Positions 1 to 37,011 of a stretch of DNA of 37,011 bases are shown here, one piece after another. The notes beneath the pieces were generated by a model that made no database searches, was not told the DNA's origin, and saw only the letters and a list, made by a program, of their open reading frames with translations. Each line of letters opens with the position of its first letter. The first letter of the stretch is position 1. The position numbers were made by a program, and so were the translations under genes. Origin of the DNA: a virus; the IMG/VR virus record IMGVR_UViG_3300024415_000017, positions 1 through 37,011 of that record; one strand, written 5' to 3'.

Positions 1-1
1 A

Positions 2-211
2 GGTTTAGATGCTTCGCCAATTGAAGGTGCAAATGCTAATGAAATTACAAACGAAGAAGCGCCTAATCAAATGTTAGATACTTTTTTAAGCGGTCACTAT
101 GTTATAGAAAATATTAATATTATATACGAGGCAGACACAGGTATGAGACAAGAAGTTACTTTACTTAGAAGAGAGTGGCCGGCCAGAATTAATAATATTA
201 ATGAATCTTAA
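2..211 (+). CDS. C-terminal end of a probable tail hub protein (partial)
   Basis: The window opens inside an ORF whose last 69 codons are visible before TAA at 209-211. The visible end contains a Gly-His-Tyr-Val-Ile segment followed by a β-rich stretch ending in Leu-Leu-Arg-Arg-Glu-Trp-Pro. A terminal 'sGxYxVxxIxxxy' strand followed by a charged strand is typical of the C-terminus of gp27/gpD-type hub proteins, which form the trimeric platform carrying the spike. The next genes are a candidate tube-initiator protein and a gp5-type spike, which fits. The 5' part lies outside the window, so this rests on a short motif and on context only. It could be another baseplate protein. Confidence 0.5.
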   Translation, partial: GLDASPIEGANANEITNEEAPNQMLDTFLSGHYVIENINIIYEADTGMRQEVTLLRREWPARINNINES

Positions 212-215
212 ATTT

Positions 216-223
216 TATAAATA
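216..223 (+). promoter_or_regulatory. TATAAATA box, candidate late promoter
   Basis: TATAAATA lies 13 bases before the ATG at 237. It is identical to the T4 late promoter -10 consensus recognised by the phage sigma factor gp55. A start about six bases downstream would leave a very short leader. The region is so A+T rich that a chance match is quite possible, and other genes here show a different shared motif (GATATATA). Confidence 0.25.
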
Positions 224-236
224 GAATATATAAACC

Positions 237-1628
237 ATGGCAGAATTAGAATTAAAAGGTATTGAATATTTTAGAAAAGGAACCACGATACGTAAAGTAA
301 ACGAGGATCCTACTCTATTAAGCTTCATGCTTGTATTTAATACAGGTAGTGTTAGTGATTCTCCACTTTTAACAAATAAGCCAGGTGGAGCATTAGACTA
401 TTTAGAGAATGTAGTAAATGTAGGTTCAGATAATGAGGGAAAAGGCCCTGGAGCAACATACGCAGAAAGTCTTAAGAATTTTCAAAAACTATTGATAAAG
501 ATTAATAAAGAAATGCCTTGGTTTTGGCAATCTATTTCTGGACTTGAAACTACGATGCAATTCGGTGGAATGCAAGATCCATTTTGGGGCAAAGATAAGA
601 AGATAGAGATTGAATGTCTAGAAGAGAATGTTGAGTTAATGGGATTAACTTTAATGAGACTTTATAGAGATGCTTGTTTTGATTATCAAAGGTGGGTAGA
701 AGTTATTCCAGAAAATTTAAGAAAGTTTTCAATAGACATATATGTTTCTGAAATTAGAACATTCCAACAGGATATCGCTGCTAGAAATAAAGATTTATTT
801 GGTAATTTACCAAAAGGTACTGTAGGAACTGATCCAGTATCTATTAATACTGAAATGGCTGCTAGTGCAAAACCATTCTATCATGTGCAATTAGGACATT
901 GTACTTGGGATATGGATTCTACTAATGATATGTTAGCTGGTCTAGGAAAAAACCCAGAGGTAAAAAAACCAAAACTTTCATTCTTTTATAAAACTGTAAA
1001 AACACCTACATATAGATGGGGTTCGAACTTGGGAGTCGCTCAAGAAGTTTTAATAGAGCCTAAGAAAGATCCGACAGTAGATGCTTATAACCCAGCAAAT
1101 CCAATATTAGGGGCTGCTAAAAGTAAATTTGCAAAGCTTAAAGATAAAGCAATTGGTGGTACTGTTGCACAATTTAAAAATTTAGCACAAGGTGTTACTG
1201 GAGGCCCAGGTCTTGGTAATGCAAATGGTAAAATATTAGGAGGGGCTGCTGCAAGTATTGTAAATAATGCTATAGATAATGTAGTAGGTTCAGTATTGTT
1301 AGATAATGTTTATGGTGTAAGTACTTTAAGTACAATCGCGGGAGCAATTCAACAAGGAAGTATTAATGGTATTCTTAATGCAGCTGGACAATTAGCCGGT
1401 AATTTAACAGGATCAGGTAATTCAGGTGGAGTTGGTGGTGATTTATCAAGTATTTATGATGGCCCTGGAATTGACAGCTCTCCGGATGGTAATATTTCTC
1501 CTAAGAAGGTTTATGATGATTCACCAGGAGATAATGATGATATATCTAATGATAATGTATATGGTGGTGTAGATACTGGAGTAGACTCAACACCAGATGG
1601 TAACTTAAACGATAACGTACATGAATAA
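237..1628 (+). CDS. Putative baseplate protein, candidate tail-tube initiator (gp48/gp54-like)
   Basis: This 463-aa protein lies directly upstream of the spike gene, which overlaps its last 8 bases. Residues about 150-260 carry a strand pattern with 'FSIDIYVSEIRTF' and, further on, 'GHCTWDMDST' then 'KLSFFYKTV'. This resembles the tube-like fold of the baseplate proteins gp48 and gp54, which cap the hub and start tube polymerisation. The last about 150 residues are Gly/Ala-rich, then Asp/Asn/Gly-rich, apparently flexible, with a short internal repeat (DSSPDGNIS and DSTPDGNLN). The start at 237 follows an A-rich leader with no Shine-Dalgarno. The structural role is likely from context; the exact T4 counterpart is a guess. 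Confidence 0.55.
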   Translation: MAELELKGIEYFRKGTTIRKVNEDPTLLSFMLVFNTGSVSDSPLLTNKPGGALDYLENVVNVGSDNEGKGPGATYAESLKNFQKLLIKINKEMPWFWQSISGLETTMQFGGMQDPFWGKDKKIEIECLEENVELMGLTLMRLYRDACFDYQRWVEVIPENLRKFSIDIYVSEIRTFQQDIAARNKDLFGNLPKGTVGTDPVSINTEMAASAKPFYHVQLGHCTWDMDSTNDMLAGLGKNPEVKKPKLSFFYKTVKTPTYRWGSNLGVAQEVLIEPKKDPTVDAYNPANPILGAAKSKFAKLKDKAIGGTVAQFKNLAQGVTGGPGLGNANGKILGGAAASIVNNAIDNVVGSVLLDNVYGVSTLSTIAGAIQQGSINGILNAAGQLAGNLTGSGNSGGVGGDLSSIYDGPGIDSSPDGNISPKKVYDDSPGDNDDISNDNVYGGVDTGVDSTPDGNLNDNVHE

Positions 1629-2337
1629 GGACGAACTTTTTGTAGATAATCTTAGAGATGGACATTGGCTAGGTGAGGTTGTAATTAATGAGGACCCGCT
1701 TAATGATGGCAGATGTCGAGTAAAGGTTTATGGTAAATTTGATCAGCTTCCAGATGAAGCTATTCCATGGGCAACTCCACAAAACAGAGAAACTCCCGGG
1801 GCTCACGCTGTTCCAAGAGTTGGCGATATTGTTGCAGTTAGATTTGATAATGGCAACATATATCACCCAGAATACTGGTTTCAAGTAGATCAAAATGTAG
1901 AATTAAAAGAAGATATTCTTAATGCATCAGACGCACCTTATGATGTCATAAGTCTAGTCTATGACGCTGAAAGAAATTTAAGAATATATCATTCACCGGA
2001 AGATGGCCTTGTCATAACGCGTGGCTCTGGTGCTAAGGAGCGACCGATGATTCAGATAGATGAAGAAGGTTTTATTAAAATAAGTACAGATGCAAAAATG
2101 TTCTTAGACTGTGGTGATATTTTTATATCAAATACTGGTGAGCCAGGTGCAGATGAAACAGAACCTGCTGTAAGAGGGCAGTCTTTACAGGATTGGTTAC
2201 AAAAATGGTTAGATGATTATAATACACATATTCATCCGACTGGCGTGGGGCCATCAGGTGCTCCGATGCCACCAACCCCAACTATAGTTGGACAACTTAC
2301 AAGTACTCACCCAGATTATCAACAAAGAAATAAGTAA
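1621..2337 (+). CDS. 5: Baseplate central spike protein, gp5/gpV type without lysozyme domain
   Basis: The 238-aa product has an N-terminal OB-fold (about residues 17-88) with the hallmarks of gp5/gpV spikes: GEVVINEDPLNDGRCRVKV, then PWATP, then a VGDIVAVRF strand and HPEYWF. A β-rich stalk segment follows at about 105-170, and a C-terminal Tyr-Asn-Thr-His-Ile-His-Pro at 200-206 precedes a Gly/Pro-rich tail. Such a trimeric needle sits under the hub and pierces the outer membrane. T4 gp5 is about 575 aa, with a lysozyme domain and a long β-helix; both are absent here, so it is closer to P2 gpV in size. The His-x-His near the end recalls metal-binding HxH motifs at spike tips. ATG overlaps the preceding gene by 8 bases, suggesting coupled translation. 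Confidence 0.85.
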   Translation: MNKDELFVDNLRDGHWLGEVVINEDPLNDGRCRVKVYGKFDQLPDEAIPWATPQNRETPGAHAVPRVGDIVAVRFDNGNIYHPEYWFQVDQNVELKEDILNASDAPYDVISLVYDAERNLRIYHSPEDGLVITRGSGAKERPMIQIDEEGFIKISTDAKMFLDCGDIFISNTGEPGADETEPAVRGQSLQDWLQKWLDDYNTHIHPTGVGPSGAPMPPTPTIVGQLTSTHPDYQQRNK

Positions 2338-2339
2338 TT

Positions 2340-4133
2340 ATGCCAGCAAATTGGGGAACTTTTATACCTAATGTTACAGAAATATTATCTGGCCAATCTT
2401 TTAAAAATCCAGGTTCTATTGCTAATGACCCGCCTAGAATTGGTAGTGACACTAATCCAAACTTCGCAACACCTGATTATATACCATTTGTAACTCCAGG
2501 TGGTAGAAGAGATTGGGGTGAAGCTTTGGCAGCAGAATATATTGCAGCTGTAAAAACTGCACAAACTCCAGTCGGTGCCATGAGGCAGCCGAATGGTGCA
2601 GCAGACCAAGCATTAATACTTGCATACGGAGAGGCATTTGAAAGACTTTATCGAGATGGTGATGTTGACTTAATGGACACCAAGGACGAAGATGGTAATA
2701 TTATTAAAGAGGGTAAACAGAGTAGTGAAGCTTTTTCTGATCTTTGCCCGGAGCCGATAAAAGTTCCTAATGAAATGGAAGAGGCTGAAAAGCAAAGAAA
2801 GAAATTTAATGCATTTATAGAAAAGTATAAAGACGATGATGATATGGATCTACATAGTTTTTTATTTAGCGAATTTCATTGTATTGAAGATGGTCAACCA
2901 CAAGAAGAAGTTGAGAAGCTTTTTGCAACTAAAATGATTAGAGAGTTTGAAAGTTACTCTGATATAGAAGATAAAATTGAATATTATAAGTGGGTAGAAA
3001 AATTAGGTAGTATTTTATATAAGAAAACGCATATAAATTTTTTCGCACCGGATTTTAAGTCTAAGTCGGAAGGTGACTATCCATATTGGAATGTAAATGC
3101 AGATGTTAAGCGTAGAATAGAAGATGCTGGATATAATGCATTTGAAATGATAGACAATATATCTCAATTATTTATTGATGCTATTCATGTTGCATATCCA
3201 GAATATGAGACTAATAATAATGGTATTTTAAATTTAAATTCAGATATTAGCGGAAGGTTAGAAGCAGGCCTGCGTGGTGAGATAATAGTTCCATGGCCAT
3301 ACGATCCTGATGTAAAAGAAGAGTGTCCTCTTTCTAAATATAGAATACAAGTTGGGGCTGAAGAAAAGACAGGGGTGCCTGTGTTGCTACACAGAAATGT
3401 AATTTGTTTCTTCTCTTATAATCCTGCTATTAAAAGAACTACTACATACGAGCTCTCTGGGATTTACGCAAACTACAATATTTGGTATTCATATAAAAAT
3501 AATAGTAGCAATGCAAGTTATAACTCAAATGCAGCAAAACAGTATTCAAAAAATGTTTACTTAGAATTTGAATATAAGAAAAAATGGAACGGTCTGCCAC
3601 CAGTAAGTTCTAGTGATACAATTGAAACTTTAGAACCTAAAGTAACACATCCGGATGCTGGGACTCAATATAAATTTGTAGTACAAAGTGGCATTGATGC
3701 TAAAGAAGCAGCAGAAGAATGTGATGCTAATGAAGAGCTTCCAGATATTCCGTATCAATATCCTTCTGGTGACCCTTATGAAGAATTAGCAGAGGCCACG
3801 ATTACATTTTGGTATTTACATATAATACAACCTTTTAAAACTTCCCCACCTATGCCACCAGCATTAAGTGTTCCGCCGTTAAATGGATTTTATGTTCCAA
3901 TATATTATGGAAGTAAAACCAGGTTAGCTAAAGGTCTTAGGCGTGCGTTAAATAGTGGGAAAAGTTTTGATAAGGTACCGGCAACTCAACCTCCGGCATT
4001 AACAGTAGCAACTGCATTGGCAGCAGTTTATGCACTTCATTTGTTAGAGTTTAAACTATTGTATTTTGGAGGTATTCCAGTTCCGACAGTTCCTTTTGTG
4101 CCAATGATTGGTTTTGTGCCAATTGCGTTTTAA
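2340..4133 (+). CDS. Unknown virion-associated protein, 597 aa
   Basis: I do not recognise the family. It begins two bases after the spike gene and is probably co-transcribed, so a baseplate or spike-associated role is likely. Visible features are an N-terminal segment rich in Pro/Asn/Gly, a charged helical middle (about 140-230), a β-rich central part, and an unusual C-terminus. From about residue 500 a Pro-rich stretch (SPPMPPALSVPPLNGFYVP) leads into YYGS and an Ala/Leu/Val-rich helix, then ends in repeated hydrophobic Val-Pro units (VPTVPFVPMIGFVPIAF). The hydrophobic tail could contact membrane or pack in a multimer. The stop codon lies within an inverted repeat shared with the convergent gene. 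Confidence 0.6.
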   Translation: MPANWGTFIPNVTEILSGQSFKNPGSIANDPPRIGSDTNPNFATPDYIPFVTPGGRRDWGEALAAEYIAAVKTAQTPVGAMRQPNGAADQALILAYGEAFERLYRDGDVDLMDTKDEDGNIIKEGKQSSEAFSDLCPEPIKVPNEMEEAEKQRKKFNAFIEKYKDDDDMDLHSFLFSEFHCIEDGQPQEEVEKLFATKMIREFESYSDIEDKIEYYKWVEKLGSILYKKTHINFFAPDFKSKSEGDYPYWNVNADVKRRIEDAGYNAFEMIDNISQLFIDAIHVAYPEYETNNNGILNLNSDISGRLEAGLRGEIIVPWPYDPDVKEECPLSKYRIQVGAEEKTGVPVLLHRNVICFFSYNPAIKRTTTYELSGIYANYNIWYSYKNNSSNASYNSNAAKQYSKNVYLEFEYKKKWNGLPPVSSSDTIETLEPKVTHPDAGTQYKFVVQSGIDAKEAAEECDANEELPDIPYQYPSGDPYEELAEATITFWYLHIIQPFKTSPPMPPALSVPPLNGFYVPIYYGSKTRLAKGLRRALNSGKSFDKVPATQPPALTVATALAAVYALHLLEFKLLYFGGIPVPTVPFVPMIGFVPIAF

Positions 4134-4154
4134 AGCTTACTTTAAAAGTTTTTT
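4128..4154 (+). terminator. Hairpin plus T-run between convergent genes
   Basis: TTTTAAAG (4128-4135), a four-base loop CTTA, and CTTTAAAA (4140-4147) form a perfect 8-bp stem followed by G and six T (4149-4154). The TAA stop of the plus-strand gene (4131-4133) and the stop of the minus-strand gene (4137-4139) both lie inside the hairpin. The stem has a single G-C pair, so it is weak; the T-run favours termination of the plus-strand transcript. Confidence 0.45.
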
Positions 4155-5294
4155 AAATTTATCAGCCTCTATTTGATTGATTTTATCAGATATTGCAGGT
4201 CCTTTTAAACCAAACTCTTTCATAACATCTCTACCATTTGTAGATGGCTTGTATTTAAAAAAGGCTTTAATCATTTTAGCATCTAGTCTATTAATCTTTA
4301 CAAATTCTAAAATAACCTTTTTATCAAGTCCGCTATTTTTAAATTGCTTATGTGTATCAAACACATTGGCTGGATTAAATGCCATTAAGTTCTTTAAGAA
4401 TATAACTCCACTAATTTCATCGTTTGAAAATGTAGCCTTATTCATTTCTTTCTTAAGAAGATCTGTATCGTTTGCCATAAATAATTGAGTTAGTTGAATT
4501 AACCAAGTATTTGTGTTAACGAATTTTTGACTAATAGGTAATGTCGGAAACATAATATTCCATAACTTAAATTCAGAAACCATTTCCAAGTATTTCTTAG
4601 CAGACTTTGCAGTCGTTACTGATTTCTTAAATTCATCTCTAATTCTTTCTGGACTAATACCTTCTAAACTATTATCTGTTAGTATAGCTTCAGCAGTTTC
4701 TTTTTCTAATTTACTTCCAGTTCTACCAGCAAATCTTAAGGCTCTTAATTTTCTAAGTGGATCTTCTGCAAATCTATCTGCAGCAACACCAACAGTTCTA
4801 ATCTTTGAATTCTTTATATCTTCTAAGCCACCTACAAGATCGACAACCTCTTCAGTTCCCATGTCATAGAATAATGCATTGATAGTTAGATCTCGCCTTA
4901 GAACGTCCTTATCTATTGTAGAGTACTCCACGGCATCAGGTCTTCGGCCTTTACCAATATCTTCTCTAAATGTTGCAACCTCAACTCCAGCTGGATCTGA
5001 CGGTACATTTACAATAACCACACCAAATTGATGTCCAACTTCTCCAGTGGTTGTGTAACCTGCATTAGTAACTATTTCAATAACTTCTGCCGGGAAGGCA
5101 TCTGTTGCTAAATCAAAATCTTTTGGCTTCTTACCAAGCAGTGCATCTCGAACTGCACCACCAACTATAAAAAGTTCTTTACCATTCTTTTTAAATAGTT
5201 TATGTAGATCTAATATATCAGAAGGCACATTCATCTTAAGTGAATTCTTAGCCTCTGTTAAAAGTTTAAAATCTGCGAAGTTATGTAAGTTCAT
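4137..5294 (-). CDS. cca: CCA-adding enzyme / poly(A) polymerase family tRNA nucleotidyltransferase
   Basis: The 385-aa product carries the class II nucleotidyltransferase motifs in order: GGAVRD (45-50), the catalytic pair in DFDLATD (Asp59, Asp61), an FRED segment (109-112), RRDLTINAL (133-141), the GGLEDI segment (155-160), the nucleobase-selecting EDPLRKLRALRF (177-188), and ISPERIRDEF (213-222). These enzymes add or repair the 3' CCA of tRNAs, or add poly(A) in some relatives; the motifs alone do not separate the two. It is encoded opposite to the surrounding virion genes, with its stop codon 3 bases from the convergent neighbour. The catalytic core starts later than in most relatives: the first about 16 residues (ending LLTEA) look like an added N-terminal tag resembling a T4 capsid-targeting/prohead protease site. 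No tRNA gene was seen in the window. The leader lacks a Shine-Dalgarno. Confidence 0.92.
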   Translation of the reverse strand: MNLHNFADFKLLTEAKNSLKMNVPSDILDLHKLFKKNGKELFIVGGAVRDALLGKKPKDFDLATDAFPAEVIEIVTNAGYTTTGEVGHQFGVVIVNVPSDPAGVEVATFREDIGKGRRPDAVEYSTIDKDVLRRDLTINALFYDMGTEEVVDLVGGLEDIKNSKIRTVGVAADRFAEDPLRKLRALRFAGRTGSKLEKETAEAILTDNSLEGISPERIRDEFKKSVTTAKSAKKYLEMVSEFKLWNIMFPTLPISQKFVNTNTWLIQLTQLFMANDTDLLKKEMNKATFSNDEISGVIFLKNLMAFNPANVFDTHKQFKNSGLDKKVILEFVKINRLDAKMIKAFFKYKPSTNGRDVMKEFGLKGPAISDKINQIEADKFKKLLK

Positions 5295-5314
5295 GTGTTA
5301 TGTATCTTGTTTAA

Positions 5315-5533
5315 TTAAAACCTTCCTAAATGATTATTAAAGTCTGCCATTTCTTGTTCTGCCCATCTTTTAGACTGATCGTCTTTTTTAATAGCAGATT
5401 CTAGTTGTTCAATTTGAAACTCTAAGTTTTTAAACCCTCGAGTATCAAGTGTTTCGAGATCGGTTCCCATTAACTCGCCAGCTTGTGCTAAATCATGTTT
5501 CCAATTCTGAAGTAAGTTTTTTACGTTTTGCAT
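5315..5533 (-). CDS. Small helical protein of unknown function, 72 aa
   Basis: A 72-codon minus-strand ORF, 20 bases upstream of the nucleotidyltransferase gene and in the same direction, so probably the first gene of a two-gene transcript. The product is hydrophilic, Gln/Glu/Lys-rich and predicted by eye to be mostly helical, with possible coiled-coil character at about 32-66 (EFQIEQLESAIKK). No membrane segment or known motif is visible. ATG at 5533 follows an A-rich leader. It fills the gap neatly and has no competing ORF, which supports it being real. Confidence 0.6.
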   Translation of the reverse strand: MQNVKNLLQNWKHDLAQAGELMGTDLETLDTRGFKNLEFQIEQLESAIKKDDQSKRWAEQEMADFNNHLGRF

Positions 5534-5582
5534 GTCTATTAGTTTTTAATTACAGTACTAATATAATAAAAATAATTGACAT

Positions 5583-5607
5583 AAAAAAATTATTTGGTAA
5601 TTATTTT
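5583..5607. repeat. Imperfect inverted repeat in the divergent intergenic region
   Basis: AATTA (5588-5592) and TAATT (5598-5602) pair around a TTTGG loop. After one mismatch, an A-run (5583-5586) pairs with a T-run (5604-5607). It sits midway between the divergent genes starting at 5533 and 5682. It could be a weak terminator or a regulator site, or simply a by-product of A+T richness. Confidence 0.25.
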
Positions 5608-5645
5608 TTGTAGAAGCCAATGCTCCTATAATAGAAAAGAAAGCT

Positions 5646-5653
5646 GATATATA
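5646..5653 (+). promoter_or_regulatory. GATATATA motif upstream of the S1-like gene
   Basis: GATATATA, embedded in TGATATATATTA, ends 28 bases before the ATG at 5682. The same 8-mer occurs upstream of four other genes in this window (6984, 20752, 34711, 35879) at 16-39 bases from the start codon. The recurrence in short non-coding gaps suggests a phage promoter -10-like element. Strand is inferred from the downstream gene. Confidence 0.4.
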
Positions 5654-5681
5654 TTATGTTACACCTTTAATATAAAAATAA

Positions 5682-6965
5682 ATGAACAACGAAAAAAACA
5701 AAAGACCTAGAATTACTACAGTAACACTAGACAAAACGGTTGATAAACTTCCAGAACCGCAAATCGAAGTTAAAGAACAAGCTCCAGAAACTGAACAGAG
5801 CTTTTACGATGAAAATGGTGAATTCATGTGGGATGCTTACGAGGCCACATGCCCTTCTAAAACCAGAAAACCAAACCCACATATTAAGACTAAAAAAGGA
5901 GATAGAGTATATTCGAGAGAATCTTATGCTCAAGAACTTTATGATCTTATGGAACATGCTAATCAGCAAAATCCTCTCTTACCATTAATTACAGAAGGTT
6001 CTATATATGAAGGTAAGATCTTTGCTGTAAATCAAGAATTTATTTCAGTCGATATTGGCTATAGAGAATTGATTTATGTTAAGTATGATAAAGAGACTGC
6101 TCTTGTTAAAGCACTACAACCAGGAGAAGAAACTGCAGTTTTAATTACTTCTAATAAAAATAACACACATGTACTTGGTTCGATTTCAGGTGGTGTAAAA
6201 CATAAGGTATTCTTAGACTTAAGAGCTGGAGTTGAAGAAGGTAATACTGCTTGGGTTGGTACTGTTAAAAACATGATCGAGAATGGTGGTTATATTATAG
6301 AAGTTCAAGGAGTAGAATGCTTTATGCCAGGTTCACTTGCTGGAATTAATAAACTTCACGACTTTGAATCTATTATTGGTACTGAAATTTATGTAGTACC
6401 TGTAAGCTTCTCAGCAGATAGAGGAACTATTGTGGTTTCACATAGAAAATATTTACAAGCACTAATACCAACAGAAATTCAGGCCATTAAAGATAATATG
6501 GGAGAAGAATATACTGGTACAGTTACTGGCTCTGCTAGATATGGCGTATTTGTTGAATTTAATAAATGTCTTACTGGTATGATACACATTAATGACCTAG
6601 ATGAATTAACGCTCCCGGCGTTTAAGTCTAGAGATATTAAACCAGGTGATGAAATTAAATTTAAAGTAAAAGATATTATTTCTAACACTAAAATTACACT
6701 AACTCAAAAAGATAACGTAGTCTCTAATCCATGGAATGATATTATTGAAAGATATCAAATTCCATCGACTGTCGAGGCAACGATTAAGACTAAAAAAGAG
6801 TATGGTTTATTTATAAATATTGAAGATGGTGTTACTGGTTTATTACATATTAGTGAACTTGAAGATGGCTTAATAGACGTCTTTAATTCTGGTGATAAAA
6901 TTACAGTACAAATCACAAGAATCGATACGGAGAGTAAAAAGGTATTTTTAAAGATGCCACAATAA
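5682..6965 (+). CDS. Ribosomal protein S1-like protein with four S1 (OB-fold) domains
   Basis: The 427-aa product has a charged, probably disordered N-terminus (1-100) and four consecutive S1 RNA-binding domains at about 105-169, 187-256, 275-343 and 361-425. Diagnostic features are GTVKNMIENGGYIIEV, the RGTIVVSHRKYL that follows domain 2 as in bacterial S1, GVFVEFNKCLTGMIH with INDL, and GLFINIEDGVTGLLHISEL. Bacterial S1 delivers mRNA to the 30S ribosome and usually has about six domains; this version is shorter. A phage copy could recruit ribosomes to phage mRNA, protect RNA, or replace host S1. It is divergent from the nucleotidyltransferase operon and has its own leader with a GATATATA motif. 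No Shine-Dalgarno is present. Homology to S1 is clear; the role in infection is inferred. Confidence 0.88.
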   Translation: MNNEKNKRPRITTVTLDKTVDKLPEPQIEVKEQAPETEQSFYDENGEFMWDAYEATCPSKTRKPNPHIKTKKGDRVYSRESYAQELYDLMEHANQQNPLLPLITEGSIYEGKIFAVNQEFISVDIGYRELIYVKYDKETALVKALQPGEETAVLITSNKNNTHVLGSISGGVKHKVFLDLRAGVEEGNTAWVGTVKNMIENGGYIIEVQGVECFMPGSLAGINKLHDFESIIGTEIYVVPVSFSADRGTIVVSHRKYLQALIPTEIQAIKDNMGEEYTGTVTGSARYGVFVEFNKCLTGMIHINDLDELTLPAFKSRDIKPGDEIKFKVKDIISNTKITLTQKDNVVSNPWNDIIERYQIPSTVEATIKTKKEYGLFINIEDGVTGLLHISELEDGLIDVFNSGDKITVQITRIDTESKKVFLKMPQ

Positions 6966-6983
6966 CTAAAGCATTTTAAGTGT

Positions 6984-6991
6984 GATATATA
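6984..6991 (+). promoter_or_regulatory. GATATATA motif upstream of the amidoligase-like gene
   Basis: Within the 51-base gap after the S1-like gene, GTGATATATATTG matches the leader motif at 5646 over ten bases (TGATATATAT) and ends 25 bases before the ATG at 7017. Candidate promoter element, from recurrence only. Confidence 0.4.
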
Positions 6992-7016
6992 TTGAAACGT
7001 AATATCATACTCTAAG

Positions 7017-8324
7017 ATGAAAAAATTAAATAAGAATTCAGATCGCAACTCTATACTGAACGCAGCGCTAGTAGGTGTCGAGTTCGAATTCTATTCTAAT
7101 ATCGGCCTAGAAGAGACTCAAAAATCATTGAGTAAACTCCTAGGCCGACCTATTAGGCTTGAAGATAAAGCCCATTCTGATTTTCAACCATCTGCTGATG
7201 AGTTTAAATTAGAACCAGATATGTCTGGTGGTAAAGGCTTGGTAGAATTAGTAACAGGGCCTGTTCCATATAGAAACGCTAGGATTATGATTTCTAATGT
7301 TTTAAACTGGATTAATGAGAATGGCTATACTAATGACAGAGCATCTATACATATTAATCTTTCATTTGATAAAAAATATTTAGAGGATCCTGCGATGATT
7401 TCAAAAATGAATGTTTTAAAATTCATTCTTGATTTTAATGAGCAACAAGTATATAAATTCTTCCCTAAAAGAGAAAAGTCTGTTTATGCAAAAAGTATTA
7501 AATGGATTATGCCTAAAGATGAAGCCTACTTTTTTGATGGTAGTAATATTTCATCTATGAGTTATAAATTTGCAGATACAAAATACTATGGAATTAACTT
7601 TTCAAAGAAAGAAAGTAATTATCTAGAATTTAGATATTTAGGTGGCGCAGATTATGAAAAAAAATCTGAAAACATTTTTTATCTTTCTGAAATGTTTTTA
7701 ATGCAAATGTGGAACTCTTGCAATAGCCCTCTTTTTAACGAAGAAAATAAGATTGAGCTTAGAAAGATTCTTAATAAAAATTTACCAATAATAGAAAGTA
7801 GTAAAGATTGGAAAAATATTAATAAATATTGGCCTGAAATTACAATTATGGTAGACCTACAAGAACATGAACAAATTATACAATTACAGTGGGCTAAGAT
7901 AAAGAAAAAAGTAATGGATCTTATTGTAAATGGTGGCATGGTTTCTGGTAAAATTAATTATGATAGCGACTTAGGAAAAATACAGGTTAAAGATGGTAAA
8001 TTTGGAATCTGTTATTTATTAGAAGGATATGATTTTGTAGACTGTGAATTGGCTGGTAATATTGAAACGTCTAATTTATATGGATGTACCGTTAAGGGCG
8101 CTAATTTATTAAGATGTGATTTATATAGATCTACTGAAGTATTTGAATCTAAAATAGAATCTTCTTATGTACATGGAAGTTGCGAGTTAACTAATTGTTA
8201 TGTCTTTGGTAGAGATGGAATCTTTAAAGGTAAAATGATTGGGGGTATTTTTAGAGAAGGTTTTAAAAGCGATGCTGCTAGATTTGAAGATACCGAAATA
8301 GTAGTAAGTAAAAAAATAAAATAA
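7017..8324 (+). CDS. Amidoligase-type (glutamine-synthetase-fold) enzyme with pentapeptide-like C-terminal domain
   Basis: The N-terminal part of this 435-aa protein shows the ordered signatures of the COOH-NH2 ligase (amidoligase) superfamily: VGVEFEF (19-25), LEPDMS (65-70), VELVTGPV (76-83), SIHINLSF (110-117), and LEFRYLGG (203-210). The Glu and His residues in these segments are expected to bind metal-ATP. Such enzymes form amide or peptide bonds; the substrate cannot be read from sequence. From about residue 310 the protein changes to short repeating strands (for instance CTVKGANLLRCDLYRS) with frequent Cys, Asn and Gly, like a pentapeptide-repeat β-helix. It lies between the S1-like gene and virion genes and ends 4 bases before the next gene. 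The fold call is fairly sure; the biological role is unknown. Confidence 0.75.
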   Translation: MKKLNKNSDRNSILNAALVGVEFEFYSNIGLEETQKSLSKLLGRPIRLEDKAHSDFQPSADEFKLEPDMSGGKGLVELVTGPVPYRNARIMISNVLNWINENGYTNDRASIHINLSFDKKYLEDPAMISKMNVLKFILDFNEQQVYKFFPKREKSVYAKSIKWIMPKDEAYFFDGSNISSMSYKFADTKYYGINFSKKESNYLEFRYLGGADYEKKSENIFYLSEMFLMQMWNSCNSPLFNEENKIELRKILNKNLPIIESSKDWKNINKYWPEITIMVDLQEHEQIIQLQWAKIKKKVMDLIVNGGMVSGKINYDSDLGKIQVKDGKFGICYLLEGYDFVDCELAGNIETSNLYGCTVKGANLLRCDLYRSTEVFESKIESSYVHGSCELTNCYVFGRDGIFKGKMIGGIFREGFKSDAARFEDTEIVVSKKIK

Positions 8325-8328
8325 CAAA

Positions 8329-9195
8329 ATGAGTGAAATTAGAAGTGGAAATGAAAGTAATTTAAATACACCAAGAGACTTTGGTTCAAACTGTTTAAAT
8401 GAATTTCTCACAGAAATTCAGGATGATATTTCTGGAGCTTGTATGATTCCAATACAATTACCACCAAAGGAAGTTCTTAATATTATTAAAAGAGCTAAAA
8501 AGTGGATGTATAAAAAATATGAATATTCTCTTAAGGAGAATTATTATCATATACCTAATGAAATATTTGAGACTGAATACTTTAAGAAACATAGGACTCT
8601 AACTTTGCCAGGTGCAGCTTCTAGTGATGCTGAAGGAAATAAGAAAGACTTAGGTGGATCTGTTTATTCAGTATATGGGCTTTATGATTTAGCATCAGGC
8701 TGGAATGGCGTTGGTAGTGGTATGGATAAAAGATTCCAAGGTGGATCTGACTTCTCTATGGAAAGAATGTTATTTAGAAGAATGTACGATGGTGCTGGAG
8801 CTGCAGATGCTGCTGAAGAATTACAATATTATGTATTGAATGCTTCTATGGCTGATCTGTCTAGACAGATTCTAGAAAATCCTATTTCATTTCATTACTC
8901 ACAACTAACAGGTGATTTAAAAATTATGGGAGATACTCCAAAGGGCGATGTGATATTAGAGGTATATGAGACTATTCACGATTGTGCTTTATTTGATGAT
9001 GAGTTATTTTTTAGATACGTAAGTGCTAAGATTAAACAATCACTTGGTGCAAAATTAGGTATCTTTAAATTTGCAATGCCTGGTAATGTTGAATTTGATT
9101 ATGGAGCTATAAAAGATATGGGTGATGAAGAATTATCTATAATTGAAGAAGAAATTAAAGGTGATGAAGGTGTTGATTGGATGATGCACTCATAA
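8329..9195 (+). CDS. Putative virion structural protein (neck or baseplate-associated)
   Basis: A 288-aa protein starting 4 bases after the amidoligase-like gene and 18 bases before gp25. The C-terminal third (for instance GDVILEVYETIHD, then a LFFRYVSAKIKQSLG helix, then a MPGNVEF segment and an acidic helix) resembles in outline a myovirus virion family often labelled neck or head-tail connector (gp13-like), in which a helical bundle ends with 'kyxxAxIkxqwGxxLxkf' and 'lPGgVxxnG'. The middle is Gly/Ser-rich. A structural role fits the surroundings. The specific T4 counterpart is uncertain. Confidence 0.6.
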   Translation: MSEIRSGNESNLNTPRDFGSNCLNEFLTEIQDDISGACMIPIQLPPKEVLNIIKRAKKWMYKKYEYSLKENYYHIPNEIFETEYFKKHRTLTLPGAASSDAEGNKKDLGGSVYSVYGLYDLASGWNGVGSGMDKRFQGGSDFSMERMLFRRMYDGAGAADAAEELQYYVLNASMADLSRQILENPISFHYSQLTGDLKIMGDTPKGDVILEVYETIHDCALFDDELFFRYVSAKIKQSLGAKLGIFKFAMPGNVEFDYGAIKDMGDEELSIIEEEIKGDEGVDWMMHS

Positions 9196-9213
9196 AAAAC
9201 GAATACATATAAA

Positions 9214-9567
9214 ATGGAGATCTATATTAAAGTCAATGGCGACCCAAATTTTGACGCAACTAAAGTACATATTGAAGACGAAGTTCAACAATTAATTACT
9301 CAAATTGAAACTATTCTATTTACTAGAAAGGGTGATGTTTTAGGATTTCCGGACTTTGGTTGTAACTTAGGAGATATGATATATACATTTGGTTTTGCTG
9401 AATATAAAATTAAAAAGCAAATAAGAAGTCAATTAAATACATATTGTCCATTAGCGAATAAACATAAAGTTAAAATTAATGTTTCTTTTGAAAGAGGAAA
9501 TGCAAGAGATATAGGGTACATTAATATTGAGATAGATAATAAGTATGAAGTCTCAGTTCGTACGTAA
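9214..9567 (+). CDS. 25: Baseplate wedge protein gp25 (GPW/gp25 family)
   Basis: The 117-aa length and the central motif RKGDVLGFPDFGCNLGDMIY (residues about 43-62) are typical of the gp25/gpW family, whose members form the inner wedge and link the baseplate to the sheath. In the usual family pattern 'R.GE....p.fG..l', Gly-Asp replaces Gly-Glu here. It lies immediately upstream of gp6, with which gp25 forms the wedge core in T4-type baseplates. The leader is A-rich (ATATAAA before ATG) without a Shine-Dalgarno. Confidence 0.9.
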   Translation: MEIYIKVNGDPNFDATKVHIEDEVQQLITQIETILFTRKGDVLGFPDFGCNLGDMIYTFGFAEYKIKKQIRSQLNTYCPLANKHKVKINVSFERGNARDIGYINIEIDNKYEVSVRT

Positions 9568-9583
9568 ATTATAATAACAAAAA

Positions 9584-11416
9584 ATGGCTGAACAAAATTT
9601 TTTAAATACACTAAGAATTACTTCTAATAAAATTAGAGAGGACGCACGTAATTATATTATATCAGCATATAAAAGAGCTGGTACATTATTTACTACGGCT
9701 TCTCCGTTTGCTCAAATTGTTTTAGTTCTATCTGAAATAACTGAGCTTATCATGTTTTATATTGAAGATGCGTTAGTTGAACAAAATATTTATACAGCAC
9801 AACATCCGGAATCTGTATATGGAATGTCTAGATTAACTGGACATGATGCGACAAGAGGTTATTCTGCATTTGGTGAAATTAGATTTAGATGGAGTCCATC
9901 TGCAAGTTTAGGAGATATTGCCGGAAATGGATTAGTTATAGATGGTAGAGCCGAACTTGAGTTTGAATCAAATGGATTGTTCTACACATTATTAACTTCT
10001 AGGGATGCCTTTAGAATTTCTAAATCAGATTTTAACTGGACTACATGTGGAATCGTACAGGGTGTTTTTGAAAAACAAACGTTTACTAGTACTGGTGAAT
10101 CGATGCAATCTTTTAACTGTAAAACTGGCAGCGGTTTAACAGATCATAATAGAGTTACTATTAGTGTTAATGGAGAACAGTGGACTAAGCATGAATCTTT
10201 ATATGATTTACTACCAAATGAAAAAGGCTATCTAATTAAGACTGGAATTTCTGGTGGGTTAGATATTTATTTTGGTAACTCTAATTTTGGTGCTATACCA
10301 AATAAAGGCGCTATTGTAGAAGTAGAATATTTAAAACATAAAGGTGCTCAAGGTAATCTTAATGATTCCGGTGAATTAAAAGTTAAATGGAAAGTTGAAG
10401 GTGAAGATTCAACTGGAACATTACATGACCTTAATGAACTATTAAATGTTGAAGTAACTTCTTCGCCAAAGATGGGAGCTAATAGAGAATCTATTGACTT
10501 TACAAAGATATTAACTCCTATGGCCTCTAAGAGCTTTGTGTTGGCTACTCCAGATAATTATGAATACTTTCTTTCTAAGTATGGTATCTTCTCTTATATT
10601 GACGCTTATAATAGAACTGACGACCAATACTTAGACGACGATAATGTTATTTATATTTTTGCAACTCCGGATATTAAGAAAAAAGTTTCTAAAGGCGGTG
10701 ATTATTTTTCAATGCCAGAAAAAGAAATGTTTTTTGCACAAGAGGAATATGACGCAATGTTAAAAGTGTTAGAAGACTCTGGTCAAATGATGGTAACAAC
10801 AGAAGTTAATTTTGTAAAGCCACAAATTAGAAAATATTCAATGGATATTGATATTAGATATTTTGAAGGATTTAGTAAACAAGATATTTTTAATGATGTT
10901 AGGGCTGTTGTTTCTGATTACTTATTAAATATAACAAGAAGAGATAAACTACCTAAGTCTGATGTTATTTACATCTTAGAAGAAATAGAAGGTATTGATT
11001 CAGTAAATGTTAGATTTATTTCTGAAACTGAAGAAACAGCTAGAAGACTTGGTTATTATGAATCAATTACAACACAAGTACAGCCACAAGAGCCAGTATT
11101 ATTAGAAGATATTGGAAATGGTAAACAGAAATATGTGTTCTTTAAAAAATTAGAAACTGTAAATGTCGTAAGAGTTGATGATACTACTACAATCCCAGAA
11201 GATGTGGCTGGATTAGATCAATGGGGTGATATTATTATGGATAAAGAAGAAGTTGCAGTATTTAGAGGAGGTTGGCAAGATAGAGATGGTGATGTAATTG
11301 TAGATGATGCTCTTATGAATGAAGAGGCAGCATTAAGTATTAACTTTGACTCAACTCCAGTACCTAGAACAATTTACACTAGGGTACAGGCAGGAAATAG
11401 AAAAGCACTTAAGTAA
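9584..11416 (+). CDS. 6: Baseplate wedge protein gp6 (gpJ-like family)
   Basis: A 610-aa protein, close to T4 gp6 (about 660 aa), directly downstream of gp25. The N-terminal helical region (about 1-85) has the pattern seen in gp6/gpJ proteins: SPFAQIVLVLSEITELIMFY followed by 'EDALVEQNIYTAQHPESVYG', then a switch to a β-rich region. The C-terminal half contains the conserved 'VTTEVNFVKPQIRKYSMDID' segment, a helix, and a 'SDVIYILEEIEGIDSVNVRF' segment characteristic of J-like wedge proteins. gp6 dimers form the inner ring around the hub. Its stop (TAA, 11414-11416) overlaps the next ATG by one base, suggesting translational coupling. Confidence 0.88.
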   Translation: MAEQNFLNTLRITSNKIREDARNYIISAYKRAGTLFTTASPFAQIVLVLSEITELIMFYIEDALVEQNIYTAQHPESVYGMSRLTGHDATRGYSAFGEIRFRWSPSASLGDIAGNGLVIDGRAELEFESNGLFYTLLTSRDAFRISKSDFNWTTCGIVQGVFEKQTFTSTGESMQSFNCKTGSGLTDHNRVTISVNGEQWTKHESLYDLLPNEKGYLIKTGISGGLDIYFGNSNFGAIPNKGAIVEVEYLKHKGAQGNLNDSGELKVKWKVEGEDSTGTLHDLNELLNVEVTSSPKMGANRESIDFTKILTPMASKSFVLATPDNYEYFLSKYGIFSYIDAYNRTDDQYLDDDNVIYIFATPDIKKKVSKGGDYFSMPEKEMFFAQEEYDAMLKVLEDSGQMMVTTEVNFVKPQIRKYSMDIDIRYFEGFSKQDIFNDVRAVVSDYLLNITRRDKLPKSDVIYILEEIEGIDSVNVRFISETEETARRLGYYESITTQVQPQEPVLLEDIGNGKQKYVFFKKLETVNVVRVDDTTTIPEDVAGLDQWGDIIMDKEEVAVFRGGWQDRDGDVIVDDALMNEEAALSINFDSTPVPRTIYTRVQAGNRKALK

Positions 11417-11697
11417 TGAGGAAGGATCTTAATAAAACAAAATCAAATGCTGCGCTTAATACTAAGCTTTATGAAGCTTCTAATACTAGAAAGGATTCTA
11501 GATTAAACAATGGAGTTCCTACTAGGCTTGCGGGTATTTTAAGTAATTCAGTATCTCCATTTATTTTAAGGAGTAAGATACTTGCAAATTTTGTTTTTTA
11601 TATAGATAGATCGCTTGGTAATATTTTAAAAGCACCGGCATACTTAAAGAACTTTAAAAATTACACTACTAAAAAAGACGACATAAACGTTAGATAA
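11416..11697 (+). CDS. Small basic protein between gp6 and gp7 genes, 93 aa
   Basis: The ORF overlaps gp6 and the following gene by one base each (TAATG junctions), so it is embedded in a tightly coupled baseplate operon and is very likely real. The product is basic, rich in Lys, Arg and Asn, with one moderately hydrophobic stretch (SPFILRSKILANFVFYID, about 47-64). I do not recognise the family. A small baseplate component or assembly factor is a reasonable guess from position. Confidence 0.65.
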   Translation: MRKDLNKTKSNAALNTKLYEASNTRKDSRLNNGVPTRLAGILSNSVSPFILRSKILANFVFYIDRSLGNILKAPAYLKNFKNYTTKKDDINVR

Positions 11698-14495
11698 TGG
11701 CTTATAATAATTTAAGATTTTTTAAAGACACTGAAAATGACTTAAATTTGAAGACTAAATCTTCAAGTTATAGTGATAGTTTCTTACAGGGTAGTGTTTT
11801 TTTAGATGAGGTATCGACAGGGCTTTATGAAACTTCTAATATATTTGTATTAGAGGAAGTTATCCATAGAAATAATTTTACATTTAATTATCCTAGGTCA
11901 GAATCTAGCACTCCAGCAATTCTTTGTTTTGAATGGGCAACAGAAAATAATTCAAACCATAGTGATGATATTTTTATGTATGATGCAGAAATGCAAAATG
12001 GATTACCGATAGTTACAGAGAAAAAAACAGTTGAAATTAATCTTGGAGATTTTAGTGATGTTGATAGCACAAACCCAGAAGGTTATTACATTATTAATGA
12101 TTCTAAAAATAATACATCAGCACTTCAGGTTAATATTGCTATTAAATCTGAATTTGAAGGTGCTCATGTTAGAATATTAAATGTCTATATAAAAGAAGGA
12201 AGTTCAAAAAATATGATAGCTTCAATTTCATTTTATGGTGAAGTTGTTGCTGAAGATGAAAGATTAAAAAATCTTTTACAGAATTTTGGAGCTACTTTAA
12301 GTGAAGGTGATTTTCTTTTATTTAAAAGTCATGATCTTTCTGAAATGTCGCCAGATAACATTTTATTAAATCAAAAAAGAAAAGAACTCTTATTAGAGTT
12401 ACACAATATTAAGCCGTTTGTTGGTACATATAAAGCAATCTTAAACGCAATTGATTTCTTTGGGTATAATAATATTACATTAAAAGAATATTGGTTAAAT
12501 GTAGATTCTTCTAAAAGTAATTTTGGTAAATTACATGCAGTTCCAGTACCTAACTCTTCAGTTAGGGGTGAAATGACTAGAAAGAAGCAGGTTATTCAGA
12601 CTCCTTCTAAAACAATGAAAAAGACTAGTAAATTTAGTCTTGTTTATAGGCTTAATGAACCAAACGGAACTTATGATGAGTGGGATATCCCAAATGTAAC
12701 TGAGATTTTTGATTTTACACCAGAAGAAATTCTACTTAAATTATATGGATTATCTAAAAAGTTACAATTAGATTTTTTACCCCTTAACGCTAAGATTATT
12801 GATATTACAGCAGAAGGTGATTATTTTACACAAAAAAATATAAATGTGTGGAATACTCAAAATGCAATATCTTATTTTAGTGAGGGTCATAATATTGATT
12901 TTAAAATAGACCAAGAAGAAAGATCTATTTTTATTGAAGATATGGCACTGGTAATTGGTAATGTTTTAGATCAAAATGATGCTACAAATAATTACGTAAA
13001 GTTTTTAAATTACCGTGATATAGATTATTCTACACTTACTTCTAGTGAAATCACTGAGTTAAGAGATATTGTAGATGCATTCTATGAAAACTATCATGAT
13101 AGAACTTTAGAAACTTGGAATGAGGGCACTCCAGTTGGATGTCCTATTATACTTAATGGAATTCCATCGTTTGATGATATATGGGATGAGGCCCTTTTTA
13201 CATGGGAAGATGCAGATCCAGATGGAAATGATCCAGTACCAAACGGAATTGAACAACTACACTCTGGTGTAACTTGGGAAAACTGGTGGAAAAAATGGGT
13301 ATATGAAATAGAATGGATAGTTACGGGTAGAAATGGGTATAATCAAAGTTTTAGAGGAGCAATTGATGATTATTTAAGATTACCGATTTTCATTCCGCAC
13401 AATGATGTATATAGTGTAGAGATGAGAACTTATGATTTATTTGGACATAGGTCTTATTATAAAATAGACGATTTGTTTGAAGTTAATTTAAAAGATATTG
13501 AATTGTATGGTATTTATAAATGGCTAGAGTCTTTTACATGGGACGATACAAAATTAGACTGGAGTAAAGCTGGTGGTTATTGGGACAATCCTCAAAATAA
13601 CAAGACATCGGTAGATGAACATATTGCTGCACTTTATTTAACGCTAGATCGAGCTAATTATCAGCATGATATTAGCCAAGGTATTAGATTTTCTACAGTG
13701 CGAAGATATCAGGATATTTATAGCGAGACTGGTTTTAGTGAAACTACTGGACCTTATAGATGGGAAGAGTCTTCTTATAGATGGTTTGATACAAAAAATC
13801 TTTCTTGGGATTCTACTAGAGTGGGGCCAGATCAAACTTCGTCTTTTAAAATAGATGATCTTGAAACAGGAACAGTTCTATCTATTACACATACAAATGT
13901 TAGTACTAATGAAATTGAGACTGGTTCTATAACTGTTACATCTCCAACACCATCTGGTAGTTTAGATATTAGTGCTTGGCAAACAATTACAGATGAACTT
14001 AATGCGTCTATGGATCCTATCATTAGTAAGTTTAATTACAATCCAGTATTTGCTGATATAGATAACAATGGAAGTGGCGAAACTTTTTACTATATTTTAG
14101 CAGTTGGTAAAGAGTATTCTAAGAATTATGATTTTGATTCTGTATCAGTACAAGGGCCTACAGACCTGGAACCAATATATATAACTGAGGGCTTACAGCA
14201 TGTCATACATTATAATCCAACGTTCGATGATACTAGGGTTTTTAAAGATTTTGCAGAAGTAGAAAGATCGACTCATGTAACAATTGCAGTGGATAGTTCT
14301 AAAATGCCGGGTCTAAAAAATCCAACATGGAGTATTAAACATGCAACTAACCCAGCAAATGATGATATATACTATAATAATATGTGGCTGACTTATATTT
14401 TTAAAGAGTCTGGTTTCTACTCAATTGAGCTAAATGCCGAAGACACGTATGGAAATAAAAACGTTGTAAAACGTAATATGATAAAAGTAAAATAA
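11697..14495 (+). CDS. 7: Baseplate wedge protein, gp7-like
   Basis: The 932-aa product follows gp6 as gp7 does in T4 (1032 aa). Around residues 233-262 it has a phage-tail-protein-I-like segment, with HNIKPFVGTYKAILNAIDFF followed by GYNNITLKEYW; this fold occurs in P2 gpI and in gp7. Several Trp-rich stretches follow at about 480-560 and 620-720 (for instance WEDADPDGNDPVPNG, YRWEESSYRWFDTKNLSWD). The last about 80 residues look like an Ig/PKD-type β-sandwich ending in FYSIELNAEDTYGNKN. gp7 is the long wedge arm linking the inner ring to the periphery. Identity with gp7 rests on order, size and the gpI-like segment; the C-terminal part may be lineage-specific. Confidence 0.75.
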   Translation: MAYNNLRFFKDTENDLNLKTKSSSYSDSFLQGSVFLDEVSTGLYETSNIFVLEEVIHRNNFTFNYPRSESSTPAILCFEWATENNSNHSDDIFMYDAEMQNGLPIVTEKKTVEINLGDFSDVDSTNPEGYYIINDSKNNTSALQVNIAIKSEFEGAHVRILNVYIKEGSSKNMIASISFYGEVVAEDERLKNLLQNFGATLSEGDFLLFKSHDLSEMSPDNILLNQKRKELLLELHNIKPFVGTYKAILNAIDFFGYNNITLKEYWLNVDSSKSNFGKLHAVPVPNSSVRGEMTRKKQVIQTPSKTMKKTSKFSLVYRLNEPNGTYDEWDIPNVTEIFDFTPEEILLKLYGLSKKLQLDFLPLNAKIIDITAEGDYFTQKNINVWNTQNAISYFSEGHNIDFKIDQEERSIFIEDMALVIGNVLDQNDATNNYVKFLNYRDIDYSTLTSSEITELRDIVDAFYENYHDRTLETWNEGTPVGCPIILNGIPSFDDIWDEALFTWEDADPDGNDPVPNGIEQLHSGVTWENWWKKWVYEIEWIVTGRNGYNQSFRGAIDDYLRLPIFIPHNDVYSVEMRTYDLFGHRSYYKIDDLFEVNLKDIELYGIYKWLESFTWDDTKLDWSKAGGYWDNPQNNKTSVDEHIAALYLTLDRANYQHDISQGIRFSTVRRYQDIYSETGFSETTGPYRWEESSYRWFDTKNLSWDSTRVGPDQTSSFKIDDLETGTVLSITHTNVSTNEIETGSITVTSPTPSGSLDISAWQTITDELNASMDPIISKFNYNPVFADIDNNGSGETFYYILAVGKEYSKNYDFDSVSVQGPTDLEPIYITEGLQHVIHYNPTFDDTRVFKDFAEVERSTHVTIAVDSSKMPGLKNPTWSIKHATNPANDDIYYNNMWLTYIFKESGFYSIELNAEDTYGNKNVVKRNMIKVK

Positions 14496-14506
14496 AAAAA
14501 CTAAAA

Positions 14507-15088
14507 ATGGCAAACATTACTGAAATTTTAGGAACTGATTCAGTTTCTTCATCGAGACCAGTTATCAATAGTAACTTTGAGTTATTAAATGATGAACTTT
14601 CTTCAATCACAGCCCTATTAGATCCAACTACGCAAACATTAAGTAATGTAGCTAGTGTATCTGCTGGGGAACTTTCACTAACATCTGGTGGTAGCTCTAT
14701 TGCTTCTATTAACACAACTGAAGCAACTTTTGAAGTAGATACTACATTTAACGGAGCTTTTAAAGTTGGTGGTAAATTAATTAAAAACGGAGTAGTTGGT
14801 TCATTTGCAACACCTTCTATTGACAATGCACCTGTATCTATAGAGGCAAGTACTTATTTTGTTGCAAATACATTTACTCTTCCAGAAGGAGAGGAAGGCC
14901 AAGAAGTTACTATTATTAGTAGATCTGCATCGGATATAGAAATTAATAGTGCAGCCGGAGTTGATTTAGGTGTAAGCACTATAACTTTAACCGGAGCTTC
15001 TGCAAATATAGTAAACGCTTCTGCAACTTTAAGATGTTTTAATAACAAATGGTTTGTTATTGCTTCTTATGGTGCAACAATAGTATAA
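14507..15088 (+). CDS. Small fibre-like virion protein
   Basis: The 193-aa product begins NITEILGTDSVSSS, followed by 'INSNFELLNDE'. This strongly resembles the N-terminus of the collagen-like tail fibre encoded at 28330, so both may attach to the same virion site. The middle is rich in Ser, Thr and Ala with short strands. The C-terminal half (from LPEGEEGQEVTIISRSA on) resembles the β-sandwich 'head' found at the ends of many phage fibres, finishing with a CFNNKWFVIAS strand. Likely a short fibre or baseplate-exposed adaptor. Starts 11 bases after the gp7-like gene. Confidence 0.6.
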   Translation: MANITEILGTDSVSSSRPVINSNFELLNDELSSITALLDPTTQTLSNVASVSAGELSLTSGGSSIASINTTEATFEVDTTFNGAFKVGGKLIKNGVVGSFATPSIDNAPVSIEASTYFVANTFTLPEGEEGQEVTIISRSASDIEINSAAGVDLGVSTITLTGASANIVNASATLRCFNNKWFVIASYGATIV

Positions 15089-15111
15089 TAAACAAATAAA
15101 CAAGTTAATAA

Positions 15112-17052
15112 ATGGCAACTCCACTAGTTAGAATACCACAGTCGCAGGGCGGCACTATGTATGCGTTTGCGTCTTCTGCAAAGGACATGACTAGGGCGTT
15201 TAACAACCCAGATATTAAATTTGAGTTTAGCAGATTTGCGTTAATAGATCTTCCAGATTTTACAACAGCAGTATCTGGCTCAAACACTATCGATTTTGAA
15301 TTAGGGCTTAAACAAGCATCTGGTGCAAATTACGTTGGAAACGCTCCAAATATAGATTTTGCGCAAACTTTTCAAAACTATGCATTAAACATGGAAGAAT
15401 TACTTCTTCAAGATGATGATTACGATCCTATTATAATGCAATCAGATTCTGAAAAGATATTTTTTAAATGGTTGAGCACTCTTGGGGCTATTAGATATAA
15501 ATCTGCAGATTCTAATACTAGTACACTGGGCGGTTATACTGAACCTGTGAATAGTGATGGAATTGGTACAGCAGCTTATGATAGAGTTGTAAAGTATTTA
15601 GGTACAATTGACGCAGAGAATGATGTCGCCTATGCCGGTAATACTTACCACGAGGTATTTATTAATGTGCCAACATCAGTTGGTTATACGCCACAAGTTA
15701 TTTTTAGTCCTGAAAATTATAATACAACAGCAAGTAAACTTTATGCATCTAGTGATATTGAGGGTAGAGCTGGACAAACACATCCAGACCCAAGTTTAAA
15801 TATAGATGCTGTTGTTGATAATTATACTTTATCAGATGGACCTTATTATGATATTTCAGTTAATACTACAGATAGTGTCCAAATTGAGTGGGATGCAACA
15901 GCATACCATGAGGTTGTAAATACATCTTCTGTTAAAAACTTATTAGATTACTCAAAAACCGGTCAAAGGTTTACTTTTAATGCTATTTTAGTTTACTATG
16001 ACCTATACAGTGAATCAGTGCCTTCAAATAGAGCGACAAATTTATATGGTATACTTATACTAGATGATATTCAGTCGGTTGGTGGTGTCGGTTCTAAAAT
16101 TAACGAACAAATTAAGAATAAGCCAAATGAAGTTACCGGACTTAATGGTAATGCTTTTTCATTAAAGCTTAATCTTAAATTTAATTCATCTCTAGATAAT
16201 GTTGGTGTAGAAACAAGTATTAATGACTTTACTACATTCTCGATGGATCTTTTTATGGATACGACTACTGCATTAGAAAATGCCGTAGAAGTTTTATTAG
16301 ATGCTAATGCTAGATATTCTAGAATTGCATCTAGACTTGATACTTTAGAAAACTTATTAGTGTCGAGTGACGACTCTGATGATATTTTAAAAAGATTAAG
16401 AGAGTTAGAAGATAGTTTTCAAAATAGCTCAATACAGTTAGAAGATTCTGATGCTTTGTTAAAATTAATACAGAAAGCACATGAAAAGATAAATTCTTTG
16501 ATTGATGGTACAATACCCACAGAATTACAATATAATACTGATGTTGTTTTTGGTGGTAAGGGAACTTCTATTTCAAAAAACGCAACGGGGCATATTAAAA
16601 TTAATAATAATGTTGTTGGTTATGCACCAAGTCAAAAGTTTTTATGGGATATAGCTGCAAAGGAAGTAGCTGTTGAAATTACTAATACTAATCTATTTGA
16701 TGCAGGTAATAGTGGAAACGGTGCGGATCGATATGCAATATGGTCTAGACTTCAAGACTTTACTAATAGGCTAAGTCTTTATGAAACTTTTTCAACTGAC
16801 CCTAATGATGATTTGTATATATACATTGATGACAGTACTACTGCATGGCAAGTTGGTCATGTATTTAAAATAGTATTTGATACAATAAATATTAATGGTA
16901 ATAGTATTATTATTAAGACCGGTAAGACAAGCGGTTTTACTAAAACTATTGCACATATTGAACCAGACCAGCTAATTACAGCTAAGCCGTATATTGAGAT
17001 TACATGTTTAGATCCAATAAACTATAAATTTGAAGCAGATATTTTAAGATAA
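15112..17052 (+). CDS. Large virion (baseplate) protein, 646 aa
   Basis: I do not recognise a named family. The protein starts with a compact N-terminal region (QSQGGTMYAFASSAKDMTRA), followed by a β-rich region with many Asn/Asp/Thr. A helical, probably coiled-coil segment lies at about 400-465 (for instance DSDDILKRLRELEDSFQ), and a C-terminal β-rich domain follows. It lies in the uninterrupted virion array, ends one base before the next gene and occupies the place where T4 encodes gp8-gp11. A peripheral baseplate component or fibre-attachment protein is likely. Confidence 0.6.
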   Translation: MATPLVRIPQSQGGTMYAFASSAKDMTRAFNNPDIKFEFSRFALIDLPDFTTAVSGSNTIDFELGLKQASGANYVGNAPNIDFAQTFQNYALNMEELLLQDDDYDPIIMQSDSEKIFFKWLSTLGAIRYKSADSNTSTLGGYTEPVNSDGIGTAAYDRVVKYLGTIDAENDVAYAGNTYHEVFINVPTSVGYTPQVIFSPENYNTTASKLYASSDIEGRAGQTHPDPSLNIDAVVDNYTLSDGPYYDISVNTTDSVQIEWDATAYHEVVNTSSVKNLLDYSKTGQRFTFNAILVYYDLYSESVPSNRATNLYGILILDDIQSVGGVGSKINEQIKNKPNEVTGLNGNAFSLKLNLKFNSSLDNVGVETSINDFTTFSMDLFMDTTTALENAVEVLLDANARYSRIASRLDTLENLLVSSDDSDDILKRLRELEDSFQNSSIQLEDSDALLKLIQKAHEKINSLIDGTIPTELQYNTDVVFGGKGTSISKNATGHIKINNNVVGYAPSQKFLWDIAAKEVAVEITNTNLFDAGNSGNGADRYAIWSRLQDFTNRLSLYETFSTDPNDDLYIYIDDSTTAWQVGHVFKIVFDTININGNSIIIKTGKTSGFTKTIAHIEPDQLITAKPYIEITCLDPINYKFEADILR

Positions 17053-17053
17053 T

Positions 17054-20000
17054 ATGAATACAAATAATTCTATTTCCAGCACGATTAAACAGCTTCTTGA
17101 GATTAATGTTAATTCATTAAAAACATTTGAGAGAATAAATGAAGCGGTTACAACTAGTGAAAAAAATGTTCCACTAGAAATATTAAACAAAGATGGTTCA
17201 ACCACTACTGTTTACGTACCCTCGTTCGGTTTTATGAAAAGCGAACTTGATAGACTAGATAAGAATCTTAAGTCTATTAGCGGACTTGGAAATGGAGATA
17301 CAAATATTAGACTTTCAGACGGAAGTTACCAAAAGGTAATTACAGCAGCGCTTAAAACTCCAGCAAATAATATTGAGGCATTAGATCGACCAATAACATT
17401 TGGTGTTAAAACTAATTACTTCTTTGAGGATTTCTTAAACCCATTATTAGTAACTAAATTTGATGTTACGGGTCAGATTCCTAATGATACTGAAAGAATC
17501 TTAGTTAAAAGATTTATTTTTGATTCTGGTGATCAGATTGCTGTAGATTACTTTAATCTTAATTTTGTAAATCAAAATAATATTTCATATACTGCAGCAA
17601 TTGCAGGTTTAGAAAATAATAGCATTAAGTATACTGTTGACGAAGAGGTTAGAGATATGCCTTATAGAAATAGTAGATTTTATGGTAAATTTGATGTTAC
17701 TAAAATTAGTAATTCTAAAAGAGAGGTTATTGTTGATGGAGTTACTAAGAAGCAGGCTATTAAACTATATACATTAGATCAATTAACTTATAGTGATTCT
17801 AGTAAAGATGTGATTAACACCGAGGTTATTAAGCCTGGTGATGAGATAATGGTTAATTCATCATATAAAAATACTAGGTATAAAGTTGTCAAAGTTGATG
17901 GATCTACTAGGCAAGTTGAATTAGAATTAGTTGAGGGATTTGAACCTATTAGAATTGGAGTTAACGTTATTGGTATTTATAAGAATGTTGGTAATGTGTT
18001 AGAAGCAGAACTTAACGTTGGATTTAATGAAAGACTTTTAGTTTTTATTAAAGCTATAGATCCAGTATCTAAAATGTTATCAGAACGTTGGTCGCCAGGT
18101 GTTGGTTTTTATTCTAATAATTTAACAATCACAAGAGATGATGGTGCTGTATTAAGACTTTCAGAATTTTATAAAGATGAAGTTGCTGACTTTGGTAGAT
18201 ATATTAAAGCACTTAAAGATGATGCAATACCACCAGCAACTCAAGGTATTCAGCCGGATGCTCCTACATTAGTTGTAGAAAACTTTAAAGTAGTTCAAAT
18301 TAATAAGCATTTGACAGAGAGTGACTCTGCTTCAAAAATTAAAAAGATGAACTCTACTAAAACAGCTGCTGAAAAGACAATAGAAAAATTAGATGAAACT
18401 ATTGCTAAGAAAAGATCTGAGATTGCTACTAAAAAGTATAAGTCTAAAATCGAGAGAGATAAAGATAGAAGTGAATTACAAACATTAATAGACCAGAGAG
18501 CATCTGAGGCATCTCTATATAGCTCAATTGTTAATCAAATACAATCGTTATCTGTTGATACAAATGTCGGTAAGGCTACTCCTAAATACAGAGTAAGAGG
18601 TTTTTGGACGGTGCCAACTGCAAAAACAGTTGCCGGAACAATAGATCAGAATGTAGTTAGATTTATAGTTCAATATAGATATATTTCTACATCTGGTAAA
18701 GCTCCAGAAGTAAACCAACTTAAATTCTTTGAGAACACTAGAGAAAAAACTGCAGTGTTTTCAAATTGGAATGAAAAGAAAACTTTAGTAAGAGATAGAG
18801 CAAAGGACGTAAGAGGTAAATTTAGATGGCAAGACTCTAGGGTTGAAGATGCACAAAAGGTTAACTTTAATCAATTAGACTTACCAATATCACAAGGTGA
18901 ATCTGTTGAGATTAGAATTAAATCAGTTTCAGAAGCTGGTTATCCTGCCAATCCAATTTTATCTGATTGGTCCGAGCCTATTGTTATAGGTTTCCCAGCA
19001 GGAGAGGTTGATACAACAGATTTAAACGCACTACTTCAACAAAATATATCTGAAGTAACTAAAGTAAAACTAACTGAAGAATTAAATGCTCAAGGTGTTT
19101 ATACACACGTTGCTGGATCATTTACTGCTAACGAAAAGTTTTATGCACATAGTGCACAAGATTTAGCTTCTGGATTTTTATCTCCAGAGCAAAAGCCTAT
19201 TTCAATATATGATAAATTAGCAGAATTACAATTACAAATCAGCGCGTTAACAGAAAATATTGAAACTGTTAAGGGTGAGCTATTTGTTAAACTCATCAAT
19301 GAGGACGGAACTGTTATTAACATTAATAAAGATACTACTAATCAAATATTTGCTGGATATTATGTTGACGAGGTTGCAGATTTAACAGTAAAGAAGGGGC
19401 ATATTGTTACTAAGACTTTTAAATTAGTAATTGAAAATACAAAAGCTACAACATTAGAATTAATTTCTAGACTTACTGGTGATAGAACATTCCCGGCACA
19501 TAAATCAAATGCTGGCGGAGCATCCATAAACGGATTTGGAAATCCTGTTAATGACGATGGCGCCCAGGCAATAGATAGTAAAATTATTAGTGATACTTAT
19601 TATACAACAGAAGGTAATTATGATTTAGTACCAATACAGTACCAAAACATATCCGCTAATCAATTAAGTTCAATAGACTTATTACATGAAGCACCTTATC
19701 AATCTGCACAAAGGAGGGGTCAATTTGTTTACTCTAGATATATGGATATATCTGGTACAAACACATTATATGCTACTGCTCCTATTTCTACTAATACTGG
19801 ATCTTCGATTGGGTCTTTAGATAATTATGAATATGTATTGGGTTATGCTGACTTTGAAAGTTCTACACTACCTACTTTATTAACTACAACTGGTGATGCA
19901 ACGTCATCAAACTTTATTTGGTCGGGTACATTTGGTATTAGCACTGCAGGTACTGCCGGTGCAGACGCAGATTTAAGTGGACAGTTTAACGCTAATGTTA

Positions 20001-20743
20001 TTGATGTAACAACATTTGCTAACGTTAGTGCATTAGAATATAACACAGGACTTTATTTACATAAAGACCACCCAGATTTAGAAAACCTATATTTAGATTA
20101 CGGACAAACCGCATCTTCATCTTCGGCAGTAACTATATCTGAACAGGGTGTATCATTACAGGCTCTTGTTAATAATGCAATATACACAATGCCAATAACT
20201 GCTACGTTAGAAACTTCAGGAAGAATAACTCCGTATCAAGCGTTAGTAAGTGGTGTACTTAATGTTAACTCAGTACTAAGTAAGAAGCAGTTAGGTTTCA
20301 TGGAAATGGACGGTAAGATTGCAGCTGGTGATAGATCTTTTAAAATGTCATTTGATGCAAATGACCAATATTTATTAGGTGGAAAATCAGTAGGTTCTTT
20401 CTTATTTTTATCTCCAATAAACCCGGATACTTTATCTGTATCTGGAGAAACAAAACAGAGTACTAAATCTGTTGACAATGGGGAAAATAATGGACTATCT
20501 TTAGATGTAGTATTCCAATACAGAATGACTGATTATTATGGAAATGATGCAGAATCTGATATCGGTAGAATCGGAGGGTTTACTAAATTTGGATTTGGTA
20601 ATCTAACATATACTAAGAAAATAGGATTGGATATATTTGATAAATATGATAATCAATTTTCATTTGACCTAGAAGTATTCGCTAAATATTCTCCTAAAGG
20701 CAAGAATTTAAATTCTATTAGAGCAGCTCAATTAGTTAGATAA
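17054..20743 (+). CDS. Very large baseplate/fibre protein with coiled coil and fibronectin-like domain
   Basis: This 1229-aa protein begins with a helical segment (STIKQLLEINVNSLKTFERI), then a long β-rich part. A strongly charged coiled coil spans about 420-498 (EKTIEKLDETIAKKRSEI and following). A β-sandwich resembling fibronectin type III covers about 510-650, with its final strands ending in SDWSEPIVIGFPAG. A second helical stretch near 715-755 leads into a long Ser/Thr/Asn-rich C-terminal region. Modular alternation of coiled coils and β-sandwiches is typical of structural proteins linking baseplate and fibres. No T4 homologue was recognised. Confidence 0.6.
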   Translation: MNTNNSISSTIKQLLEINVNSLKTFERINEAVTTSEKNVPLEILNKDGSTTTVYVPSFGFMKSELDRLDKNLKSISGLGNGDTNIRLSDGSYQKVITAALKTPANNIEALDRPITFGVKTNYFFEDFLNPLLVTKFDVTGQIPNDTERILVKRFIFDSGDQIAVDYFNLNFVNQNNISYTAAIAGLENNSIKYTVDEEVRDMPYRNSRFYGKFDVTKISNSKREVIVDGVTKKQAIKLYTLDQLTYSDSSKDVINTEVIKPGDEIMVNSSYKNTRYKVVKVDGSTRQVELELVEGFEPIRIGVNVIGIYKNVGNVLEAELNVGFNERLLVFIKAIDPVSKMLSERWSPGVGFYSNNLTITRDDGAVLRLSEFYKDEVADFGRYIKALKDDAIPPATQGIQPDAPTLVVENFKVVQINKHLTESDSASKIKKMNSTKTAAEKTIEKLDETIAKKRSEIATKKYKSKIERDKDRSELQTLIDQRASEASLYSSIVNQIQSLSVDTNVGKATPKYRVRGFWTVPTAKTVAGTIDQNVVRFIVQYRYISTSGKAPEVNQLKFFENTREKTAVFSNWNEKKTLVRDRAKDVRGKFRWQDSRVEDAQKVNFNQLDLPISQGESVEIRIKSVSEAGYPANPILSDWSEPIVIGFPAGEVDTTDLNALLQQNISEVTKVKLTEELNAQGVYTHVAGSFTANEKFYAHSAQDLASGFLSPEQKPISIYDKLAELQLQISALTENIETVKGELFVKLINEDGTVININKDTTNQIFAGYYVDEVADLTVKKGHIVTKTFKLVIENTKATTLELISRLTGDRTFPAHKSNAGGASINGFGNPVNDDGAQAIDSKIISDTYYTTEGNYDLVPIQYQNISANQLSSIDLLHEAPYQSAQRRGQFVYSRYMDISGTNTLYATAPISTNTGSSIGSLDNYEYVLGYADFESSTLPTLLTTTGDATSSNFIWSGTFGISTAGTAGADADLSGQFNANVIDVTTFANVSALEYNTGLYLHKDHPDLENLYLDYGQTASSSSAVTISEQGVSLQALVNNAIYTMPITATLETSGRITPYQALVSGVLNVNSVLSKKQLGFMEMDGKIAAGDRSFKMSFDANDQYLLGGKSVGSFLFLSPINPDTLSVSGETKQSTKSVDNGENNGLSLDVVFQYRMTDYYGNDAESDIGRIGGFTKFGFGNLTYTKKIGLDIFDKYDNQFSFDLEVFAKYSPKGKNLNSIRAAQLVR

Positions 20744-20751
20744 TAATCTAG

Positions 20752-20759
20752 GATATATA
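20752..20759 (+). promoter_or_regulatory. GATATATA motif upstream of the giant 2509-aa gene
   Basis: The 55-base gap at 20744-20798 is the longest within the virion array and contains GATATATA, ending 39 bases before ATG. This suggests that the host-contact block has its own transcription start. It is the same 8-mer as at 5646, 6984, 34711 and 35879. Confidence 0.4.
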
Positions 20760-20777
20760 ATAGAGAACAACCTCTAT
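20760..20777 (+). other. Small hairpin in the leader of the 2509-aa gene
   Basis: ATAGAG (20760-20765), loop AACAAC, CTCTAT (20772-20777) form a 6-bp stem directly after the GATATATA motif. It may lie at the very 5' end of the transcript and stabilise it, as 5' hairpins can, or be a weak attenuator. No T-run follows. Confidence 0.3.
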
Positions 20778-20798
20778 ATTAAAAGATTTTAATAACTA

Positions 20799-23700
20799 AT
20801 GGCAATAATCAGTTTTAATACTAATCCTACTACACAACCGTATTCATCTGGCGCAGATGCGGCATGTGCCGTAGATATTACAACTTTACCTCAACAAAGA
20901 TTCTTTGATGATACTAATGGCACCGAGCCTGAGGTTGGTGATACTATCTTTATGACTATTGCCGGCACTCAAGCTGATGAGTTTCTTGCCGACGCAGCAA
21001 GTGGTATAAAACAGGCCGGTACTGATTATTGGTATACTACAGATTTAGGATCAGGGATTGGTATTTCGCTATTAGTAGATGAAGCTGGTAAAGTTACACA
21101 AAAATATACTTGTACACAAATTCTTGATTTTGAAACTAATTCAACTACTCAGCCATTTGAAGCCAATGAGGCTGATGCATGTGCAGTTATATTAGATGCA
21201 AATAAAACACAAAGATTTGTTGAAACTGCTGGAAGTTCACTAGAAATTGGGATGACTGTATATACAGATGCAAACGCTACAATCCCCGATACTTATTTAG
21301 CCGACGGTTCAACTGCTAAAACATCAGGAACTACATATTGGTATACTCTTGATCTTGGTAATGGAAATTCTATACCAATAGAAGTATCAGATATTGGAGA
21401 GATAGTTGCATTTGGGACTCAATGTACAACATACACTGCATTTAATACTACCAATATTTATAGTACAACTCCAGCTGGTGCATGTTCAGGTACTGGTGGA
21501 ACGGTTGCAGTAAGGTATTTTGATGATAATTTTGGTACTAAAACTGAGCCGGCAATTAACGATACTATATTCTTAGATACTGCAGGAAATATAGATGAGT
21601 ATGAAGGAGATGGGTCTACGCCAAAGGCGGCAGGTACTCAATATTGGTATGAAAGTGAAATTGATAAGACCTATTTAGTAAATGAATCTGGCCAAGTTAT
21701 TAATATAGTCCAGTGTACTAGTACAACTGGGGTTTCAGTAGGGTCTAGGCAAACAAGTAGCTTTGATGCATGTTCAAATTCTGGTTATGTTAATTTATAT
21801 TATACCACTAGTGGAAATACCACAAGCTCTTTAGTAGTTGGTGATGTGATTTGGCAAGATGTAGACAAAACCACTCCAGTGTTAGATGGTTATTACTATT
21901 TATATAATACTGATACTTGGGCACAGGTGGTAAGCGGAGAGGTAGCAGCAATAGGCTCATGTGTGATTCCGTTTGAAGCTATTCAGCTTAGTAATCCATT
22001 TGGTAATCAATTTACAGCATGTAATCAATCAACTCCTAACGAATTATATACAAACGATACAGTAGCCGCAAGTATTGTTACTGGAACTATTTTTTATAGC
22101 GATCAAAATTTACAAGTAGAGTATGATGGTGAGGGTTCTTGGTTTTATGAAGCTACAACTGATAAATCTTACAAAATTGACCAGGTTGGTGAAGTAGTAG
22201 ATATTGTATCATGTCCAACGGGGCCAATATACAGTGTTGAGAGTATTAGTGTTTTATCTTCTACTCAATTTAATAATATTTGTAATGAATTTGGAACTCT
22301 GTTAAATGTTTTTTATGTTACTAATGACGGCCTTAAAAATATAGATCAAATAGCTTCTGAGAATTTACCTATTTTTACAAGTTTTAACGATGCAGAAGTA
22401 CACTCTAATGAATTAAATAGTGGTACATCGCCTACACTAAATACAGTTTGGAACGCGAACATATTTTTTGAATCTTCAGATGCAGCAGAGCCATCACATC
22501 TAGAATGGGATGGAGCATCAGTAGAGTGGCCTAATGGTGGCGCAGCTGTAGAATGTATATTTATAGTTTATGATGTTTTTTCAATCTCGTTAAAACATGA
22601 TCCTGATAATAATGCAACATCCGCAGCAGAATTTTGTACTACAAATTTAACAACAAGCACATTTTATTATTTAGCAGAAGAGGGTTCTACATTAGAGCTC
22701 TTAGATCTTGCGCAGCAGGATATTCCTATTTTTACAACTCAACAGGCGGCATTAGATCAAGAATCTACTTTTTTAGCGCCTAGACAAATTTATAAGAGTG
22801 ATGCTAACCCGATCGACGGCTGGTTTTATTTTGGAGATGGAAATCCAGCACCTAGACAATGGTTTGGATTTACAGGCACTGGAGATTTAAGCACTGGTGG
22901 TTTAATTGAAACCGGAGGGTCTTGTGAGGAATATGAGAGGCCAGATGCCTATGGTATAAGTCAAATTAATAGTGCAAACGCATTTGCTTCTAATATATTT
23001 TATGCTTTTTGGTCATGTAGTCCGGAAGAAATAACAGGAGAGATTACATTTAATATGTACGTTATTGATGGGGATCATTTTGAAGGAGATGAGAATTATA
23101 TTTCTGATTTTATATCTGCATTAAAGAGCGTAAACTATACAACATTTGAATTACCTGGCGGTAACGAATGTGTTACATTTGTACATAAAGTTAGAGCTAC
23201 GGACATAGACGAAGCTGAGCTATTATTAAAAAGCATCGGTGGGTATGATGTTGCAGGTAAAAAAACAATAGTACAGCAAAAACTAGCAAGTTCAATTGGT
23301 ATTTTTAGTAATAATGAAATAAAGGCGTTTGAGGGCTGTCTTAAATGTGGAGATCCTGTGGCTAATTTATATTTGTACCAATTTGGTGAAATAGATGACG
23401 ATGATTTTGATCCGACATTGGGTGTTAATTTTAATACTGATAAAAATTATAATATAGATAATATTTCTAGACCTTTATTAAGAACAAACCCTAAGTTAAC
23501 AACAAATATTAAATTAGTTGCAGACACTGGCGATAAAATCTATTTAGAATCTATTAATGCGACTAAAGATTTAGCTAATATTGAATATAAGAAAAATGAA
23601 GTTAGTAGGACAGGATCGTATTCTTACGACATTGCTAATTTCTTTAATTCTAAAAGAACACCTAGTGAGATTATTTATAAAACAAAAAGAACATCTTCTG

Positions 23701-26700
23701 ACACATCAGTATTAGAAGATTATCAATCTCAGATTGAGGAAGATTATCAATATGGTGCAACTCTTAATTACTCCAAGCTTTATGATGAAAAGTTTAGGAT
23801 ATTTGCACCAATATGGGCGGATCTTAATATGCCTAAAATGTTTGTTATTTTTAAAATAAATAATCCTGGAGAATCTGAAGAATTAAAGAATACTAACGAC
23901 GATAACTTAACAAGGATTAAATCTATTTTAGCTAATGCTGAAATTGTTAAAACATTTGATTTAACAAGCGAGTCTGCAATAGGGGCTTATGTTAGAAATC
24001 ATTTACAAGATGATAACTTCCCAGAAGCACCATTAACTTTTTCTTTTGAAAAAGATGAAAAATCTACTTATAATGGAATAGATTTAGTTAAGGGTGGTTT
24101 TGTTAGTAAAGCAGAATACTTATATGAAGATTTTGTTAAAAAAGATAAACCGTTGATAGAGGCTAATGACTTTATAACTGATGGGTTTAGAAGAAATTCA
24201 ATAGCGTCTGCTAATATTTTAAATCTTGAATTTTTATTTGATGATGCATCTGCTAACGAATATTCTGTTAATAGATATTTTGGATTGTATGTTAACGATA
24301 TAGATTCTGGACTTGGAGAAGTTTCTACATCTACATCCGGAAGAATTAAATTTAAATCTATTGAGTCATACGTAGATTCTACAAACCCGGCTACTGGTAT
24401 TCCTGCTCATAGTATGATGAATAACACGCCGACGTTGGGTTATGTTTCTATTGAAGACTCTTATTATAAAATAGCTACTAATAAGTATTATGATGAATCT
24501 AATCTAAACTTAGAAGTTGTAGATAGTTTAAATGAGATATCCGGTAAATTAGGTATTAAATATAAAGACAAATCTATTGAAGCAGAAGATGTAGAAGGAG
24601 CTGCTTTTGATTATATTAAATTTACAGTAACTGATAATCCGATTGTTAATGATAATATAGCTATTGTACATACAAAAGAAGAGGTTTTTAGCTTTAAGTT
24701 TATTAAACATACACCTTTAAGTCAAATTACTATAGAGGATTCTACAGGAATTAGTTTTCAATTTAATTCTGGTAGTGATGTTTTAGATGCTATTAATAAT
24801 TTTAAAACTAGCTTTTTAGCTAGTGCTTTATCTCAAAAGTCTACAATTACAATTGATGAATTAAATAAAACAATAATTGTTTCTGAAAAAAAATCAGGAC
24901 TTGGAAATATAGGACTATTTGTTTCAATACCTAATGGCAATATTATTAAAGTTAGTAATGTATATACAAACGTTGATTTATATAATAGTACTATTTTTGC
25001 AGCAGATTCTGGTGAACTTACTAAAGGTACGTTTAACGGTAATAAATTTTCACAAGATGGCCAACCTAAAGATATTGCAATTGCAATGAGTGGTTGTATT
25101 AATCAGTTTTCAGAATTTAATGCTAAAAATATAGGTGCTGATGTTTATGTTAGTATAAAAATACCTGGATATAAATTACTTCAGCATGCGTTATTAATTA
25201 ATCAAAATAATAATATTGATTTTGTTAGCGCAGAAAATTATGATCCAAATGGCTTTTTATTAAACTTAGACTCTACTATACTTAATAGCTGGAGGCCTTA
25301 TTATTTTAACGGTGGTGCTAGTAATGGTACTTCTATGCTTGTTAAAAGTGATACTATTAGTGAAATTAATATTAATGATTACATTGCTACTAATTACGCG
25401 GGCAGATTTAATAAAATTAAAGATGTTGTTGAATATGTTGAAGACTTAAATGCTGGATATCATAGGTTAATTTTAAGTGAGCCTAATTCTATTGGCTCTG
25501 GAGAGCTTAGATTATATAGAGAAAATAACCTTAGAATTGGTTTATTTTCAGCGTATGATATTTATGATTTAAACTTTGATTTTTATGATACTTCTAATTC
25601 TGATCTTAAAGAACTATATAAAGAAGAGTTTTCTAATATTGAGTATAAACCTTATTCGACTACTAAAGAATGGACAGATGAAGATCTCTTTAGTTATAGA
25701 GCAAATTATGAAGGCCTTGAAACCAGTGATATTTTAAGTGAAGATTTTGAACTTAGTCCATCTGAATATTTTTCAAACCTGCTTCCTATATTAGATAACG
25801 AATCTATTGTAGGTGCTAATTCTAAATTTATTAATTCTGAATTTGATAGGCTAGAAGAAAATAATGTAAAGGAATTATCTTTAAAATCACGAGTGGTTCC
25901 TAATATTAATAAATGGGTACTTAAAGATTGTGATACTGTTAGAGAACAGCCATATTATTTAAATGCTAATGAAGCTTTTGGTAGAACCAATTTCGCACCA
26001 GATTTATCAGTTGCTGGTAGAGATAAAAAGGCATTTACTCATGAATGGTTTTATATAGATAAAATACCTAATTTTTATAGATACAACCATGTTAATGAAA
26101 CTTTTAGTTATATTAATTTTATACAAGATTTTGAAATAACTAAAGAGATGTTTATGGATAATAATCTTGACTACTTTGACAAGTTTATGATATGTGATGG
26201 TCTTGAAATAAGCTCTAATTCTAGTGATTTAACAGATGATCGCTCAGTAAATTTTGACATGAACACGTTTGCAAAAAAACCTTTAAAAAAGAAATATAGT
26301 ATTATTAAAAATGGTAATGATATTTCATTTGCAAGCACTTTCTTTAAAGGTATTAAAGTTTTATTTAGATCAAGAAAAGAGTTTACAAATCAAATAGCAT
26401 CTGAGTATGTAAAAAATAATGAATTTAATGGTTACCGTTTTAGTACTTTAGTTAAGGTTAATCAAGACAATACAGCAGACGGCAAAAATTCTATTGAATA
26501 TGATGTTATAAAAAACGAAGCACATAAATTTGTAATATTCTTTATTACACTAAATATTTCAGATTTTTGGATTGATAATACTCTTTCTAGAAAAATGATG
26601 TATGAATTAAATCATAAAATGGTTTTTGATAATTCAGATAATTATGGAGATGGTATTGGTGAATATGTTTATAGTGATGCAAACCTTTCAGGAGCTTTAA

Positions 26701-28328
26701 ATTTATTAAGTGTTGATTTTAGTGGATCTGGGCCCTACGTTGTTAGAGGTATGGAACATAACAATGGAACTGACCCTGAGTTTGATACTCAAATATCACC
26801 GGGGAGTGATGGTTTATATGGAAGAATTATAATAGAATTTGCAGGCTCGGTTGGTACTTGGGCAGCAAGAGTAGCCACTGTAAATTCAAATGAAGAGTTA
26901 GTATTACAGGAAATACCTTATAGAGTAGATGATCCTAGTATAATAATGCCTGTTGCTTATTTAAGTTCAACATTATTAGTTAATGCAGATTATGTATATG
27001 AAGGTGGTGGTGTAAATGCACATTCTAAACTTTTAGAAAAACTTTCTATACAATATGTTTCTAAAATGTTAAACTCAAATGGAGCAGATATAAATTACAA
27101 AACAATAACTACAGACGGTACTGTTCTTGATAATAGATTTATTATAAACTTTGAAGATGGTAAAGAAATTATTAAAGAATCAAATTTAAAAATAGAAGAA
27201 GATACTAATAAACCACAGACTTTTAAGTTAAGCTCTGGAACTATTGGATATAATATTGTACCCGGGGAAACATACTACCCATTCTTGATTAGACATTCTG
27301 GAAATTATACAGTGGATATGAGACCGGTGGTTACGTTTACAGATTTATATACTCATTTTAAAGTAAATAGAGATCATGTTTCCGGTAATGCTGTTGAAAG
27401 ATCTTTTGAAGAAAGTTTATATAGACACTCTTTAAATGATGTATCTGAGGTTGCGATAGCTAGAAAATACTATAATAGGTATAATAGAACTGGAACTACA
27501 TTTAATCTTGGTTTTATACAAGATAATGGAGAACATGATTCTAATTGGGGTGTAATAAAAAATCATTTTTACCACAAAGTTAATGATATAAACACTAAGG
27601 GTGTTATTAAACTTTCTGCCAGTAGTGATTTGTTGCCACTTTACCCACTAATTAGCGAGATCGCAATAGATAAAAAAGACATAAATGTATTTAAGTCTTC
27701 ATGGGATAGTGAATACTATTCTAGGTCTTTATCTGGTGGTAAAAGTACTAATGTCGTAGGAACGTTTGGGGTTATTGAAGAAAGATCTTATTTAGCCTCT
27801 ACAATGATGACACTAGAAGATTCATATTTACTATTAGATTATACTACAGCTAATGTTAACAATAAAGAAGAATTAGATGATATTTTAAGAAATTCTAACA
27901 ATACTGCAGATATTATGATATTTGAAGATAAAAATAATATTATTGCAGATTTTTATATGGATTCAGTTATCTATAAAAAACTTAGAGATTCTGGAGTTTT
28001 AAATACGTTAATAGAGTTTGTTAATCCGGAAAAATCATTTGGTGATAAAACTACACTTATTGATGATTCTCAGAATTATATTATTAAAAACTTAATAGAT
28101 GTTTTAACTATAGATAATTTAGTACTATATACTAAGTCTTTTAAAGGCAAGGGATCTGAGTTTATTAATACTTTAAATACAGGCGATCTAAGTTCTAATG
28201 GATTTGAAAGCGACAATAATTTTACTTATAAACCGCATACACAAACACCACTAAACTTCAGACTGATATATAATAAAAGGTTAGGCTACTCTTATGATAT
28301 AAGGCCTATGATAAAAATAAAGTCATAA
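20799..28328 (+). CDS. Giant virion protein (2509 aa) with N-terminal Cys-bracketed repeats, probable host-contact structure
   Basis: The first about 710 residues consist of seven tandem modules, each framed by two cysteines (23/105, 128/209, 229/306, 325/388, 408/472, 495/586, 613/709), with shared features such as 'VGDTIFxD' and 'YWY'. Such modules are common in Bacteroidetes extracellular and phage proteins and could be adhesive. Residues about 710-880 form a transition with further Cys (740, 791, and Cys847-x-x-Cys850). From about 880 (SRPLLRTNPKLTTNIKLV) to the end lies a long, Cys-poor, β-rich region with many Asn/Asp/Ile that I cannot assign to a named family. It is the largest gene in the window, so a long fibre or large baseplate-peripheral component is probable. 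There is no sign of enzymatic motifs. Confidence 0.7.
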   Translation: MAIISFNTNPTTQPYSSGADAACAVDITTLPQQRFFDDTNGTEPEVGDTIFMTIAGTQADEFLADAASGIKQAGTDYWYTTDLGSGIGISLLVDEAGKVTQKYTCTQILDFETNSTTQPFEANEADACAVILDANKTQRFVETAGSSLEIGMTVYTDANATIPDTYLADGSTAKTSGTTYWYTLDLGNGNSIPIEVSDIGEIVAFGTQCTTYTAFNTTNIYSTTPAGACSGTGGTVAVRYFDDNFGTKTEPAINDTIFLDTAGNIDEYEGDGSTPKAAGTQYWYESEIDKTYLVNESGQVINIVQCTSTTGVSVGSRQTSSFDACSNSGYVNLYYTTSGNTTSSLVVGDVIWQDVDKTTPVLDGYYYLYNTDTWAQVVSGEVAAIGSCVIPFEAIQLSNPFGNQFTACNQSTPNELYTNDTVAASIVTGTIFYSDQNLQVEYDGEGSWFYEATTDKSYKIDQVGEVVDIVSCPTGPIYSVESISVLSSTQFNNICNEFGTLLNVFYVTNDGLKNIDQIASENLPIFTSFNDAEVHSNELNSGTSPTLNTVWNANIFFESSDAAEPSHLEWDGASVEWPNGGAAVECIFIVYDVFSISLKHDPDNNATSAAEFCTTNLTTSTFYYLAEEGSTLELLDLAQQDIPIFTTQQAALDQESTFLAPRQIYKSDANPIDGWFYFGDGNPAPRQWFGFTGTGDLSTGGLIETGGSCEEYERPDAYGISQINSANAFASNIFYAFWSCSPEEITGEITFNMYVIDGDHFEGDENYISDFISALKSVNYTTFELPGGNECVTFVHKVRATDIDEAELLLKSIGGYDVAGKKTIVQQKLASSIGIFSNNEIKAFEGCLKCGDPVANLYLYQFGEIDDDDFDPTLGVNFNTDKNYNIDNISRPLLRTNPKLTTNIKLVADTGDKIYLESINATKDLANIEYKKNEVSRTGSYSYDIANFFNSKRTPSEIIYKTKRTSSDTSVLEDYQSQIEEDYQYGATLNYSKLYDEKFRIFAPIWADLNMPKMFVIFKINNPGESEELKNTNDDNLTRIKSILANAEIVKTFDLTSESAIGAYVRNHLQDDNFPEAPLTFSFEKDEKSTYNGIDLVKGGFVSKAEYLYEDFVKKDKPLIEANDFITDGFRRNSIASANILNLEFLFDDASANEYSVNRYFGLYVNDIDSGLGEVSTSTSGRIKFKSIESYVDSTNPATGIPAHSMMNNTPTLGYVSIEDSYYKIATNKYYDESNLNLEVVDSLNEISGKLGIKYKDKSIEAEDVEGAAFDYIKFTVTDNPIVNDNIAIVHTKEEVFSFKFIKHTPLSQITIEDSTGISFQFNSGSDVLDAINNFKTSFLASALSQKSTITIDELNKTIIVSEKKSGLGNIGLFVSIPNGNIIKVSNVYTNVDLYNSTIFAADSGELTKGTFNGNKFSQDGQPKDIAIAMSGCINQFSEFNAKNIGADVYVSIKIPGYKLLQHALLINQNNNIDFVSAENYDPNGFLLNLDSTILNSWRPYYFNGGASNGTSMLVKSDTISEININDYIATNYAGRFNKIKDVVEYVEDLNAGYHRLILSEPNSIGSGELRLYRENNLRIGLFSAYDIYDLNFDFYDTSNSDLKELYKEEFSNIEYKPYSTTKEWTDEDLFSYRANYEGLETSDILSEDFELSPSEYFSNLLPILDNESIVGANSKFINSEFDRLEENNVKELSLKSRVVPNINKWVLKDCDTVREQPYYLNANEAFGRTNFAPDLSVAGRDKKAFTHEWFYIDKIPNFYRYNHVNETFSYINFIQDFEITKEMFMDNNLDYFDKFMICDGLEISSNSSDLTDDRSVNFDMNTFAKKPLKKKYSIIKNGNDISFASTFFKGIKVLFRSRKEFTNQIASEYVKNNEFNGYRFSTLVKVNQDNTADGKNSIEYDVIKNEAHKFVIFFITLNISDFWIDNTLSRKMMYELNHKMVFDNSDNYGDGIGEYVYSDANLSGALNLLSVDFSGSGPYVVRGMEHNNGTDPEFDTQISPGSDGLYGRIIIEFAGSVGTWAARVATVNSNEELVLQEIPYRVDDPSIIMPVAYLSSTLLVNADYVYEGGGVNAHSKLLEKLSIQYVSKMLNSNGADINYKTITTDGTVLDNRFIINFEDGKEIIKESNLKIEEDTNKPQTFKLSSGTIGYNIVPGETYYPFLIRHSGNYTVDMRPVVTFTDLYTHFKVNRDHVSGNAVERSFEESLYRHSLNDVSEVAIARKYYNRYNRTGTTFNLGFIQDNGEHDSNWGVIKNHFYHKVNDINTKGVIKLSASSDLLPLYPLISEIAIDKKDINVFKSSWDSEYYSRSLSGGKSTNVVGTFGVIEERSYLASTMMTLEDSYLLLDYTTANVNNKEELDDILRNSNNTADIMIFEDKNNIIADFYMDSVIYKKLRDSGVLNTLIEFVNPEKSFGDKTTLIDDSQNYIIKNLIDVLTIDNLVLYTKSFKGKGSEFINTLNTGDLSSNGFESDNNFTYKPHTQTPLNFRLIYNKRLGYSYDIRPMIKIKS
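20865..22925 (+). repeat. Seven tandem Cys-bracketed protein modules
   Basis: Coding repeats within the giant protein, from Cys23 to Cys709. Distances between the two cysteines of each module are 82, 81, 77, 63, 64, 91 and 96 residues. The first three share FxDxxGTxxExxxxDTIF-like, AxGTxYWY and a final G(K/E/Q)V strand before the second Cys; four and five are shorter; six and seven are more diverged but keep NLPIFTSF/DIPIFTTQ. DNA identity between modules is low, so the duplication is old. Confidence 0.75.
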
Positions 28329-28329
28329 T

Positions 28330-30840
28330 ATGGCAATCAATATAAAAGAGATTTTACACCCAAGCGATTCAGACTCTATAAAGTTTGAAAAGATCAATTA
28401 TAACTTTGATCAAATTTTAATTAATGGAGGAGGTCCACAGGGTATACAAGGAATTAAGGGACAACAAGGTGCCGAAGGTGCAACTGGTGTTAAAGGTGAA
28501 AAGGGTGAAATTGGAACTAAAGGTGACCAAGGTGATCCTGGAGTCTCAGATACTCCATGGGAGCGCGTAACTAATGTTTCAAATAATTCACATATACTTA
28601 AACCAAAATTAGATGGAGACGCTAGTGCGTCAGCCTTATGGCTTGGAGATTCAACTTTTAATGAGGGTGGTTCTGGACAAGATCTTACTGGTGAAACTAC
28701 AGCAAATGCTAGAATTACGTTAGAATTAGATCCAGGAGAGTATGATCATTTTAAATCTTTTAGAATTGCACCAGATAAAGTTTTAAATTTTACTCACGAT
28801 ATAATAAATAGCGTTGATACTTTTGGATTTAAAAAAGATTTTGGATCTGCTACAAGTGAATTAGCTTTTCAAATCGCTGTAAATAGCATTAATCTTTCAG
28901 CTGAAAATGATATACAATTAAGTTCACAAGGGTTAACTATAGATATAGACCCAGGGAATGGCGTTATTAAATTTCATGATACGGTTAACAGTCTTAATGT
29001 ACATAACGTGGAATTTGATCTTGAAACTTTGTTTTATGCTAAATCTGTTTGGACGAATACTTCGTCAATTCGCCTGCCGGCTGGTACTACTGCCGAAAGA
29101 ACTTTAGATACCAACCAGGGTCAAATTAGGTTTAATACTGATACTGATCAATTTGAGGGTCGACATGGTTCTGATTGGAGAGGTTTAGGTGGATTAATTG
29201 ATGCCGATCAAGATACTTATATTACTGCAGAAGAAGCACCTGATGAAGATGTATTAAGAATGTATGCTGGTGGAACTGAACTAGTTTCAGTAAATGTTTC
29301 AATAGGTGATGGTTTTTCAACTACTGATAATGCAATATCTATTAAAAATACTACAGAGCTGCTAGGAGATTTGCAAATTAATGAATCCGGTCGTGGTATT
29401 TTGTATAAAGCAGATGAAGGTGGCTCATTAGGCGCTGGCGAATTAGACGCGCCAAATGAAGGTACTCCTAAAAGCCAAAGAAGAATTGATGATTATTTTT
29501 ATCAACCTAGTACAACTTCAGATTTTGGTGACCTTGCTTTAGATGGTAATACTGATTCTGCATTTGCATCTAACTCATGGGTTAGATTTCTTGATGCTAC
29601 CTGGTTAACATCTACTAATCAATTTAGAGTACATAAAAAAGTTAGTAACCAAAACCAGACATTAGTTAATGCACAAGCACTTAGGATGGCAATAAGACCT
29701 TCAAAAAGTAAAATTACATATACTAAAATTGGCCACCAAGTTACAGCATCGGGTCAAATAAATTACATGCCAGCACCTTTAAATACTATCCATTATAGTA
29801 ATGGTATGAATTTAAATGGAGAATATGGTGCTGACAATACGCCTGCAAGTGGCTCACAAATGGCTCAAAACATAAAAGGTAGGGTAGCTGTTTTCCCATC
29901 ACCAATCTATTGGCCATATAGAAATGCCGCGGCACATTGGATATTATTTCCAATAATGATTCAAATAGATGGTTTTAAAAATACAGATGGTTTCGAAGAT
30001 AATTACACCGAAGAATATTGGGGTGCAATACCGCCAGGTGGTAATTATTTTAACATAGCTAAGAAAAAGCCTACAACAATTGTAATTAACGATGGTTTTG
30101 GTGAAGAAAATCAATCTACTGTTTTCGGATCAACTCCAGGGGTGCTGTTAGCAGATGAGATAGAGGCTGACTTTTTAAATGTTGAGGATTTTGATTGGAA
30201 AACTACAACACCTGATGGCCTTTATGCCGTCATGTTGTATTATAACTTTACATATCCAACGAATGATAAATCTTATGAAGTTTTTAATCAAAATGAAAGA
30301 TTAGCAACCTATAATGAAACATTAAGTAATACTCAGATAATAACGCCGACTCCAGGATCACCATCGCCTATTTCGCCGTCACCGGTACCGACGCCAGCGC
30401 CAGTGACGCCGGGGCCGAAAAACCCTGTTGTACTTAATCCGTCTCCGTCACCAACACCGACGCCGACGCCAACACCAACGCCGACACCAACGCCGACGCC
30501 AACACCAACGCCAACGCCGATCGTAGTATCTCCACCAGGAACACCATCACCGTCGCCAATTCCTCTAGTCTCACCAGGCAGTACCAGCCCAACAAAAACC
30601 ACGTCTGATAGAAGATTAAAGAAGAATATAACTAAAATTGGTGAATCGCCAAGTGGGTTAAACATATATAGTTTTGAATATAAGGACTTAGTACACGGAG
30701 TTGGATTATTCCAAGGTGTAATGTCTGATGAAATTCCTGAGAATGCTGTAATTAAACATGCAGATGGATTTGATCGTGTAGATTATTCTCAATTAGATGT
30801 AGAATTTAAACAAATACAATTAAATACAACAATGGTTTAG
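28330..30840 (+). CDS. Tail fibre with collagen-like repeats, (Thr-Pro)n linker and C-terminal S74 chaperone domain
   Basis: The 836-aa protein has a short N-terminal anchor (INIKEILHPSDSDS, then INYNF), 12 collagen-like Gly-x-y triplets at about 35-71, and a long β-structured shaft/head. A Pro/Ser/Thr-rich linker at about 671-756 includes eleven consecutive Thr-Pro pairs. The C-terminus (about 758-836) starts SDRRLKKNITKIGESPSGLN and continues to a VDYSQLDVEF segment, the signature of the peptidase S74/intramolecular chaperone domain, which drives fibre trimerisation and then cleaves itself off near the Ser-Asp. The domain is short here and lacks the usual long terminal helices. Probably a receptor-binding fibre. 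It starts one base after the giant protein gene. Confidence 0.88.
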   Translation: MAINIKEILHPSDSDSIKFEKINYNFDQILINGGGPQGIQGIKGQQGAEGATGVKGEKGEIGTKGDQGDPGVSDTPWERVTNVSNNSHILKPKLDGDASASALWLGDSTFNEGGSGQDLTGETTANARITLELDPGEYDHFKSFRIAPDKVLNFTHDIINSVDTFGFKKDFGSATSELAFQIAVNSINLSAENDIQLSSQGLTIDIDPGNGVIKFHDTVNSLNVHNVEFDLETLFYAKSVWTNTSSIRLPAGTTAERTLDTNQGQIRFNTDTDQFEGRHGSDWRGLGGLIDADQDTYITAEEAPDEDVLRMYAGGTELVSVNVSIGDGFSTTDNAISIKNTTELLGDLQINESGRGILYKADEGGSLGAGELDAPNEGTPKSQRRIDDYFYQPSTTSDFGDLALDGNTDSAFASNSWVRFLDATWLTSTNQFRVHKKVSNQNQTLVNAQALRMAIRPSKSKITYTKIGHQVTASGQINYMPAPLNTIHYSNGMNLNGEYGADNTPASGSQMAQNIKGRVAVFPSPIYWPYRNAAAHWILFPIMIQIDGFKNTDGFEDNYTEEYWGAIPPGGNYFNIAKKKPTTIVINDGFGEENQSTVFGSTPGVLLADEIEADFLNVEDFDWKTTTPDGLYAVMLYYNFTYPTNDKSYEVFNQNERLATYNETLSNTQIITPTPGSPSPISPSPVPTPAPVTPGPKNPVVLNPSPSPTPTPTPTPTPTPTPTPTPTPTPIVVSPPGTPSPSPIPLVSPGSTSPTKTTSDRRLKKNITKIGESPSGLNIYSFEYKDLVHGVGLFQGVMSDEIPENAVIKHADGFDRVDYSQLDVEFKQIQLNTTMV
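28432..28542 (+). repeat. Collagen-like Gly-x-y triplets
   Basis: Codes for 12 successive Gly-x-y triplets (beginning GPQGIQGIKGQQGAEG). In phage fibres such segments form a trimeric shaft next to the attachment end. Confidence 0.85.
30454..30519 (+). repeat. (Thr-Pro)11 hexanucleotide microsatellite
   Basis: Eleven consecutive ACR-CCR codon pairs (ACA or ACG, CCA or CCG) form a G+C-rich, near-perfect six-base repeat inside an A+T-rich gene; flanking Ser-Pro and Thr-Pro codons extend it from about 30341 to 30597. Each unit adds two residues without changing frame. It links fibre body to the S74 domain. Confidence 0.85.
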
Positions 30841-30857
30841 TAATTAAAAAGTAAATA

Positions 30858-31664
30858 ATGAATAAATTAAAAAAAATATTATCTAATAAAAGCACACTTG
30901 GTTTTGTACTAGGTGTTCTTTTCGTTTTATTATTTTTAAGACAATGTGAACAGACTGAAAAACTTAAAAGAGATTTAAAAACTACACAAGAAACTTCAGA
31001 TAGAAACTTTAATAATTATTTAGCTTCTAAAGACTCTATAGAAATTTATAAAACCGGAACTGGTGAGTTAATTAGCACGATTAGAAGTTATGAATTTGAT
31101 ATAATAAACCTAAAAGACGATCAGAAAGACATGATTAAAAAGTATACAAATGCTCTTAATTTAAATAAAGATTTAAATGAAGTAAATACTTTGATTTCTG
31201 CTGAACTTGCAATTAAAGATAGTTTATTAGCATCAACTAGCGTCGTGGAGATTGATTCTACTACAAGTGAAATAAAGTACAATAAGTTTGATATATTTAG
31301 CAAAGGGAATACTAGAACATTAACAGGTTCTTCTACTGTTAGATTTAGTGGTGGTAAATTCTATATAATAGGTGAGAGTCAATTTAATATAGATCAAACA
31401 TTATCTTTAAGTGCAGCAATTGAAAACGTAGAAGGTTCAAATAGACTTAAATTATCAACAACATATCCTGGATTAATTATCTCTGATATTGAAAATATAA
31501 ACCTGATAAATACTAAACTAAACCAAAGATATGAAAAAAAATCTGGTTGGTCTATCGGAATAGGAGTTGGGTATGGAATAAACTTAAATAATAATCAAGT
31601 AATTAGTACTGGCCCTTCTATTGGTTTAGGAGTATATTGGTCACCTAAGTGGTTGAGGTTTTAA
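30858..31664 (+). CDS. N-terminally membrane-anchored coiled-coil protein of unknown function
   Basis: The 268-aa product starts with a Lys-rich segment and a hydrophobic membrane span at about 14-28 (LGFVLGVLFVLLFLR), followed by Cys. A helical, coiled-coil-like stretch covers about 35-125. The second half is β-rich and ends with amphipathic Gly-rich strands (IGIGVGYGINL and IGLGVYWSP). The topology suggests a short cytoplasmic tail and a long periplasmic part. In a phage this may belong to lysis (spanin-like) or to superinfection/envelope functions, but no family motif proves it. An uncleaved anchor in the fibre block is odd because the neighbours are virion proteins. Confidence 0.65.
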   Translation: MNKLKKILSNKSTLGFVLGVLFVLLFLRQCEQTEKLKRDLKTTQETSDRNFNNYLASKDSIEIYKTGTGELISTIRSYEFDIINLKDDQKDMIKKYTNALNLNKDLNEVNTLISAELAIKDSLLASTSVVEIDSTTSEIKYNKFDIFSKGNTRTLTGSSTVRFSGGKFYIIGESQFNIDQTLSLSAAIENVEGSNRLKLSTTYPGLIISDIENINLINTKLNQRYEKKSGWSIGIGVGYGINLNNNQVISTGPSIGLGVYWSPKWLRF

Positions 31665-31676
31665 ATATAAAAAATT

Positions 31677-34142
31677 ATGGCACAATCTTCAGCATATTAT
31701 AGAATAGATAACGACGTACTAATTGAATTTATCTATCACGATCAAAGTAATCCTTCTGCATATCAGATAGAAGTAGATGACAATGGTAGTGAAGTTAAAT
31801 TTATAGATACAGTACAAGGTGACTCTACACAAAAAAGACACCTAATAAGTGAATTGGGTGGTAACGTGGTTAACTTTGATGTTACTTCAGCATCAGGTTA
31901 TTTGTCTATAGAAAATTTTGCTGGAAGAACTCTTCTTTTACAGAATGGTAAAACTTATAAATTTGATTTATCTGGATTATCATTAGCAGAGCAATCTAGT
32001 TTTGAAATTACAGGAGCATTGGGTGTTTATAGTTATTCACCAGTGACATATATTGCAACTTATACACCAACTCAGAATGGACAAGTTGAATATAAAGCAG
32101 ATAATTTAATTGGTGGTAAAATTACAGTAGCAAGTAGGGCTAACCCTCTTTTTGCAAATCCAGATGAAAATGCAGGTAATGATATAAATCAAATACTAGG
32201 TAGATTTCACGCAGTTAAACATTTAAATGACGCGAATAGATATGCACTTATTGGTTATGATTCTACTGGAGCATACGATGCTTATAATTATTTAAATAAT
32301 AATCCAAACTGGAATGGTTCTAATGAAACTGATGTTTTAAATTCTCAAGTAGACAACACTGCTAATATTAATTATATTAAATATGATACTATTAGATTAC
32401 ACTTAAGAAGTGGATATAGTTTTGCATCTAGGGGTTATGAAGGGTTTTTATTTCAAGTTTTAGCAGAAAGAGAATCCGGTGTAGAAAATAATCTTACACA
32501 ATTAGTTTATTTAAACTCATCTAATTACGAATTAGCTAATCCTAGGCCTTTTGTTTTAGGAGAAACTTTATTTGCTAAATTTATCGAAGTTAAAGTTCCT
32601 ACTTTAGTTAACCAAAATACAGAGTTTTTAAATAGGTTTTTTGGAGATGGATCTATAGGTTCTTCTGATTTAAAAGCAGATAGTAATTATGGTATTAATT
32701 TTAAATTGATTTCTAGAATAGAGTCAAGTACTGAATTTGATTTTATACACACTGCTGAAGAAAATAAATTTACTATTTCTAGAGAAGATGAATTTCAAGA
32801 TTTTACTGTAGTGGTTGAAGATGCTACTGACGGAGATTATTTTAGATTATATGGTGAAAGAGATGGAAGTACTGCTGGTTTTGAAAGATACTTATTAGAT
32901 AAAATTCAACTTAGCGGTGATGATATTATGGTAATGTTTGATGTTGATGTTTTTGAACAAGTAGGTGTTTCTAATATTAAAACATTTAGTACAACATATT
33001 CACAATATGAAGATTTTGATACTCCTATTGTTTTTAGACCTGTTATAATTAATTCAAACGTTGCAGTTAATTTTTCAATAGATGTAACTATGAGAATTTG
33101 GAATCAAACTGATAATACACAAATAGTAAAACGAGCTAGCATAACAACTGCACAAGCTGGTAGATACGGTAAAAGATTGCAGAAGGTAAACATTAATGGT
33201 AACAATACATTAACTGAGGTTTATAATATTCTTCCTAACATTTCAACTAATAGAAAAGTAGGTAGTTTAATTTCTAATATGATGCCAGCTAGAAGTATTA
33301 AAAAAGTTCCGGCATTTATAGAAAGATATAACGTTGTTGTGGGCTCAAGTGGAATGCAACAAGTAGAAGGTGGATTAGAAGAAGTTGATAGTAAGCCTTA
33401 TACTTCAAGTGCTAACTTATTGATTGTAATACCGCCATTCAGTACTTATTTAAAGTTTAAATTAGCTAAAAATAAAACTGGTGATATTATTAATATACCT
33501 TTAAATAATGTAGAAAATATTGTATTATCGTTTGTCGATGGTAAAAATAAATTAAAATTTAATCATATAATAGATAAGTCTGTTAATATGGGAGACGGTG
33601 AAGTTCTTTTTAAATTAAGTGAAGCTAATGCAGTTGCTATTAGAGGCCTTCGTTCTAGAACTTTTTATATAAGTATGGATAATGGTACTGATGAGACTAT
33701 GATTACAAGTGGTAGATGGGTTGCAAACCTTCCGGTAGCACCAACACCAAAACCAATACCAACGCCAGATGTGGCGCCAACGCCAACGCCGACACCGGCA
33801 CCGACGCCAGCGCCAGAAGATCCTGGAACTGTAGCTGAAGAAGATTTACCACCAACACCGTCGGTGGCGTCTATAAGTGAAACTGGAGCAACTGCTTCAA
33901 TTAAAGGGAACTCGGGTCCAAAATTTGTAAATCCTAAAGATAATGTAAAGCCTGTTAAAGTCGGGCCTTCTGGAGTTAACTTTGTAAAAGGACCTCCTCT
34001 ACAATACGAACCGGATAGAAGTAGTTATGGAAATCCTAAAAAATCACCTAGAAGCGGTAGAAGCGGCGGCGGAGGAAGTGGTGCTAGAGGCCAAAATACT
34101 GGTTTTAGCTCTGATGATTTTAAAAACGACAATCTTCTTTAA
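31677..34142 (+). CDS. Large virion protein (821 aa) with C-terminal Pro/Thr linker and Gly/Ser tail
   Basis: The N-terminal about 150 residues are β-rich and look like one or two β-sandwich domains (for instance TLLLQNGKTYKFDLSGLS). A long mixed region with many Asn, Phe and Tyr follows. Residues about 688-717 form a Pro/Thr/Ala linker similar in base composition to the one in the tail fibre. The last 100 residues are low-complexity, with a basic Ser-Gly-Arg stretch (RSGRSGGGGSGARG) and an acidic end. I do not recognise the family. Position after the tail fibre and the linker suggests a fibre, a fibre chaperone or a peripheral baseplate protein. Confidence 0.6.
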   Translation: MAQSSAYYRIDNDVLIEFIYHDQSNPSAYQIEVDDNGSEVKFIDTVQGDSTQKRHLISELGGNVVNFDVTSASGYLSIENFAGRTLLLQNGKTYKFDLSGLSLAEQSSFEITGALGVYSYSPVTYIATYTPTQNGQVEYKADNLIGGKITVASRANPLFANPDENAGNDINQILGRFHAVKHLNDANRYALIGYDSTGAYDAYNYLNNNPNWNGSNETDVLNSQVDNTANINYIKYDTIRLHLRSGYSFASRGYEGFLFQVLAERESGVENNLTQLVYLNSSNYELANPRPFVLGETLFAKFIEVKVPTLVNQNTEFLNRFFGDGSIGSSDLKADSNYGINFKLISRIESSTEFDFIHTAEENKFTISREDEFQDFTVVVEDATDGDYFRLYGERDGSTAGFERYLLDKIQLSGDDIMVMFDVDVFEQVGVSNIKTFSTTYSQYEDFDTPIVFRPVIINSNVAVNFSIDVTMRIWNQTDNTQIVKRASITTAQAGRYGKRLQKVNINGNNTLTEVYNILPNISTNRKVGSLISNMMPARSIKKVPAFIERYNVVVGSSGMQQVEGGLEEVDSKPYTSSANLLIVIPPFSTYLKFKLAKNKTGDIINIPLNNVENIVLSFVDGKNKLKFNHIIDKSVNMGDGEVLFKLSEANAVAIRGLRSRTFYISMDNGTDETMITSGRWVANLPVAPTPKPIPTPDVAPTPTPTPAPTPAPEDPGTVAEEDLPPTPSVASISETGATASIKGNSGPKFVNPKDNVKPVKVGPSGVNFVKGPPLQYEPDRSSYGNPKKSPRSGRSGGGGSGARGQNTGFSSDDFKNDNLL
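33738..33827 (+). repeat. Pro/Thr/Ala-rich linker
   Basis: Codes for a Pro-alternating stretch (for instance TPTPTPAPTPAP) with CCG/CCA and ACG/ACA codons. It is G+C rich against its surroundings and similar in style to the repeat at 30454. Confidence 0.75.
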
Positions 34143-34155
34143 GATATAAGATATT

Positions 34156-34707
34156 ATGATTTTAAATAGCAGAAATAACCTTTATGATTTTAGATTTCCT
34201 AGAAAATTTGTACCAGAAGAAGTTGCAAATAAATACAAATCGTATTTAAATAGAATTCCGGGATCTTTATTAGCAGAGCCTATTGATTATATTAATTATT
34301 CTATACAGGGTATTAATGTGCCAGGAATTTCTTTTGATCCAATTACTCAAGCTGATAATGATGGAACCACAAGGTATCACAGGGGAGCAGTTCCAATTCA
34401 AAATACAATTCAAAGAGAATTTACAGTGACCATGCAATTATTAGATGGTTTTATTAATTATTGGATTATGATGGACACATTGCTTTATTATTATGCAAGA
34501 AGTACAAAAGAACCTTATACTCAGCCTTTAACATTAAGAATTTTAGATGCCGAGGGAGCTTCTGTTGCATATATGGAATTTCAAAAACCGATTATGAACT
34601 CAATAAATGAATTAAGTCTTAATATGGCACAGAACGTAGCAGAGTTTAATACATTTGAGGTTTCATTTTTTTACAATAAACTAGATCTTAGACTAGAAAT
34701 AGAATAA
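34156..34707 (+). CDS. 19: Tail tube protein family member, gp19-like
   Basis: At 183 aa this is near T4 gp19 (163 aa), and the pattern along the protein matches gp19. An early 'INVPGISF' strand is followed by 'REFTVTMQLLDGFINYWIMM', comparable in position to the gp19 segment that ends in a helix. The final strand pair (NELSLNMAQNVAEFNTFEVS) is comparable to the gp19 'GELQL...IQTFEVTL' end. gp19 hexamers stack to form the inner tube through which DNA passes. No sheath gene (gp18) is adjacent, so it could instead be a tube-like baseplate protein of the gp48/gp54 type. Confidence 0.65.
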   Translation: MILNSRNNLYDFRFPRKFVPEEVANKYKSYLNRIPGSLLAEPIDYINYSIQGINVPGISFDPITQADNDGTTRYHRGAVPIQNTIQREFTVTMQLLDGFINYWIMMDTLLYYYARSTKEPYTQPLTLRILDAEGASVAYMEFQKPIMNSINELSLNMAQNVAEFNTFEVSFFYNKLDLRLEIE

Positions 34708-34710
34708 AAA

Positions 34711-34718
34711 GATATATA
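34711..34718 (+). promoter_or_regulatory. GATATATA motif upstream of the small packaged-protein candidate
   Basis: GATATATA starts four bases after the previous stop codon and ends 16 bases before ATG at 34735 (22 before the ATG at 34741). Part of the set of five recurring leader motifs. Confidence 0.35.
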
Positions 34719-34734
34719 CTTTATAAAAAATATT

Positions 34735-35109
34735 ATGAATATGAAAACATTTAACGATTATTTAGTAGAAAACGAAATTAGTGAGCAGGACTATTCTTTA
34801 GTCAAAGAGGGCTTACAAGAAGAGTGGACTCCAGAATTAGAAGCTGAAGTAGATGCGGCTATTGAAGCATTTGAAGCTGAATATAAAAGAAAGGATGGTA
34901 CTTATGATTTAGATCGTTTAAATGAAGAGATGACTAATGAAGGTATTCTAGGTTCTATTATAGGTGGTTTAGCTGGATTTGCATTAGGTAAATCAATTGG
35001 AAAGGTTATTGCTAAAGTTTTAGGAATTCAAAAAGGTATTTTTTACGATTTATTAACTTCCAGATTAGTTGGTGCCGCTCTTGGTGCTGCAATGGGTAAA
35101 AGAATTTAA
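34735..35109 (+). CDS. Candidate internal head protein: capsid-targeting N-terminus plus glycine-zipper segments
   Basis: The 124-aa ORF has two in-frame ATGs; the second (34741) gives a protein starting MKTFNDYLVE. This matches the ten-residue T4 capsid-targeting sequence MKTYQEFIAE with identity or conservative exchange at every position, so 34741 is an attractive start. In T4 the tag sends internal proteins into the prohead and is removed by protease gp21. Next comes an acidic helical part (about 20-65), with Glu-Gly sites in LVKEG and TNEG. The C-terminal half has two hydrophobic glycine-zipper segments (GILGSIIGGLAGFALGKSIG and VGAALGAAMG) suited to membrane insertion. A DNA-ejection or pore protein packaged in the head is an attractive inference. 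Confidence 0.65.
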   Translation: MNMKTFNDYLVENEISEQDYSLVKEGLQEEWTPELEAEVDAAIEAFEAEYKRKDGTYDLDRLNEEMTNEGILGSIIGGLAGFALGKSIGKVIAKVLGIQKGIFYDLLTSRLVGAALGAAMGKRI

Positions 35110-35760
35110 ATGAATTTTATAGGAGTAGACTTCTCATTAAACTCACCAGGTATTTGTATCTGGAATGATAAAAGTAAAGTGTATCACTTTATAAGTTATC
35201 TTAAGCCTAAATCAGGTACTAAGGCTGAACAAAAAATGCAGGAAGAAATTAGCATTTTACCAGATGTCACATTAGTGGCTCAGCCAGATTTCACAAGTAA
35301 TAAAGATTATTCAAAATCAGAATTAGCTAAAGTTAAAAGATATGACAGGATGGCTGATGATATTCTTAATTTAATTGCACAGAATACATTTGAATCTGAT
35401 GGATTTACTATTGCATTTGAAGGCTCTTCTTATGGTTCTAAAATGGGAACTAATAATATGATTGACATGGCAGCAGGTGCTGCTATTTTAAAATTAAAGA
35501 TGATAAAGACTTTAAAGCCGGAAGATATCTTGACTGTAGCTCCAACCTCTCTTAAGAAGTTTGCAGGTAAAGGTAATATGAGTAAGCTACAATTATTTGA
35601 TGCCTTTAAAGCAAATACCGCTAATGACAAGTCTCTGCTTAAAAGCTCTTTCTATAAATATGTTAGGGAAATTGAAACTGGGAAAAAGGTGCCTAAACCT
35701 TTTGATGACCTTATTGATGCTTGCTATCTTGTAGCTTATACTGCTAACGCTCTGAACTAA
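35110..35760 (+). CDS. RuvC-like Holliday junction resolvase / RNase H-fold nuclease
   Basis: The 216-aa protein shows the RuvC-type arrangement of acidic residues: Asp7 in FIGVDFSLNSPGICIW, Glu104 in IAFEGSSYGSK, and Asp200/Asp203 in PFDDLIDACYLVAY near the C-terminus, plus the typical VAPTSLKKFAGKGNMSK segment (143-159). These bind two metal ions and cut branched DNA. T4 uses the unrelated endonuclease VII (gp49) to resolve branches before packaging; a RuvC-type enzyme may take that job here. Its ATG directly follows the preceding stop codon. Located between virion genes and gp32, consistent with a recombination role. Confidence 0.85.
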   Translation: MNFIGVDFSLNSPGICIWNDKSKVYHFISYLKPKSGTKAEQKMQEEISILPDVTLVAQPDFTSNKDYSKSELAKVKRYDRMADDILNLIAQNTFESDGFTIAFEGSSYGSKMGTNNMIDMAAGAAILKLKMIKTLKPEDILTVAPTSLKKFAGKGNMSKLQLFDAFKANTANDKSLLKSSFYKYVREIETGKKVPKPFDDLIDACYLVAYTANALN

Positions 35761-35794
35761 CCTTATCTTTCCTTTAAATACATTACTTATATGC

Positions 35795-35808
35795 AAGCCT
35801 ACTGGCTT
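35795..35808 (+). terminator. Small hairpin after the RuvC-like gene
   Basis: AAGCC (35795-35799), loop TACT, GGCTT (35804-35808), about 35 bases after the stop. A T-run (TTTTTTT around 35828-35834) comes about 20 bases later, too far for a classic intrinsic terminator, so this is a weak candidate. The rest of 35761-35878 shows only T-rich sequence. Confidence 0.3.
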
Positions 35809-35878
35809 TGTTCCAAACTATTTCAACTTTTTTTCAAATTAATTTTTTTAAGCTAATTTAGAAACAATTTTAAACTTA

Positions 35879-35886
35879 GATATATA
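35879..35886 (+). promoter_or_regulatory. GATATATA motif upstream of the 58-aa ORF and gp32
   Basis: GATATATA ends 37 bases before the ATG at 35924, in the 163-base gap after the RuvC-like gene. It probably serves the 58-aa ORF and gp32 as one transcript. Fifth copy of the leader motif. Confidence 0.4.
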
Positions 35887-35899
35887 ACCTATATGTTAC

Positions 35900-35912
35900 T
35901 TAAACAATTAAA
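35900..35912 (+). repeat. TTAAACAATTAAA, first copy of a 13-base direct repeat
   Basis: Identical to 36158-36170 in the gp32 leader. It lies 11 bases before the ATG of the 58-aa ORF. It may be a second binding site for gp32 on mRNA, or just similar A-rich leader sequence. Confidence 0.5.
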
Positions 35913-35923
35913 ATAACTTGTAT

Positions 35924-36100
35924 ATGTTAGTTACTACTGACTTTCTCAGTCTAGACAGAGTCCTAATAAAAATGGTGAAAGATAATAAAATCACTGCAAT
36001 TGAGCGTGATACATTACTACACAAGGCAGGGCTGCTTAAGCTTAAGGACGGTAGATGGAGAGAAAATGAAAGTACGATATTAACATTGCAAACTATTTGA
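35924..36100 (+). CDS. Small protein of unknown function, 58 aa
   Basis: Starts at ATG 35924; an in-frame TTG two codons earlier (35918) is less likely. The product is hydrophilic with mixed charge, starts MLVTTDFLSLDRVLIKMV and contains a DGRWREN segment. It could form a small helix-turn-helix-like or winged fold, but I do not recognise it. The leader repeats the 13 bases found before gp32, and a GATATATA motif lies upstream, both supporting expression. It sits alone between the RuvC-like gene and gp32. Confidence 0.55.
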   Translation: MLVTTDFLSLDRVLIKMVKDNKITAIERDTLLHKAGLLKLKDGRWRENESTILTLQTI

Positions 36101-36157
36101 AACTAAATAAAGTAGCATACTATAAGGAATGAAAGGACATTAAAGTTATTTCAAGTA

Positions 36158-36185
36158 TTAAACAATTAAACAATTTAAAGGAATT
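36158..36185 (+). promoter_or_regulatory. gp32 leader with TTAAA repeats, candidate autoregulatory operator
   Basis: TTAAA occurs at 36158, 36166 and 36175, forming TTAAACAA, TTAAACAA, then TTTAAAGG directly before ATG 36186. T4 gene 32 mRNA has a similar unstructured run of UUAAA-type repeats before its start, where gp32 binds cooperatively and represses its own translation. AAAGGA (36177-36182) is also the one Shine-Dalgarno-like element before a start codon in the window. A 5' pseudoknot, as in T4, was not identified. Confidence 0.5.
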
Positions 36186-37011
36186 ATGGCAGATTTTGAC
36201 ATTTTTAACTTGGGCGTAGAAGACGTAGAAACTCACCAAGTACAAACAAGTAACTCAACAAATGAGATTTACAAACCAACAGCAGACGATGGTAAAGACG
36301 GAACTTACAAAGCATTAATACGTTTTGTACCTAATCCAGAAAACCCTCGTAACTCACTAATCCAAAAATATGTCCACTGGTTAACTAACTCTTCAGGAGA
36401 TGGTAAATTAGTAGACAGTCCATCAACAATCGGAGAGAAATGTCCTATTGCAGACGTATTTTGGAAATTAAGAAAGTCTGACTCAGCAGTTGACCGTAAG
36501 GCATCTGAGAAACTGAAAAGACGTCAGCAGTATTATGCACTTATTAAAATCGTAAAGGATCCACAAAATCCAGATTTAGAAGGACAGTACAAAGTATTTA
36601 AATTCGGGTATAAGATCAAAGAGAAGATCGATGCTGAATTAAAACCAGACTTTGGGGAGCCAACACAAGTATTTGACCTTTTTGAAGGAAAGAACTTTGA
36701 GTTGATTATCACAAGACAAGGTGAATACAACAACTATGACAAGTCTAAATTCTCTGCAAGTAAATCAGCAATTATCTTAGAAGATGCACCAGCTGAAAGA
36801 AATAAAGAGACAATGGCGACGATCAAAACAGAATTAGACAATGCACCATCATTAGCTAACTATGACTACCGAGCATGGGATGAAGATATGCGTAGCTTTG
36901 TTAACGATGTACTTCGTATGTACCTTAACCCAGGGGAGTCTATTGCAGCCATGACCGGATCTGTAAAGAAAGAAGAAAAACCAGCACCAGCTAAAGTAGC
37001 AGAAACTGCAG
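36186..37011 (+). CDS. 32: Single-stranded DNA-binding protein gp32 (3' end outside window)
   Basis: 275 codons are visible before the window ends. The core matches T4 gp32 (301 aa): YKALIRFVPNPENPRNSLIQ, then KYVHWLT, 'PSTIGEKCPIADVFWKLRKS', 'YYALIKIVKDPQNPDLEGQ', and 'KVFKFGYKIKEKI' with the following ITRQG segment. gp32 coats single-stranded DNA in replication, recombination and repair. Of the four T4 zinc ligands (His64, Cys77, Cys87, Cys90) only His64 and one Cys (86) are present, so the zinc module appears lost. The visible end is turning Lys/Glu/Pro-Ala-rich, consistent with the linker before an acidic tail. Codon choice differs from the virion genes (more CGT, AAC, GAC), suggesting high expression. 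Confidence 0.92.
   Translation, partial: MADFDIFNLGVEDVETHQVQTSNSTNEIYKPTADDGKDGTYKALIRFVPNPENPRNSLIQKYVHWLTNSSGDGKLVDSPSTIGEKCPIADVFWKLRKSDSAVDRKASEKLKRRQQYYALIKIVKDPQNPDLEGQYKVFKFGYKIKEKIDAELKPDFGEPTQVFDLFEGKNFELIITRQGEYNNYDKSKFSASKSAIILEDAPAERNKETMATIKTELDNAPSLANYDYRAWDEDMRSFVNDVLRMYLNPGESIAAMTGSVKKEEKPAPAKVAETA

Follow-up and report, generated by a model that had tools for sequence, protein, structure and literature searches.

The window analyzed here, a 37,011-base virus record that we treated as a fragment, encodes a protein of 122 residues (ORF 34741..35109) whose first ten codons (34741-34770, forward strand) read MKTFNDYLVE. We consider it likely, with a probability of about 0.73, that this N-terminal tag is a T4-type capsid-targeting propeptide, which would carry the protein into the prohead and then be removed by the prohead protease. 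Based on sequence comparisons, the expectation that the tag works like the capsid-targeting sequence (CTS) of T4 is well supported, and the tag seems to be one case of a wider system in related large phages. We also lean slightly towards a broader proposal, in which the T4 CTS would be one instance of a general address code in the T4 superfamily and huge phages, by which a phage may tag some 20 proteins or more (LR756500.1 has 22 strict tags) that would be loaded into the head, trimmed by the protease and injected. The features of the tagged locus are listed here.

34156..34707, forward strand: upstream ORF of 183 residues, without a family match.
34711..34718, forward strand: late-promoter-like element GATATATA, 16 nt before the first ATG, assigned from its position upstream of portal-like, protease-like and tagged ORFs in relatives.
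34741..34770, forward strand: CTS-like tag MKTFNDYLVE with a predicted prohead-protease cut after Glu10, based on family conservation and T4 genetics.
34741..35109, forward strand: tagged protein of 122 residues (124 from the first ATG at 34735), based on the ORF and its IMG/VR relatives.
34771..34941, forward strand: acidic middle region, residues 11-67, with a computed pI of 4.05 and a charge of about -14.
34939..34944, forward strand: Glu67-Gly68 (MTNE/G), a speculative, putative second prohead-protease site, based on conservation.
34942..35106, forward strand: basic, hydrophobic, glycine-zipper-like region, residues 68-122, pI 10.7, based on a sub-threshold Pfam match.
35110..35760, forward strand: downstream RuvC-like resolvase (phrog_159, E 2.9e-16).
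36186..37011, forward strand: gp32-like single-strand DNA-binding protein, truncated where the window ends, based on a family match.

The T4 internal proteins IPII and IPIII (ipII and ipIII in AF158101) begin MKTYQEFIAE, and IPI begins MKTFKEF. The sequence-only reading had described a gap-free match to T4 with conservative differences, and this description holds, as MKTFNDYLVE and MKTYQEFIAE are identical at four of ten positions and differ conservatively at the other six; its wording, a "near-perfect analogue," is justified at those four positions that are important in T4 (4, 7, 8, and 10). According to passages of PMC9026906, a review of T4 head assembly, residues 4 and 7 of IPIII are the main determinants of its capsid targeting, and its processing depends on residues 8 and 10. 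With the CTSs of IPI, IPII, and IPIII, as characterized in those passages, the window tag shares its N-terminal location, its length of ten residues, aromatic residues at positions 4 and 7 and a hydrophobic residue at position 8. The Glu at position 10 is shared with IPII and IPIII, and in T4, too, the tag is carried by different small proteins. Unlike in T4, the window protein behind the tag has no detectable similarity to the T4 internal proteins.

Conservation among relatives of the window protein follows the same positions. The best 80 of 138 loci in an IMG/VR scan were retained and gave 44 distinct proteins, in all of which Thr3, Phe4, Tyr7, and Glu10 are invariant; Leu8 is present in 43 (Ile in the other) and Lys2 in 42 of the 43 with a letter at position 2, whereas positions 5, 6, 9, and 11-16 are variable. 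The family retains all four of the T4 positions, namely aromatic residues at 4 and 7, a hydrophobic residue at 8 and Glu at 10. A CTS should be about 10-19 residues long and lie at the very N-terminus, and the tag occupies residues 1-10, or 3-12 if counted from the first ATG.

The second ATG, proposed earlier as the true start, is the likelier start of the window protein based on these alignments, since an ATG stands at this position in 70 of the 80 loci (69 when L078, whose match begins at residue 3, is left out), although translation may instead begin at the first ATG (34735, MNMKTF...). In the remaining 10 loci (9 of the 44 distinct proteins) the first in-frame ATG is 3-4 codons upstream, and an N-terminal extension is therefore tolerated. 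When read from the upstream ATG, six of the 44 relatives show an F7/Y10/E13 arrangement, which links the F4/Y7/E10 register of the window tag (the T4 register) to a second register, F7/F10/E13. The LR756500.1 homolog has the full core at residues 17-23 and only F4/Y7 at its N-terminal start, and the Lak-C1 homolog is without the tag.

Within the window, one of 22 ORFs of at least 60 residues carries the strict motif [FY]xx[FY][ILVMFA]xE with its first residue at positions 3-9, where 0.01-0.02 would be expected, an excess that is modest by itself. As a 37-kb fragment, the window has no S77 prohead protease match, and the protease and tag checks were therefore conducted in relatives. For the tag counts, LR756500.1 and seven related contigs were pieced together and their ORFs called. 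The strict-motif counts cover ORFs of at least 60 residues from a simple longest-ORF caller using ATG starts only, with TAG read as Gln for Lak-C1, and expectations were derived from the internal frequency of the motif. Strict tags were identified in 22 of the 627 ORFs of LR756500.1 (expected 1.41; maximum of 5 in 1000 N-terminus shuffles), 15 of 164 in G002 (expected 0.38), 8 of 260 in G001 (expected 0.46) and 7 of 129 in G003 (expected 0.38), with a maximum of 3 in 1000 shuffles for each of these three contigs. The counts for G004 (4/93), G005 (4/87), G017 (3/54), and G008 (3/67) also exceed their shuffle maximum of 2 each.

Five of the seven comparison phages have no such excess: HTVC008M (0/181), crAss001 (0/101), pT24 (0/276), and T5 (0/155) have no strict tag, and Lak-C1 has 2 in 577 ORFs vs. 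1.06 expected. P-SSM4 has two in 192 ORFs (expected 0.29, P 0.035) and T4 two in 246 (expected 0.61, P 0.13, not significant alone), the T4 pair being IPII and IPIII; the strict motif does not catch T4 IPI or Alt. A further T4 protein, gp61.1 (AF158101 18966-19130, reverse strand, 54 residues, annotated as hypothetical), has a CTS-like beginning, MKTFKEFIKE, and likewise matches the strict motif.

A CTS should also be common to proteins with unrelated mature parts. The search for other proteins with the same N-terminal pattern, run in the relatives, yielded 67 tagged ORFs, each with 50 residues or more, in the eight related genomes and contigs, with both registers counted, and these fall into 30 families (BLAST at E 1e-3) after removal of the first 20 residues, although at least one of the 67 (LR756500.1 336225) looks like a chance match. 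The interpretation given in the sequence-only reading, which had proposed such a search, is supported; it dealt with a single protein, and the tag now seems to belong to a system. A count by position reveals the second register in LR756500.1, as [FY]xx[FY] begins at residue 7 in 39 ORFs vs. a mean of 6.9 at positions 12-30. The same genome has a tag island (312960-318055) of eight neighboring ORFs, one on the opposite strand, in each of which MKYI or MKFI at the start precedes a tag-like stretch; strict tags are present in five of these, [FY]xx[FY] only in two, and one (316690) is degenerate.

The second-register tag, MK[HY]IKxFE[EQ]FhNE, has the same core as the T4-register tag, three residues later. 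A DNA pattern for MK[HY]IKx[FY]E[EQ]F matched at least 120 stretches in IMG/VR, two scrambles of its codons matched none there, and the bacterial and archaeal genome collection contained four matching stretches. From 159 pattern starts, of which 13 ran off the locus end and 3 gave fewer than 50 residues, the rest collapsed to 135 distinct ORFs, and these form 84 clusters with no inter-cluster BLAST match behind the tag at E 1e-3. Outside the search pattern, the conserved positions agree with the logic of the T4 tag: of the 84 cluster representatives, 62 have Glu13, compared with a Glu frequency of 8.3% over positions 14-30, and 67 have a hydrophobic residue at position 11, compared with 25.7%. 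The 135 tags comprise 104 distinct 30-base sequences, and conservation drops after the Glu, with no residue exceeding 30/135 at positions 14-20. With a looser pattern for the second register, matches were obtained in LR756500.1 and in 20 of 21 tag-bearing IMG/VR contigs, and none in Lak-C1, T4, crAss001, P-SSM4, HTVC008M, T5, phiKZ or pT24; the reversed pattern, used as a control, matched none of these 30 records.

For the T4 register, at least 120 IMG/VR stretches were matched vs. 6 and 6 for the scrambles, with Glu10 being inside this pattern, and the matches listed gave 115 distinct ORFs of at least 50 residues in 60 clusters. These phages differ from T4 in their frequent use of the F7/F10/E13 register and in the much larger number of tagged proteins. 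A chance match was rejected based on family conservation, shuffles, comparison genomes, and scrambled patterns.

The check for a gp21-like protease identified the S77 prohead protease (PF03420) in LR756500.1, in Lak-C1 and in 8 of the 26 related contigs, which we treated as fragments; no S77 match was found in the 37-kb window. Nor was one found in the 79.9-kb G008, which is identical to the window over 500 bases at the tagged locus. In G003 the gene order is portal (phrog_213), a strictly tagged ORF of 112 residues, the S77 protease, an ORF of 138 residues beginning MKYVKLFEQFLIAE, which is a looser tag with E14, and the Gp23 capsid protein; this head-module order is close to 20-67-68-21-22-23 of T4. 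The S77 open frames in relatives span 477-831 codons (the shortest being near a contig end), and that of G003 (L143:7213-9159, forward strand) encodes 649 residues vs. 212 for T4 gp21; given this far greater length, they may carry an extra part.

Among the matches listed, 17 of 23 second-register contigs of at least 80 kb have S77 and 18 of 23 have Gp23, whereas S77 was found in 4 of 16 T4-register contigs of at least 40 kb and in 3 of 12 scrambled-control contigs, the latter two sets being mostly shorter, so that the rates differ in their length basis. Given these counts, co-occurrence with S77 is not specific; we regard it as weak evidence, and its value as proof is weakened. Five second-register contigs with 2-8 looser tags each (G028, G037, G043, G044, and G045) show neither S77 nor Gp23, and HTVC008M, pT24, and Lak-C1 have S77 and no tag excess. 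We also considered whether the same core marks the cleavage site of the major capsid protein, and rejected this since the core is absent from the N-terminal part of the capsid proteins of G002, G003, and G004; the G004 capsid protein has it at residue 111. T4 gp23 has FGSFLTE at residues 59-65, and its cut falls after residue 65.

In G001-G005 and G017, many ORFs, among them those resembling the portal and the protease, are preceded at about 17-40 nt by the element GATATATA, which is a putative late promoter. Over seven contigs, this element stands exactly 4 nt before the ATG of 15 of 44 tagged ORFs and of 10 of 810 that carry no tag, counts that treat homologous genes of several contigs as separate and so make the P value too small. 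If GATATATA is a -10-type late promoter, the 4-nt spacing would imply leaderless messages. LR756500.1 has no GATATATA at 4 nt, and this, together with the tag-bearing contigs that have no S77 or Gp23, slightly lowers our confidence in both the CTS and the address-code readings.

Behind the tag, the acidic residues 11-67 are possibly a propeptide that would also be removed. Glu67-Gly68 is kept in all 44 distinct relatives and in the LR756500.1 and Lak-C1 homologs and, as a matter of speculation, is a possible second cut site of the prohead protease; residue 65 is Thr in 27 of the 44, which is a weaker fit to such a site. Residues 68-122 are perhaps membrane-active: their match to Gly-zipper_Omp (PF13488; E 7.6e-4, 19.8 bits) is below the curated cut-off of 25, and with E up to 0.1 the window protein matched three glycine-zipper models and DUF456 in Pfam. 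This C-terminal region is more widely conserved than the N-terminus and extends to Lak phages. PHROGs gave a single weak match (phrog_767, E 0.01), and a tblastn search against phages, with E values up to 1, matched LR756500.1 and 15 Lak records and not T4; homology to T4 internal proteins was not found in Pfam, PHROGs or this tblastn search. The structure model of the window protein is poor (mean pLDDT 48.5), a PDB sequence search with the family profile gave no meaningful match, and PADLOC gave nothing for the window protein.

We envisage that the first ten residues form a short amphipathic helix whose two aromatics would bind the prohead core, and that the tagged protein, made late, would enter the prohead with the core. 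The S77 prohead protease would then cleave after Glu10, and a second cleavage after Glu67 may release a basic, glycine-zipper peptide of 55 residues. The mature part would stay in the head beside the DNA and probably be ejected into the host, whose membrane would be the site of action of the glycine-zipper region. The same address tag, in the F4/Y7/E10 and F7/F10/E13 registers, would serve many unrelated proteins of these phages.

Other explanations of the tag have to be weighed against this scheme. Instead of a capsid signal, it could be a general amphipathic N-terminal helix that directs proteins to a membrane, a replication compartment or a site of tail assembly, and the spacing of I4, F7, F10, and V11 would suit such a helix, as would the glycine-zipper-like region of the window protein; the S77-positive phages without tags and the tag-bearing contigs without S77 or Gp23 point the same way. 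We nevertheless think this unlikely, since a Glu three residues past the second aromatic (62/84) is unexplained by a membrane helix and expected for protease processing, the tag positions agree with T4 CTS genetics (as given in passages of PMC9026906), and strictly and loosely tagged ORFs flank the prohead protease of G003. The alternative that the window protein is simply a glycine-zipper membrane protein, holin-like or superinfection-exclusion-like, with a coincidental T4 match, draws on the reach of its C-terminal region to Lak phages, yet appears very unlikely given that F4, Y7, and E10 are invariant in 44/44 relatives among variable neighbors and that the tag also occurs on unrelated proteins encoded in the same genomes; moreover, a membrane role after ejection fits the capsid-targeting reading too.

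A shared N-terminus might also arise from a mobile start cassette, consisting of a promoter and the first codons, that spreads by recombination and has no targeting role. The clustering of tagged genes (LR756500.1, 313-318 kb) and the GATATATA element at fixed spacing before some of them would be expected of a cassette, but 104 distinct 30-base sequences in 135 tags, the occurrence of the same core in both registers and the drop in conservation after the Glu in the IMG/VR set (no residue above 30/135 at 14-20) leave us giving this idea hardly any credence.

Compared with known systems, the capsid-targeting reading of the tag has several parallels. Head-protein propeptides of phiKZ, 201phi2-1, and SPN3US are cut after Glu by a gp21-like protease in head maturation, and SPN3US gp53 and gp54 have identical N-termini (passages of PMC9026906 and PMC5694885). 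At least four SPN3US propeptides exceed 100 residues, and only that of gp45 (20 residues) is T4-like in length, according to the same passages. A short common tag is not among the features described for these three phages in the passages, unlike in the phages studied here. In P1, an N-terminal stretch directs DarB to the capsid, as proposed for the tag here, whereas the N-termini of the Dar proteins have no consensus; signal processing is not among the features described in the relevant passages (PMC9024508). Proteins matching PF13488 resemble the window protein in having a glycine-spaced, hydrophobic C-terminal region, with the caveat that the match here is below the Pfam cut-off.

The new elements here are the scale of the tagging, the use of a second register and the extension to huge phages; in the open-licence PMC literature (titles and abstract beginnings, among the matches listed) such tags were not described in these phages. 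If the address-code proposal is true, the T4 CTS is no peculiarity of T-even phages, and the tag could predict injected cargo, including possible anti-defense factors, in uncultured phages from sequence alone, and supply new capsid-loading tags for protein packaging. To our knowledge, head-carried and injected phage proteins are known for few isolates.

Proteins of the LRR, DUF2201 metallopeptidase, and ATP-grasp types are among those that carry a tag, and many of the tagged proteins scanned individually have no family match. A Pfam scan that covered 80 of the 84 second-register cluster representatives identified ankyrin repeats, a zeta-toxin-like kinase, a cytidylyltransferase-like protein and a 2H-phosphoesterase-like protein. 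Weak matches in this set were 2_5_RNA_ligase2 (3.6e-6) and Acb1 (3e-4), one member each. The tagged protein L265 (10488-11045, reverse strand) has two HxT motifs and belongs to a cluster of four. It is probably the member with weak 2H-phosphoesterase/Acb1 similarity and is a candidate injected anti-CBASS protein, although neither the PDB nor the PADLOC search with L265 supported the Acb1-like label. From its P-loop, L270 would be the zeta-toxin-like member.

The window has one other gene with a similar N-terminus, which is a weaker case.

4137..5294, reverse strand: tRNA nucleotidyltransferase/polyA-polymerase-like protein, based on a domain match, with a CTS-like N-terminal extension MNLHNFADFKLLTE.

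The distant Lak-C1 homolog of this protein does not keep the FxxF and later Glu of the putative CTS-like extension, and both are kept in two divergent homologs (G001 and G002). The gene is located on the strand opposite to most of its neighbors.
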